Source: Candidatus Krumholzibacteriia bacterium
Lineage (GTDB): Bacteria; Krumholzibacteriota; Krumholzibacteriia; LZORAL124-64-63
Length of the DNA: 54,644 nt
Direction of reading: 5' to 3'
Assembly (NCBI GenBank): GCA_030592845.1
Contig: JAUVII010000005.1
Span: forward strand, 1 to 54,644
A program made the translations under genes and the position numbers. Under the pieces are notes generated by a model. It saw only the letters and a program-made list of their open reading frames with translations. It was not told the origin of the DNA and did no database searches. This document shows, in pieces, positions 1 through 54,644 of the stretch; position 1 is the first letter of the stretch; every line of letters starts with the position of its first letter.

Positions 1-2023
1 CGGACGTCCCGTGCAGCAGAAGAATCGGCGTTGTGGGGCATAGTTTTTCCGGCCACTCGATGGGGGAGCGCGCGATCAGGGCTTCTTCTTTCACGTTCCA
101 GTAGTCGGGAATCAGCTCGGCATAGACAAAGGTCTCCATGTCGGGACGGTCCTCGATGGTGAACCGGCTGTCGGTCACCCCTGCCACGATGGCCGCGGCG
201 CGCAGACGGTTGGTCCCGGCCAGGGCCAGGTAGGTCATCAGGCCGCCGCGGCTGAAGCCGATCATGCCGATCCGCTCGGCGTCGGCTTCCTTGTCCAGGG
301 ATTCCAGCAACGGAATGAGATTGAGAACATCGGCTACCTCGGCGCCCCCGAATTCCTCGATACCCTCGGTGCCGCCGCCGTTGCCGCGGTACTGGCTGGC
401 GACCACCACGTAACCCCAGCTCGCGAACCTGGCCAACCGCAGGGCGACCCGCAATGGAGCGTTGGCGCCGAACTCCCGGTTGCCGCCCCGGTTGTAGATG
501 ATGCAGGGATGGGGGCCGGGCGTTTTGGGTTTGATGATGTGACCGACGACCCGCAGGCCGTCACTGATGTAGACCATGTCGTCGATTTCGACCTGGTCGA
601 GCCAGGCGTTTTGTTCAAGCGGCGAGCCGTCCGCGTCGAGAAGTTCCGCGGGGATCGCCATGGGCACACGGGAAATCAGCTGTCCATTTTCCAGGGGCTT
701 TGGTGTCAGCAGATCGGCCCGGTCCAGCACCCGACCGGCCAGTACGGTCTGGTGGATGTCCTTCAGATGATCAACATCCGTGCGGGGGTCGGAACCGAGG
801 ATCACCAGGTCCGCCCGTTTGCCTTCAGCGACCGCACCAAGTTCATCCCATCCAAAAACTTCCGCCGGGTTGCTGGTCGCCGTGGCCAGGGCCTGCCGTG
901 GATTATGCCCCACGGTGACGAGCCCCTCAAGTTCGTGGTGCAGGGAAATGCCGGGCATGGTTCCCCAGACGTCGGCGCCGCTGCCGGCGAGATACGTGCA
1001 GCCCGCCGCGAAATAACCGGTGTCCAGGGCGATTTCCGCCATGGCGATGGTGCGGTAGGCGGCGGCCTTGTCCGTGTCGAAGGAGTGCTCGCCGGTTACC
1101 GGGTCGGCCGGCCAGTGGATGTCGCGCGGATCGATGATGGCGGCGACGGGCCCCTCCCATGGGTTGCCGTGACCGGGCCGGTCCAGGTAACCGAGGCTGA
1201 GCGTGGGCAGAAGAGCCGCTCCGCCTTTGGCGATTTCGGATCCGTATGCTCGCACAGCTTCAGTGTCGGCGGCCAGGTCGGGCAGACTTTTGTAATAACG
1301 CCACTTTGGGCCGCCAAGGTCGTTGCTGAACGGTTCGTCGTCGATGCCCTGCCGCATTTCGTCCGACGCCAGGCCCAGCGAGTAGCGGGTGGTGTGCACG
1401 AAGGCATCCACGCCCATCGCCGCGGCGTCCACGTATTTGGTGCGGGCCAGTTCGCCGATCACCGGCATGCCCAGTTCGTGGGACCTGGCCACGATGGCCT
1501 GCATCTGGGTGGGGTCGATCCTGTACATCGCGAGCAGAACATCGGCTCCTTTGGCTTTTTCGGATTCGACGGTGGCCAGGAGTTCGGGCAGGGGGGCGGC
1601 TTCGTAACCCACCTCACCCAGAAAGCGGATGTGGGGCGAAGGATCCGAGTCCATGTCGAGCGGACCCCGACGCGTGCTTTCCACACCCACGATGGTGGTG
1701 ACGCCCATGGCGAGGTAGGCGTTGGCCTGGCCCTGGTGGTTCATTGCGGCGAAGCAGTCGATCAGGCCGGGGACGGCGAAACCGCCCTGGGCGTCCAGGA
1801 CTTCGATTCCCTCGGGAATGTCGATTTCGCCCGCGGGGCCGACGGTGCTGATTATTCCGTCTTTAATAACGATCACGGCATCTTCGATGTCGTTGGTCGA
1901 GGCGCCGCGGTCGGCCACGTCGATGACCGTGATGTTGCGGATGGCGAGGTCGTCGGCGGACCAGGCGGTGAACGCGCAGGACAGGACAAAACCAGCGGTC
2001 AGAAGGGTGATCGACAATCGCAT
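1..2023 (-). CDS. Amidohydrolase-like / alpha-beta hydrolase fusion, secreted, 3' end beyond window
   Basis: An open frame from ATG at 2023 runs off the left edge (about 674 codons). A signal peptide (MRLSITLLTAGFVLSCAF) is followed by an imidazolonepropionase-like amidohydrolase domain, roughly residues 25-430: the strand leading to PGLID, the A-T-x-x-P-A-E-V-F-G segment and the closing G-K-R-A-D-L-V-I-L. A second domain, about 470 onward, is an S9/dienelactone-type alpha/beta hydrolase with oxyanion-side YNRGG, nucleophile elbow GFSRGG and a late LLLHGTS; the catalytic His would lie outside the window. The amidohydrolase part lacks the usual metal ligands: after PGLID the HxH is replaced by C-F-A, and the usual GH-L is GEL. 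A periplasmic peptidase or esterase with a structural, possibly inactive, amidohydrolase module is likely. Domain assignment is firm; substrate is unknown. Confidence 0.85.
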   Translation of the reverse strand, partial: MRLSITLLTAGFVLSCAFTAWSADDLAIRNITVIDVADRGASTNDIEDAVIVIKDGIISTVGPAGEIDIPEGIEVLDAQGGFAVPGLIDCFAAMNHQGQANAYLAMGVTTIVGVESTRRGPLDMDSDPSPHIRFLGEVGYEAAPLPELLATVESEKAKGADVLLAMYRIDPTQMQAIVARSHELGMPVIGELARTKYVDAAAMGVDAFVHTTRYSLGLASDEMRQGIDDEPFSNDLGGPKWRYYKSLPDLAADTEAVRAYGSEIAKGGAALLPTLSLGYLDRPGHGNPWEGPVAAIIDPRDIHWPADPVTGEHSFDTDKAAAYRTIAMAEIALDTGYFAAGCTYLAGSGADVWGTMPGISLHHELEGLVTVGHNPRQALATATSNPAEVFGWDELGAVAEGKRADLVILGSDPRTDVDHLKDIHQTVLAGRVLDRADLLTPKPLENGQLISRVPMAIPAELLDADGSPLEQNAWLDQVEIDDMVYISDGLRVVGHIIKPKTPGPHPCIIYNRGGNREFGANAPLRVALRLARFASWGYVVVASQYRGNGGGTEGIEEFGGAEVADVLNLIPLLESLDKEADAERIGMIGFSRGGLMTYLALAGTNRLRAAAIVAGVTDSRFTIEDRPDMETFVYAELIPDYWNVKEEALIARSPIEWPEKLCPTTPILLLHGTS

Positions 2024-2280
2024 GAAATCTCCGAACTCGGTTGAGGGATGATGGCACCTTACGTCCATCATCAAAAAAACCAAAGTCGAATTCGGGTTTG
2101 GCCGGTAATTCCATCACGGAAATTTGAATGGCAGGGTCAGAGAATTATTGGGGGTTCACAAATTCAGCAGCACAACCAAATAAATTGAAACCTTATGATC
2201 CCGATTCCGTGATAGAATCCGGCCAACATCCATCTTCAATAAATTCAACTGGTCCAATTACCAGAAAAAACGGGGTACTC

Positions 2281-3219
2281 ATGTCCGCGGTTCTCGAAGT
2301 CAAATCTCTGCGCAAGGAATTCGGCGATCTCACCGCCGTCGACGGCATTTCCTTCGACATCCAGGAGGGTGAGATCTTTGGCTTTCTCGGCCCCAACGGA
2401 GCGGGCAAGACGACCAGCATCTCCATGATCTGCGGCCTGCTCAAGCCCACGGCGGGAGAAGTGTTCGTGGAGGGCGTCAGCATCCTGAAAAATCCGCGCG
2501 AGGTCAAAAAAAGGCTGGGCGTGGTGCCGCAGGAAGTGGCGATCTACGAGGAGCTTTCGGCGCGGGAAAACCTGTCTTTCTGGGGCGGGATTTTCGGCAT
2601 GGGCGGAAGCAAACTTCGCAGCCGGGTGGACGAACTTCTGGAACAGGTCGGTCTTGAAGACCGCGCCAAGGAACCCACCAAGAATTTTTCGGGCGGCATG
2701 AAACGCCGCCTCAATCTAGCCCTGGGCCTGGTGCACGACCCCAAGTTGATCCTGCTGGACGAGCCCACGGTGGGCATCGATCCCCAGGCGCGGCACAACA
2801 TCCTGGACGTGGTCAAGGCGATCGTGGCCGGCGGCCGGACGGTTTTGTACACCACCCACTATCTCGAAGAAGCCGAAGACCTCTGCGACCGGCTGGCCAT
2901 CATCGATCACGGGAAGATTTTGTCCCAGGGAACCGTTGGTGAGCTGAAAACCCAGCTCGGTGAAGGCAGCCTGCTGACGGTGCAGGGCGATTTCCAGGCG
3001 GCGACCCTAAGCAAAGCGGTAACGGGTGTCGATGGCCTGATGCCCATCGAGATCGACGACAAACGCGCCATGCTTCTGGTTTCGCGCGATGGTCCGGGGG
3101 TCAGCCACAGTCTGGAAGGCCTGTTTTCCCAGGGACTTACCTTTGACGACATCACCATCAAGGAGCCCAACCTGGAAGATCTTTTCCTGAAGCTCACCGG
3201 CCGGGAGCTGCGCAATTGA
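2281..3219 (+). CDS. ABC-2 type exporter ATPase
   Basis: This is the nucleotide-binding subunit of an ABC-2 exporter (312 aa). It shows Walker A GPNGAGKTT, signature FSGGMKRR, Walker B LILLDEPTVGID and the H-switch region TTHYLEEAE, followed by a C-terminal extension of about 80 residues typical of the DrrA/NatA group. I chose ATG 2281 (MSAVLEVKSL) because homologues begin there; an in-frame upstream ATG at 2128 would add about 50 AT-rich, non-homologous residues. It lies 37 bp before the first of two permease genes, so the three form one export operon. The substrate (lipid, drug or ion) cannot be read from the sequence. Confidence 0.95.
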   Translation: MSAVLEVKSLRKEFGDLTAVDGISFDIQEGEIFGFLGPNGAGKTTSISMICGLLKPTAGEVFVEGVSILKNPREVKKRLGVVPQEVAIYEELSARENLSFWGGIFGMGGSKLRSRVDELLEQVGLEDRAKEPTKNFSGGMKRRLNLALGLVHDPKLILLDEPTVGIDPQARHNILDVVKAIVAGGRTVLYTTHYLEEAEDLCDRLAIIDHGKILSQGTVGELKTQLGEGSLLTVQGDFQAATLSKAVTGVDGLMPIEIDDKRAMLLVSRDGPGVSHSLEGLFSQGLTFDDITIKEPNLEDLFLKLTGRELRN

Positions 3220-3256
3220 GGGCCCGGGTAGCACAGTCAGCCGAGGGAGGTTCAAC

Positions 3257-4507
3257 ATGTGGGTGTTGATCCGCAAGGACCTGCTCAGACGCTGGCGCAG
3301 TCCTCTGTCCACCATCGTGATGATCATTTTCCCGTTGTTCATGAGTCTGGCCATCGGGAGCATCAGCGGTGGGAGCGACGGTGGGTCCGAGTTTCCGCGC
3401 ATCAAGGTTCTGCTGCAGAACAACGATAAGGACGGCTTCCTGTCCAACGCGATCATGGGGTCGGCGGGACAGGGGGAGGGACAGGAATACCTGGAACTCG
3501 TGGAAGTCGGCGACGAGGGAACGGAATTGATGAACGAGGGCAAGGCCAGCGCCATGATCGTATTGCCCGAAAATTTCACCACCAAGGTATTCAATCGCGA
3601 ACCTGTCGAAATTCTGGTGGTGCGCAATCCGGCCGAAGGTATCAAGCCTGAAATCGTGGTCCAGGGCGCCGACGTGGTCGCGACCTATCTCGATCAGGGC
3701 GCGCGGCTGCTGGGCGAGGAACTGGGCATCATCCAGGTGATGATGGAATCCGAGAGCATTCCGGCCTCGGCCAAGGTCGGCGCGGTGGCGGCGGGGATCA
3801 CCACAAAGATCAACGGGGTGGAGAAATACCTGTTTCCACCGCTTGTGGAAATCGGCAGCGTCAAGGAAGACGACGAGGAAGAGGGTTCCAGTGGGGGATT
3901 CAGTGTTTTCGGCTACATCCTGATCATGACCACAGTGATGGCGATGATGTTCGTGGCCACACGGAGCATGGGGGACATCTTCGAAGAGCAGAACAACGGC
4001 ATGCTCAAACGGCAGCTCAGTACGCCCATGGGTATCGGTATGATCGTGGGCGCCAAAACGGTGTTCGGGGTGGTGTTCGGGGTCATCGTGCTGATGATTC
4101 TGGGGATCATCGGGTTTGTGCTCGGGTGGATTTCGCAGCCGGTTGATCTGTTGGCGGCGGTGCTGCTGGGGATCTCCTTCAGTCTGGCCGCCTGCGGGTT
4201 CCTGGCCCTTATATTGAGTCTGGTTAAGACCGAAAAACAGGCCGGGATCATGGGCTGGCTCGTGATCATGGGCATGAGCGCCATCGGCGGCAGCATGATG
4301 CCGATCCACAACATGCCCGCGCCTCTGCAGGCCGCGGCTCGGTACACAATCAATTTCTGGGCGGTCGACGGCTACACCCGGCTGGTCTATTCCGGTGAAG
4401 GGTTGAGCGACATCATGGGGAACATCGTCCGGCTGCTGATCATCGGCGCGGTTACCATCACGGTGGCCCAGGCCCTGCTTGTTCGTCGATTCCGGGAGGT
4501 GTCATGA
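3257..4507 (+). CDS. ABC-2 type permease (first)
   Basis: A 416-aa inner-membrane permease partner of the upstream ATPase. One N-terminal membrane segment (about residues 18-38) is followed by a large periplasmic domain of some 180 residues, then five hydrophobic segments in the C-terminal half, which is the ABC2_membrane_3 layout. The RBS GGGAGG lies 6 nt before ATG 3257. The gene overlaps the next permease by ATGA, indicating translational coupling and a probable heterodimeric channel. Family assignment is firm; the cargo is unknown. Confidence 0.92.
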   Translation: MWVLIRKDLLRRWRSPLSTIVMIIFPLFMSLAIGSISGGSDGGSEFPRIKVLLQNNDKDGFLSNAIMGSAGQGEGQEYLELVEVGDEGTELMNEGKASAMIVLPENFTTKVFNREPVEILVVRNPAEGIKPEIVVQGADVVATYLDQGARLLGEELGIIQVMMESESIPASAKVGAVAAGITTKINGVEKYLFPPLVEIGSVKEDDEEEGSSGGFSVFGYILIMTTVMAMMFVATRSMGDIFEEQNNGMLKRQLSTPMGIGMIVGAKTVFGVVFGVIVLMILGIIGFVLGWISQPVDLLAAVLLGISFSLAACGFLALILSLVKTEKQAGIMGWLVIMGMSAIGGSMMPIHNMPAPLQAAARYTINFWAVDGYTRLVYSGEGLSDIMGNIVRLLIIGAVTITVAQALLVRRFREVS

Positions 4508-5682
4508 TGGGACGCATCCTGCATCTGGCCGTTCACGACACGAAGCTGTTCATCATCGCCAAGGAAAACTTCTTTTTCATGTTCCTGATGCCCGTGATGT
4601 TCATGCTGTTCTTCAGCACGATGCTGGGGGGCGGCGGGCCGACGGACGTGATGATCTCGCTGCAGGTGATCAATGCGGACGAGGGCTTCATGGGCGACAT
4701 CTTCCTCGATCAGCTGCGCAGCGAGAAGTTTGATATCGATCTGCTCACGACGGCCCAGGCCGATACCACTGATTATATCCGCCGCCTCGCCATACCCGCC
4801 GATTTTACGGCCAAGGTGCTGGCGACTGAGCAAGTCCAGCTGGATTTCATCAAGAAATCCCAAAGCAACATCGAATACGACGCGGCCGCGGACGTGAGTC
4901 TTCACCAGGCCCAGGTGGCGTTCCTGGGGGGCCTGATTCGCTGGGAACACCAGACCGGGGCCACGGTCACCGCCGCGGACGAGGGCCGGCTGAAGAAACT
5001 GATCGCCGCTCCGACCCGGGTCACGGTGGCCCAGACCCATGCCGGAACGGGACGTCCGGTGGCTTCGGGCGCGGGCCAGTCCATCCCCGGCATGCTCACC
5101 ATGTTCATGATCATGACGGTGCTGATCGGCGGCAGCCAGAGCCTGACGGCCGAAAAACTGCATGGCACTCTGGCGCGTCTGGCGACGACACCCATGTCGC
5201 GCGGTGAGATCATCATGGGCAAACTGCTTCACCTGGGCATGGTCGGGTTCGTGCAGGCCATGGTTTTAATGGCCGCCGGCCAGATGATCGGCGTGGTGGG
5301 TCTGTTCGGCATCGAGTTCACCTGGGGGCCCAACTGGTGGGTCGTGATGCTGTTCCTCGTTCCCTTCTCGTTTACCGTGTCGGGATTGACGCTGCTGTTC
5401 GGCGGTCTGTTCCGGACCACCCAGCAGGCCGAAAGTCTCGGCTGGCTGATCGGGATGATATTTTCGGCCCTGGGAGGATGCTGGTGGCCGTTGGAGATCA
5501 TGCCGCGCACCGCCCAGATGATCGGCTGGTTCACGCCGACCTACTGGTCCATGACGGCGTTGCATGGAGTGGTGACTTTCGGGCGGGGACTGGACGCGAT
5601 CGTTGGTCCGACGCTCATCCTGACGGTATTCGGTGTGCTGTTTGCCTGGTTGGGCGCGCGGACGCTTCGGGTGACGAGTTGA
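4504..5682 (+). CDS. ABC-2 type permease (second)
   Basis: A 392-aa permease with the same architecture as its upstream neighbour: one N-terminal membrane helix (FFFMFLMPVMFMLFF), a periplasmic domain to about residue 190, then a cluster of helices containing the ABC-2 core (TMFMIMTVLIGGSQSL and ...GGLFRTTQQAESLGW). Its start ATG overlaps the preceding TGA (4505-4507). With the ATPase and first permease it makes a complete exporter of the NatAB/YhhJ-YbhFSR type. No accessory membrane-fusion protein lies next to it. Confidence 0.92.
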   Translation: MMGRILHLAVHDTKLFIIAKENFFFMFLMPVMFMLFFSTMLGGGGPTDVMISLQVINADEGFMGDIFLDQLRSEKFDIDLLTTAQADTTDYIRRLAIPADFTAKVLATEQVQLDFIKKSQSNIEYDAAADVSLHQAQVAFLGGLIRWEHQTGATVTAADEGRLKKLIAAPTRVTVAQTHAGTGRPVASGAGQSIPGMLTMFMIMTVLIGGSQSLTAEKLHGTLARLATTPMSRGEIIMGKLLHLGMVGFVQAMVLMAAGQMIGVVGLFGIEFTWGPNWWVVMLFLVPFSFTVSGLTLLFGGLFRTTQQAESLGWLIGMIFSALGGCWWPLEIMPRTAQMIGWFTPTYWSMTALHGVVTFGRGLDAIVGPTLILTVFGVLFAWLGARTLRVTS

Positions 5683-5701
5683 TAGTTTTGATTATTTGAA
5701 C

Positions 5702-5729
5702 GAGAATCCGAGGTCAACCCCGGATTCTC
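5702..5729. terminator. Hairpin between convergent genes
   Basis: Perfect 9-bp arms GAGAATCCG and CGGATTCTC (5702-5710 and 5721-5729) lie between the converging ABC operon and motor operon. There is no strong T-run on either strand, so it is a probable bidirectional but not classical terminator. Confidence 0.5.
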
Positions 5730-5746
5730 ACACCAAAAGTCAAAAC

Positions 5747-6685
5747 CTACCAGCCTTCTATATAGTAATAATCGAACTCTGAAAGCACGGTCTTGGTGAA
5801 CCCCCAGGCCTCGTTGTAGCTCAGGCCGCTGTCGTCGGGGATGACGATCTTGATGTAGAGCTCTTCGCCCAACCGATCTTTCAGGGCGCCCAGCCGTTTG
5901 AACATTTCGATGCGGGTAATCTCTTCCCACTGGTCGGCGTTGATCCCCTTGAACAGATATTGGAACTGCCCGTTATCCCGGCGGTATTGCACCGAGGCCA
6001 CCTGCTTGCCCATCGAACTGCGGGCGGGTCGCACCAGTTTGAGATATTTGTCTTCCAGGGACGAAAAATCCTGCCGCTGCCGGGCGAGAGCCATTTCCAT
6101 ATCGCCTTTTTCGTCGCTCAAGGTTAGCAGGGTGGCCTCGTTTTTTTCCAACTGGCTCAAGAGGTCCGCGATCTGCAGACTCAGTTCGCGGTTGGCCCGT
6201 TCGGCTTCGTCCCGAATGCCGCCGATCATGGCCTGGGCGCCTTCCAGCTCTTCTTCTTTTTCACTGAGCTGCATCCGGATGAGGCGGATGTTTTCCTCGA
6301 GTTCCCTGTTTTCACCTTCCAGCCGGGCGATGGCCGCGGCCTTGATGTCGCGGCTGGCCTCAAGGCGCTGCGCCTCGTCCGTCAGCAGGATGATTTCCAT
6401 GCGCGAACTGCGGATCGCCTCTTCGAGGTCGGTGTTGCGCACCCGCAGATCGGCCAGCACCTGGGTGTTGGAGGCGAGGTGGTGTTCGGCCTCGGCCTGC
6501 AGCTGTCGGCTCAGGCGGATCTGGTCGATGAGGTCGGCGTTCTTGATGATCACCACGACCATCGTCAGCATAAACACCATCAAAATGACGGTCATGATGT
6601 CGGTGAACGAGGGCCAGAGCGAGGTGTCGTTCGAGGACGACGACCGGTTGAGCCTCAAGTCGGGATAGCCGCGAAAATTGTGCAC
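5747..6685 (-). CDS. MotB/ZorB-like motor subunit with long periplasmic coiled coil
   Basis: A 312-aa protein with a GTG start at 6685; AAGGAGG lies 7 nt upstream. A short cytoplasmic N-terminus leads into one membrane helix (about 29-52) with the motif WPSFTDIMTV; Asp29 is placed like the proton-carrying Asp of MotB, ZorB and ExbD. Residues about 55-215 are strongly charged, heptad-like coiled coil. A compact C-terminal domain (about 220-312) contains YIKIVIPDDSGLSYNEAW; it is not the OmpA-type peptidoglycan-binding domain of MotB and may have an ExbD/TolR-like fold. The MotA-like partner ends 16 bp upstream. The energised-motor role is inferred from family; the cellular task is unknown. No ZorC, ZorD or ZorE neighbour is present. 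Confidence 0.8.
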   Translation of the reverse strand: MHNFRGYPDLRLNRSSSSNDTSLWPSFTDIMTVILMVFMLTMVVVIIKNADLIDQIRLSRQLQAEAEHHLASNTQVLADLRVRNTDLEEAIRSSRMEIILLTDEAQRLEASRDIKAAAIARLEGENRELEENIRLIRMQLSEKEEELEGAQAMIGGIRDEAERANRELSLQIADLLSQLEKNEATLLTLSDEKGDMEMALARQRQDFSSLEDKYLKLVRPARSSMGKQVASVQYRRDNGQFQYLFKGINADQWEEITRIEMFKRLGALKDRLGEELYIKIVIPDDSGLSYNEAWGFTKTVLSEFDYYYIEGW

Positions 6686-6701
6686 AGGTCGCCTCCTTTC
6701 T

Positions 6702-7658
6702 TTACCGGTTCAGCCTGAATCCTTCGATCAAAACGTTGCGCAATTCGGCCAATCCGGCCAGGGACTCGTCCATTTTGTCGTTTTGGGTTTCCTGCCGGGC
6801 GATCATCTCGTTGCCCTGTTCCTGCCGGGCCCGGGCGGTGTCATCGATGCGATCCACCGCGCCTTCGATGCCGCCGAGACCCTGGCGCATTTCCGTGACC
6901 AAGGCGCGAACATCTTCGACAAGCAGTTTGGCCTGATGGTTGATGGTCTCGGTTTCGTAAGCGAAATCGGGGACCATGTACAACAGCGACGCGCGTTCCA
7001 GGCGGCTGATGACCCAGGTCTGCAGGTCGGTGAACCTGTGGAAAAAATAGGTGAAGAAGAAGTAGCAGACGATGGCCGTGGCCGTGGTGGTCAGGGCGGT
7101 GTTCATGCCCAGCAGCATCAGGCCCATGCCGGAGCCGGGAACGGCAGTCTGCAGCACGTCGGTCGCGCCGATCAGTGCAAAGATCAGCGAACTGACGGTG
7201 CCGAACACGCCGGTCAGGATCAGCACGTTGTTCACGAAGCGGGGAAACGAAAGATGCAGTGATTCGCCCGCCAGCATGATGGCTGAAATCGCGCCGTGGT
7301 CCACCGGGCCGCCGCCTTCGAACAGTTCCTTGATGGTGGCGTGGCGTTCGCGCAGCAAAGAGGGCTGATCGAATTCGGTCAGTACCTGATCAGTGGGGTA
7401 GCCCTCGGCGCGGCGGGCCATGAACTCGGTGATCTGGGCTTCCTGGCGTTCGTAGTGACGGACGCCGCGGAACAATTGCCAGACTCCCAGGGCAAACAGA
7501 ACCAGGATGACCCCATTAAGAATCAACGGCCGCGGATCGCCGAACAGAACGGCGGCCACCGCATCGATCTTCCACAGGAAAATCAGAACGGCCGTAATTA
7601 CTGCGGCCGCGAGTACGACTATCATCTGGATAAGGATTTGCCGGCTGCGTGGCGCCAT
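6702..7658 (-). CDS. MotA/TolQ/ExbB-like proton-channel subunit (ZorA-like)
   Basis: A 318-aa membrane protein. Two N-terminal helices (about 8-29 and 43-65) and a cytoplasmic segment precede the core pair of helices: FVNNVLILTGVFGTVSSLIF (about 142-161) and GMNTALTTTATAIVCYFFF (about 180-198). The small and hydroxyl residues in these two helices match the ion-path helices of TolQ/ExbB/MotA. The C-terminal 110 residues are cytoplasmic, amphipathic and probably coiled coil. Much shorter than Zorya ZorA, it lacks that protein's long tail. It is the first gene of a two-gene operon with the MotB-like protein, consistent with a 5:2 stator-type motor. Confidence 0.8.
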   Translation of the reverse strand: MAPRSRQILIQMIVVLAAAVITAVLIFLWKIDAVAAVLFGDPRPLILNGVILVLFALGVWQLFRGVRHYERQEAQITEFMARRAEGYPTDQVLTEFDQPSLLRERHATIKELFEGGGPVDHGAISAIMLAGESLHLSFPRFVNNVLILTGVFGTVSSLIFALIGATDVLQTAVPGSGMGLMLLGMNTALTTTATAIVCYFFFTYFFHRFTDLQTWVISRLERASLLYMVPDFAYETETINHQAKLLVEDVRALVTEMRQGLGGIEGAVDRIDDTARARQEQGNEMIARQETQNDKMDESLAGLAELRNVLIEGFRLNR

Positions 7659-7821
7659 GCCTCTGCTTCTTTCATCTGGGTTGGAAAATCAGATCTGAAA
7701 CTATCCATACGATAGAGGAACCGGGGGGTTCCCGCATATGTGTTCGCATGGATATATATTATTCCTGCACGTGTAAATTCGCCAGCGGGTTATCTGAGGA
7801 CCATCTCTCCAAATCAAGCCA

Positions 7822-7844
7822 GACACAATTCCAAAGGCACAACT
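7822..7844. repeat. Single diverged copy of the 23-bp inverted-repeat end
   Basis: The 23 bases here match 20 of 23 positions of the perfect terminal repeat found at 14447-14469 (gacacaatt...aggcacaac). No oppositely oriented partner was found within the 7659-7892 spacer, so this may be a solo end or a decayed element between the motor genes and the DUF6311-like gene. Confidence 0.4.
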
Positions 7845-7892
7845 GAATGTTTTAAGCGGTAAATGTCCCGGCGATGCTTTAGATTCGACCCC

Positions 7893-10004
7893 ATGAATCT
7901 TCGTGGATTAAACAACGACCGCCCAATGCTGATCGCGGCCGGAATCATGGGCGCCCTCTTCTATTGGTTCCGTTTCGGCCTGGGATTCCTGAACCCCACC
8001 CGCATCGACTGGCTGCTGGGCATGGGCGACACCGCCTTCAACCAGCTCGCCTGGACGTTTTTCCGATACGATTCCTGGCACTGGCCTCCGGGCGTGGTCA
8101 AAACTTTCATGGCTCCGGGTGGCACCACCATCGGCGTCACCGATTCCCTGCCCCTGCTGGCTTTTCCCTTCAAACTGATTTCTTTCATGCTGCCCGAGAC
8201 CTTCCAGTACGCGGGCTTGTGGCTGTTGATCAATCACGTTTTGATGGCCGTTTTCGCGATCCGCGTTACGGGAATGTTTTTCCGGCCTCTTTTGCCGCGG
8301 TTTCTTGCCGCCGGCGTCCTTGTTTTGTGTCCGGCCTGGCTCATCCGCGACGGTCATTTCGCGTTATCGGCGCATTGGGTCTATCTGGCGGCCCTGTGGC
8401 TGTACCTGAAACCGGCATCCGGCCAGGGCGGCCGACCCTGCCTGGCCTGGTGGCTGCTGCTTGCGGTGGCGGCCTGGATCCATCCCTACCCGGCGACTTT
8501 CACGTTCGGTTTTCTGGCCGCGGATCAGGGGCGACGCTGGTTTGTGGCCCGGGAAATTTCTCCCGCCAAGGCCCTGGTCACCCTGGGAGTCGGCGCGGTG
8601 GTGCTGGTCTTCATGTGGTCGATGGCGGGATTCCTGCGGATCGGACATCTGCCCATCGGCGATCTAAAAGATGACAGGCTCTGGCAGGCCGGTTTTAACG
8701 CGCTGTGGAATTCCCAGGGGCGGACCCTTTTATTGCCAGGGCTTCCGTTGGGAAACCGCGATGCGTTCGAGGGTTTTGTTTATCTGGGAGCGGGGGGGTT
8801 GCTCGCTGCCCTGGCAGCCGTTGCCCTGGGCGGAGGCAGGCGGTTGGGCGCGCGAATTGGCCGGCACTGGCCCTTGATGGTCATGCTGCTGGTGTGCGCC
8901 CTCTATGCTTTCAGCCCCCGCACAGATCTGGGCGATCAGCTGTTCCGGGCCCCGGCCCGGTTTCTGTGGCCTCATTTCTACGTTCTGGCGGTGGCGGGTT
9001 TGGCGGCTGTGGCCCGCTGGGGCCGACCCCGTCTGTCCCTGGCTTTGGTGGCGGCGATTTTTATGGTCCAGGCCATCGACCTGGCCCCGCTTTTCGACCG
9101 CAAATCCGCATACGATGCCCACCCGTTTGTTTCCCGGTTGCAGGATCCCCAGTGGCAGGTGGCGCTGGCCTCGGCCGACATGCTGTTGACCACGCCTTCG
9201 ACCACCGCGACAACTGTGTTCGAGGAGGATTTCATCGATCTGGCGATGCTGGCCCATCAGGCGGGCGTGCCGACCACAGCGGGATTCGCCACCCGCAGCT
9301 ACATGGGCGGCATGACGGCCGCCACGGATTTAACGCGCGCTTTCCTGTTCAGCGGCAGTCCCGACCCCCGGACGGTGGGTGTGATCCGCCGGTCCCACTT
9401 TGCCGAGATGTTCCCCGACTTCGCGGCAAATCTTCGCTGCACCGATCTGGATGGTTTTCCGGTGTGCTTTGCGCGCCGGGGTGGTTTCCAGCCGGAGTTG
9501 GAGTATCGGGTCGCGGCGGTCGGGCTGGCTGAGTTCATGGCTGCGAACCTGGACCGGACCTTGATTCTGGTGGGCAAGGATGACGCGCGAAACGCGCTGA
9601 CAAACGCAGCTGTCCGACTGCTTACCGAGCAGGGGTCCCGCATCGCCCAACTTCAAACCGGGGCTTCCTATGCGGCCATATTCGTCCACGGAAAACCGGT
9701 GTTCGAGCAGATGAACCCACAAAGTGCCATAGAGGTGACGGGCTTGCCCAACTCGGATCTCGGGCCGTTGAAAATCATGAGGGAGCTGAACATTACTTCC
9801 AGCGGGACGGCATCCGAAGCTTATGCCTCACTGCTGGTCGATGGCCGGGAAGTAATGTTCAACAGCGACGGTTTGAACGTGGCGGTGCTGGACGACGAAC
9901 AGAACGTGTTGGCCGTGGGAACCTTCGCCCACCCGAATTCTCTTCCCGATCTGGCCACGGTCACCGGCGGTTTGGTTTTTACGCTTGTCCCGGTCCAGCC
10001 CTGA
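7893..10004 (+). CDS. Polytopic membrane protein, DUF6311-like
   Basis: A protein of about 703 aa starting MNLRGLNNDR; an in-frame ATG at 7863 is possible. About ten membrane helices occupy residues 10-430, with loops such as GMGDTAFNQLAWTFFRYD and SLPLLAFPFKL, as in the GT-C-like DUF6311 family. A soluble C-terminal part of about 270 residues follows. GT-C proteins use lipid-linked sugars on the periplasmic side, but no catalytic residue can be assigned here. A TAGATT hexamer lies 7 nt before ATG 7893 and no Shine-Dalgarno is visible, so translation may be leaderless. Role in envelope glycan or lipid modification is inferred only from family. Confidence 0.75.
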   Translation: MNLRGLNNDRPMLIAAGIMGALFYWFRFGLGFLNPTRIDWLLGMGDTAFNQLAWTFFRYDSWHWPPGVVKTFMAPGGTTIGVTDSLPLLAFPFKLISFMLPETFQYAGLWLLINHVLMAVFAIRVTGMFFRPLLPRFLAAGVLVLCPAWLIRDGHFALSAHWVYLAALWLYLKPASGQGGRPCLAWWLLLAVAAWIHPYPATFTFGFLAADQGRRWFVAREISPAKALVTLGVGAVVLVFMWSMAGFLRIGHLPIGDLKDDRLWQAGFNALWNSQGRTLLLPGLPLGNRDAFEGFVYLGAGGLLAALAAVALGGGRRLGARIGRHWPLMVMLLVCALYAFSPRTDLGDQLFRAPARFLWPHFYVLAVAGLAAVARWGRPRLSLALVAAIFMVQAIDLAPLFDRKSAYDAHPFVSRLQDPQWQVALASADMLLTTPSTTATTVFEEDFIDLAMLAHQAGVPTTAGFATRSYMGGMTAATDLTRAFLFSGSPDPRTVGVIRRSHFAEMFPDFAANLRCTDLDGFPVCFARRGGFQPELEYRVAAVGLAEFMAANLDRTLILVGKDDARNALTNAAVRLLTEQGSRIAQLQTGASYAAIFVHGKPVFEQMNPQSAIEVTGLPNSDLGPLKIMRELNITSSGTASEAYASLLVDGREVMFNSDGLNVAVLDDEQNVLAVGTFAHPNSLPDLATVTGGLVFTLVPVQP

Positions 10005-10027
10005 GCTGGATGTTTTTGACGAATGAA

Positions 10028-10060
10028 GCCGCTCAGGGTGCAAATTGCACCCTGAGCGGC
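10028..10060. terminator. Perfect 16-bp palindrome between convergent genes
   Basis: Arms GCCGCTCAGGGTGCAA and TTGCACCCTGAGCGGC are fully complementary around one central base. It sits between the DUF6311-like gene and the CGGC gene, which converge, so a bidirectional terminator is likely although neither strand has a long T-run. A second C6G6-centred hairpin follows at about 10078-10094. Confidence 0.6.
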
Positions 10061-10109
10061 CTTAAAGATCAAGAGCAGGTCCCCCCGGGGGGCCTTCAAC
10101 CCGGCTGAA

Positions 10110-10547
10110 TCAATCGTAGGCCAGACGCGTTTCCCTATCAGACAATAGTTCTTTGAGATCATCCTGCGCGACCATCCCCGGCCAGGTTTTCAGATCCTGA
10201 TGGACCAGATGGTACTTCTCGGGAATCGGATGCGTACCCATGACCACTTCCATGCCGAATTTGCGCGGAATGAACTCCATAAAATAATCCAGATGGGGGC
10301 AGGGCGGATAGCCCACCACCAGGCCCGTGGCCAGGTGAACCACGTCGGCCCCGTTGTTCATCATTTCCTCGGGCGCGTATTCCACGTTGCCGCCGGGACA
10401 GCCCCCGCAGGTGGTGTAGCCGACGAGTTCGACTTCTTCGTCCTTGTAGCGCGCGAATCCACCGGTGCGTTCTCTCAGGGACCGAAGGCATTTTCCGCCG
10501 GCGCACGTATGGTACCGGTCACAGATGATGATGCCGACCTTCTTCAT
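10110..10547 (-). CDS. CGGC domain protein (putative metal-binding)
   Basis: A 145-aa cytosolic protein of the CGGC family (PF08821), seen from the N-terminal KKVGIIICDRYHTCAGGKCL, the central TTCGGCPGGNVEY and PPCPHLDYF. Family members carry conserved Cys clusters thought to bind metal; the biochemical role is not established. I start it at the internal ATG 10547 because GGAGG lies 5 nt upstream, whereas the longer frame from 10562 would place that RBS inside the coding region. It is the last gene of the minus-strand NifX/MinD cluster, 28 bp after the thioesterase gene, which suggests redox or metal metabolism. Confidence 0.85.
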   Translation of the reverse strand: MKKVGIIICDRYHTCAGGKCLRSLRERTGGFARYKDEEVELVGYTTCGGCPGGNVEYAPEEMMNNGADVVHLATGLVVGYPPCPHLDYFMEFIPRKFGMEVVMGTHPIPEKYHLVHQDLKTWPGMVAQDDLKELLSDRETRLAYD

Positions 10548-10575
10548 TGTTTCCTCCATCATTGCGGGACAGCGG

Positions 10576-11010
10576 TTACTCCGGGTATTCCATGAATTTG
10601 GCGGACGCGGTGGCCAGAATCTCGCCGTCCTGGGTCAGCTCCGCGCCAAGGATGTGCAGGGTGCCGCGGGATTTTTCCAGCCAGCCCCTGACTGTCACCG
10701 GTTTGCCGATCAATACCGGTTTCAGGAAACGGACTTCGAGCCTGGCGGTGAGACCCGGGGTTCCGCGCGCCATCAGGCAGTTGGTCATGGCGCCGTCCAG
10801 AAGAGAGGAAACAACACCGCCGTGCAGGTAGCCGGGATAGCCGGTGAATACCTCGTCACAGGAAAAACTCCCAGTGACGGTGCCCGTCCCATCCTCTTTG
10901 AAATCCACCGCCAGTCCGTGTTCATTGGCCGCGGAGCAGACCCAGCAGTGGGGATGCCGCCGTGACCGGGTGGCTGCGTAATCGCCGGAACCGTTAGTGG
11001 TCGCAGGCAT
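10576..11010 (-). CDS. PaaI-type hotdog thioesterase
   Basis: A 144-aa single hotdog domain with the PaaI-group signature YLHGGVVSSLLDGAM and the following strand ARLEVRFLKPV. Such enzymes hydrolyse acyl-CoA thioesters in the cytosol. The N-terminal HCWVCSAANEHGL is also typical of this group and gives a Cys pair of unknown purpose. The gene overlaps the end of the upstream NifX-like gene by 17 bp, so it is translated with the cofactor cluster although a direct functional link is not evident. Confidence 0.88.
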   Translation of the reverse strand: MPATTNGSGDYAATRSRRHPHCWVCSAANEHGLAVDFKEDGTGTVTGSFSCDEVFTGYPGYLHGGVVSSLLDGAMTNCLMARGTPGLTARLEVRFLKPVLIGKPVTVRGWLEKSRGTLHILGAELTQDGEILATASAKFMEYPE

Positions 11011-11332
11011 TGGAGCCGGCTCCGATCTCCCCGGCGAGGTAGCTGAGGGCCAGTGATTCGGGATCGAGAGAAGGCGCTCCCACGATCACCTCGACGCCAT
11101 GTTTGGCGAAAATTTGAATGGCCATGTTTCCCATGCCGCCGGCCAGCACCAGGTTGGCGCCCTGTTCCGCCAGCCAGGCGGGCAGCACTCCGGGTTCGTG
11201 CGCCGGGGCGTCGACGGTTTCATTGTTGGTGATTTTCTTTTCGTCCAGGTCCACATCGACCAGGGCGAAGTGTTTGCAATGTCCGAAATGCGGGTCGAGC
11301 TTTCCTTCGGAGACGGGAATCGCGATACGCAT
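10994..11332 (-). CDS. NifX/NafY-like dinitrogenase cofactor-biosynthesis family protein
   Basis: A 112-aa RNase H-like fold protein of the Nitro_FeMo-Co family: MRIAIPVSEGKLDPHFGHCKHF, the turn LAGGMGNMAIQIF and a C-terminal tail ending GSNACDH that could hold metal. In anaerobes such proteins bind Mo- or Fe-containing clusters; the Desulfovibrio orange protein, which binds a Mo-Cu cluster, belongs to this family. No nif genes occur here, so a nitrogenase role is unlikely. It follows the second MinD gene by 3 bp and overlaps the thioesterase gene. Confidence 0.88.
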   Translation of the reverse strand: MRIAIPVSEGKLDPHFGHCKHFALVDVDLDEKKITNNETVDAPAHEPGVLPAWLAEQGANLVLAGGMGNMAIQIFAKHGVEVIVGAPSLDPESLALSYLAGEIGAGSNACDH

Positions 11333-11335
11333 GGT

Positions 11336-12262
11336 TCATCCTTTCGAAATTGTCGGAAGTTTCGGGAGGGATTCGTTGGCCAAATGGCACTCAATCCCGT
11401 GCCAAATGGCAGTCATAACATGAGCAGCCTCACTTTGGGGAGCGAATTCGATCAGGCTGCGCCCATGAGCCTGGGCATCGTTCACCAGGGGTTCAAAGGG
11501 AATCTTACCGATCACGGGAAGATCCTTCTCGCGGCAGTATTCCTCGATCAGTGTGGTCAGCCGCGGGCTCAGGTCAAACTTGTTGATGCAGACCATGGCC
11601 GGCACTCGAAAATGGGCGGCCAGATCCACGATGCGCCGCAGGTCGTGAAGCCCGGACAAACTGGGCTCGGTCACCAACAGGGTAAGGTCGGCCCCGGTCA
11701 GGGCCGCAGTCACGGGGCAGCCGATGCCCGGTGGCCCATCCACCAGGATCAAATCGTGATCCGCACGTTCAGCCAGCCCCCGCGCCTGTTCGCGGACCTT
11801 GCTGACAAGTTTGCCGGAATTTTCCGCGCCCACATCCAGCGCGGCGTGCACCAGGGGTCCGAACAGGGTTTGTGATACGTACCATTCCCCGCAGCGCCGG
11901 CTGGGGAAATCGATGGCCTCGGTGGGACAGAACCGCACGCAGACCCCGCAGCCTTCGCACAGAAGCGGGTCGATTTCGTAGGTCACACCGCCACCCTGAC
12001 TCTCAATTTTATCGATGGCCGAAAACCGGCACAGGGCATGGCACTCGCCGCAGGCCGCGCAGTCATCCTGCCTGATTTCCGCCGTATGGCCGGCGATGAA
12101 CGGGGTGGTCTTTTCAATGACCGGATTCAATACCAGATGCAGGTTGGCGGCATCGACATCGCAGTCCGCCATCACGAAATTTTCGGCCAGGGAGGCCAGG
12201 CTCGCCACGACGCTGGTCTTGCCGGTGCCGCCTTTGCCGCTGCATACCACTATTTCCATCAT
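11336..12262 (-). CDS. MinD/Mrp-type P-loop ATPase with inserted ferredoxin domain (second copy)
   Basis: A 308-aa deviant-Walker ATPase, motif SGKGGTGKTS at the N-terminus and VDGPPGIGCPV in the middle. An inserted two-[4Fe-4S] ferredoxin (about residues 65-120) is seen as CAACGECHALC and CEGCGVCVRFCP. The fold is that of Fe-S scaffold or carrier ATPases (Mrp/NBP35 superfamily) and of the MinD-like proteins in the Desulfovibrio orp locus. It overlaps the preceding paralogue by 4 nt (ATGA), so the two are probably made in equal amounts and may form a heterodimer. Electron-coupled metal-cluster handling is inferred. Confidence 0.9.
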   Translation of the reverse strand: MMEIVVCSGKGGTGKTSVVASLASLAENFVMADCDVDAANLHLVLNPVIEKTTPFIAGHTAEIRQDDCAACGECHALCRFSAIDKIESQGGGVTYEIDPLLCEGCGVCVRFCPTEAIDFPSRRCGEWYVSQTLFGPLVHAALDVGAENSGKLVSKVREQARGLAERADHDLILVDGPPGIGCPVTAALTGADLTLLVTEPSLSGLHDLRRIVDLAAHFRVPAMVCINKFDLSPRLTTLIEEYCREKDLPVIGKIPFEPLVNDAQAHGRSLIEFAPQSEAAHVMTAIWHGIECHLANESLPKLPTISKG

Positions 12263-13110
12263 GCCGTCACCTCCCGGGATTGCAGGGCCAGAAACAATTC
12301 AGTCAGGGCGTCGGCCACCTCGGGGTCGGCTTCGATGGCCAATCCTCCCTCGGCGCAGACCTCGGCCACCTCGCGACGAAATGGAATTCGAGCCAGGATC
12401 TCGACATTTTCCTCGGCGCAGAAATCATCCACTGGGCTTTGGAGGGTGCTGGCCCGGTTGATCACCACGCCGCAGGGTATACCCAGCTTTCTGGTCAGGT
12501 CCAGGGCCAGGGCCAAATCGTGCTGACCGAAGGGCGTGGGTTCGGTGACCAACAGAACGTAGTCGGCGCCGCGCAGGGTTTCGACCACGGGGCAGGTCGT
12601 TCCCGGGGGCGCGTCCATGATGACCCAGGGTTCGTCGCCGGGAACTCCCTTGACCGCCTCGATCAACGGCGGCACCAGGGTTTCCCCGACCCGCAGCAGG
12701 CCCTGGGTAAAGGCCAGATCGCCGGCCGTTCCGGTGGATACCTCACCCAAGGGTCGCTCGCTGGGAGTCATGGCCTCATGGGGGCAGACCAGCCAGCATC
12801 CGCCGCAGCTGTGGCACAGGTCGGCAAAGATCATGGTTTTTTCCGGCAGGCAGGCGATGGCGTTGAACTCGCAGAAATCGGCGCACTCACCGCAATGGTT
12901 GCACAAGTCGTGGTCGACCACGGGAATGGGAGTCGTCACCGACCAGGCCCTGCTGATGTCGGGCTCGAGAAAGAGATGGGCGTTGGGTTCTTCGACATCG
13001 CAGTCGCATAAATGGACGGTCTGTCCCGCCCGCGCGGCGGTCAGCGCGAGGTTGACCGCCACGGTGGTCTTGCCCGTCCCGCCCTTGCCGCTGGCTATGG
13101 CGATACGCAT
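12259..13110 (-). CDS. MinD/Mrp-type P-loop ATPase with inserted ferredoxin domain (first copy)
   Basis: A 283-aa paralogue of the next gene. It has SGKGGTGKTT, a ferredoxin insert with CNHCGECADFC and CHSCGGCWLVCP, and MDAPPGTTCPV. I place the start at ATG 13110 (MRIAIASGKGG): the longer frame from 13188 would overlap the upstream NifX-like gene and add a non-homologous leader. A purine-rich RBS lies about 9 nt upstream. Tandem ferredoxin-bearing MinD ATPases next to NifX-like proteins are a known conserved arrangement in sulfate reducers and other anaerobes. Confidence 0.9.
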   Translation of the reverse strand: MRIAIASGKGGTGKTTVAVNLALTAARAGQTVHLCDCDVEEPNAHLFLEPDISRAWSVTTPIPVVDHDLCNHCGECADFCEFNAIACLPEKTMIFADLCHSCGGCWLVCPHEAMTPSERPLGEVSTGTAGDLAFTQGLLRVGETLVPPLIEAVKGVPGDEPWVIMDAPPGTTCPVVETLRGADYVLLVTEPTPFGQHDLALALDLTRKLGIPCGVVINRASTLQSPVDDFCAEENVEILARIPFRREVAEVCAEGGLAIEADPEVADALTELFLALQSREVTA

Positions 13111-13126
13111 ATCGGCATCAAGCCTT

Positions 13127-13486
13127 TCAGTGGCGGGTGATCCCGTCGGGCGCGGCCAAGGGTTCGAGGTCGCCGTTTCTCCAGGCATTCACGGCGTCGA
13201 GAACCGTTCCCTCGAATCCGGAATAGATTTTTACACCGCCGGCAGCCAACACATCGAACGCCTTGGGTCCGCAGTGTCCGGTCAGCAGAGCTTCGGCTCC
13301 AAACTCGATGACTTTCTGCGCGGCCTGGACTCCGGCGCCCTGGGCGGCTTCGGCCTGCTCGGAGTTGTCGGAAGAAACAAATGATTCGGACTCGGAATCG
13401 TACTGGATGAAATACCGGGCCCTGCCGAAGCGGGGGTCGACCCGGTCGGAAGGTTTCGGCCCTTCGGAAGTAATGATCAGTTTCAT
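13127..13486 (-). CDS. NifX-like dinitrogenase cofactor family protein (operon leader)
   Basis: A 119-aa Nitro_FeMo-Co family protein beginning MKLIITSEGPKPSDRVDPRFGR, with HCGPKAFDVLAAGGVKIY near the middle. The DPRFGR motif and the GHCGPKA loop are family hallmarks. It is the first gene of the minus-strand cluster and is transcribed away from the DUF134 gene, sharing a 99-bp control region. RBS GGAGG lies 5-6 nt before the ATG. The bound cluster, if any, cannot be told from sequence. Confidence 0.88.
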   Translation of the reverse strand: MKLIITSEGPKPSDRVDPRFGRARYFIQYDSESESFVSSDNSEQAEAAQGAGVQAAQKVIEFGAEALLTGHCGPKAFDVLAAGGVKIYSGFEGTVLDAVNAWRNGDLEPLAAPDGITRH

Positions 13487-13523
13487 GACGGCCTCCTGTT
13501 TCGTTATCGAATAAAATCAGTAT

Positions 13524-13554
13524 TTGACGTTTGGCTGTTTTGAGTATATGCTCA
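13524..13554 (+). promoter_or_regulatory. Promoter with palindromic operator candidate upstream of DUF134 gene
   Basis: A -35-like TTGACG (13524-13529) and -10-like TATGCT (13547-13552) are spaced by 17 nt. The -10 is overlapped by TGAGTATATGCTCA (13541-13554), a palindrome with a single mismatched pair. The site lies in the divergent spacer of the cluster, 31 bp before the DUF134 start, and could be the binding site of that regulator. Confidence 0.45.
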
Positions 13555-13585
13555 TAACAACAGAAAATCAACCTGGAGGATTTCC

Positions 13586-13969
13586 TTGCCCCGACCACAG
13601 AAACCACGCGCCGTACGTCACGATCCCGAAGTGGTTCATTTTAAACCCGCGGGAGTGCCCATGCGGCTGCTCCAAGAGGTGACCCTGGGGCTCGACGAAC
13701 TCGAGGCCCTGCGCTTGGCGGACCTGGAAAGCCTTTCCCACGAACAAGTTGGAGAGATGATGAATGTGTCACGGGCCACGGCGGGACGTATCCTGGCCGA
13801 AGCTCGTCGCAAGACGGCCGCCGCCCTCGTCCATGGGTGGGCCATTAGGGTGGAGGGCGGCGCCGTCAAAACAATCAAGGACGAAGAGGATACGATATGC
13901 GATCACCCGGGCCGCGGCAGGGGCCGCGGGCGGGGGCGCGGACGCGGGCGTGGTGGGGGCGGCTGCTGA
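13586..13969 (+). CDS. DUF134 helix-turn-helix regulator with Gly/Arg-rich tail
   Basis: A 127-aa protein with a TTG start at 13586; AGGAGG-like sequence 13573-13580 decides it. Residues 1-100 are the DUF134 family: MPRPQKPRAVRHDPEV, a GVPM segment and a sigma-70 region 4-like helix-turn-helix (LSHEQVGEMMNVSRATAGRIL). The last 20 residues are a near-perfect Gly/Arg alternation ending in GGGGC. It diverges from the NifX/MinD operon and probably regulates it and itself; this is inferred from position. The lone C-terminal Cys and basic tail are unusual and could reflect nucleic-acid or metal binding, or repeat slippage. Confidence 0.88.
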   Translation: MPRPQKPRAVRHDPEVVHFKPAGVPMRLLQEVTLGLDELEALRLADLESLSHEQVGEMMNVSRATAGRILAEARRKTAAALVHGWAIRVEGGAVKTIKDEEDTICDHPGRGRGRGRGRGRGRGGGGC

Positions 13970-14013
13970 ACCGGTTGATCCGGAAAGAAACCAAAAGAAT
14001 TAGGAGAAATGAC

Positions 14014-14301
14014 ATGCCTGGTGAAAACAAAAGAGGACCCATGGGCGAAGGCCCCCGCACGGGACGCGGTCTCGGGCGATGCAACAACAACACCGAAACA
14101 AATGACACAAACGTGAACGATCAGCAGGACACCACCCGTGATTTCGGTCCGGGTCCGGGTCGCGGTATGGGCCGTGGATTTGGTAGGGGACCTGGAAGAG
14201 GCCCGGGCCGCGGGTTTGGTCGTGGGCCGGGACAGGAGCCAGGGCAGGGACCCGGACGAGGACCTGGCCGGGGCCGCGGATTCGGCCGGGGCAACCGCTG
14301 A
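14014..14301 (+). CDS. DUF5320-like Gly/Arg/Pro-rich protein
   Basis: A 95-aa protein starting at ATG 14014, with TAGGAGA 7 nt upstream; a longer frame from 13897 overlaps the DUF134 gene and is not used. The N-terminus MPGENKRGPMGEGPRTGRGLG matches the DUF5320 pattern (MPxxDRTGPxGxGPxTGRGxGxC), here with the terminal Cys at residue 23. A polar Asn/Thr linker follows, then about 45 residues of repeated Gly-Arg/Gly-Pro. These small proteins often accompany NifX/MinD/DUF134 genes; function is unknown. The tail is low complexity and probably disordered. Confidence 0.75.
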   Translation: MPGENKRGPMGEGPRTGRGLGRCNNNTETNDTNVNDQQDTTRDFGPGPGRGMGRGFGRGPGRGPGRGFGRGPGQEPGQGPGRGPGRGRGFGRGNR

Positions 14302-14310
14302 GATATCATT

Positions 14311-14469
14311 GGTTGTGCCTCTGAAATTGTGTCTGGCGGAAACAACACCCCAGACATCAAAATGAGGGCCCCCCGGGGGGTCCTCTTTTTATTATTTGAT
14401 CATCTTTGCTGGATAAAACAGCCTTTCAGTGGGCCGCGCGGACCGGGACACAATTTCAGAGGCACAACC
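14311..14469. mobile_element. Candidate MITE-like element with perfect 23-bp inverted ends
   Basis: The first 23 bp (14311-14333, ggttgtgcctctgaaattgt followed by gtc) and the last 23 bp (14447-14469) are exact reverse complements, 113 bp apart. The interior has no gene but holds a strong terminator. ATCATT occurs on both sides and could be a target duplication, offset by 2 nt. A related end lies at 7822-7844. No transposase is present in the window. Confidence 0.45.
14364..14395 (+). terminator. Rho-independent terminator after the DUF134/DUF5320 genes
   Basis: GAGGGCCCCCC pairs with GGGGGGTCCTC (one G-T wobble) and is followed by TTTTTATTATTT. It ends transcription of the plus-strand DUF134/DUF5320 pair and lies inside the inverted-repeat element. 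Confidence 0.9.
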
Positions 14470-14476
14470 TAATCAT

Positions 14477-14506
14477 TTGATTGAACCGGGTGGGGGGAGG
14501 TAGAAT
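14477..14506 (+). promoter_or_regulatory. Sigma-70-type promoter candidate for the hemolysin III gene
   Basis: TTGATT (14477-14482) and TAGAAT (14501-14506) are separated by 18 nt, 62 nt before ATG 14569 and just outside the inverted-repeat element. Confidence 0.5.
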
Positions 14507-14568
14507 CCCCGACAAGTAATCCGCGTTCTTTTGAACGCCCCATTTCACCGACTGCCTGGAGCCCAACC

Positions 14569-15225
14569 ATGAGTCCCCATTCGCCCGAGAAGGATTATTC
14601 CACCGGCGAGGAAATCGCCCACGCCATCACCCACGGTCTGGGCCTGCTGTTGAGCGTGGCGGCCTGTTCGGTGCTGGTGGTTCTGGCCAGCCAGCGCGGC
14701 AACGCCTGGCACATCACCGGAGTGGCCGTGTTCGGGGCCACCCTGATCGTGCTCTACGCCGCTTCCACCCTGTACCATGCCATCACCCATACCAAAGCCA
14801 AGCGGATTTTCCGTTTTCTGGACTACTCGGCCATCTATCTGTTGATCGCCGGCACCTACACACCGTTTACTCTGGTGACTTTGCGCGGGGGCTGGGGCTG
14901 GTCCATGTTCGGCGTGGCCTGGGGCCTGGCCATCGCGGGCGCGATCGTGGAAGTGGCCACGCGCCGGCGGTACAAGTGGATCTCCATGGGTTTTTACCTG
15001 GGTATGGGATGGTTGATGTTGGTTGCGGTCAAGCCCCTGTACGCGGCGCTGGATACGCGGGCGATGATTTTTCTGGCGTTGGGTGGGGCGGCCTATACCG
15101 GGGGAGCGGCTTTGTACGCGCTGGGGAAATTCAAGTACCATCACGCGATTTGGCATGTGCTGGTGCTGATCGGGAGTTTTTGCCATTTCATGGCGGTTTA
15201 TTACTCGGTGATTCCGGGGGAGTAG
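14569..15225 (+). CDS. Hemolysin III family (PAQR-type) membrane protein
   Basis: A 218-aa seven-helix inner-membrane protein. The conserved residues of the family are present: the N-terminal E-I-A-H-A-I-T-H-G-L, ASTLYHAITH, the LDYSAIYLLIAGTYTP stretch and the terminal HHAIWHVLVLIGSFCHF. The Ser, Asp and His ligands match the zinc site of PAQR receptors. Bacterial members are linked to membrane homeostasis, though the reaction is unproven. It is monocistronic, with its own candidate promoter upstream and a hairpin downstream. Confidence 0.93.
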   Translation: MSPHSPEKDYSTGEEIAHAITHGLGLLLSVAACSVLVVLASQRGNAWHITGVAVFGATLIVLYAASTLYHAITHTKAKRIFRFLDYSAIYLLIAGTYTPFTLVTLRGGWGWSMFGVAWGLAIAGAIVEVATRRRYKWISMGFYLGMGWLMLVAVKPLYAALDTRAMIFLALGGAAYTGGAALYALGKFKYHHAIWHVLVLIGSFCHFMAVYYSVIPGE

Positions 15226-15299
15226 GGGGTTTGGGGTCGGTGAGCAACATCACGCAAGTTTTTCAAACTGAAAATAAGGGATACCATACCGGAGGCCCC

Positions 15300-15328
15300 G
15301 GATGAAAATTAATGAATACCTTTCATCC
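15300..15328. terminator. Hairpin downstream of hemolysin III gene
   Basis: GGATGAAA (15300-15307) pairs with TTTCATCC (15321-15328) in the spacer between convergent genes. No clear T-run follows. The same stretch also contains a 17-codon frame with a good RBS (see findings). Confidence 0.35.
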
Positions 15329-15335
15329 TTACCCC

Positions 15336-16535
15336 TCAAGGAATCCGGTAACAGGTAACCGACATCGGCTCCATGTCCTTTTCCTTCCCCGTACCCTGTA
15401 CCCGGTTAACGGCGTCCCAATACCCCGCGATACGATAGGCCCGGTCCCCCGAGAAGAGCAGGCGGTCGCGGGTGGCGTCTCCCTCGCAAACGACCCTGAC
15501 CTGTTGTGCATAGAGGCCGTTCTCGTTGAATACATCGTAGGTGGCGAAGGTGCCGGCCTCCGCTTCCCACATCGAACGCGAAGTCAAACACCACACATCC
15601 CCGTTGTCGCGCACCATCAGATCAACCACAACCGGTTCGGTCTTGGCGGGAACGGCTTCGGTTCCGGGCATATGGTCGGCCTGTCTTTGGAGGATGCTGA
15701 ACATCCGGTCGTGTGCAAGCCGGTTCCGCGGCCAGGGTTTGACCGGAAGCGTCGCCGATCGCAGGAGTGTTCCTTCGGGCGCGAACCATGAAATCTCCAG
15801 CTCGTCGCGGGGGATGCAGACAACCACCGTTCCGTCGGCGGCTACATCCATGCGGGACCATACGAATTCCTGCCATGACTCGTGTAATTTGGCCTCGCGC
15901 ATATCGAAGGTTGCTTCGGCGTGCACATATTCCGTCAGCTTGTTGCCTTCGCGGTCGAAACGGGCCAGGAAAAAGCTCCGCGTTTGCACCGGCAGGTCGG
16001 GGTTCATGGTCATGATGGATCCGCCGAGCAGCAATGTTCCGCCAGCCTGCAGGGAACGGTGCAGCGTGGCAAATCCGCCCGGGGCGTCGTCGGTCTCCAT
16101 TTTGACGACGCCCGCGGGATCGCCGTCCGGGGTCAACATGACGAGTTGGCCGGGGAACATCTTGACCAGACCGAGAGTGCCATCGGAAAAACTCACCATG
16201 TCCCGCGGATTCGTCAACTCGCCGGGGCCTTCGCCGGAGTGACCGATCACGCGGATCACCTTGCCGTCAGGAGAACATTCCAGCACCTGGGACAGCTGTG
16301 AATCCAACAGCAGAATCCGGCCGTCGTCCAGGACCAGGACACGCTCAATCGTCCCGAGAAGCACATCGTCCTCGGACCCGCCAATGGTCCACAATGGTTC
16401 CAGTTCGATGGTCCTGGTTTCCTGCTTCGGTTTACTTTCATTATCGATTCGCGGAGCTTCGGCGCCCATCAGGTCGGCTGCCGGGACCAGGATTACGGTT
16501 GCTGCCATGGCGATCCAGAAAATGACGGCTCTCAT
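15336..16535 (-). CDS. Secreted six-bladed beta-propeller protein
   Basis: A 399-aa exported protein with signal peptide MRAVIFWIAMAATVILVPAAD. The body shows repeated short-strand motifs of the 6-bladed propeller/NHL type: RVLVLDDGRILLLDSQLSQV, SPDGKVIRVIGHSGEGPGEL, SFSDGTLGLVKMFPGQLVML and MDVAADGTVVVCIPRDEL. These often sit in the periplasm as ligand or partner binders. AAGGA 9 nt upstream supports ATG 16535. It is divergent from the sulfatase-family gene and no catalytic residues are recognised. Confidence 0.75.
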   Translation of the reverse strand: MRAVIFWIAMAATVILVPAADLMGAEAPRIDNESKPKQETRTIELEPLWTIGGSEDDVLLGTIERVLVLDDGRILLLDSQLSQVLECSPDGKVIRVIGHSGEGPGELTNPRDMVSFSDGTLGLVKMFPGQLVMLTPDGDPAGVVKMETDDAPGGFATLHRSLQAGGTLLLGGSIMTMNPDLPVQTRSFFLARFDREGNKLTEYVHAEATFDMREAKLHESWQEFVWSRMDVAADGTVVVCIPRDELEISWFAPEGTLLRSATLPVKPWPRNRLAHDRMFSILQRQADHMPGTEAVPAKTEPVVVDLMVRDNGDVWCLTSRSMWEAEAGTFATYDVFNENGLYAQQVRVVCEGDATRDRLLFSGDRAYRIAGYWDAVNRVQGTGKEKDMEPMSVTCYRIP

Positions 16536-16569
16536 GTTCGATCATTCCTTCTGACAATGGTTGAAAAAA

Positions 16570-16597
16570 TTGACACACCACCGGACAACTGTACAAT
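16570..16597 (+). promoter_or_regulatory. Strong promoter placing the start codon at +1
   Basis: A consensus TTGACA (16570-16575), a 16-nt spacer and TACAAT (16592-16597). Six bases separate the -10 from ATG 16604, so transcription would begin at or next to the start codon, giving a leaderless mRNA. Confidence 0.65.
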
Positions 16598-16603
16598 GCC
16601 CCC

Positions 16604-18691
16604 ATGCGTAAATACATGGAAACTCTCCCAGCTGCTCTCCTGCTGGCGACCCAATTTTCATTGGCCGCCAGCCTGGAGATTCTCTACGGAAACCGGATGG
16701 AGTTCGAGTTCGGCTCGAGCACCTTCCTGCTCCCCATGGTAGCCATCGCCCTGGCGTTGACGGCTTTGCTCTGCCTGTTGGGGGCCGTCCTTCCGGCGGC
16801 CATCCGCTCCCGCTATATCGCCGTGGTTTTCGCGATCGGTCTTCTGGGCTGGATCCAGTCGAGTTTTCTGCGCGGCGACTACGGCCAGTTCACCGGCGAG
16901 ACCATCGATTGGTCGCGTTATACCTTAAGGGGATGGCTGGATCTGGTTCTGTGGCTGGCCGTCATTGCCGCCGCGCTGAAGTACCACCAGACCCTGCGCC
17001 CCAAAATCAGGTTCATCGCCCCGATGCTCGCCGCCCTCATCCTGGTGGGAATCGGCGGCCGCGCCCTGCTTGCTCCCGCCGAGGCGCCGCCCGCGGTTCA
17101 GGAGATCGATGCCGCTTCGCTTTCCCGGTTTTCCCACCGGCAAAACGTGCTTCATGTTCTCATGGACGCGTTTCAGACCTCTGTTTTTCTGGAGCTGGTG
17201 GTAGATGAGGAACTTGAAGACGATTTTGACGGCTTTACGGTCTTTCAGGACAACATCGCCGTTGCTGCCTATACCCACCTGAGTATCCCGGCGATATTCT
17301 CCGGGGAAACCTATGATGGGACCGAAACTCCCGCCCAATTCCACCGCCGCGCCCTGCGCGAGGGCGGTTTTCATCACCGCCTGTTTGAAGAGGGTTTCGC
17401 GGTTCATCTCATTCCCAAAATCCCCATGTATGGCACCGGCTACACCATGTACGCGAAAACCCCGGATCATTATGGTTTTTCGCGAACCGCCAGGATTCAG
17501 AAACAGGTTTTATTGCTTTATGATCTCGGTCTGTTCCGATCAAGTCCCCACTTTATGCGCCGCGTGATCCATAATGACGGTAACTGGCGCCTGACAGGAG
17601 CGGTGGGGGAACCCGTACAGGGTCTGAACATTCATCAGCGGGCATTCTTTTCTGAATACATCGCCCAAATGCAGGTCGTCCTGGATGAACCGGTGTACAA
17701 CTTCATCCATCTGATGCCCCCGCATGATCCCTTTGTAACCCTGCCCGATGGCAGCCCCGCCGGACGGGTACTCCCCAGGAACCGGGAGAACTACAAGATT
17801 GAAGCGCGCTATATCCTGCAACTGTTCGTCACCCTGCTCGAGCGTATGCGTGAATTGGGTATCTATGATAACACCCTCATCGTTCTTCATGCCGATCATG
17901 GGTATGGGCCTTTGGCCGAGATGCCGGGCGACACGCGCAAGCCGACAGTGCCGCGGGCTCACGCGCTTCTGGCCATCAAAAGATTTGGCGCACACGGCCC
18001 ACTCCGGATTTCCAACGCTCCGACAACGGTCGCCGATATCCCGGCCACGATTTTCGGTGAGCTGGGTCTCGAACATGAATATGCGGGGCAGTCGGTATTC
18101 GAGCTTTCCGAAAGACAGCCGCGCACCCGTATCTTCAACTCCTATTCGCTGGGCCCCGAACACAGTGGTGTCATTGAACGTTTCGAACTGGATGGCAGGA
18201 TTTACGACCCCAGGGCTTGGCACGCCCTCGGGAATCGTTCCGTTGACCTTGGCCGGCCCACCTACGCATGGGGGGAGTTGATCGAGTTCGGAGTGGGCAA
18301 TGACAGCGACCGCTACCTTGGTCACACCTGGAGCCCGGGGGGTGCCGCCGGTTGCAGGATCAATATGAGGAACAGGGCCACCATTTCCCTGAAGGCTTCA
18401 CCCAGCCGGGAAGAAGTGCGCGCCGTGTTTGAATTCCGGCCCCGTCTTCGCGATGGTGAGGAACGCCATTTCGGCATCCGTTTTTACAGCAACGGTGACT
18501 TTATCGGCGAGCAGGGTTTTGATCGGCCGGGGCCTCAGAGTTTCGAGTTCATCATTCCGGCAGGCAACGCTCCCAAAGGCAAAATGGGTCTGGAATTCGA
18601 ATTCCTGGATTATGATGGTGGTTTTCGGGGCGCTTTCGGGGCTCTCTGTTTGATTTCCATGCGGCTGGAACCGGTGCAAGGCAAGGACTGA
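16604..18691 (+). CDS. Membrane-anchored sulfatase/alkaline phosphatase superfamily enzyme (LtaS-like)
   Basis: A 695-aa protein with four to five membrane helices (to about residue 160) and then a periplasmic alkaline-phosphatase-fold domain. Metal and nucleophile positions are visible: VLHVLMDAF (first Asp), YTHLSIPAIFSG with Thr as the likely nucleophile, PPHDPF, and LIVLHADHGYG carrying the Asp-His pair. This layout fits LTA synthase or phosphoethanolamine/phosphoglycerol transferases rather than formylglycine sulfatases, which need C/S-x-P-x-R. The C-terminal 170 residues are a beta-rich module. The gene has a TTGACA/TACAAT promoter and probably a leaderless start; a second Met at 16616 is possible. 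Confidence 0.85.
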   Translation: MRKYMETLPAALLLATQFSLAASLEILYGNRMEFEFGSSTFLLPMVAIALALTALLCLLGAVLPAAIRSRYIAVVFAIGLLGWIQSSFLRGDYGQFTGETIDWSRYTLRGWLDLVLWLAVIAAALKYHQTLRPKIRFIAPMLAALILVGIGGRALLAPAEAPPAVQEIDAASLSRFSHRQNVLHVLMDAFQTSVFLELVVDEELEDDFDGFTVFQDNIAVAAYTHLSIPAIFSGETYDGTETPAQFHRRALREGGFHHRLFEEGFAVHLIPKIPMYGTGYTMYAKTPDHYGFSRTARIQKQVLLLYDLGLFRSSPHFMRRVIHNDGNWRLTGAVGEPVQGLNIHQRAFFSEYIAQMQVVLDEPVYNFIHLMPPHDPFVTLPDGSPAGRVLPRNRENYKIEARYILQLFVTLLERMRELGIYDNTLIVLHADHGYGPLAEMPGDTRKPTVPRAHALLAIKRFGAHGPLRISNAPTTVADIPATIFGELGLEHEYAGQSVFELSERQPRTRIFNSYSLGPEHSGVIERFELDGRIYDPRAWHALGNRSVDLGRPTYAWGELIEFGVGNDSDRYLGHTWSPGGAAGCRINMRNRATISLKASPSREEVRAVFEFRPRLRDGEERHFGIRFYSNGDFIGEQGFDRPGPQSFEFIIPAGNAPKGKMGLEFEFLDYDGGFRGAFGALCLISMRLEPVQGKD

Positions 18692-18707
18692 TCATCGGCC
18701 CCCGCCT

Positions 18708-19310
18708 TCAAAACCCCAGCCACAGCTGATAAACCCCAAAACACGCCAGAGCCAGGACCGAGAGGCCGAGGGTGGCCTTGTTGACCCGTGACCCGAGTTT
18801 TCGCGCGAAGGCGAAGAGCGTGATGAGCCCGGCCAGGCAAAAAACCATGGTGATGTAAAACCCCGCGATCAGCGCGATGCCGTGGGCGGGTGCCTCGCGG
18901 TAGCCCTCCAGAAGCAGGGGACCCATCACCAGGCTCCAGCCGAGCCAGGGATTCGGGTTCAGAAAGTTCACGGCCGCCGCCTTGAACAGGGTCTGGTGTC
19001 CCGCCGCCGCTTCGGGTATCCGATCCGGATCGAAGGAACGCCAGGTCCGGTAGGCGCCGTACGACAGATAGAAAAGAAACAGCGCCCCGCCGAAGTGGAG
19101 GATCCGGACCATCCCTTCGGGAATCCTGCTGAGAACCATAAGGGCGATCATGATGATGGGCGCGTCGCTGATCAGGGGCGCGAAAGAAGCGGGCAGCGTG
19201 CGCCGCCATCCCCGACTCATGGTTTCGGTCACCAGATAGGTCTGGAAGGGACCGGGCTGCACGGCCGCGGCGAAGGCAAAAGTTGCTCCCAATATGAGAT
19301 ATTTCCACAT
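18708..19310 (-). CDS. LysE/RhtB family exporter
   Basis: A 200-aa inner-membrane protein with about six helices and the LysE family opening FAFAAAVQPGPFQTYLV, plus FLNPNPWLGW in the middle. LysE-type proteins export amino acids or related small molecules by proton exchange. TAATAT ends 6 nt before the ATG and no RBS is visible, so this too may be translated leaderless. It converges with the sulfatase-family gene, 16 bp apart. Confidence 0.9.
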   Translation of the reverse strand: MWKYLILGATFAFAAAVQPGPFQTYLVTETMSRGWRRTLPASFAPLISDAPIIMIALMVLSRIPEGMVRILHFGGALFLFYLSYGAYRTWRSFDPDRIPEAAAGHQTLFKAAAVNFLNPNPWLGWSLVMGPLLLEGYREAPAHGIALIAGFYITMVFCLAGLITLFAFARKLGSRVNKATLGLSVLALACFGVYQLWLGF

Positions 19311-19445
19311 GGTGACATATTACCAAGAGAGGCCCAAAACAAGATATCAATCGTTCATTTCTGTGCTATTCTGATTCTGATAACCGAACTCAAAAGGGAC
19401 CGTGCGCGTATCCGCCATGGTAATCCCATTGCATAGGAGAAATTG

Positions 19446-21158
19446 ATGAAGCATTCCATGAAATGGCTGTTCCTGTTGATGATAACGGCATCAGTGGGGA
19501 TGCTGTTGCCCGCCTGCGGCAGCGACGACGACCCGACGGATCCCGGTGGCGGCAATGGAGATTCAACGGCTCCCAAAGTGACGGCGATCAGTCCCGGCGA
19601 CGGCCAGATGGAGGTGCCCACCAGCGGCATGGTGACCATCACCTTCAATGAGGCCATGAATCCCGACACCGCACAGGGCCAGATCACCCTGTCCGATGGA
19701 GCGATCCTCATGTTGACCTGGCAGGACGCCATGAACCTGGTGGCGGAATACCAGGCCTGGCCCCAGGCCACCAACGTCACCGTTACGGTGGGCACGGGCC
19801 TGACCGACGTGGCGGGCAACAAACTCGAGGCACAAGTCAGCGTTTCCTACTGGACCTTTGCCGAAACCCTGACGGTGATGGAATTCGCGCCGGGGGACGG
19901 CGCCGAGGGTGTCAACCGGGCGGCTTCCATCAATCTCCTGTTCTCCGAACCGATGGATGTTGCCAGCCTGGAAACCGGAATCACCATCAGTGACAACACC
20001 AAAGCCCTTCATCCCTTCACGGTCGAAGTGGTGGACGGTTACCGCTACATCCTCGATCCCATCGATCCGCTGGCGTCCATGGAATTGACCACGGTGACCT
20101 TGAGCACGGATGTCAGGACGCAGGGCGGGGACAATCTGGCCGGGCCCGTGTCTTTCAGTTTCACCACCAGCGATGTCATCGATGAAACCCCACCGACCAT
20201 CGAGAGTATGGACCCGCCGAGCGGATCGACCATGCCCACGGACCAGGACGTAGTCACCATCGTGTTCAGCGAACCGATGGATACCGAGAATTTTTCGCCG
20301 ACCATGATGAACGGGCAGTTCGCGTGGCTGATCAGCCAGGCCCTCGGAGATATCCAGTGGAACCCCGAAGGAACCGTGCTGACGGTGCCCCTGCCGGCGG
20401 ATCTGCCGCCTGGTTTGCCCATGAAGGTCGTGTTTGCCGGGTACGCCGATGCCAACGGTGTTGTCCAGCCCGAGGAAACGGTCTGGACCAGCACCGTGGC
20501 CGGCACTGCGGAGCCCTTTCCCGTATCCGACGGTTACCGCTACATGACCACGCAAACCTGGGCCGAAGGAGAAATCGGAAACTCCACTCCGACCGCTTCG
20601 GGTGAGGAATCGGTCTATTTCGAGTTCGCCGCGCGCGGGGGAGCCAATCAGTGGGACAGAAGGGAATACTTTGATCCCGAATACACCTTCCTCGGCTACT
20701 ACGATATCCTGGGCGTTACCGCGGCGAAGGTGGATCTGGCGGGCTTCGCGGAGAGTGAAGAAGGCGACAAGGTTCTTACGGAGACTTTCCTTTCCAATGC
20801 CCTGACCCTGGTCGAATTTCCGTTTGTCGCGGGAAACACCTGGTCCGGCAGCGCCACGGTCCCATTGTTCGAAGGCAATATCGACGTGACGATGTCCGGC
20901 CGGGTTGTCGGACAGGAAGACCTGCCATACGGCTCTTCCGGCGGCGGTTTCGAAATCGTGTGGACCGGATTGTGGAAGGTGGAAACGGAAGTCACCCTTA
21001 AAACCAGCGGTATTCTCCTCGGCACCGACAGCTCGGTATTCTGGTATGCGCCGGGTATCGGCCTGGTGCGGGAAACGTACCACGAGGAACAGGTCGAACC
21101 GCCGGGTGAAGAAGGTTGGTACGAGTACGACCGCTGGTTGTACATCAATCTGAATTAG
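19446..21158 (+). CDS. Lipoprotein with bacterial Ig-like (Big_5) domains
   Basis: A 570-aa outer-envelope lipoprotein; lipobox LPAC follows the signal peptide, then an Asp/Pro/Gly-rich linker. Three consecutive Ig-like Big_5 repeats are visible, each opening with 'P-x-x-G-x-x-x-V/M-P' and 'I-x-F-x-E/S-x-A/P-M': about residues 40-130, 135-230 and 235-325. The C-terminal 240 residues are a beta-rich region without a family name. ATG 19446 is preferred over the overlapping TTG 19443 because AGGAGA is 5 nt upstream. Likely surface or periplasmic adhesion or structural role, inferred from domain type. Confidence 0.85.
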   Translation: MKHSMKWLFLLMITASVGMLLPACGSDDDPTDPGGGNGDSTAPKVTAISPGDGQMEVPTSGMVTITFNEAMNPDTAQGQITLSDGAILMLTWQDAMNLVAEYQAWPQATNVTVTVGTGLTDVAGNKLEAQVSVSYWTFAETLTVMEFAPGDGAEGVNRAASINLLFSEPMDVASLETGITISDNTKALHPFTVEVVDGYRYILDPIDPLASMELTTVTLSTDVRTQGGDNLAGPVSFSFTTSDVIDETPPTIESMDPPSGSTMPTDQDVVTIVFSEPMDTENFSPTMMNGQFAWLISQALGDIQWNPEGTVLTVPLPADLPPGLPMKVVFAGYADANGVVQPEETVWTSTVAGTAEPFPVSDGYRYMTTQTWAEGEIGNSTPTASGEESVYFEFAARGGANQWDRREYFDPEYTFLGYYDILGVTAAKVDLAGFAESEEGDKVLTETFLSNALTLVEFPFVAGNTWSGSATVPLFEGNIDVTMSGRVVGQEDLPYGSSGGGFEIVWTGLWKVETEVTLKTSGILLGTDSSVFWYAPGIGLVRETYHEEQVEPPGEEGWYEYDRWLYINLN

Positions 21159-21167
21159 TCGATCCGG

Positions 21168-21198
21168 GGGCCGCGCTTTACAGGATGAGGCGCGGCCC
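21168..21198 (+). terminator. Hairpin after Ig-like lipoprotein gene
   Basis: GGGCCGCGC (21168-21176) pairs with GCGCGGCCC (21190-21198), followed by TTCCTCAT. A probable terminator with a weak T-run, 10 bp after the stop codon. Confidence 0.6.
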
Positions 21199-21418
21199 TT
21201 CCTCATAAACTGGCGTAACTCACATTAATGTACTATCGTTTGGCGCCTACCATCGGGATTCAGCCCGAAAGCGGTGAACAACAGGACCTCATTGTTATAC
21301 TCCGGGGTCACACCGCCTTTAGAAACTTCTCTTTCCCTACACTGTTGTTTGGGTCAGAACGTACGGCCGTACCGTGCAGGCGTCTGTCTGTGCGCATACG
21401 GTGAGGACTATTTTATTT

Positions 21419-22723
21419 ATGTCTGATTTCAATTCCAAAGCCCCGACCGGATTCGACCGGTTCGGGCTCAACAAAACCCTGATTCGCGGCGTCGCGGCCA
21501 TCGGTTTCGATTCTCCGCGTCCCATTCAGATCGAAACCATTCCCGCGGGTCTCGCCGGCCACGACGTGCTGGGCCTGGCCCAGACCGGGACCGGCAAGAC
21601 GGCTGCTTTTGCGCTGCCGCTTTTGGACCGGCTTCTGAGAGACGGCAAGCAGGGCCCTCGCGCCCTGATCCTTGCTCCGACCCGGGAACTGGCCAACCAG
21701 ATCGCCAGCGAAATCCGCGCCCTCGCCAAGTTCACCCGTCTGGAGATGGTCACCATTTACGGCGGCGTCTCGGCTTACAACCAGGTGCGGACGCTGCGCC
21801 AGAAAAGGCCAGAAATCATCGTGGGTTGCCCGGGCCGTGTGCTCGACCTGCTCGAGCAGGGCGTGCTCCGTCTCGACCAGATCGAAACGCTGGTGCTCGA
21901 TGAAGCCGACCACATGTTTGACATGGGCTTCTTGCCGGACATCCGCAAGATTCTGGCTCCGCTGCCAGCGAACCGGCAGAACCTTCTGTTTTCGGCCACC
22001 ATGCCGCGGGAAGTCCGCCGGCTGGCCGACGACCTTTTGCGAAATCCCCACGTGGTCGAGCTGGCCAACGCCGCGCCGGCCGCGACCATCGATCACGCGC
22101 TGATCATGGTTGCCGAGCAGCGCAAACGCGACCTGCTGGAACACTTTCTCAAGCTGGAGAGCTGCGATTCGGCCATCGTGTTCACGCGCACGAAACATCG
22201 TGCCCGGCGTTTGGCCGATCAGCTTTGCAAGGCGGGACATCGCGCCGTGGGGATTCAGGGAAACCTGTCCCAGGGTGCGCGTGACCGGGCCATGCGCGGC
22301 TTCCGTTCGCGCCAGTACGACATTCTGGTGGCGACGGACATCGTTGCCCGGGGCATCGACGTGAGCGGGGTTTCCCACGTGATCAACTTCGACGTGCCGA
22401 ACACGCCGGAGGCCTACACCCACCGTATCGGGCGCACAGGTCGCGCGGAGTTGGAGGGTACTGCCTGCACATTTGTCACCGGCAGTGACTACGGTTGGCT
22501 GCGGGCCACCGAGCGCATGATCGGCACGCCGATTGATCGCCAGCAGGTTGAAGGATTTTCAGCCGAGGCTGAGATGAGGTCCGAACCACGCCGCCGTCCC
22601 CAGCGGGGACCCCGTCATGGGGGGCAGGGAGGCCGACAAGGTGGCGGACAGGGAGGCGGAAAGCCGTCGGGCAACTGGAACCGGTCCGGGGGAGGGCGGC
22701 CCAGGCGGAGGCGCTCGGGTTAG
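21419..22723 (+). CDS. DEAD-box RNA helicase (RhlE/CsdA type)
   Basis: A 434-aa ATP-dependent RNA helicase. Motifs in order: Q-motif GFDSPRPIQ, motif I AQTGTGKT, Ia PTRELANQ, II LVLDEADHMFD, III FSATMP, then ATDIVARGIDV and HRIGRTGR. The C-terminal 45 residues are basic and Gly/Arg-rich (GGQGGRQGGG...), an RNA-binding tail. I start it at ATG 21419 (MSDFNSKAPTG); an upstream in-frame ATG would add 15 non-conserved residues. The 260-bp spacer ahead of it is untranslated and could be a long leader of the kind used for cold regulation. Confidence 0.95.
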   Translation: MSDFNSKAPTGFDRFGLNKTLIRGVAAIGFDSPRPIQIETIPAGLAGHDVLGLAQTGTGKTAAFALPLLDRLLRDGKQGPRALILAPTRELANQIASEIRALAKFTRLEMVTIYGGVSAYNQVRTLRQKRPEIIVGCPGRVLDLLEQGVLRLDQIETLVLDEADHMFDMGFLPDIRKILAPLPANRQNLLFSATMPREVRRLADDLLRNPHVVELANAAPAATIDHALIMVAEQRKRDLLEHFLKLESCDSAIVFTRTKHRARRLADQLCKAGHRAVGIQGNLSQGARDRAMRGFRSRQYDILVATDIVARGIDVSGVSHVINFDVPNTPEAYTHRIGRTGRAELEGTACTFVTGSDYGWLRATERMIGTPIDRQQVEGFSAEAEMRSEPRRRPQRGPRHGGQGGRQGGGQGGGKPSGNWNRSGGGRPRRRRSG

Positions 22724-22728
22724 CGCCT
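22709..22728 (+). terminator. Hairpin spanning the helicase stop codon
   Basis: AGGCGC (22709-22714) and GCGCCT (22723-22728) pair around TCGGGTTA, which includes the TAG. A moderately T-rich stretch follows. Probable terminator at the boundary of the AT-richer island. Confidence 0.45.
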
Positions 22729-22748
22729 TGGTATCTTCTTCATCAAAT

Positions 22749-23057
22749 TTACTGTTTGGGGTCGCGAACCCTGAAAAGGAGAAGGTTCCGAACAAGGCCG
22801 CCGATAAATAAAACCACCGGGAAAACCGTCAGCGAATATAGCCCGGATATGACGGGCCACCAGGCTCGGTCGGGACCCGCAGACATGTCCTGGTAAACTT
22901 TGAGCGTCAACAGACCACACAGCAGAAGGCCAAATATCAGAACTGACAAGTTGAAATAAATAATTCGCCGTTGTTTGTCCCGCTTTGGTGAGAAGCGGAA
23001 AAAGGCCCATAGCATCAGCACTGATATCGGTACCAGAACCAGTAGTGCGAGAATCAT
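22749..23057 (-). CDS. Small membrane protein, unknown function
   Basis: A 102-aa protein with three hydrophobic segments (residues about 1-18, 30-50 and 70-92) and no recognised family. Start ATG 23057 has GGAAAGGG just upstream, and the 61-bp repeat ends exactly 20 nt before it; the longer frame to 23303 would read through the repeat and into the TrmO gene, so it is not used. The base composition is more AT-rich than the flanking genes. I treat it as the last cassette-like unit of the island. Confidence 0.6.
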   Translation of the reverse strand: MILALLVLVPISVLMLWAFFRFSPKRDKQRRIIYFNLSVLIFGLLLCGLLTLKVYQDMSAGPDRAWWPVISGLYSLTVFPVVLFIGGLVRNLLLFRVRDPKQ

Positions 23058-23077
23058 CCCTTTCCAGCTCCCTCTGT

Positions 23078-23138
23078 CGTTGGGTTCATCTGCAAGGGCG
23101 GTTGGCGCGGACTTGGCGCAAGCCAGGTGCGTGCCAAG
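23078..23138 (-). repeat. 61-bp hairpin repeat, copy B (attC-like?)
   Basis: It matches copy A (23667-23727) at 51 of 61 positions. The distal 27 nt (23112-23138) form a hairpin whose arms (minus strand) are CTTGGCA and TGCGCCAAG, with a 2-nt bulge. It ends 20 nt before the small membrane protein's start and 35 nt after TrmO's stop. GTTGGGT at its edge fits the GTTRRRY core, but orientation is not the classical one. Confidence 0.6.
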
Positions 23139-23172
23139 CGGCTTTGTCTGATTCAAGCTCCTGTTCGCGAGC

Positions 23173-23646
23173 TTAAATGAAACGACCATCAGATCGTCTA
23201 TCTGGCGCCTTCTTTTTCGCTTGATCAAGCCAGCCAGTGCGGATTTCTTCTTGAGGATCGAATTCCGGCACATACGGCTTGATGTCGAGTAGTGGTGTGC
23301 CATCCAGTATGTCTACGCCATCGATGTGAAGAACCCTGCCCTCGATCCTCTCGAGTCGTACGACCGAAAGGCCGATAGGATTGGGCCGCTTGGGTGCACG
23401 GGTGGCAAAGACACCTCGCATCGTATTATCCATGAACGGAACCACTCTCAACTTGAATCCGAGACTGCGGTGGAACAGATACAACAGGATTATGTGCGAG
23501 AAACCAACAAGGTCCTGCAATCCGTCCGCGTAGTCTGCGAGTACTTCGACCGATCCCTTGATGCCCGAAGCACCCGTTGGTTGGATCGGCATACCTTCCA
23601 TGTTGGTGAAAGGGCTGTGAATCGTACCGATCGGTGTGAACTTCAT
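23173..23646 (-). CDS. trmO: tRNA (N6-threonylcarbamoyladenosine37-N6)-methyltransferase, TrmO family
   Basis: A 157-aa single-domain SAM-dependent methyltransferase of the TrmO/TsaA (UPF0066) family that methylates t6A37 of threonine tRNA. Visible family features are FTPIGTIHSPF at the start, GFSHIILLYLFH, and the signature FATRAPKRPNPIGLSVV, then D-I-L-D-G-T-P-L-L-D-I-K-P-Y. ATG 23646 is the family start; a longer frame from 23745 reads through the repeat and is rejected. It is flanked on both sides by the 61-bp repeats. Archaeal-like short version without a C-terminal domain. Confidence 0.9.
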   Translation of the reverse strand: MKFTPIGTIHSPFTNMEGMPIQPTGASGIKGSVEVLADYADGLQDLVGFSHIILLYLFHRSLGFKLRVVPFMDNTMRGVFATRAPKRPNPIGLSVVRLERIEGRVLHIDGVDILDGTPLLDIKPYVPEFDPQEEIRTGWLDQAKKKAPDRRSDGRFI

Positions 23647-23666
23647 ACTGTCCCCAGTCTCGTGAA

Positions 23667-23727
23667 CGTTGGCTTCATCTGCAAAGTCGGTTGGCGCGGA
23701 CCTGGTGTCAGCCAGGTGTGTGACAGG
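23667..23727 (-). repeat. 61-bp hairpin repeat, copy A (attC-like?)
   Basis: Same length and spacing as copy B: its edge is 20 nt before the TrmO start and 52 nt after the preceding stop codon. The hairpin at 23701-23727 has minus-strand arms CCTGTCA and TGACACCAGG. Compared with copy B, two base pairs are changed on both sides, so pairing is kept. Confidence 0.6.
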
Positions 23728-23778
23728 CGCAATTATCAGGTTCAACTATTTGATAGATTTCACCTCACACAGTGAATA

Positions 23779-24969
23779 CTACATTAAATGCCGAAAATAA
23801 TGCTTCATGTTGGCATCGTATTTCATGGCAAATTTATACATCCACTGCCAACGCATCAATCTTCTGCCCAGCAATGAAGGATGATTGGTCATTGCTTCTT
23901 CGAAATTCTCCCCATTAAAAATGTCTGCATACAACGTGCAACCCTCAAATTCTCGAATTGGCTTCAAGAATATGTACCCATCACAAATTGTCGCAAGAGT
24001 GAAATCAGGATAGCCCAAGCAATACCCAGACTCTCCACCCGGCAAATCACCAAAAGGCGTCTCGTGCGTATCGAAGCCCACAGGTGTATTCCCTAGCGAT
24101 TCCATAACTCGATCAATGGCGCCACCAACCGGATATGTGAATTTTGTTGATGCTAAGCTTTCCCAAGGCGAGTGCAACAGAAGAGTAAATGATTGTTCGC
24201 CGACTTTATCATGCAACAGATTTCCCAGGCGCTGCGGATTCTTTCCGAGCAGCTTCTTGTTTTTGCTGTCATATACAGGTTGGTGAAATTTAGTAAATGA
24301 GTGATTTCGCCCGCAATAAATCAGGGCTTTTTCATTGGGCGTCACGAATTCCTTTATGGCCACCGCCGCCATGAAGGGATCCGGCTCACCCCGGTACCAT
24401 ACAGACTGCCACAACTCAGGAGACATGTTGTCCTGGAGAACTGTCAAATTTGGGCGATATCCGAGACCAACAATTCGAAACTTTGGATCATCTGGATCCA
24501 AGGAGGAATTCAATTCCCAGGCAGCTCGATAAAGGTCCATATATTCAACGTAGCACCAGTACATTTTATAGCGGAACACCAGGCTACGAACCGCCTCTTC
24601 ATCATATTCTTGTGCTGTCACAATTGAATCAGCCTCTGACTGCAATTCGTAAGATCCAAACTCAATCCCAAGATTGTGGATTCCTGCTTTATACAGTCGT
24701 GGAATTAAGCCCTGCACAAAAATTACATCGTGTTTAACGCGGTGATATTCTCCCAGAATTACTATGTTGTGGTCTTCAAATTTTTCCAGGAGATAGTCCT
24801 CCGGCGACTCTCCTTCGGAAGCAATATAATGACTGAGAGCCGACTGGAGATTTTCGGACAATGAAGGAATAGGCTCCTTCATAACCCAGCTGTAGACTAG
24901 AGGTGCCATTGAAAAGAACAGAACCAGCACTCCCCAGGCCCACTTTTTTGTGCGTTTATCCCAAACCAC
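23779..24969 (-). CDS. Membrane-anchored ChaN/erythromycin-esterase-like protein
   Basis: A 396-aa protein with a GTG start at 24969 (AGGGG 5 nt upstream), one N-terminal membrane anchor (about 13-30), then a soluble domain. The segment HNIVILGEYHRVKHD and later YCGRNHSF resemble the GE-x-H and His motifs of the EreA/ChaN/TIKI group. Those include haem-binding proteins and hydrolases, so the reaction cannot be assigned. Base composition is clearly lower in GC than the flanking genes. First gene of the repeat-linked island. Confidence 0.55.
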   Translation of the reverse strand: MVWDKRTKKWAWGVLVLFFSMAPLVYSWVMKEPIPSLSENLQSALSHYIASEGESPEDYLLEKFEDHNIVILGEYHRVKHDVIFVQGLIPRLYKAGIHNLGIEFGSYELQSEADSIVTAQEYDEEAVRSLVFRYKMYWCYVEYMDLYRAAWELNSSLDPDDPKFRIVGLGYRPNLTVLQDNMSPELWQSVWYRGEPDPFMAAVAIKEFVTPNEKALIYCGRNHSFTKFHQPVYDSKNKKLLGKNPQRLGNLLHDKVGEQSFTLLLHSPWESLASTKFTYPVGGAIDRVMESLGNTPVGFDTHETPFGDLPGGESGYCLGYPDFTLATICDGYIFLKPIREFEGCTLYADIFNGENFEEAMTNHPSLLGRRLMRWQWMYKFAMKYDANMKHYFRHLM

Positions 24970-25400
24970 TAATCCCCTGCCCTTTTTCGAAGCGCCACGT
25001 AAAGCTAACGTGAATTACCCATACCCACCTATCGGATTATACGGCAAAAGTATGGGCATAAACAAAACGTCTTTGATATCCATTCTTTTACAGGGATATC
25101 CAACCCGAAAAACCCGGACAAATTCTTCCTCGTCATCAGGACATTTCTAACGTGAAGATTGGGTTGTGCGATGGTTCCAGGTGCGCTGGGATAAAAAATA
25201 TCATTGCGAAAATCGCCCCCAGGGGCACGTTTGAAAAGACAATCTATTGATAATAAGTAAGTTAAAAATTGGAGCTTCAAACTGGAGCCTCTGTTATGTC
25301 GTTGATCCCTACGGTAGAATTGCCGGTGCGGCATGGAATCTGCTATCCCGAAACGAGCCCAAACAGCAGATTGAGCCAATTCCAAGGGATAAAACGAACC
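24970..25400. other. AT-richer spacer, no gene recognised
   Basis: A 431-bp stretch upstream of the YCF48-like gene. It holds a 7-bp inverted pair CCCATAC/GTATGGG near 25018-25056 but no convincing gene or third copy of the 61-bp repeat. It may be the decayed outer edge of the island. Confidence 0.5.
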
Positions 25401-26495
25401 ATGTCTCGAATCCTCAAATTGTTATGCCTGTCCTGCTGCCTGCTGGCGGCTTCCTGCGGCCCTAAAGAAGCCGAAGTGGGCTGGGAATCGGTGGAATTGG
25501 GTACTGACGCCGAGTTTCGTGACGTCTTTTTCCTCGATTCCCAAAACGGCTGGATTGTGGGCAAAGGTGGTGTGGGGATCACCGGGGGCATCATCGGTCG
25601 CACCCGCGACGGGGGTGGGACCTGGACCTACCGCAGCGGCCTGATCGGGAAACGTCCCCGTACCAGATCGGTCGATTTGAACGCCGTTGTATTCGTCGAT
25701 ACGCTGCGGGGCTGCATCGCCGCGGGGGCGGGGACCATGATCACCACCACCGATGGCGGCGAGACCTGGGACAGGATTCCCCCGACGGGCCCGGTTTACG
25801 CGCAAAACAAGGACATCGATTTTGTGGATGATCGTAACGGATGGGTTATCGGCCGGCAGGGAGTACTCCGCACCGACGATGGCGGCGACAGCTGGAGGCG
25901 CGTCGACGAGGAGGAAAAAATGACAGGTGACGCTCTTGATTTCCTGGATCTTGAGCACGGTTGGGTGGTTGGGAAATTCGGTGCCGCCCACCGCACTGAA
26001 GACGGCGGAGTGACCTGGGAAAAAGTGGAGGCATGGGGAGATCTGGAAGGTCTCAGCGGAGACGAAATGCCCAAATTCACCTCGGTCCACTTCAGCGATG
26101 AAAACCACGGCTGGATTGCGGGCTACATTCGTGAATTCCCCGGTTTTGAACAGCACGATTGGGGGGTCATCATTCACACGTCGGACGGTGGCCGGACCTG
26201 GGAACATCAGCTGGACGGTGTCGAATCTCTTTTGAAGTCCATCAGGTTCGAAAACAACCGGCGCGGCTGGGCGGTCGGCTACAACGTCAACGACGGGACC
26301 GCACAAATTTTGGCGACCGAAAACGGCGGCGGGTCCTGGGAGATCCAGACAACAATCCATGGGGAAGAACTGCTGGCTTTGTTTGAACGAGACGGACAGG
26401 TATGGGCCGTGGGCGACAGGGTCAGGGAAAAGCCCCAGAGAATGTTCAGGCTAATCCCCGCCCTCGGTGTCGGGAAGTCCGGCGAGGTCCAGTGA
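25401..26495 (+). CDS. YCF48/BNR-repeat beta-propeller lipoprotein
   Basis: A 364-aa lipoprotein starting MSRILKLLCLSCCLLAASCG, lipobox LAASC. At least five repeats of the pattern 'GW-x-V/I-G-x-x-G...T-x-DGG-x-TW' are visible, the YCF48/photosystem II assembly-like seven-bladed propeller fold. ATG 25401 is chosen over a longer frame from 25269 because it gives the signal peptide. In non-phototrophs these are envelope proteins of unclear role. Its last 45 bp overlap, on the opposite strand, the end of the next gene. Confidence 0.88.
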   Translation: MSRILKLLCLSCCLLAASCGPKEAEVGWESVELGTDAEFRDVFFLDSQNGWIVGKGGVGITGGIIGRTRDGGGTWTYRSGLIGKRPRTRSVDLNAVVFVDTLRGCIAAGAGTMITTTDGGETWDRIPPTGPVYAQNKDIDFVDDRNGWVIGRQGVLRTDDGGDSWRRVDEEEKMTGDALDFLDLEHGWVVGKFGAAHRTEDGGVTWEKVEAWGDLEGLSGDEMPKFTSVHFSDENHGWIAGYIREFPGFEQHDWGVIIHTSDGGRTWEHQLDGVESLLKSIRFENNRRGWAVGYNVNDGTAQILATENGGGSWEIQTTIHGEELLALFERDGQVWAVGDRVREKPQRMFRLIPALGVGKSGEVQ

Positions 26496-26966
26496 GTCGG
26501 TGAAGGCGAGTGAGGTCTTCAGGCCCTCGAATACGGCGTCCATCAACTCGAATTGGCCCTGCGCCATGTAGAGGGCCAGCAACGATTTTTCATTCATCAC
26601 GAATACGTATCGTTTGCGGTACTGGTGGCTGAGATGGTCCCAGGTATCGACTGCCCGGGCCGGTCTGCCGCTCACCTGGAAACTGTCGCGTGAGGCGGTT
26701 TCGCGCCGCCCGTCTTCCCGCAATTGGACCAGGGCCCGCTCGATGGCTTTGTCGATATTCCAGCCCATCCTGCCCATGTCTTCCACCGCAATGCGCTCGA
26801 AGTCCTTGCGGAACTGGTGCTTTTCGCCGGAGTCGAAATGTTCCCAGTCCGGCGGAACCATCAGGGATACGGCATGGGTCCCGACCTGGATTCGGGTCGG
26901 TTCCGGCTGGTCGCAGGCCGCCGTCAGGCTCAGGGTCAAAAAAAGCAGCCAGACCACGCGTCGCAT
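26451..26966 (-). CDS. Putative lipoprotein, unknown function
   Basis: A 171-aa protein with signal peptide and lipobox LTAAC, then a mixed alpha/beta body. Pro-Pro-Asp-Trp and 'GRPARAVDTW' resemble small DUF-type stress lipoproteins, but no family is certain. RBS GGAGG lies upstream and its ATG shares one base with the stop of the preceding lipoprotein gene, so the two are co-translated. The C-terminus overlaps the YCF48-like gene. Confidence 0.7.
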   Translation of the reverse strand: MRRVVWLLFLTLSLTAACDQPEPTRIQVGTHAVSLMVPPDWEHFDSGEKHQFRKDFERIAVEDMGRMGWNIDKAIERALVQLREDGRRETASRDSFQVSGRPARAVDTWDHLSHQYRKRYVFVMNEKSLLALYMAQGQFELMDAVFEGLKTSLAFTDSLDLAGLPDTEGGD

Positions 26967-27553
26967 CAGTGATCCTCCGCCGGTTGGAAGGTAACCGTTT
27001 CCACGACCCGCTCGAACAGGGGCAGGTTCACGGGCAGGCCCAAAAAGGCCGCTTCGAAAAGGTGGTCTTTTTTCAGGAAGTAATACTCGCGTCCGACCAG
27101 CGACCGTTCCGGCATGTTCAAGGTGAAGTCCAGACGGTAGGCCGGCATGCCGGCGATGGTATCGGGCACCATGGCATGCACGACGAAGCTGTCGACGGGA
27201 ACCGGCCAGCCCTCCGTGGATAACCTGGTTTCCTTAACCACATCATCGAGGGTGAAGGGTCCGCGGTGGCCCCTTTTGAGGCTCCGTTCGCCGACCTTGT
27301 AATACTCCGCAATATAAATGCGTTCCCCGACTGATCCCTTGTGGGTGAACCAGACGCCACGCAACCCGCCCTGGTTGTGCTTTTGACGTTCCCATTGGGC
27401 GGGCGGGGGCTGGAAGGTCAGGGGTATGACGCACCAGTTGAAGGTTTCCGCCGCAAGAAGGGGTTCCTTGAGGGCTTTCTTTTCCTGGGAATCACAGGCA
27501 AGAAAAACCGTCAGGATAATAAACAAGAACCAGACGCCGCGTGAACGACTCAA
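26966..27553 (-). CDS. Putative lipoprotein, unknown function
   Basis: A 195-aa protein with a TTG start at 27553 fixed by AAGGAG 6 nt upstream. The signal peptide VWFLFIILTVFLAC carries the lipobox Cys. The mature part shows a loose resemblance to the next protein downstream: both have a conserved middle around a Pro-x-Pro-V-D or G-R-P-A-R-A-V-D segment and a C-terminal F-E-x-x-x-x-T. They are probably distant paralogues made from one mRNA. Confidence 0.7.
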   Translation of the reverse strand: MSRSRGVWFLFIILTVFLACDSQEKKALKEPLLAAETFNWCVIPLTFQPPPAQWERQKHNQGGLRGVWFTHKGSVGERIYIAEYYKVGERSLKRGHRGPFTLDDVVKETRLSTEGWPVPVDSFVVHAMVPDTIAGMPAYRLDFTLNMPERSLVGREYYFLKKDHLFEAAFLGLPVNLPLFERVVETVTFQPAEDH

Positions 27554-27568
27554 GGTGTCTCCTTCCGA

Positions 27569-29098
27569 TCAACCCGCCAGATACAACCCCGCCCCAGGTC
27601 CCAAAGGCAGGCCCCTCAACAGCCAGATCACCAGCAAAATCATCCACCCAATAGTAAAGGCCACCGAGTAGGGCAGCATGGTGGCGATGACCGTGCCGAT
27701 GCCGGCCTTGGGGTCGTACTTCTGGACGAAGGCCACGATCAGGGCGAAAAACGACATCATGGGGGAAATCATGTTGGTGGTGCTGTCCCCGATCCGGTAG
27801 ACGCCCTGCACCAGCTCGGGGGTGTAGCCCAGCAGCATGAACATGGGCACGAAGATGGGGGCCATGAAGGCCCACTTGGCCGAGGCGCTGCCCATGGTCA
27901 GGTTCAGCGCGGCGGACAAAATAATGAACGACAGCATCAGCGGGATGGGTCCCAGTCCCGACGCCTTCAATCCCTCGGCGCCCCCGATGGCCAGGATCAT
28001 GCCCAGGTTGGTGTACTTGAAGTAGGCCACGAACTGGGCGGCGAAAAACACCAGGACCATGAACAGGGCCAGGGTTTCCATGGATTCCTTCATGCCCGTG
28101 ACGATGTCACTGTCGCTCTTGAAAGTGCCGGCGGCAAACCCGTAGGCCACTCCGGCAAGCAGTCCGCCCAGGAAAATGAAGGTTACGATGCCGTGCATGA
28201 AGGGTGAGTGCAGAACACTGCCGGTTTCAATGTCCCGCAGGAAACCGTTGGCCGGCACGAGACCCCATACGACCACGCCCATCAGCAGCAGATTAACCGC
28301 GGCCGACCACCACAATCCCTTTTTTTCCGCAGCGGTCACTGGTTTCATGTCGTCAAACTGGTCCGGCTTGGGCCCTTCGTAAACCCCGAGCCGCGGCACC
28401 ACGATTTTTTCGGTGACCCAGGTGCCCAGGCTCGCGATGATGAAGGTCGAGACGAACATGAAGTAATAATTGCAGGCCGGAGTGATGGTGTATTCGACGT
28501 CGATGATGCGGGCGGCTTCCTGGGTGATGCCCGCCAGAAGGGGGTCGATGGTGCCCAGCAGCAGGTTGGCGCTGAAGCCTCCCGATACTCCGGCAAAAGC
28601 GGCGGCCAACCCGGCGATGGGGTGCCGGCCGATGGACAGGAAGATGATCGCTCCCAACGGAACCAGCAATACGTAGCCCACGTCGCTGGCTATGTTGGAC
28701 ATCACTCCGGCCAGGACGATCACGAAGGTCAGCAAACGGCGGGGCGCCGCGTGCACGAGCAGGCGCAAAGAGGTGGCCATCAAGCCGCTCTTTTCAGCCA
28801 CTCCGATGCCCAGCAGCGCGACCATGACGGTACCCAGGGGAGCGAAACCGGTGTAGTTCCTGACGGTGTGTTCCAGGATCCAGTGCAGCCCCGAACGGGA
28901 AATCAGGTTGATCGGTTCGATAATGGAGCCATCCTTGGGATGGATGGCGGTCACGCCCAATTCGCTCAACAGCCAGGACAAAAAAACCACCGATGCGGCC
29001 AGGATGGCGAACAGGGTGGCGGGATGAGGCAGGGCGTTGCCCACCTTTTCGATGGCGCCCAGGAAGCGGGGCAATAGTTGCGCGCGAGCGGTGGTCAT
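27569..29098 (-). CDS. AbgT family transporter
   Basis: A 509-aa inner-membrane protein with 11-13 helices. The family signature near the end, [20 protein letters not shown], is followed by [17 protein letters not shown], and [13 protein letters not shown] opens the first helix. AbgT proteins import p-aminobenzoyl-glutamate or export sulfonamides. ATG 29098 (MTTARAQLL) fits the family length; a longer frame from 29242 would invade the divergent promoter region. No abgAB peptidase genes are nearby. Confidence 0.93.
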
Positions 29099-29224
29099 GA
29101 AGCGGCCGGCCTTTCGGGAATGCGGGTTTGGGAGGGACCAACCGGATATTAGGCCAACCTCCCGGGCCGTAACAGTGATAACTTGGAGCGGTAGATAATC
29201 ACACCAGGTTTTGCAGGAGGATTT

Positions 29225-30091
29225 GTGACGGCGAAGATACATCCATGGACCCGGTTTCGGGTCCCGTTAATGTGGGGCCTGCTCTTGTGGGGGCTTTCCG
29301 AGTGCGCCCATGAAACCACCTTGACCAAGGCCGATCTGCGATTGTACGGCGACCTCGAAACAGGCGTGCTTCCGTCAGGTTCCGATTCCCTGCTGTGCGT
29401 GTCCTACAACATCGAATACAGCGAAAAACTGGACCAGGCCCTGACCGACCTGACGTCCGACCCCCGCCTCCTCAACCCGGACATCCTGCTGCTGCAGGAA
29501 ATGGACCCCGAAGGGGTGGCCTTCCTCGCCGAACGCATGGGAATGAACTACTTCTATTATCCCTCGTTCATCCATCCCCATCACGGCCGCCTGTTCGGCA
29601 CCGCGGTGCTTTCTCCCTGGCCCCTTGGGCAGCCCCAATCCATCGTCCTGCCCTATCCCAATCCCCTGACCGACAACCATCGCACGGCCCTGGCCGTGGA
29701 TATAGAGATCGGGAACCGGGTGGTGCGCGCGGTGAGCGTTCACATGTCCACGTTGATGATCGACCTGGAGGATCGCCTCGAGCAGGCGACCATCGTGGCC
29801 GACAGCCTTGTCTCGGACAAGGGAGCCGCAATCATCGGAGGGGATTTCAATACCGGGACACCCTGGGAAGTGGTTGTGTTTCGGCGGGTGGCGCGGAAAG
29901 CCGGTTTCAGGGAGGCGCGTTTCCAAGTGGAGAGGACCGCGCTGGGCGGACCTCTGGATATGGTCGGCTACCATTTGAACCTCGACCACATCTATTACCG
30001 GGACCTGGACTTGGTGGCCGCGGGGGTGTCGGACGACGCCACGGCCAGCGACCACTTTCCGGTCTGGAGCCTTTTCCGGTGGCGGAAGTGA
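29225..30091 (+). CDS. Endonuclease/exonuclease/phosphatase family hydrolase, exported
   Basis: A 288-aa protein with a GTG start (AGGAGG 4 nt upstream) and a hydrophobic N-terminal segment ending in SECAH, probably a signal peptide or anchor. EEP-fold motifs are complete: [24 protein letters not shown] and SDHFPVWSL, giving the Asn, Glu, Asp-Asn and Asp-His active-site residues. Members cleave phosphodiesters (nucleic acids, sphingomyelin, inositol phosphates). Export suggests an envelope or extracellular substrate. Confidence 0.85.
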
Positions 30092-30094
30092 AGA

Positions 30095-30343
30095 TCAGGC
30101 GGGGCTGGGTTCTTCTGAGGTGTCTTCTTCGTCCTGGTCGACTTCTTCTTCGGTCTCTTCGACTTCCGGCCAGGTCTCGGTCACGTTGCCGAATGCATCG
30201 ACCGTGATAATCGGCTTCACCACTTCTTCACCAGCGGCAATGGCAGCCTTGCGCTCGGCTTTGGCCAGGCGTTTGGCTTCCTTCTTTTTCTTCTTTTCGA
30301 GTTCCTTGCGGCGTTTCTCGTAGGAGAAATTGGATCGCGCCAA
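30095..30343 (-). CDS. Small charged protein, unknown function
   Basis: An 82-aa protein with a strongly basic first half (runs of Lys/Arg/Glu, probably helical) and an acidic Glu/Asp-rich tail. The opening MARSNFSYEKRRKELEKKK is one I associate with a widespread uncharacterised family of short bacterial proteins. The ATG is preceded by GGAAATCC. It lies between convergent and divergent neighbours with its own spacer. Functional assignment is not possible. Confidence 0.65.
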   Translation of the reverse strand: MARSNFSYEKRRKELEKKKKKEAKRLAKAERKAAIAAGEEVVKPIITVDAFGNVTETWPEVEETEEEVDQDEEDTSEEPSPA

Positions 30344-30529
30344 GTGGATTTCCTTTCGACGGTGAAAAGCGGGTTCGATGGTTTAACCCGGGAATTGTAG
30401 GTCTGCGGCAGGCTCAGGTCAATAAAGAGTCGTAGGCCGGACCCAATTCTGTTCATTAAACCCTTGAAGTATTAGTGTATTGTGGTCCCTGTTCGCACCC
30501 TCAAAGATTTTGGAAGAAACGCGAAAACC

Positions 30530-31030
30530 ATGGATTTTACCCCCTTCATCGTCTGTTCCCCCGGCGATCGGGCTCCCCGGCCACGTCCCATGAGTACTCC
30601 CGACGGCCTGGGGGATCGCATGCGAACGGCGGCTTTTGCCGAATTGCAGGCGATTGTAGCTTTCCGGTGGGCGGTGGATCAGTTCCCGGACGCCCCGCCG
30701 GCCCTCAGGGACAAATGGACCGCTCAGGTTGCCGATGAAACCCGTCACTACGAAATGATCTGCAGGCGCATGGGGGAGCTGGGTTTCGAGCTGACGGGCC
30801 AACCGGTATCGACCGCGCTTTGGGAGTCGTTGAAGGTGTGCACCACGGACAGGGATTTCTGCATCAGGATCGCCAGCGCCGAAGAGCGCGGCCGCCTGGC
30901 GGGAGTCCGGCTGGTCGATTACCTGGGGAAGTCCGACCCCGAGACCACGGCGATATTTCAGGAAATAGCCGATGACGAAGTGGCTCATGTCGCCCTGGCC
31001 GCCACCTTTTTCGATTGGGTGCCGGAGTAA
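30530..31030 (+). CDS. Ferritin-like (DUF455-type) di-iron protein
   Basis: A 166-aa four-helix-bundle protein. The first helix has F-A-E-L-Q-A-I and the second ADETRHYEMI; later helices have ASAEERGRLAG and IADDEVAHVALA. The E, ExxH, E and ExxH pattern is the di-iron site of ferritin-like proteins. ATG 30530 is preferred to an upstream GTG at 30482 because the added 16 residues look non-homologous. Oxygen or peroxide scavenging, or modification of a substrate, is inferred from the fold. Confidence 0.75.
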   Translation: MDFTPFIVCSPGDRAPRPRPMSTPDGLGDRMRTAAFAELQAIVAFRWAVDQFPDAPPALRDKWTAQVADETRHYEMICRRMGELGFELTGQPVSTALWESLKVCTTDRDFCIRIASAEERGRLAGVRLVDYLGKSDPETTAIFQEIADDEVAHVALAATFFDWVPE

Positions 31031-31040
31031 TACCGGAATA

Positions 31041-32663
31041 TCATTTCTTTGAATTACGCCGGCTCAGGAACGTGTGGACCCTGCCGATCAGACGGCCGGG
31101 AGAAAACGGCTTGCGGATCAGATCGACGTCTTCCATGGCAAAGCCCTGTCTTTCCAGAACGTCGTCCGTATAACCCGACATGAACAGGGCGTTGAGCTCA
31201 GGCATTTCCAGGCGCAGCCGGGCCACCAGTTCGGGACCGTTCATGACCGGCATGATGACGTCGGTCAGGACCATGTCGAAGGCCCAGTCATGTTTTTCGG
31301 CAAGGGCGAGGGCTTCCTCTCCGGAGTGGGCAACCTCCACCTGATAGCCCTCTTTTTCCAGGGCCTTGGTGATGAGGCGGCCGGCGGCCTCGTCGTCTTC
31401 CACCACCAGGATGCGTTCATTCCCGGAGGCCCCGGGGCGGAATTCAGGTTCCCCCGACCCGGCGGAAGAGAGAGGTTCAGCCGATTCGGGCAGCAGGATT
31501 TCCAGGGTGGTACCGTGGCCCTCGTGGCTGACGATGCGGACATCGCCACCGCTCTGCTTGATGATGCCGTAGACGCTCGACAGGCCCAGCCCCGTCCCCC
31601 GACCCCTTTCCTTGGTGGTGAAAAAGGGTTCGAAAGCCCGGGCGACGACCTCGCTGTCCATACCCGATCCCGTATCCGTGAATTTCAGGGAAACATACCG
31701 GCCCATGGGCAAATCCACTCCGTTGGTGACCGATTTGATCCCTCGGGTGGTCTTGATGGTCAGAATTCCGCCGTCGGGCATGGCGTCCCGGGCATTGGAC
31801 ACGATGTTCAGGATAACCTGTTCCAACTGCCCCGGGTCCACCTTGACGGGCAGGGGGACACCGGCGGTCTCGAGGACCATTTCAATGTCCTCACTGATCA
31901 GGCGCCGGATCATCCCCGTCAGGTTACCGACCACCAGTTCGAGGTCGACGATTTCCGGTTTGAGATCCTGTTTGCGGCTGAACGCCAACAATTGCGCGGT
32001 CAGCGTGGCCGCTTTTTCTCCGGCCCGGACGATCTCCCGGGCATCCTCCAGAAGCTCAGGCTGGTCCGCCACCGAGTCCTTGATGAGTTCCGCGTAGCCC
32101 AAGATGGCCACGAGGATATTGTTGAAATCGTGGGCGATGCCGCCGGCCAGTTTTCCGACGGCTTCCATTTTCTGGGCGTGCCGCAGCTCTTCTTCCAGAT
32201 GCTTCCGTTCGGTTATTTCCCGCCAGGCCACGTGAAGGACATCGCGGCCCGCGAGGGGGACCGAGGTCAGCAGGACTTCCACCGGAAAAACTTCCCCGTC
32301 GGCACGCTGATGGTTCCATTCGAAACGATGGCTGCCTCGGGCAAAGGCGAGGGCCATCATATCGTTGGCTTTTTCAAAGGAAATCCGGCCGTCGGGTTGA
32401 TACTCCGGGGAAAGTTCGGAGGGGTGGGTCTGGAGCAGTTCTTCCCGGGTGGCGTAACGCAGCATCTTGACGGTGGCTTCGTTGCAGTCCACGAAAGTGT
32501 CGCCGTCGATGATCAGGTTGGCGTCGGCGGATCTTTCGAAAACTTCACGGTAGCCGGGAAGTTCGTCCTTGTTCTCGTACCTGGCAAGCAACGCCTGAAG
32601 GTCCTGCACCTGCCGGCGCAATCCTTCGATATCCGATGAGCACTTTTTATCGTCGTAGGGCAT
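31041..32663 (-). CDS. Hybrid sensor histidine kinase with PAS and receiver domains
   Basis: A 540-aa cytosolic protein without membrane helices. Order: short coiled N-terminus, PAS domain (about 38-150), HisKA with phospho-acceptor His178 in [11 protein letters not shown], HATPase with [21 protein letters not shown] and [13 protein letters not shown], then a receiver domain (about 425-540) with VVEDDE and phosphorylated Asp in [10 protein letters not shown]. The layout is that of soluble PAS kinases coupled to a fused receiver; no DNA-binding partner lies next to it. The convergent ferritin-like gene may be coincidental. Confidence 0.93.
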
Positions 32664-32884
32664 TGGGTCGCCTTGATTGGTGGACTGTTCCTATCCATGA
32701 TAAGAAGATCCGGGCGGACACGGCCACCGGAATTTTTTTCCCTGTCGCGATCATAAATCCAGATCGGCAAAAAACGGTATTAGTTGAGTTTTGAGGATAT
32801 TAATCCCGGCAAAGGGGTAGCCAGGCGAAAATTTAGGTATATTCCACAGCTAATCCGCCTCCTGAATGTACCTTATGCCCTTGG

Positions 32885-34291
32885 ATGACATCTTTGACCA
32901 ATCCTTCCAACAACCTGACCACCGATCCGATCCCGGTTCTGATCCGCAGGTTGGCGATTCCCTCGTCGGTGGGAATGTTCTTCAACACCATGTACAACGT
33001 GGTGGACACCTACTACGCGGGCGGTCTGTCGACAGAGGCCCTGGCGGCACTTTCCCTGACCTTCCCCATATTTTTCATTCTCCTGGCCATGGGCATGGGA
33101 TTCTCCACGGGAGCGACCGCTCTTATCGGTAACGCGCTTGGCCGCATGGACCGCGCCGAGGCCTCCCTGATCGCCAGCCAGGGGTTGATCCTGACCTTCC
33201 TGCTGACCGCCGTGGTCATGGCCACCGGGTTCACCGCGGCTCCTTCGTTGTTCCGTCTGCTGGGGGCGACCGACCAATACCTGGAACTGTGTCTCCAGTA
33301 TATCAACGTGATCCTCGGTGGCTGCGGAATAACCCTGTTCGTGTTCATGTTCAACGGGATCCTCAATTCCCAGGGGGACACCCATTCCTTTCGGGATTAC
33401 CTGATCGTGGCGACGGTGGCCAACATCATCCTGGACCCCTGGTTCATGTACGGTGGCCTGGGAATACCCGCGATGGGCGTCAGGGGCATCGCCGCGGCGA
33501 CGGTTCTGGTGCAGATGGGCGGAGTGATATTCCTGGGCATGCGCGCCCGGCGCACCGGTCTGATTTTCCGGTCCAGCGGCGCCCGGTGGCGGCCGGACCG
33601 CCGCGTCCTGCGCGCGATCATCGGCCAGGGAGTTCCCGCCAGCCTGAACATGATGACCGTGGCCCTGGGCATTTTCATCATCACCTACTTTCTGAGCGGA
33701 TTCGGCCAGAAGACCGTGGCGGCCTACGGGGCGGCGACACGCATCGAACAGATCGTTCTGCTGCCGGCTCTTGGTCTGAACGTGGCGGCCTTGACCCTGG
33801 CGGCCCAGAACGGCGGGGCGGGAAGGTTCGACAGGGTCCGCTCCACGGTCAGGTACGCTTTGTCGTACGGCGCGATCGTGATGGTGCTTGGCGCGGCCAT
33901 CGTATTTTTCGGGGCGGGTCCGTTGATGCGTTTGTTCTCCAAGGATCCGGAAGTCGTAGCTATCGGCGTCAGCTATCTTCGCATCGCGGCTTTTATCGAA
34001 CACGCCTACGTTTTCCTGTTCATCAACACGTCGCTGCTTCAGGGCTTGAAAAAGCCGGCGTTTGCCCTTTGGATTGGGCTGTACAGGCAGCTGATCATGC
34101 CCGCCGCGCTTTTCTATCTGGTGACCAGGGTATTGGACATCGGGTTGACCGGTATCTGGTGGGGAATTTTCGCGATCGCCTGGTCCGCTGCCATTGTGTC
34201 CATTTTCTACGCCAGGGGCGTGGTTGATAAAATGGCCCGGGTTGCGCCACTACCTGACGAATCCCCGGAACAGGAGCCTTCCGTTACATGA
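32885..34291 (+). CDS. MATE family efflux transporter
   Basis: A 468-aa, twelve-helix inner-membrane antiporter of the MATE family. Typical features are SVGMFFNTMYNVVDTYYAG in helix 1, GMGFSTGATALIGNALGR and the symmetric second half with GQGVPASLNMM. These exchange Na+ or H+ for cationic drugs or metabolites. The stop codon overlaps the start of the NhaC gene (ATGA), so a sodium antiporter is co-translated, which suggests sodium coupling. Confidence 0.92.
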   Translation: MTSLTNPSNNLTTDPIPVLIRRLAIPSSVGMFFNTMYNVVDTYYAGGLSTEALAALSLTFPIFFILLAMGMGFSTGATALIGNALGRMDRAEASLIASQGLILTFLLTAVVMATGFTAAPSLFRLLGATDQYLELCLQYINVILGGCGITLFVFMFNGILNSQGDTHSFRDYLIVATVANIILDPWFMYGGLGIPAMGVRGIAAATVLVQMGGVIFLGMRARRTGLIFRSSGARWRPDRRVLRAIIGQGVPASLNMMTVALGIFIITYFLSGFGQKTVAAYGAATRIEQIVLLPALGLNVAALTLAAQNGGAGRFDRVRSTVRYALSYGAIVMVLGAAIVFFGAGPLMRLFSKDPEVVAIGVSYLRIAAFIEHAYVFLFINTSLLQGLKKPAFALWIGLYRQLIMPAALFYLVTRVLDIGLTGIWWGIFAIAWSAAIVSIFYARGVVDKMARVAPLPDESPEQEPSVT

Positions 34292-35877
34292 ACCGACGCC
34301 GGACATGGGTTCTTCTGGCCGTCGTTTTGATAACGGCTGTTTTTGCCCTGATAGAGACACCGGTTCGCGGACTGTGGCCGCCGGTGGCCGCCTTGGCGGT
34401 GATCATCGTCACACGCCACGCGCTGTTCGGGTTGCTGGCCGGGGGATTCGCGGGGGCCATCCTGATCGCGGGCGGAAATCCCGTGGCCGCTTTTGGCGAC
34501 CTGTTCGCCGCCCACCTGTGGCCGAGCCTGCAAAGCAGCTGGAAAATCGGCGCCATCATTTTCACGTTATTATTGGGTGGTTTTGACGCCATTCTGGAGG
34601 CCGGGGGAGGCTTCGCGTCACTCATGGGCAGGATTGCCGGACATGGGGGCGACTCGTCCCGGCTTTCGAGCCGCAATCTGGAAACCGGCGCCGCGGGTCT
34701 GGGCATCCTCTGTTTTTTTGACGGGCTGGCCAACAGCATGGTGGTCGGCAGGGTCAGCCGCGACCTGGCCGACCGCGCCGGCACCGCCCGGGTCAAACTC
34801 GCCTACATCGTTGATTCAACTTCTTCGGCCGTGGCCTGCATCGCCTTCGTGTCGACGTGGATCGCCTTTCAGCTCTCGATGATCAACGAGGCCTACCTGC
34901 TGGCCGGCCGTTCGGTCAATCCCTACGAAGTGTTCCTGGAGTCCCTGCCCTACAATTTCTACTGCTGGTTTACCCTGGTTCTTTTGTTTGCGTCCATTCG
35001 CCAGAGATTTCATCCTGGTCCCATGGCTCGCTTTGTGGCCGAGGCGTTGGCCGCGGAAACAGATGGGGATGTTGCGCCGGTTCAGACCGAAAAGGCTGCC
35101 GCAAATCCGATGACGGCCCTGGCCCCCCTTGGCATATTGATGGCCTCGTTTTTTGTATTTTTCGTGGCTCTGGGCAGCCCGCGGCCGATTTTTCCCCTGA
35201 GCCGGGATAAAGTGGTGGCCGCCTTCGGGTCGGACTCCGGTCCGCTGGTGCTGGTCCTGGCCAGCGTGGTGGCGGTCCTGGCGGCGGGGCTCATGTTTCC
35301 CTCGCGCCAAGGCGGACGGTTGAAACCCGTTGTGCTGGCTTTCGGCTCCGGCGTGCGGACCATGGTCGGTCCCATTTTTATTCTTCTGGCAGCCTGGATC
35401 ATGAGCAGCGTCATCGGGGAACTCGGGACCGCGACCCTGATTTCACGTCTGGCCACCGAGACGAACACTTTGGCCCTGATGCCTTCGCTGACCTTCCTGA
35501 CCGGCGCGGCGATTTCTTTCGCCACCGGCACATCCTGGGGCACCATGGGCCTTCTGTTTCCCTTGGCGGTTCCCGCCGCTGCGGCCATGGGGGCCCCTGA
35601 TTCCTTTTTGGCCGTCATCGTGGCCGCGGTGTTCAGCGGGGCCGTTTTCGGCGACCACTGTTCGCCCTTCAGCGACACGACCATCGTCACTTCGATTTCC
35701 TGCGGGGTGGAGCCTCACGACCATGTGCGAACCCAGATTCCCTATGCCTTGATCACGGCGGCGGCCGCGGTGGGAATCGGTTTCCTGCCGGCGGGTCTGG
35801 GATTTCCGGCGATCGTTTCGTTGATTATCGGAACAGCTATATTGTTGATGCTGCCCCGGCTGGTGGGTAAACGCTAA
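34288..35877 (+). CDS. NhaC family Na+/H+ antiporter-like protein
   Basis: A 529-aa membrane protein with about twelve helices and the NhaC signatures GILCFFDGLANSMVVG, ISFATGTSWGTMGLLFP and AVFSGAVFGDHCSPFSDTT. Family members exchange Na+ for H+, sometimes with organic acids such as malate. It is translationally coupled to the MATE gene and ends 154 bp before the next unit. Confidence 0.93.
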   Translation: MNRRRTWVLLAVVLITAVFALIETPVRGLWPPVAALAVIIVTRHALFGLLAGGFAGAILIAGGNPVAAFGDLFAAHLWPSLQSSWKIGAIIFTLLLGGFDAILEAGGGFASLMGRIAGHGGDSSRLSSRNLETGAAGLGILCFFDGLANSMVVGRVSRDLADRAGTARVKLAYIVDSTSSAVACIAFVSTWIAFQLSMINEAYLLAGRSVNPYEVFLESLPYNFYCWFTLVLLFASIRQRFHPGPMARFVAEALAAETDGDVAPVQTEKAAANPMTALAPLGILMASFFVFFVALGSPRPIFPLSRDKVVAAFGSDSGPLVLVLASVVAVLAAGLMFPSRQGGRLKPVVLAFGSGVRTMVGPIFILLAAWIMSSVIGELGTATLISRLATETNTLALMPSLTFLTGAAISFATGTSWGTMGLLFPLAVPAAAAMGAPDSFLAVIVAAVFSGAVFGDHCSPFSDTTIVTSISCGVEPHDHVRTQIPYALITAAAAVGIGFLPAGLGFPAIVSLIIGTAILLMLPRLVGKR

Positions 35878-36030
35878 TTCTAACCGATTTCATTCCCATT
35901 ACCGAAATATTCCGAACAGCCGCGCAGATGAAACGACATTAAGTTACAGAGTTGCACTGCTGAATCCGGGGGAGGGTTCATTCGGAGCTGTCTTCGCTTC
36001 GGCAGGCAACACAAGAAAAGGGGGGTCACT

Positions 36031-36816
36031 ATGAAACCGATTATTACCTGTTTTGCATTATTCCTGACTTTATCCCTCTTGGTATCCGTGGCTACGGCAG
36101 GCGTGGTTCTGGACCCGAACGATATCTCGTGGGTCACGGAGCAGGGTGTGGTCATCTTCACGCTCAACTTCTACAACGATGGGCCGACGCCGTCCGAGCT
36201 CCAGAGCGGGGAGTTGTTCGCGCAGGAATATGGGGCCTTCCTGCCAAACATCACGTCCATTGGTATCTTTGAAATCCCACCGATTCCGCCGGAAAGCTTC
36301 TTCGATGTGTCCGTCGAAATCCCTTACGATCAGCTGCCGCCCTCGGCGGAGGAGCGGTTCGATTGGGATGGTCCCTCAAAAAATGCCGTCTGTGCCAAGG
36401 ATTGGCACTGGGACGGCAACGTGGACGTGATCTGGGGAATCGGTCCACCCGCCGTCCAGTCCCACATCGGTACCATCCAGGTTTGTCCGGGTTACGGTGG
36501 GTCCTACATCCACCTCATCACCGGCTGCAACGGCAACACGACCTGGGCCTTCACGGGTGTGTGCGCGGGCTTCACGGTGAGCTTGCTGGATGAGACCTTC
36601 AACAATGCCCCGGCCGTCCTGCTGCCGGGCTTTTCCGGCTGGATCGCGATTTCAGCCACCGCGGGCACGGCCCTGGGAACGACCTGCTGCCTGACGCTCA
36701 CCCTGACCTGCAACGGCGTTCCCGTTCCGGTCAAGCTGTGTGCGACCACTTGTGACTGCGGACCGATCGAGACTGAAAACAGGGCCTGGGGCTCGATCAA
36801 ATCTCTATACAGATAG
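36031..36816 (+). CDS. Secreted protein, unknown function
   Basis: A 261-aa protein with RBS AGGGGGGT and a signal peptide (MKPIITCFALFLTLSLLVSVATA). The mature part is beta-rich with seven to eight Cys, including a cluster CCLTLTLTC...CATTCDC near the end, which suggests disulfide bonding outside the cytoplasm. No family is recognised. Monocistronic, followed by a hairpin. Confidence 0.7.
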   Translation: MKPIITCFALFLTLSLLVSVATAGVVLDPNDISWVTEQGVVIFTLNFYNDGPTPSELQSGELFAQEYGAFLPNITSIGIFEIPPIPPESFFDVSVEIPYDQLPPSAEERFDWDGPSKNAVCAKDWHWDGNVDVIWGIGPPAVQSHIGTIQVCPGYGGSYIHLITGCNGNTTWAFTGVCAGFTVSLLDETFNNAPAVLLPGFSGWIAISATAGTALGTTCCLTLTLTCNGVPVPVKLCATTCDCGPIETENRAWGSIKSLYR

Positions 36817-36846
36817 GATCGGATCCGAGGCCAAACCGGATGACAA

Positions 36847-36878
36847 AACCGCCGAAGGAGACAGCTCCTTCGGCGGTT
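36847..36878 (-). terminator. Perfect 14-bp hairpin, terminator for the barrel gene
   Basis: AACCGCCGAAGGAG and CTCCTTCGGCGGTT pair exactly around ACAG. Minus-strand reading continues into TTTTGTC, so it terminates the barrel-protein operon and probably the opposing secreted-protein gene too. Confidence 0.85.
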
Positions 36879-36898
36879 CCGGTAAGGTGAGGATTGTC

Positions 36899-37558
36899 TC
36901 AGATCCCGAAACCGGCCATGACCGACAGGGTCTTGTTTTTGGCCGTAAGGTAGACCTCCTGCGTGCCCATGACGTACCGGACCTGCAGGCTGATGACCTT
37001 GCCTCCCGCGTCGATGTCGATCCCCCCGCCAAAAATCAGGCTGAAGTCCGTGGATTTGGAGGTGGTCAGCGTTTCATCGGCATTGAAATCGTTTTGGACG
37101 CCGCTGGGATACTCGGCATGAGTTTTGGCCGACAATTCGAAATCGACGGCGGGACCCAGGTAGAATACCGGGCGAACCGCACCGCCGGTAGGGATGGTCA
37201 AGGAGAACAGGAAAGGGATTTCCAGGTAGTCGACATTGTGGAAAAACCGGATCTCGCCCATGGGTTCCCCGTTTTCATCCGTGCCCATCGCCTTCATGAC
37301 GGCACCCTTGCGCGTGTAGAGAATTTCTCCCCGCCACCCCAGGTGACCGGCCACTTTCCCACCCAGGTAGCCTCCCGCGCAAAAACCGTTTTTGGGTTCG
37401 AACAAATCTTTGGAAGACCAGGCCGGGTGATAATCCCAGTCGCTGCCGTTCCACCCCACCAGCAGGCCCTTGTCGAGCTGGGCGTTCACCTTCACCGGCA
37501 GAAGACAAAAGAGGAAAAATATCATTAGTGAAACGGATATCCCATAACGACGCGACAA
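36899..37558 (-). CDS. Outer-membrane beta-barrel protein (PorT/OMP_b-brl-like)
   Basis: A 219-aa protein. The start is TTG 37558, because GGGAGG lies 6 nt upstream and the resulting signal peptide (MSRRYGISVSLMIFFLF...VNA) is complete; a longer frame from 37585 lacks support. The mature part alternates strands and turns, with DYLEIPFLFSLTIP, AVRPVFYLGPAVDFEL and the closing Phe-Gly-Ile, as in eight-stranded barrels of the PorT family. Last gene of the operon that begins with nap or the pentaheme gene. Confidence 0.75.
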   Translation of the reverse strand: MSRRYGISVSLMIFFLFCLLPVKVNAQLDKGLLVGWNGSDWDYHPAWSSKDLFEPKNGFCAGGYLGGKVAGHLGWRGEILYTRKGAVMKAMGTDENGEPMGEIRFFHNVDYLEIPFLFSLTIPTGGAVRPVFYLGPAVDFELSAKTHAEYPSGVQNDFNADETLTTSKSTDFSLIFGGGIDIDAGGKVISLQVRYVMGTQEVYLTAKNKTLSVMAGFGI

Positions 37559-37615
37559 GCCGGTCCTCCCTGTTGGTGTGGTCAAGATCGACCTTACACC
37601 AAATCCCCCAACTTT

Positions 37616-38722
37616 CTAGGGAGATCTGACCAGCATGACGCCCTTTTCCGTCCCGTCCTGACCGTTGCGCCGAAAGCCGACGGCGAAAATATCCCCGTTG
37701 GCCGCCTGATCGATCTGGAGAAGTCCGCCGGGGAAGGAAGCGATCTCCTTGCTTACTCCCTTCGAACTGCCGTGGACAAGATTGGCTTGGGTCTCTTCGC
37801 CCTCACCCATGCAGGCCAGGTAGATGCTGCCGTCGTCGGCGATCAGGATGTCGTTGACGCCGTGGAGCAGTTCGGGGTCGGGAAGGACCAGGTCGGCCCA
37901 CAGACCGTCAGCGGTGCGCTGGGCCAGGAAGGCCTTGGGCGACATGCCGCCGGCGCCTTCGATGCCACCCACGAAGATGGCGCCGTCATCGCCGAGGGCG
38001 ATACAGTAAAAGGTGCGGGTGGATGGCCCGGCGGTCCGGATCTTTTCCCATGGCGAGGAGGCGGTTCTGGTCAGGATGACCTGCAGCGTGTCGGCGCCGT
38101 CGTCAAAGCCGCAGGCGACGGCACGGTCGCCCAGGATACAGACATCCTGAAAGCCGGAATCGTTGGTTCCGGTCAGAGGCAAACCGTCAATATTCCAGAC
38201 CCCGGCTTCCGTGCTGGACCACAGGTCGCCGCCCCGGGCATAGCCACCGGCCACCATGAAGGAATCATTGCCGTCCACGGTGAACAGGCCTCGGGATGAA
38301 TAGGTTGTGTAAACGGGTTTGGAGGGTCTGAAGTCGAGAACGATGCCGGGATCACCGGAGTCCTGAATGCCAACCAGGACCGGACTGCCGACCGGGTTGA
38401 TGGAGATGTCGAGAAAAACAATGCTGGCGGAAATATTCGTAAGGTCGAACGGCAGCCAACCTCCATCGGCCTGCAGGCGGAAAAACTCATGGGTTATTCC
38501 CCAGTCCTTCCCGCCGGATTTCCCGAACACAAGACCCATTGCCATCCCGTGATTCCCATTGAAATCCACGGCCACAATCCGTTTGGAAGCAGGGGCGCCG
38601 AGGTCGACCTCACGCCAGAGTGGTGTGCTCGGGCTGACCGGGTCATCGTCGCTGCAGCCGGCGAGAAACAGAATCAGCAGAGCCAGGGACAGAAAGGTTT
38701 TCCGGAGGGCCTGGGGATTCAT
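37616..38722 (-). CDS. Putative propeller-like lipoprotein
   Basis: A 368-aa lipoprotein with lipobox LAGC followed by SDDDPVSPS. The body shows repeated blade-like motifs ('DDGAIFVGGIEG', 'ADDGSIYLACMG', 'ANGDIFAVGF') resembling NHL or BNR propellers, but no family is certain. ATG 38722 is fixed by GGAG 6 nt upstream, over an in-frame ATG at 38734. It follows the pentaheme cytochrome gene by 15 bp and is probably on the same mRNA. Confidence 0.65.
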   Translation of the reverse strand: MNPQALRKTFLSLALLILFLAGCSDDDPVSPSTPLWREVDLGAPASKRIVAVDFNGNHGMAMGLVFGKSGGKDWGITHEFFRLQADGGWLPFDLTNISASIVFLDISINPVGSPVLVGIQDSGDPGIVLDFRPSKPVYTTYSSRGLFTVDGNDSFMVAGGYARGGDLWSSTEAGVWNIDGLPLTGTNDSGFQDVCILGDRAVACGFDDGADTLQVILTRTASSPWEKIRTAGPSTRTFYCIALGDDGAIFVGGIEGAGGMSPKAFLAQRTADGLWADLVLPDPELLHGVNDILIADDGSIYLACMGEGEETQANLVHGSSKGVSKEIASFPGGLLQIDQAANGDIFAVGFRRNGQDGTEKGVMLVRSP

Positions 38723-38737
38723 GGTTGTCTCCACGAT

Positions 38738-39448
38738 CTACTTCTTCCGATCCTTCAACGCCTGCGATTTGGCTTTCCTGTATTCGCCCAGCAACTCGTT
38801 GGTCTGGGCTTCCACATTCGCCAGGTCGAAATTGTGCCAGTTGGCGGTCAGCTTGTCGTAGGATTCGTTGAGTTCGGCGGCGAGATCCCGGTCCTTGCCG
38901 TGGGTGTTTACGAAACTGCGGTAGCCTTTGATGATGTTGATCTTGTTGAGGACCAGATCCGCTTTCCCGGGTACCTCAGGCAAAACTCCCGATTCCTCGT
39001 TGTGGCAGAAAACGCAAGTGGCTTTGACCCTGGTCACGAAGATGAAGTCCATCTCCATGGCGCCGTGGCAGGTGGCGCAGTTGGGCGCCGTGCCGTCCTT
39101 CTCGAGAATCCGGTAGTGGTCGCTGGTGACAAAAGCGTCGCGCTGTTCGACATGGCACTGGCCGCAGGTCACCGGTATCTGGTCGAATTTGACCGGCTTC
39201 AAAACGTCGACGTGGGCTTTATCCAGGTCCCGGGTTTTTTCATCGCCGCCGTGGCAGTCCACACAGCTGAGACCCGCCACCCCATGGACCGAAGCGTCGA
39301 ATTCCGTGAAGTAGTTGAAGAGTTTGGGATGCTGGACCTTGAAGCCGGGGTCGTTGTGGCAGTCCATGCATTCGTCCCCGAAGCCGGTCGATGCGGTCAT
39401 CATGGCGAGGATGAAGATGAAAATGGGGAAAACCCGTTTGGCATTCAT
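38738..39448 (-). CDS. Periplasmic pentaheme cytochrome c
   Basis: A 236-aa secreted protein with a Sec signal (MNAKRVFPIFIFILAMM). Five CXXCH sites are visible: CMDCH, CVDCH, CGQCH, CATCH and CVFCH, all in the first 150 residues, followed by a helical tail of about 85 residues without hemes. Extra His residues (SVHGV, KAHVDV, SDHYR) could be distal ligands. It lies 116 bp downstream of napD; with no napC in the operon it may pass electrons to or from NapB, which is inferred. ATG 39448 is chosen over a longer frame from 39520. Confidence 0.82.
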   Translation of the reverse strand: MNAKRVFPIFIFILAMMTASTGFGDECMDCHNDPGFKVQHPKLFNYFTEFDASVHGVAGLSCVDCHGGDEKTRDLDKAHVDVLKPVKFDQIPVTCGQCHVEQRDAFVTSDHYRILEKDGTAPNCATCHGAMEMDFIFVTRVKATCVFCHNEESGVLPEVPGKADLVLNKINIIKGYRSFVNTHGKDRDLAAELNESYDKLTANWHNFDLANVEAQTNELLGEYRKAKSQALKDRKK

Positions 39449-39564
39449 GATGGTCCCTTTCAGATAGTTACGACCACGAGGAACGTCTGCATATTCTATC
39501 ACATTTGTCCCACATGACATTAGAAACCCGATTTCGTTGGTGTTGGTTCCCGAAAACAGGTCGG

Positions 39565-39804
39565 TCAGTCGGGATCATCGTCGGTGAATGTGTAGGAGAA
39601 ATCAGCGCTCATCACATGGGGCAACTTCTGGATCTTCTTCAGTTTGGCGGTTTCGTCCTCGTTGCTGTCACCTTCGACCGTGACGACAATACGGCCAAGT
39701 TCGTCGCTGAAGTGGATGTCGCACAAACCGCTTTCGGTGAGACTGATTTTTACCGCCGCCAGGTTTTCGGGAAGAGTCTTGACCACGATGCTCGATATGT
39801 TCAT
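39565..39804 (-). CDS. napD: NapD, nitrate reductase maturation chaperone
   Basis: A 79-aa ferredoxin-fold chaperone that binds the Tat signal of NapA. The start MNISSIVVKTLPENLAAV and the end MSADFSYTFTDDD fit the family. Its ATG overlaps the stop of the NapF gene (ATGA). It is the last gene of the nap operon. Confidence 0.85.
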   Translation of the reverse strand: MNISSIVVKTLPENLAAVKISLTESGLCDIHFSDELGRIVVTVEGDSNEDETAKLKKIQKLPHVMSADFSYTFTDDDPD

Positions 39805-40118
39805 GCGGATTCTCCGGTCTGTGCTTCGGTTTTCGGACTTCTGACCACGATGGCGTTTGTGGGGCACACATCCACACAGTCGGCGCACAGGGTGCATCGA
39901 TCCAGAAGCACCCTGGGGTTCATCATGCCGACAAAAAAGAGGGCGTGTTCGCCGCACGCGTCCTCGCAGCGCGTGCAGATACCCTTGCCCCAGGCAATAC
40001 AGGCATCCTTGTCCAGAAGGATGTCCACGCCTTCGGGCAGAACGGCCGGTCGCGCGGGCCGTTCCCAGAAGTCGGAACTCATCAAACCTTTCAGCAGGTC
40101 ACGCCGGCTGCAATCCAT
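39801..40118 (-). CDS. napF: NapF-like [4Fe-4S] protein
   Basis: A 105-aa cytosolic ferredoxin-like protein with two clusters: C-x7-C-x2-C-x3-C (DKDACIAWGKGICTRCEDAC) and CTLCADCVDVCP. NapF proteins help load or maintain NapA cofactors in the cytoplasm. At 105 residues it is shorter than the three-cluster NapF of gammaproteobacteria (about 165). It lies between napB and napD, as in epsilonproteobacterial nap operons. Confidence 0.8.
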   Translation of the reverse strand: MDCSRRDLLKGLMSSDFWERPARPAVLPEGVDILLDKDACIAWGKGICTRCEDACGEHALFFVGMMNPRVLLDRCTLCADCVDVCPTNAIVVRSPKTEAQTGESA

Positions 40119-40127
40119 CGTCAGATC

Positions 40128-40700
40128 CTATTCCACACCCTCGTTGAGGATGTCCAGCAGGTTGGAGCGCTCCTTCTGCTCTTTGGCCCGGTAATAGGGC
40201 TCGAAAGTGTTCTCGACCAGTTCGCCGGTGTTGGCCTGGGGGGCGTGGCAGAGAGTGCAGTTGTAGTTGGCCGGGTTCAGCCCATCCAACTGCTTGTTGT
40301 TGCGCATGTCGTAGAGATGGCTGGCCGGCACCGGGGTCGCGCCCACATCGGCCGCTTCTTCGGGAAGGTGGCAGTCGGTGCAGGAATTTTCATCGGTGGT
40401 GATGGGCAACAGGCCGTCGGTATTGTGGGGGATGACCGGCGGCGCGTTTTCGAAAGCCCGGTTTCCCATTTGGGAATCGCCTGGATCCGGAGAGTCGAAG
40501 ACCGCCTCGGGGGTGCCGGAATCGTCGAGCAGGGGCTCGTTCCGGTAGCTCAACTCATCGTCGGTGACTTCCGTGGGCGGCGGCGGAGCTGGGGTTTCCG
40601 GCGGCGGCGGAGCCTCGGCGACCGGGGCTTCCTTGGCCGAACAGCCGGCAAGGCACAGCAGGGCGATCAACAGGCAGAGAGTGGACATTCTGGACATCAT
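40128..40700 (-). CDS. napB: NapB, diheme cytochrome subunit, with lipoprotein anchor
   Basis: A 190-aa electron-transfer subunit of periplasmic nitrate reductase. The two hemes are CTDCH and CTLCH. The flanking segments ENAPPVIPHNTDG and the spacing fit NapB. Unusually, it begins with a lipoprotein signal (LLCLAGC) and a Pro/Ala-rich linker, so it should be membrane-anchored, while classical NapB is soluble. The start overlaps the napH stop by 4 nt. Confidence 0.92.
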   Translation of the reverse strand: MMSRMSTLCLLIALLCLAGCSAKEAPVAEAPPPPETPAPPPPTEVTDDELSYRNEPLLDDSGTPEAVFDSPDPGDSQMGNRAFENAPPVIPHNTDGLLPITTDENSCTDCHLPEEAADVGATPVPASHLYDMRNNKQLDGLNPANYNCTLCHAPQANTGELVENTFEPYYRAKEQKERSNLLDILNEGVE

Positions 40701-41521
40701 GAACCTCCCGATTCCAGTGACATGGCGTGTTTGCGATGGGAAAAAGACAAAGCCGCGTCGGGGCAGACCTCGATGCAGCGGCCACAGTTCGTACAGACTC
40801 CGTCAAGGACCGATCCGCTGGCCTGTCCCACCAGCTCGAGGATCTGGTTTTCAGGGCAGACCTTGAGGCAATCCATACAGCTGGTGCATTTTTCGTGATC
40901 GTGATCAATCCGCACCAGGGCGGTGCGACCGACCAATGCGTAGAAGGCGCCCAGGGGACAAACGTGGCCGCAGAAACCGTTCCTCTGGATCAACAGATCA
41001 AAAAGGAAAACAGCGGTCACGGCCAGCCAGCCGGCGCCCATGCCGAAGACAAGACCCCGCTGAAGCATTCCGATGGGGCTGATCGCTTCGAAAGCAGCCA
41101 CACCCATGATTGCGGACAGGACCAGGGCCAAACCCAGGATGAAGTAGCGGGCCGAGCGGCCGAAAACCCGCCGCGATCCGGTGCCCGTTTTGAAACGGCG
41201 GCCCAAGCGGTTGGCCAGGTCCGTCACCATGTTCATGGGGCAGACCCAGGAGCAGAACACGCGGCCGCCGAGCAGGGCGTAAAAAGCCAGGGTGATCGCC
41301 GCGCCGATCAGGACATCGGTCGCCAGCAGGCCTCCGGCGGCCAGCAACTGGATGACGGCGAACGGATCGGCCAGCGGCACGGTTCCCAGCACGACCGAGC
41401 TGCTGAGATTGCCACGCAGCACCGTCCAGCCCCACAGGTTGCCGCCGATCAGCAGCACCATCACCGCCGTTTGCACGAGGCGGCGGGCGATCAGGTAACG
41501 ATTTGTCCTGAGGCTAGTCAT
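40697..41521 (-). CDS. napH: NapH, membrane quinol dehydrogenase subunit
   Basis: A 274-aa inner-membrane protein with four helices, the CxxxCP motifs (CSWVCPMN, CGHVCPLG) of the NapH family and two C-terminal [4Fe-4S] clusters (CTSCMDCLKVCP, CTNCGRCIEVCP). With NapG it oxidises menaquinol and hands electrons to NapB or a periplasmic cytochrome. It overlaps napG by 8 bp. Confidence 0.95.
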   Translation of the reverse strand: MTSLRTNRYLIARRLVQTAVMVLLIGGNLWGWTVLRGNLSSSVVLGTVPLADPFAVIQLLAAGGLLATDVLIGAAITLAFYALLGGRVFCSWVCPMNMVTDLANRLGRRFKTGTGSRRVFGRSARYFILGLALVLSAIMGVAAFEAISPIGMLQRGLVFGMGAGWLAVTAVFLFDLLIQRNGFCGHVCPLGAFYALVGRTALVRIDHDHEKCTSCMDCLKVCPENQILELVGQASGSVLDGVCTNCGRCIEVCPDAALSFSHRKHAMSLESGGS

Positions 41522-42290
41522 CCTGCAGGTCTCCGCTGTTCAGGTAGTCCAACGGGTGGCTGTCCAGTTCGTCGGCCGGGCCGGTGGTGCCGTCGATCCT
41601 GCTTTCGTCCCCTTCTTCCCAGCCTTTGACGTAGCTGTTGCCCACCCGGCCGAGGGCCACCTCCAATGGCAGAACAAAAATGGCCGCCTTTTCCACCACG
41701 CAGGCCCGCTCGCACAGGCCGCAGCCGGTGCAGGCATCGGGGTGCACCTTGGGCAGCAGCACGGCGTGCCGGCCCGTGCGCTCGTTGCGGGTGTGTTCGA
41801 TGGTGATGGCCTTGTCGAGCAGGGGGCAGGCCCGGTAGCAGGCATCGCAACGCAGGCCCCAGGCCGCGATGCAGTTTTCGTAATCCATGACAGCCAGACC
41901 GATGCGGGTCTTGTTCACGTCGAGAGTGCGGCCGCCATCATCACTTACCAGGCTGACATCCAGGGCGCCGGTGGGACACTCGGCGGTGCAGGGGATGTCG
42001 GTGCAGAGGTAGCAGGGAACATCTCGCGGGAGCAGGCGCGGCGTGCCGGTGGGCGCGTCGGTGCCGGGTCCCGCCAGGAACAGGGTGTCGTAGGGACAGG
42101 CTTCGACACAGATGCCGCATTTGATGCACTTGCCGAGAAAAACCTTTTCCGGCAGGGCGCCGGGCGGACGCAGGACCAGCGCGGCGGATTTGCCTTCGGT
42201 GACAAATCCGCCCCATACCACGCCACCGACCGCGGCGGCGGTCAAACGGGACAAAAAGCCCCGGCGGTCAATGCCCTTGCCCGCGGCCAT
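41514..42290 (-). CDS. napG: NapG, periplasmic ferredoxin subunit
   Basis: A 258-aa iron-sulfur protein with a twin-arginine-type leader (DRRGFLSRL). Four [4Fe-4S] motifs are visible: CIKCGICVEACP, CYLCTDIPCTAECP, the CIAAWGLRCDACYRACP stretch, and CTGCGLCERACV. It works with NapH to move electrons from the quinol pool. Located between napA (6 bp away) and napH (overlap), as in epsilonproteobacteria. Confidence 0.95.
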   Translation of the reverse strand: MAAGKGIDRRGFLSRLTAAAVGGVVWGGFVTEGKSAALVLRPPGALPEKVFLGKCIKCGICVEACPYDTLFLAGPGTDAPTGTPRLLPRDVPCYLCTDIPCTAECPTGALDVSLVSDDGGRTLDVNKTRIGLAVMDYENCIAAWGLRCDACYRACPLLDKAITIEHTRNERTGRHAVLLPKVHPDACTGCGLCERACVVEKAAIFVLPLEVALGRVGNSYVKGWEEGDESRIDGTTGPADELDSHPLDYLNSGDLQDD

Positions 42291-42296
42291 ATCGGG

Positions 42297-45077
42297 CTAG
42301 GCCCGGGTCACCTTGACGGCGCACTTCTTGTAGTCCGTCTCCTTGGAGATGGGACAGGTGGCGTCCAGGCAGACCTTGTTGATGAGCACGCGTTCGTCGA
42401 AGAACGGCACCATCACCGTGCCCTTGGGCATGGTGTTGCGGCCCCGCAGTTCGATGTGCACCTTCACGCGGCCGCGGCGGCTTTCGATCCAGATCGCATC
42501 GCCGTCGGTGAAGCCCTGCTCCGCAGCGTCGTCGGGATTCATGAAACACACAGCCTCGGGCACCGCGCGGTAAAGCTCGGGCACGCGCATGGTCATGGTT
42601 CCGGTGTGCCAGTGTTCGAGCACGCGGCCGGTCACCAGCCAGAACGGGTAGGTCTTGTCCGGCATTTCCGGGGGATCCATATAGGGCCGGAAGAAGATCT
42701 TGGCCTTGTTGTCGTACTTGACCTTGTCGCCCTTGTGGGGGCCCTTCAGGTCACCCGCGAGAAGCGCTTTGGCCGCGGGTCCGTAAAAGGCGAACTTCTG
42801 TCCGGGCGCCTTTTTGGCGACGTAGGAATCGTACTCGGCGTTGAAGCGCCACTCGGTTTCCTTGCCGTCGACCACGGGCCACTTCAGGCCGCGCACCTTG
42901 TGATAGGTGTCAAAGTCGGCCAGATCGTGCATATGACCCACGCCGAACTTACGGTATTCCTCCCACAGGTACTTGTGCACGAAGAACCCATAACCCTCGA
43001 AGCCCGCGACCTTGCGCTTGTCGCCTTCGGCCAGGGTGTTCAGGGATCCTTCGCCGATGGGATCGGGCCAGGTGTACTTGTGCGCGTCCTCGTTGTTGAA
43101 CAGGACGTCGAACAGCGTGTCGTCCGGCGAATAACCCATGGCCTGGGCGTCGGCCAGGACGTCGGGAAGAGTCAGCTTGTCGTTGATCTTCTGCTCTCCC
43201 CACACCTCCTTCAGGGTGATTCGCTTGGCGAACTCGAAGGCCTGCCAGATGTCGGGCATCGCGTCGCCGACAGGGGTGACCTGCTGTTTCCAGTGCTGGG
43301 TGCGGCGCTCGGCGTTGCCGTAGGCACCCCACTTTTCGAAGATCATCGCGCTGGGCAGGATCAGGTCGGCCACCTTGGCGCTGATGGTCGGGTAACCGTC
43401 CGAAACAACGATGAAGTTGTCCATCTCGCGCGCGGCCTTGATCCAGTGGTTGGCGTTGGCCGTGTTTTGCCAGGGATTGCAGACCTGCACCCACGCCCAC
43501 TTGATCTTCCCGTCCTCGATGTCCCGCAGCAGCTTCGTATAGTGCGAACCCGGCTTTCCATTGAGGGTTTTGGCGGGCAGCTTCCAGATTTTTTCGCTGA
43601 ATTCGCGGTGTTTGGGATTGGCCACAATCAGGTCGGCGGGCAGCCGGTGGGCGAAGGTGCCCACTTCGCGGGCGGTGCCGCAGGCGCTGGGCTGTCCGGT
43701 CAGGCTGAAGGCACCGTTGCCGGGCTCGGCCTGCTTGCCCAGCAGCAGATGCACCATATAGGCCTGTTCGTTTACCCAACTTCCGCGCGTGTGCTGGTTC
43801 ATGCCCATGGTCCAGTAGCTGACGACCTTGCGGTCCTTTTCCAGATAGTGGTCGGCCAAGGCCTGGAGCTTCACCTTGTAGTCATCGAGGGATTCGTCGG
43901 GGTCGCCCTTGGACAATTCGGCCACGAAGTCCAACGTGTAGGGTTCAAGGCCTTTCTTGAATTCCTCGAAGCCGATGGTCCAGTGGGCGAAACAATCCCC
44001 GGGGGCGGTGTGTTTCATCTCCATCGTGTCACCGGCCTTGTAACCGAGGTAGGCGAGGGTCTTGCCTTCGGCCTCACTCAGTACCTTGCTGAACTGTTTG
44101 TTCATGGTGTCCAGTTCGATGGCGGCATATTTGGGGTTGTTTTTGTCTTGCCGCATTCCATAGCCGAGGTCGGTGTGGCCGGTCGTGAATACGGTGTTCT
44201 GTTCGATGAACTCCTTGTCCATGGTCTCGGGCCGGTTGTAGACGATTTCATTGGCGATGTAGTTCCAGATCGCCAGATCGGTCTGCGGTTTGAAGATGAT
44301 CTCCATGTCGGCCAGGTTGCTGCAGCGGTTGGTGTAAGTGGTCAGGTTGATCAGCTTCACCCGGTCGGGGTTGCTCAGCTTGCGGTCGGTGATGCGGGAC
44401 CAGAGGATGGGATGCATCTCGGCCATGTTGGCGCCCCACATCACGGCCGTGTCAGTGTATTCGATGTCGTCGTAGTTTCCGGACGGCTCGTCGATGCCGA
44501 AGGTCTGGATGAAACCCACCACCGCGCTGGCCATGCAGTGCCGGGCGTTGGGGTCGAGGTTGTTGCTGCGGAAGCCACCCTTGACCAGCTTGGACATGGC
44601 GTAGCCTTCGTGGATGGTGTACTGCCCGGAGCCGAACACGCCGATGCCCGTGGGGCCCAGTTCGCCGTAGGCTTCCTTGAACTTGGCGGCCATCACGTCG
44701 AAGGCCTTGTCCCAGCTGACGGGTTTGAACTTGCCCTGTTTGTCGAACTCACCCTGCGCGTTGACCCGCAGCAGGGGCTGGGTGAGGCGGTCCTTGCCGT
44801 ACATGATCTTGGCGTTGAAATATCCCTTGATGCAATTCAGCCCACGGTTCACCGGGGCGGCGGGGTCGCCCTTGACCGCGACGATCTTGTCGTTGCGCGT
44901 GGCCAGCATCAGCCCGCAACCGGTTCCGCAAAAACGGCAAACCGATTTGTCCCACTTCCAGCCTTTTTCGGTCTCCTGGGCCTGGGCCATGGCCGAGGCG
45001 GGGATCTTCATGCTGATGGCGCCGGCGGCACTGACCGCGGCGGCCTGTTTGATGAAATCACGACGAGTGAGAGCCAT
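42297..45077 (-). CDS. napA: NapA, periplasmic nitrate reductase catalytic subunit
   Basis: A 926-aa molybdoenzyme that reduces nitrate to nitrite in the periplasm. A Tat signal ([11 protein letters not shown]) is followed by the [4Fe-4S] site C47, C50, C54 and C82 and the Mo-ligand Cys in [12 protein letters not shown]. The usual FGMDEPMGCYDD is [12 protein letters not shown] here, so one Met and one Cys are substituted. AAAGAGG precedes the ATG. Length and all domains fit NapA of the napAGHB type. First gene of the operon. Confidence 0.97.
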
Positions 45078-45220
45078 GGCAAACCTCTTTCAGCTTCAAG
45101 GCGGGAATCCCCAGATTCGATCTAGGGATTTAAACAATTCAGAACCTGGATGTAAAGGTCCAAATTAAAGAAATAACAGGTATATCTCCTTAGTGATCAA
45201 TATGTTATGAATATATTTCC

Positions 45221-45239
45221 AATAATGAGAATCAATTTT
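45221..45239. promoter_or_regulatory. Fur-like box candidate in nap / lipoprotein divergent region
   Basis: AATAATGAGAATCAATTTT resembles a Fur box (consensus gataatgataatcattatc) with imperfect dyad symmetry, halfway between napA and the lipoprotein gene. TTGATCACTAAGGA, minus strand near 45187-45200, resembles half of an FNR site. Both are weak. Confidence 0.3.
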
Positions 45240-45369
45240 ATCCTGGATTTGGGAAACAATTTCGGGCACTTTTCGAGAATACCTTGTTAAATGGCGATAC
45301 CCCTGAACTTTGGCGGTCGGAACCTGGCTGCCGGAGCATTATGGGATTCGAAACAAGGGGGACTTCCAC

Positions 45370-46032
45370 GTGAAAAAATCCTGCCTGCCTTTCATGGTCC
45401 TTTTTCTTTTTCTGTCCGGCTGTCTGACCTCCACTCCCTTCCAGTCCGCCCGGGTGGTCGAACCGGGCCAGCAGTCGGGATCGGTTACGTTGCAGAAAAG
45501 CGTCGATGCCAAGGAAAGCCAGGACTACAGCTGGTACATGATGGAATTCGGCGGGCGTTTTCCGGTGGCCAACGGAAGGGTGGATTTTTCCGTGGGCGGG
45601 GCCATCATGGCCTTTCAGAGGAATGGTGAACTGGGGGGCATCGGGGGGATGCTCGGACTGGGGACCAAAGTTGAACTTTTGCAGGATTTGCTGGCTGTCG
45701 AAATCCCGGCGCGCCTGATGTTCGCCGGCGAGAACACTTTGGAAACCACCCACCTCTATCCGCGGGCCATCCTCTCACTGCCGATTTCGCAACTGGTGGA
45801 AATCAATCTATCCCACACCCGGTACGTGTTTTTTGAAGAGACAGGCCTGGTTCCCTACGCCTTTTCGGCGGGACTGGCCATTGGCCGCCGGGGCGGTAAT
45901 ATCATCAGACCGGAAATCGGAATCCTGGTTTTTCCGGAGGGTCATAATATTCTGCAATTCGGCATCGGGTACACGCCCGAAGCGCCGAGTTATTCTCCCA
46001 AAAAAGATTTCGAAGAGGGTACGCCATACTAA
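45370..46032 (+). CDS. Lipoprotein with outer-membrane barrel-like body
   Basis: A 220-aa protein from GTG 45370 with a G-rich RBS upstream; a longer frame from 45310 would bury the signal. Lipobox LFLSGC is followed by a body of amphipathic strands ('FVNGRVDFSVGG'-like alternation, 'LVEINLSHTRYVFF', 'IRPEIGILVF', ending 'ILQFGIGYTPEAP'). No family is recognised. The last 4 bp overlap the converging M16 peptidase gene. Confidence 0.65.
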   Translation: MKKSCLPFMVLFLFLSGCLTSTPFQSARVVEPGQQSGSVTLQKSVDAKESQDYSWYMMEFGGRFPVANGRVDFSVGGAIMAFQRNGELGGIGGMLGLGTKVELLQDLLAVEIPARLMFAGENTLETTHLYPRAILSLPISQLVEINLSHTRYVFFEETGLVPYAFSAGLAIGRRGGNIIRPEIGILVFPEGHNILQFGIGYTPEAPSYSPKKDFEEGTPY

Positions 46033-48770
46033 TTGATGTCGAATTTTTCAATGTCCTCTTCAAACAGGGGACCGGTGGCCGTGAAGACAAAATTTCCGGG
46101 GTCGATGGCCCACCGGGCCAGGGCATTGACCTCTTCGGTTTTAACCATGGATATTTCATGAAGAGGTTTCAGGGGAATATCCCCAAAGGCCGCCAGGTGG
46201 CGGAGAGATCTCAAACCGGATTCATGGTCACTGAAATTACTGATGGCCCACCCTGATAAATCAAGTCGGGCCCGGGCGATTTCATCGTCGTCAAACCCCG
46301 TTTCCATGATGCGGGCGAGTTCATGGCGAGTGCAGGCTAAAACGACGTGTGACTGCCCCGGTCGGCATGTGACGGATATCTCCCACATCTGATATCCGGT
46401 CGATGAGTAAACCTCCGCATCGACGGAATAGGTCAGACCCTCCTGTTCGCGCAAACGGTCGGTAAGGATTTGATTAAGGGCGCTCTCCAGAACAAGTGCG
46501 GTAATTGTCGCCTGCGGGCCTGATCGGGGCTGAACCAGGGGGAAGGAAATATCCAGCATGACATCACCGCGGGTCAGGTCCGGGATTACCTTGCCGTGTA
46601 TACCCTGAACCATGGCCTCGGGCAGCTCAACGGGCTTAGCGGGCCGCCAGGAATCGTATTGGCCGAAGGTCCGGTTCAGAAGGGGTTTTACCTTGGCCAG
46701 GGATTCTCTGCCCGCGACCATCAAAACGAGGTTGCCGGTTTCCTGAAAATAGTCCTTTTGAAGGTTGACCAGATCCTTGTAATTGAGCTTTTTGAACTTT
46801 TCCGGCTCAGGGGCCCACATACCGACCGAGGGGTGATTTGACCCGAATATCTGTTCCCTTCTCCAGGCGCGGGCTTGGAAAATCTTCCGGTTGCGGGTTT
46901 CCCTGAGGTACTCTTCGCCCCACCGGATTACCGAATACCAGCGCATGCTGTTGAACTCACGGCTCGCGACTCTTTTGTCCACGGCTTTGATGATGCGCTC
47001 GACTTTATCCACGGAACCCTGCGCGAAAAATTCCGAATTGTTCCACCCCAGACGAAACTTGAGATCGTAAGGCAATTTTCTGGGGGGCAAGTCCCGATCC
47101 GGGTCACGTTTCTGTTTGGGGTCGTAGTTGACGACCAGGTTGAATATCCGTGTAATGCCCGGCTTTTTTCCGGGACGCATGTCCTTGATCCCCTTGAAAG
47201 AGCGGTAACCGGCCATGGCCCAATGATCCGAATCCGGGATCAGGAGATGGAAGACGGGAATACCGTTTTCCAATTCGTAGCGACTCAACTTGATGAGATC
47301 GGCCTCGCCGTAGGCCTTGAGCACGGGTTCGATTTCCGTCCGGGTCAGGCTGGCCAGATTGGATTCGGCTCCCATGGAGCCGGTCGCCTGTGTGGTTTTT
47401 GCCATGCGAATGGTCGCGGGCCTTTCCGAATCCCGGCCATGGCTTACCCCGACGACGGCCAGGTCGGGGTGGATCCATTGCCCCATAAACCGGTTGAATT
47501 CCTCGGGGCCCGTGTTTTCGAGGATTTTTCTTATTCGGCCTATGGTCATGTATTCATTGCCGTTGACCAGCGCGGAGCCAAGTCCGATGGACATTCCGGG
47601 GTTCCGGCGGGTGCTCACCAATTCATCGACCGCGTCCTGGATTCGTTTCTGGAATACCTCCGGGTCCCCCAATTCAAGGACCATTTCGGAAATGCCCTTC
47701 CATTGATATCCCATACTGCGAAGGCTCTGTTGATCGGGATCGAATTCATAGTAGATACGGCCCCAGTGATCCTCGTTGTTGGTGGAGGGGCGGCTATAGG
47801 AATACCGGGAAGTCAGCATGACGATTGCTTCACCCGGCACGCTCCGGGCATGAAGACGCAAGCCGGATTTTTCCATGATATGGGGCAGGACCCAGACCAG
47901 GGCGGCGTCATAATCCTCCTTCAGGGAAACACGGAAAGCGAGACAAAGCTGGAGGCCGGTATGTTCCTGAGAGTCAGTAATGATTTGGGCCGCGGCAACG
48001 GGAGGATAGAGAGGGGTCTCCTGGAATACGGTAACATTTGGTGGACCGAATCCGAATATCCTTTCAATATCGGCCAGGGTTTTTTCTGGATCCAGAGGCC
48101 CTTTGACCACGATGGCTGATCGTTCGGGCCGGATGTGGTTCTCCTGGAAAAGCAGGAAATCGCCCACGCTGATTGCCGCGACCGTCTCCGCGGATCCACC
48201 CACGTCACGGCTGAAGGGATGTCCGGAGAAGCAGGCATGAAAAACGGATTCCAGGAATTCCTGGGTGGGGGGCAGACGTTTTCGCATGGCCAATTCTTCG
48301 ATGACCACCCGTTTTTCCCTTTCGAAGCTGAGGGAATCGGTGGTTACTCCCCGGATCCGGTCCGCCTCCAACTCAAGGATCTCAGGCAGGAATACAGGCA
48401 GGCATTCGGTGTCGAATTGCATGAAAGCGGAACCGGTGCGGGCATTGCGGTAGGTCGAATACAGGGTCTGTTTCCGGATCAATCCCCCATCGGGATGGTT
48501 GAGGCTGCTTTCGGTCAGCAGATGTTCGGATAAATGGGCCAGGCCCCTGAGGCTGTCCGGCTCAACAGCACTGCCGGCTGCATAGAAGACCCCGACCCTG
48601 ACCAGCGCCGCGTTCGGCATCGACTTGACGACAACCTGTATTCCGTTGTCCAGGGTCTTGCTCAGTTGGACGGATTCCGTGGGAAGGGAATCGGGCAGGG
48701 ATTCCTGCGGTATGGTTTCCCCAGCATTGAATAAAATTATAATCAGGGCCGTACTAAATATTTTGGACAT
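46029..48770 (-). CDS. M16 family zinc metallopeptidase (pitrilysin/PqqL-like)
   Basis: A 913-aa exported peptidase. After a signal-like N-terminus the first M16 domain carries the inverted zinc motif HLSEH (H79, E82, H83) and the downstream Glu in REKRVVIEELAMR. A second, non-catalytic pair of M16 domains ends with 'DRLREQEGLTYSV'. Total length and four-domain layout match M16B peptidases of the bacterial envelope. RBS GGGGAG lies before the ATG. Substrate unknown. Confidence 0.9.
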   Translation of the reverse strand: MSKIFSTALIIILFNAGETIPQESLPDSLPTESVQLSKTLDNGIQVVVKSMPNAALVRVGVFYAAGSAVEPDSLRGLAHLSEHLLTESSLNHPDGGLIRKQTLYSTYRNARTGSAFMQFDTECLPVFLPEILELEADRIRGVTTDSLSFEREKRVVIEELAMRKRLPPTQEFLESVFHACFSGHPFSRDVGGSAETVAAISVGDFLLFQENHIRPERSAIVVKGPLDPEKTLADIERIFGFGPPNVTVFQETPLYPPVAAAQIITDSQEHTGLQLCLAFRVSLKEDYDAALVWVLPHIMEKSGLRLHARSVPGEAIVMLTSRYSYSRPSTNNEDHWGRIYYEFDPDQQSLRSMGYQWKGISEMVLELGDPEVFQKRIQDAVDELVSTRRNPGMSIGLGSALVNGNEYMTIGRIRKILENTGPEEFNRFMGQWIHPDLAVVGVSHGRDSERPATIRMAKTTQATGSMGAESNLASLTRTEIEPVLKAYGEADLIKLSRYELENGIPVFHLLIPDSDHWAMAGYRSFKGIKDMRPGKKPGITRIFNLVVNYDPKQKRDPDRDLPPRKLPYDLKFRLGWNNSEFFAQGSVDKVERIIKAVDKRVASREFNSMRWYSVIRWGEEYLRETRNRKIFQARAWRREQIFGSNHPSVGMWAPEPEKFKKLNYKDLVNLQKDYFQETGNLVLMVAGRESLAKVKPLLNRTFGQYDSWRPAKPVELPEAMVQGIHGKVIPDLTRGDVMLDISFPLVQPRSGPQATITALVLESALNQILTDRLREQEGLTYSVDAEVYSSTGYQMWEISVTCRPGQSHVVLACTRHELARIMETGFDDDEIARARLDLSGWAISNFSDHESGLRSLRHLAAFGDIPLKPLHEISMVKTEEVNALARWAIDPGNFVFTATGPLFEEDIEKFDIN

Positions 48771-48905
48771 GGTTGATCTCCCCCCGGATCACGCCCGCCA
48801 AACCCCTGAAATTCAGTAATTCAATGAAATTCCAGGGGAAACAATCTATTATTTAGATGCAATCAGAGTACCAATCCATCCGGATCATCATACCGGAGGC
48901 TACCA

Positions 48906-49574
48906 ATGAATATCGACATGAATCTTTTTCACCGCTTGTTCCGCGCCCATCCGTGGCATGGGATCTCCATCGGGGATGATGCGCCCGATGTCGTGAACGC
49001 CTACATCGAGATCGTTCCTTCCGATACGGTGAAGTACGAACTCGACAAGCCGACGGGGCATCTGAAGGTCGATCGTCCACAGAAATTTTCCAATGTCTAT
49101 CCAACCTTGTACGGGCTGATTCCCCAGACCTATTGCGGTAGTTCCATCGCCGAGTTCTGTATGCAGCAGACTTCCCGGACCGATATCGTGGGCGACGGCG
49201 ATCCTTTGGATATATGCGTGCTGACCGAAAAGGCGATTACACATGGGGACATCCTGCTACCGGTCACGCCCATCGGCGGACTGCGAATGATCGACAGCGG
49301 GGAAGCCGACGACAAGATCATCGCGGTCATGCGGGGCGATGCCGTCTACGGTCATATGCGCGACCTTCACGAGTGCCCGCCGGCCCAGATCGATCGCCTC
49401 AAACATTACTTTTTGACCTACAAGGACGCGCCGGGGGCCCACCAACGGGAAGCCGAGATTTCGCATGTATACGGGCGCGAGGAAGCGCACGAGGTGATCG
49501 AGCGCAGCCGGAAGGACTACGCGGAGAAGTTTGGTGAGTTGAAGAAGCTGTTCGAGAGTCTGAAGACCAAGTGA
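48906..49574 (+). CDS. ppa: Inorganic pyrophosphatase, family I
   Basis: A 222-aa soluble enzyme that hydrolyses pyrophosphate to drive biosynthesis. The family signature DGDPLDICV is present, with upstream YELDKPTGHLKVDRP and downstream DDKIIAVM-type acid residues. GGAGG lies upstream of ATG 48906. The 222-aa length, with C-terminal helices, fits larger bacterial members. It lies 103 bp before the cytochrome b gene. Confidence 0.95.
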   Translation: MNIDMNLFHRLFRAHPWHGISIGDDAPDVVNAYIEIVPSDTVKYELDKPTGHLKVDRPQKFSNVYPTLYGLIPQTYCGSSIAEFCMQQTSRTDIVGDGDPLDICVLTEKAITHGDILLPVTPIGGLRMIDSGEADDKIIAVMRGDAVYGHMRDLHECPPAQIDRLKHYFLTYKDAPGAHQREAEISHVYGREEAHEVIERSRKDYAEKFGELKKLFESLKTK

Positions 49575-49607
49575 AACAACAACTGTAGAGAAAATAACAT
49601 TCCCTCA

Positions 49608-49616
49608 TGATACAAT
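49608..49616 (+). promoter_or_regulatory. Extended -10 promoter candidate for cytochrome b operon
   Basis: TGATACAAT fits an extended -10 (TGnTATAAT) between the pyrophosphatase stop and the cytochrome b start. No good -35 is visible. Confidence 0.4.
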
Positions 49617-49677
49617 TCCGGCTCGATTCACGAACCCGAATCATGTTTCCATAATATTGATTCCACGAAAGGTCATC

Positions 49678-50961
49678 GTGGCGGACCAGGCGCGCGTCAG
49701 AAAATATTTCTTCCTGCACATGCGGCCCAACCGCCTTCCGGCCGCCACGCTCCGCTATACCCACACTTTCGGCCTGGGCGGCATGTCCGCGGTGCTGGTG
49801 ATCCTGTTGATCCTGACCGGCGCCCTGATGATGCTGGCCTACGAACCGACCCCGGACCGAGCGCATGATTCGATCATCGGCCTGCAAACCGAAACCCTGT
49901 TCGGACCCTTGATCCGCGGCCTCCATTTCTGGAGCGCCAACCTGCTGATCGCCGTGGCGCTGCTGCACCTGCTGCGCGTCTTTTTTACCGGAGCGAAGGA
50001 TGGACCGCGAAAGCTCAACTGGGTGATCGGGCTCGTTCTGCTGGCCTGTGTGTTGGCGTCCAACTTCACCGGCTACCTTTTGCCCTGGGATCAGCTTTCA
50101 TACTGGGCGGTGACCATCTGCACGGGGATGCTCGGCTACGTGCCGGGCGTGGGCGGTTGGTTGCAGGAAGCCGCGCGAGGTGGAAGCGTAGTGGGGCCGA
50201 CCACGCTCATCATCTTCTATACACTGCACACCACGGTGGTGCCGGTCGTTCTGGCCGTGCTCATGGGATTCCATTTCTGGCGGGTTCGCAAGGCGCGCGG
50301 AGTGGTAGTGCCGCGGCAAGCTGGTGAGCCCGCGCCAGCCGATCCGGAATTCGCGCGCGGATGGCCCGATCTCATTCTGAGGGAACTGGTCGTGGGTACG
50401 GTGCTGGTGGCGGTGGTGATGGTGCTGGCGATCTTTTTCGCACCCGACCTGGGAATACCCGCCAACCCCGGCATGAGCCCCAACCCGGCCAAGGCTCCCT
50501 GGTACTTCGTGGGCTTCCAGGAACTGCAGATCCATTTCCATCCCGTGTTTTCGATCCTGGTCATTCCCCTGGTTGCGGTGGCCGGTCTGATCTGGTGGCC
50601 GTACCGGCGTCGGGAAGTCGACCAGACGGGAGTGCTGTTTGGTTCGCCGACCGGTAGAAGGACCGTCGGTATTGCCGCGGTATTGGGGCTGGTCGTTACG
50701 CCGCTTTTGATCGTCGCCGACGAGATGTGGCTGCAGACGACCGCGTGGGCGCCGTCGGTCATCAGCCATGGCTTGTTGCCTTGTCTTGTCCTGGCCGCGG
50801 TGGTGGTTGGGTTCCGTATGGTCCTTCGCAAACAATTGAACGCTACTCGTGAAGACGCCGACCAGGCCGTATTTGTCTTGCTGGGAGTGGCGTTCGCGGT
50901 TCTGACGATAACGGGTGTTTGGTTCCGGGGCGCGGGGATGGCCCTGGTCTGGCCGTGGTAG
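49678..50961 (+). CDS. Cytochrome b of a bc/b6f-type quinol oxidoreductase
   Basis: A 427-aa integral membrane protein from GTG 49678 (AAAGG 5 nt upstream). The di-haem four-helix core is seen in HFWSANLLIAVALLHLLRV and in LHTTVVPVVLAVLMGFHFWR. The Qo-site PEWY-like motif is PWYF (AKAPWYFVGFQEL). Additional C-terminal helices give it b plus subunit-IV character in one chain. It starts the b/Rieske/multiheme operon. Confidence 0.93.
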   Translation: MADQARVRKYFFLHMRPNRLPAATLRYTHTFGLGGMSAVLVILLILTGALMMLAYEPTPDRAHDSIIGLQTETLFGPLIRGLHFWSANLLIAVALLHLLRVFFTGAKDGPRKLNWVIGLVLLACVLASNFTGYLLPWDQLSYWAVTICTGMLGYVPGVGGWLQEAARGGSVVGPTTLIIFYTLHTTVVPVVLAVLMGFHFWRVRKARGVVVPRQAGEPAPADPEFARGWPDLILRELVVGTVLVAVVMVLAIFFAPDLGIPANPGMSPNPAKAPWYFVGFQELQIHFHPVFSILVIPLVAVAGLIWWPYRRREVDQTGVLFGSPTGRRTVGIAAVLGLVVTPLLIVADEMWLQTTAWAPSVISHGLLPCLVLAAVVVGFRMVLRKQLNATREDADQAVFVLLGVAFAVLTITGVWFRGAGMALVWPW

Positions 50962-50977
50962 AAACAGGGAGCAGCGA

Positions 50978-51490
50978 GTGAGCGATATCGATTCAAAAGA
51001 AACCAGGGAACCGGATCTTCCCCGGCGGAACTTCTTCCGCAAGGCCTGGCTGGTGCTGGGCGCCTTGGCCACCCTGCAATTCCTGTGGATCGGTTTCGAT
51101 ATGCTGCGCCCCCGCAAACGGCGGCGGCGGGACACGGCAGCCGGCACGATCTACACCGCCGGTCCCGTGGAACGGTTCGAACCCGGCTCGGTGACCGCGT
51201 TTCCCGCCGGGCCGTTCTATCTGGCGCGGCTGGCCGACGGTGGTTTTCTGGCCTTGAACCGCACCTGTACTCATCTGGGATGTACGGTGCCCTGGGTCGA
51301 AGAGGATCAGCAGTTCGCCTGCCCCTGCCACGCCTCGGTGTTCGATATCACCGGTGAGGTACTGAGTCCACCCGCCGACCGGGCCCTCGACATGTATGCC
51401 GTCAGGATCGAAAACGGGATAGTGAAGGTGGACCTCAGCGGAGTCATCAAGCGGCAGGGATTTGAAACCGCGCAGGTCACCATGCCATGA
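50978..51490 (+). CDS. Rieske [2Fe-2S] protein
   Basis: A 170-aa protein from GTG 50978, 16 bp after cytochrome b, with AGGGAG before it. An N-terminal twin-arginine-like segment (PRRNFFRKAWLVLGAL) anchors it in the membrane; the cluster ligands are CTHLGC and CPCHASVFD. It transfers electrons from quinol at the Qo site. Its stop overlaps the multiheme cytochrome start (ATGA). Confidence 0.93.
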   Translation: MSDIDSKETREPDLPRRNFFRKAWLVLGALATLQFLWIGFDMLRPRKRRRRDTAAGTIYTAGPVERFEPGSVTAFPAGPFYLARLADGGFLALNRTCTHLGCTVPWVEEDQQFACPCHASVFDITGEVLSPPADRALDMYAVRIENGIVKVDLSGVIKRQGFETAQVTMP

Positions 51491-53565
51491 GCAGGGATCT
51501 TCAAAGATGGCAGATCATTGGCTTAAGCGCCTTGGCGGCGATCGTACTGCTGATCCCTCTGTATGTTCTGCGCGCCGGTCGTGAAGTGGCCCCCCCGTTG
51601 ACCAAGGCGTCCCCGACCTATGTCGGCCGCAACGAATGCCGCACCTGCCACGAAACCGAATTCCAGTCCTGGCTGAACAGCGACCACGACAAGGCCATGG
51701 ACGTGGCTGCCGACAGCACAGTCCTGGGCGACTTCGATGACGCGGTTTTTTCGAGCAAGGGCGTAACTTCACGTTTCTTCCGGCGCGATGGGAAATTCTT
51801 TGTCCACACCGCGGGCCCCGGTGGGAAAATGGGCGACTTCGAGATTGCCTACACTTTCGGCCACGAGCCCCTTCAGCAGTACCTGGTCCCGTTTCCCGGG
51901 GGCAGGTTGCAATGCCTGACCATCGCCTGGGATACCGATGACGACCGCTGGTTCGATCTGTATCCCGACGCCGATATTCCCCATGACGACTGGTTGAGTT
52001 GGACCGGCGGCGGCCAAAACTGGAACGGTATGTGCGCCGAGTGTCATTCCACCGATCTGAAAAAGGGTTACGATCCCGAAACCCGGACCTTCAACACCAC
52101 CTGGTTCGAAATCGACGTCAGTTGCGAATCATGCCACGGCCCCGGATCCGGCCATGTGGAGTGGGCGAAAATCCAGCCCATGGCGCGGCCCGAGGTGGAT
52201 GATTACGGATTGGCTGTGCCCACGGGCGACCTGGAAACGGTCGAACTGGTTAATTTGTGCGCGCCCTGCCACGCGCGGCGCGTCATCCTGGGTGACTACG
52301 ACCACGCCGATCCCCACCTGCTGGAAAACATGGTCCCCACGACCCTTGACCAGGGTTTGTACCACGCCGATGGGCAGATTCTCGACGAGGTCTACGTCTA
52401 CGGATCCTTTGTGCAAAGCAAGATGTTCGCGAACGACGTGAGTTGCCGTGACTGCCACGACTCGCACAGCCTGAAACTCAAGTTCGAGGGCAACGATCTG
52501 TGTCTGCAGTGCCATCTGGGGGAGACCTACGACAATTACGACCATCACTTCCACAAGAAGATCCACGAAGGCCAGCCCAGCGACGGCGCCCTGTGCGTCA
52601 AATGCCACATGCCCGAACAGGCTTACATGGTGATCGATGAACGGGCCGACCACAGCATCAGGGTTCCCCGTCCCGATCTCAGTTTGAAGACCGGCAGTCC
52701 CAACGCCTGCAACACGACGGATTGCCATGGCGACAAAACGGTCGCCTGGTCGGTGGAGCATTATGAAAAGTGGTACGGCCTGGCCAGGAAGCCCCACTAC
52801 GGCACCACCCTGGCTGAGGGTCGCGTGGGCACGCCGGAAGCCCGGGACGACCTGATCCGGTTGGCGGGCGACATGCTCTATCCGGCCATGGTCCGGGCCA
52901 CGGCGCTGTCGCTTCTGCCCAACTATCCTTCGCCCGAAAGTACGCGTGCGTTTGCCCGGGCCCTGGCCGACGAGGACCCTCTGGTTCGATACACCGCGGT
53001 GAACAACGCATCGGCAGCCACGGGTCAGGAATTCGTGGATCTTCTCGCGCCTCTTCTCTTCGACCCGGTCCGGTCGGTTCGGATCATGGTTGCCTCACGT
53101 CTGGCGGATGCCCCGGCTGAAATGCTCAAACCCTACCAACTGGAAGCCCTGGCCACGAGCCTCGCGGAATACGAGGTGGCGATGGCTTACTCCCTCGACT
53201 TCTCGTTCGCGGGGTTCAATCTGGGCAACCTGTACGCGCGGATGGGTGAAGCGCAAAAGGCCGAGATGTATTACCGCACGGCCATCGACATCGACGGACT
53301 CTTCATTCCCGCCCGGGCCAACCTGGCGGTCGTGCTGAATTCCCTCGGCCGTAACGAAGAAGCCGAAACCCAGCTGAAGGCGGCCCTCGAGGCGGAACCC
53401 GAGGCGTACGATCTGGCCTATTCCCTGGGGTTGCTGCTGGGGGAGATGGGAAAATACGAAGAGGCCGAAAAATACCTGGCCATCGCGGTGGAGGGTATGC
53501 CGGACCACGAGCGCGCGGCCTATAACCTGCAGCAGATCAGAGACTATCTTCGGAACAGGAAATGA
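51487..53565 (+). CDS. Multiheme cytochrome c with HEAT-like and TPR region
   Basis: A 692-aa, membrane-anchored (N-terminal helix about 11-29) periplasmic cytochrome. Seven CXXCH sites are visible (CRTCH, CAECH, CESCH, CAPCH, CRDCH, CLQCH, CVKCH) plus one longer CNTTDCH site (CX4CH), so up to eight hemes. Residues about 450-555 are helical HEAT-like repeats and about 560-690 are TPRs ('FNLGNLYARMGEAQKAEMYY'). Third gene of the b/Rieske operon, taking the place of cytochrome c1. The TPR part suggests docking of a partner, which is inferred. Confidence 0.9.
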   Translation: MSRDLQRWQIIGLSALAAIVLLIPLYVLRAGREVAPPLTKASPTYVGRNECRTCHETEFQSWLNSDHDKAMDVAADSTVLGDFDDAVFSSKGVTSRFFRRDGKFFVHTAGPGGKMGDFEIAYTFGHEPLQQYLVPFPGGRLQCLTIAWDTDDDRWFDLYPDADIPHDDWLSWTGGGQNWNGMCAECHSTDLKKGYDPETRTFNTTWFEIDVSCESCHGPGSGHVEWAKIQPMARPEVDDYGLAVPTGDLETVELVNLCAPCHARRVILGDYDHADPHLLENMVPTTLDQGLYHADGQILDEVYVYGSFVQSKMFANDVSCRDCHDSHSLKLKFEGNDLCLQCHLGETYDNYDHHFHKKIHEGQPSDGALCVKCHMPEQAYMVIDERADHSIRVPRPDLSLKTGSPNACNTTDCHGDKTVAWSVEHYEKWYGLARKPHYGTTLAEGRVGTPEARDDLIRLAGDMLYPAMVRATALSLLPNYPSPESTRAFARALADEDPLVRYTAVNNASAATGQEFVDLLAPLLFDPVRSVRIMVASRLADAPAEMLKPYQLEALATSLAEYEVAMAYSLDFSFAGFNLGNLYARMGEAQKAEMYYRTAIDIDGLFIPARANLAVVLNSLGRNEEAETQLKAALEAEPEAYDLAYSLGLLLGEMGKYEEAEKYLAIAVEGMPDHERAAYNLQQIRDYLRNRK

Positions 53566-53592
53566 GCGTTCCGGTTGGCGGCGATGGGGGGC

Positions 53593-53913
53593 TCAGCTCC
53601 AGTCCGCGCCGCCGCCAAAGGCCTGAACCTGGTCGTAGAGCCCGGCGATGCGTTTGACCCCGAGGTCGGTCAGTGCCTGTGAGAGGCGCTGGAACTCTTT
53701 GTTGCGCACGCAGGCCAAAAAGCTGTCGGCATCGGTGAAGCGACCGTGGTTTATCAACGTCCGGGATTCTTGCCGATTGCGGTAGAGCATCGACCCCAAA
53801 AAGCCCTCTTGGCCTTCCATGAAATCGCCGACGGCCTTCCACGCGACAATGGCCTCATCCTCTTTTCCTTCAGGCAAAGTGATTACGTTAAAGAAGGTGT
53901 GGTGTTCGCTCAT
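53593..53913 (-). CDS. Antibiotic-biosynthesis-monooxygenase (ABM)-fold protein
   Basis: A 106-aa single dimeric alpha/beta-barrel domain with FFNVITLPEGKEDEAIVAWKA, 'GFLGSMLYRN' and 'NHGRFTDADSFLAC', typical of ABM proteins. Members include heme-degrading and quinone-forming monooxygenases; no cofactor or catalytic residue can be assigned here. It converges with the multiheme cytochrome gene. Confidence 0.8.
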   Translation of the reverse strand: MSEHHTFFNVITLPEGKEDEAIVAWKAVGDFMEGQEGFLGSMLYRNRQESRTLINHGRFTDADSFLACVRNKEFQRLSQALTDLGVKRIAGLYDQVQAFGGGADWS

Positions 53914-53929
53914 TTTCTTGTCCTCTTCG

Positions 53930-54067
53930 CTAGAATTGATAATTCACCTCAATGCGATGATCGCCATCGGCATAGTCAAGCTTTGTCGTCCAGTTGGCAA
54001 AGTATCGAACATTCATCCTGGGATTTATCTGGTAACTGACAGCGGCCACCAGCCCCATTTTTCGCAT
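53930..54067 (-). pseudogene. C-terminal fragment of an outer-membrane barrel
   Basis: The last 45 codons read MRKMGLVAAVSYQINPRMNV, then an alternating strand pattern ending RIEVNYQF. A terminal aromatic Phe after alternating hydrophobics is the outer-membrane insertion signal. The in-frame sequence upstream has no barrel character, so this looks like a leftover of a deleted porin gene. Confidence 0.4.
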
Positions 54068-54146
54068 TGGTATCCAATACCCCAATGTGCCCGGAACCGC
54101 AGCGCAACGCATCGATCTTGCCGGACACGATTTCAAAGGTTCAGCC

Positions 54147-54644
54147 CTATGCCTGAGGCTCAGCAAATCCCAAACTCGCCGGGACAAAAAGATCTTCGAC
54201 CGTGAGTTCGCGGCTACAAAGTCCCTGTTGATGGGAATATCTGAACAACGCTTCCAGGGTTTTAAGATTGGCATCGATACCGTAGGAGTAGTAGTTGTTC
54301 CCCATCAATGCCCGGGTCTCATCGAATTCCTGACCAAACCAGGGAAGTGAGTCTTTAAGCCAGGCGGCTTTGGCCATGTATTCAAACGCCATCTCTTTGG
54401 ATTTCGAGTAAGCCTTGAACACAGCCTCGATAAGCCAGGGATTTTCCTCCACGAGGCTGTTTTTGACGGCCACTGCGTGCATGATCGGGAAGATGCCTGT
54501 TTTTGAAAAGTAGCTTCGCTCCGTCGATCGATAGTCAGGAAAGAGGCGCCCCACCTTGGGGTGGCCCTCGATATAAGCTCTGGGCTCGCCGGCATGGAAC
54601 ACGGCATCAACCTCACCGGATTCGAGCAAATCGGATTCATCCCG
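54147..54644 (-). CDS. 4,5-dihydroxyphthalate decarboxylase / NMT1-like binding protein, 5' part beyond window
   Basis: The C-terminal 165 residues of a protein entering from the right edge. Features such as LLESGEVDAVFHAGEP, RLFPD, YFSKTGIFPIMHAVAV and NPWLIEAVFKAY match the 4,5-dihydroxyphthalate decarboxylase-like group of periplasmic-binding-fold proteins. These include decarboxylases and ABC-transport receptors, so function stays open. It ends with TAG at 54147, 80 bp before the barrel fragment. Confidence 0.8.
   Translation of the reverse strand, partial: RDESDLLESGEVDAVFHAGEPRAYIEGHPKVGRLFPDYRSTERSYFSKTGIFPIMHAVAVKNSLVEENPWLIEAVFKAYSKSKEMAFEYMAKAAWLKDSLPWFGQEFDETRALMGNNYYSYGIDANLKTLEALFRYSHQQGLCSRELTVEDLFVPASLGFAEPQA

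Follow-up and report, generated by a model that had tools for sequence, protein, structure and literature searches.

A two-gene operon in a Krumholzibacteria genome very probably encodes an ion-driven membrane motor. The pair is a new, lineage-specific member of the motor family to which the flagellar stator and the Tol, Ton and Zorya machines belong; it does not amount to a new category of system. On balance, we think it somewhat probable that it works as a 5:2-class motor whose rod is an envelope-spanning force transducer, with a partner encoded elsewhere.

The operon and its channel subunit

The operon comprises two genes in the order A to B at 5747-7658, on the minus strand of the window (the whole 54,644-nucleotide stretch of DNA analyzed, from a 3.7-Mb draft genome, a Krumholzibacteria MAG). 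The initial annotation had described such a two-gene unit, and both reading frames are found where it placed them (ORF calls). The features of the locus are:

6702..7658, minus strand: gene A, MotA/ExbB/ZorA-type channel subunit, 318 aa (ORF, hydropathy, AF2, Foldseek)
6692..6697, minus strand: AGGAGG, Shine-Dalgarno site of gene B, immediately following the A stop codon (sequence)
5747..6685, minus strand: gene B, axle subunit, 312 aa (ORF, orthologues)

Gene A stops with TAA at 6702-6704 and gene B starts with GTG at 6683-6685, 6 nt from the AGGAGG, a strong ribosome site. The start position of B is the same in its orthologues, which use ATG or GTG, and in one of them the A stop overlaps the B start (TAATG). 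Both genes are under purifying selection (dN/dS ~0.15-0.26, NG86). Together with the orthologous pairs in further genomes and the invariant Asp29/WPSFTDIM segment of B, this shows that the pair is not a chance arrangement; conservation here and below is drawn from 11-12 related sequences (Neff ~2).

Subunit A has four predicted membrane helices (hydropathy). The window sequence scores 16 bits with Pfam MotA_ExbB, below the cut-off of 22.9, and an orthologue in G066 passes it at 23.0 bits. The AF2 model of A (mean pLDDT 75) matched ExbB, TolQ, PomA and ZorA chains with Foldseek probabilities of 0.93-1.00 (best E 0.0017), the best matches being ExbB/TolQ chains at 1.00. This fold, together with conserved pore motifs, bears out the MotA/TolQ/ZorA-like core that had been proposed for A. 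Its mapped parts are:

7041..7232, minus strand: A residues 143-206, two pore-lining helices with GVFGTV (T154) and ALTTT (T191/T192) (profile alignment, conservation)
6705..6953, minus strand: A residues 236-318, cytoplasmic helical tail (AF2 helix 236-315, alignment indels)
6711..6722, minus strand: A residues 313-316, GFRL tail-tip motif (invariant in 12 orthologues)

GVFGTV and ALTTT are invariant in the 12 A orthologues, and profile alignment with classical ExbBs of the same family places GVFGTV on GLLGTV and ALTTT on ALVTT. A Ser/Thr ring around the B aspartate has been described for ZorAB and MotAB (PMC11890865), and from the aligned sequences we infer that the GVFGTV/ALTTT residues of A sit at the positions of this ring. 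Between membrane helices 2 and 3, the AF2 model, of middling confidence here, shows short cytoplasmic helices; in flagellar stators of the FIT group, four or more helices between these two membrane helices make up the torque interface (PMC12505986). The tail of ~80 residues, predicted as a helix (236-315) with low to middling AF2 confidence, varies among orthologues in both sequence and length, with indels in the alignment. The GFRL codons differ synonymously between orthologues, indicating that constraint acts on the protein. Constant although the tail before it varies, GFRL looks like a docking peptide for a cytoplasmic partner.

The axle subunit: membrane helix, rod and cap

Subunit B consists of a single membrane helix, a long coil and a compact C-terminal cap, which we mapped as follows:

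6545..6616, minus strand: B residues 24-47, single membrane helix WPSFTDIMTVILMVFMLTMVVVII (hydropathy, conservation, ZorB/PRK09039/PRK09040 matches)
6599..6601, minus strand: codon of Asp29, the expected ion-carrying carboxylate (invariant 11/11, aligned with the ZorB Asp)
6041..6544, minus strand: B residues 48-215, periplasmic coiled-coil rod (AF2 helix 27-215, heptad period, gap-free columns)
5750..6010, minus strand: B residues 226-312, C-terminal cap, predicted b-b-b-a-b-a (AF2 secondary structure, conservation)

The membrane helix is the most recognizable part. Its mean column identity among full-length orthologues is 98.7%, and Asp29 and the surrounding WPSFTDIM, noted at the outset from a single sequence, are invariant in all 11 B sequences. 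The membrane segment by itself matched PRK09040, PRK09039 and ZorB1 at E ~1e-4. With the whole protein, PADLOC ZorB1 matched residues 14-80 (E=3.7e-7) and NCBIfam PRK09039 matched residues 14-192 (E=1.4e-7). Scores remained below the family cut-offs: 31.7 bits against an equivalog cut-off of 305 for PRK09039, which is set for the whole protein including its OmpA cap, and, for NCBIfam ZorB1, 19.9 bits where the whole-protein cut-off is 400. Pfam ExbD scored 13.3 bits on the N-terminal part (cut-off 25.4). Among solved structures, the sequences that best matched the B orthologue profile were the ZorB chains 8vvn, 8vvi and 8qyd, the first two of which are identified as ZorB structures in PMC11890865. 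By sequence comparison, the membrane segment of B is thus most like those of ZorB and the PRK09039/PRK09040 proteins.

Residues 27-215 form one helix in the AF2 model, with pLDDT >90 over most of residues 48-215. The rod contains no Pro and is 168 residues long, with zero indels in any full-length orthologue at 53-86% identity. The mean hydropathy profile of the orthologues has a heptad period of 3.52 (13/2000 shuffles as high); on the window sequence alone, periodicity was not significant (188/1000 shuffles as high). The initial annotation had proposed a periplasmic coil of about 160 residues; the AF2 helix and the heptads uphold the coil, but its length is now put at about 168 residues. A length kept constant down to 53% identity would suit a rod that acts in the periplasm as a ruler or shaft. 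With 0.1485 nm allowed for each residue, the rod would measure ~25 nm if straight; for the shaft of the GldM motor, PMC9389320 reports 18 nm. The model suggests that the rod may be straight and span the periplasm, and since it was predicted for a lone chain, the real rod may bend or fold back.

The cap is predicted (AF2) to run from two strands and a short third strand to a helix, another strand and a final helix, and its end is highly conserved (LYIKIVIPDDSGLSYNEAWxFTKxVLSEFDYYYxDGW). It had been described as not OmpA-like, and indeed Pfam scans of B up to E=10 returned no OmpA match (PF00691). Neither did the cap match Pfam ExbD or any other Pfam, NCBIfam or PDB family. Foldseek with the whole B model gave nothing significant, with no ExbD/TolR among the best 50 solved structures; weak RNase-H-like matches (E ~0.1) were judged uninformative. 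This search has little to say about the cap because the 190-residue helix dominates the model. We looked for a named Tol/Exb or Zorya subtype to which the cap might belong, and Pfam, NCBIfam and Foldseek gave none. In the order of its elements the cap resembles the periplasmic domain of ExbD/TolR, and profile comparison with 7, then 37 ExbDs of the same family gave a collinear alignment. Its score of 14.05 was reached by 11/200 column shuffles and is not significant; we therefore do not call the cap ExbD, and its likeness to ExbD is no more than a suggestion from the order of elements.

Distribution, inheritance and genomic neighbours

B was found in 13/80 genomes of the phylum and A in 12 of these 13; further A matches in two genomes (G002, G021) were at chance level and left out of the count. 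The pair-bearing genomes fall within one family-level group of 38 genomes, across five genera. The pair is single copy, and A and B are adjacent and in the same order wherever a contig covers both genes; the partial cases (G049, G067, G068) are explained by contig ends. Relatives outside the phylum were sought by sampling: in 387 genomes reaching out to the whole domain, full-length matches were confined to the same family, and a single outside match, N-terminal, occurred in G264. No relative of the pair was found in the plasmids or viral contigs searched. On inspection, none of the weak A-like matches in G045, G070, G038, G066 and G002 proved to be a cousin of the pair.

Mapped onto the RpoC tree, the distribution of the pair calls for at least 5-6 changes. 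In the trees of both A and B every genus is one clade and g4 is outermost, as it is for RpoC; this pattern agrees with vertical descent and recurrent loss and not with a mobile cassette. From these trees, inheritance with repeated loss would be the simplest reading; some transfer between lineages may also have taken place. In a congener lacking the pair (G063; L158, C298), the downstream neighbours are kept and other sequence stands at the place of B, with DNA similarity ending where the neighbouring gene ends. Absence there is therefore not an assembly gap. Patchy presence (13/80, at least 5-6 changes) argues against an indispensable envelope function.

The pair is flanked on one side by an ABC-2 exporter operon (2281-5682, plus strand) and on the other by a gene for a DUF6311 membrane protein (7863-10004). 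The exporter consists of one ATPase and two permeases; it is convergent with B and ends ~64 bp from the B stop. Beyond the DUF6311 gene, at 10110-13969, are genes for a CGGC-domain protein, a thioesterase, a dinitrogenase-cofactor-like protein and two 4Fe-4S MinD/ParA-type ATPases, and short Gly/Arg-rich ORFs (13586-14301) lie beside this cluster. An annotation scan of the window flanks found no Tol, Ton, Gld, flagellar or Zorya partner, in agreement with the initial annotation. Comparison of flanks across genera showed that A and B, with their opposite-strand reading-frame shadows, are alone common to all, and neither comparison placed TonB, TolA, TolB or Pal next to the pair. Thus the search for the pair and its conserved neighbours, which the annotation had recommended, led to 13/80 phylum genomes and nothing conserved besides A and B. 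The operon therefore consists of A and B alone, and a partner, if there is one, has its gene elsewhere; no partner gene for the pair was found.

These genomes carry other motors. Outside this locus, the genome of the window contains classical MotA_ExbB matches and ExbD matches, seven of each; it and its family also carry flagella and ExbB/ExbD sets of the classical kind, with FliG in 38/38 family genomes. The pair is therefore not the sole Tol, Ton or flagellar motor. In G066, a FliG-bearing contig (C4) has a classical MotA_ExbB match of MotA size. Another locus of that genome (L113; G066:C60:50500-57500) contains an unusual, weakly scoring ExbB-type gene adjoining a gene for a Por/Spr-like outer-membrane protein, and also a product ending in a FlgD/gliding-type C-terminal domain; these two products were named by reading the sequence. 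L113 is perhaps a type IX-like motor in Krumholzibacteria.

Proposed mechanism and comparison with known systems

By analogy with the family, we propose that two B subunits would dimerize with their membrane helices enclosed by an inner-membrane channel of five A subunits, and that ions passing via Asp29 would turn A and B against each other. The 5:2 assembly and the rotation are drawn from this analogy, and the envelope role is likewise a proposal. The B dimer would extend as a periplasmic rod of fixed length, crossing the whole periplasm if straight, and set the paired cap at a fixed distance from the membrane, at or beyond the cell wall. There the cap could grip peptidoglycan or an outer-membrane-side partner encoded elsewhere, so that force would be transmitted through the envelope for envelope maintenance or an outer-membrane process. 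The rod would then play the part that TolA/TonB or the GldM shaft play in their motors; GldM has been proposed to load its partner as a shaft. About 25 nm is roughly the width of a periplasm, and it is this length, the absence of indels from the rod and the lack of a linked cytoplasmic effector that lead us to favour an envelope-spanning transducer. A long coil need not imply outer-membrane contact, however, as coil-bearing pairs with OmpA caps indicate. A more specific version, in which a rigid, fixed-length axle across the periplasm turns or pulls an outer-membrane-side partner via a new cap fold, without TonB, TolA or a ring adaptor, is offered tentatively and is rather unlikely as a whole. 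If true, it would add a further design by which ion energy at the inner membrane is delivered to the outer membrane, confined to one Krumholzibacteria family, and a cap bound to an outer-membrane partner would mean a new way of energizing that membrane.

In MotAB and ZorAB the wall is gripped, and A turns and acts inward. The pair might work in this mode, with a peptidoglycan-binding cap (possibly ExbD/TolR-like), B held still, A turning or signalling inward, and GFRL docking the partner. The membrane helix of B, nearest to ZorB and the MotB-like PRK09039/PRK09040, is in keeping with this, as are the ExbD-like order of the cap (two or three strands followed by a helix, a strand and a helix), its collinear alignment, and a tail tip that is invariant where the tail is not. 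The ExbD alignment, however, is not significant given the 11/200 column shuffles, neither Pfam ExbD/OmpA nor the best 50 Foldseek structures give the cap an identity of that kind, and the A tail (~80 residues) is short compared with that of ZorA; we consider a wall-anchored motor possible, if doubtful. If the pair were a Zorya-like anti-phage system in reduced or orphan form, with A and B sensing phage entry and an effector encoded elsewhere, this would explain the ZorB-type membrane helix (PADLOC ZorB1), the patchy distribution and the other sequence filling the site in the congener lacking the pair. Yet A has no PADLOC ZorA match, B has no OmpA cap and the tail is short, whereas defence is reported to need both the ZorA extension and the wall-binding domain of ZorB (PMC11890865). 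In addition, the window has no adjacent effector, no further gene is conserved beside the pair between genera, plasmids and viral contigs yielded no relatives, and the gene trees keep genera together. Such a defence role appears improbable.

We give still less credence to two other readings. The pair could be an accessory stator swapping into the flagellar motor of the family, for which FliG in all 38 genomes would supply a rotor; but the pair occurs in only 13 genomes, the FliG contig of G066 already bears a match of MotA size, and B is without an OmpA-like wall domain, the defining feature of flagellar stators (PMC12505986), making this very unlikely. It could also be a non-rotating ion channel or tether, with the Asp29 channel used for signalling only, since what is shown for the pair is its channel residues and a predicted fold; the conserved Asp and Thr nevertheless match those of force-generating members, and we find this reading equally hard to credit. 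Returning to the envelope-spanning transducer, the pair lets one ask whether the rod, by its length, measures out the width of the periplasm. With nothing else conserved, an indel-free rod and a new cap, it is also a clean object for the study of how a motor chooses its load. Non-flagellar 5:2 motors are numerous. Many of them have an unknown function (PMC12505986).

Among known systems, the PRK09039/PRK09040 pairs and the pair in G264 share with ours the A-B gene arrangement, the Trp-x-Ser-x-x-Asp-x-Met segment and a long coil, and the G264 pair likewise has no effector alongside. In contrast, their B subunits carry an OmpA-like C-terminal domain to which our cap is unrelated, and the A subunit of G264 has a long tail that ours lacks. 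The G264 pair (L117:2864-5258; G264:C1:119500-127500), in a Campylobacter-like genome, lies between an apparent fructose-bisphosphate aldolase gene and hisD-side genes as read from the sequence. It has an A tail of >200 residues, a B composed of coil and OmpA cap, and weak ZorA2 and ZorB1 matches. It looks like an uncharacterized relative class, and this OmpA-capped pair shows the wider class to which the Krumholzibacteria pair belongs.

Zorya ZorA-ZorB (types I and II; 8vvn, 8vvi, 8qyd) have the B membrane helix and Asp in common with the pair, and ZorA matches the fold of A at a modest TM-score. However, the pair lacks the OmpA-like cap and ZorC/D/E/F/G, the A tail is short, PADLOC gave no ZorA match for A, and none of the ZorC/D, ZorE or ZorF/G effectors stands beside the pair in the window or in the cross-genus flanks. 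ExbB-ExbD and TolQ-TolR are similar in the fold of A, the pore Thr motifs and the order of cap elements; they differ in that the pair has a 168-residue coil in B, four membrane helices in A, no TonB/TolA/Pal partner and a cap unmatched by ExbD profiles. GldL-GldM, the motor of type IX secretion and gliding, is also encoded by two genes and also has a B subunit that forms a long shaft in the periplasm, but GldM is built of four folded domains where B has a coil, no GldK/N lies beside the pair, and no GldM model of Pfam or NCBIfam matched B up to E=10. MotA-MotB and PomA-PomB share the four A membrane helices and the B Asp helix, whereas the pair is without the OmpA-like wall domain, a defining trait of flagellar stators of the FIT group (PMC12505986), and the flagellar genes are separate in these genomes.

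The tests for OmpA, ExbD, GldM and Zorya effectors all came out negative, and the pair is therefore none of those named systems. The initial annotation had ranked it as the window's leading candidate for an undescribed system. This holds in part: no named subtype accommodates the pair, but a class of MotA/MotB-like pairs that stand alone and have a coiled coil is already known (NCBIfam PRK09039/PRK09040; G264). The novel points relative to that class are the cap, the invariant length of the rod and the restriction to one Krumholzibacteria family.
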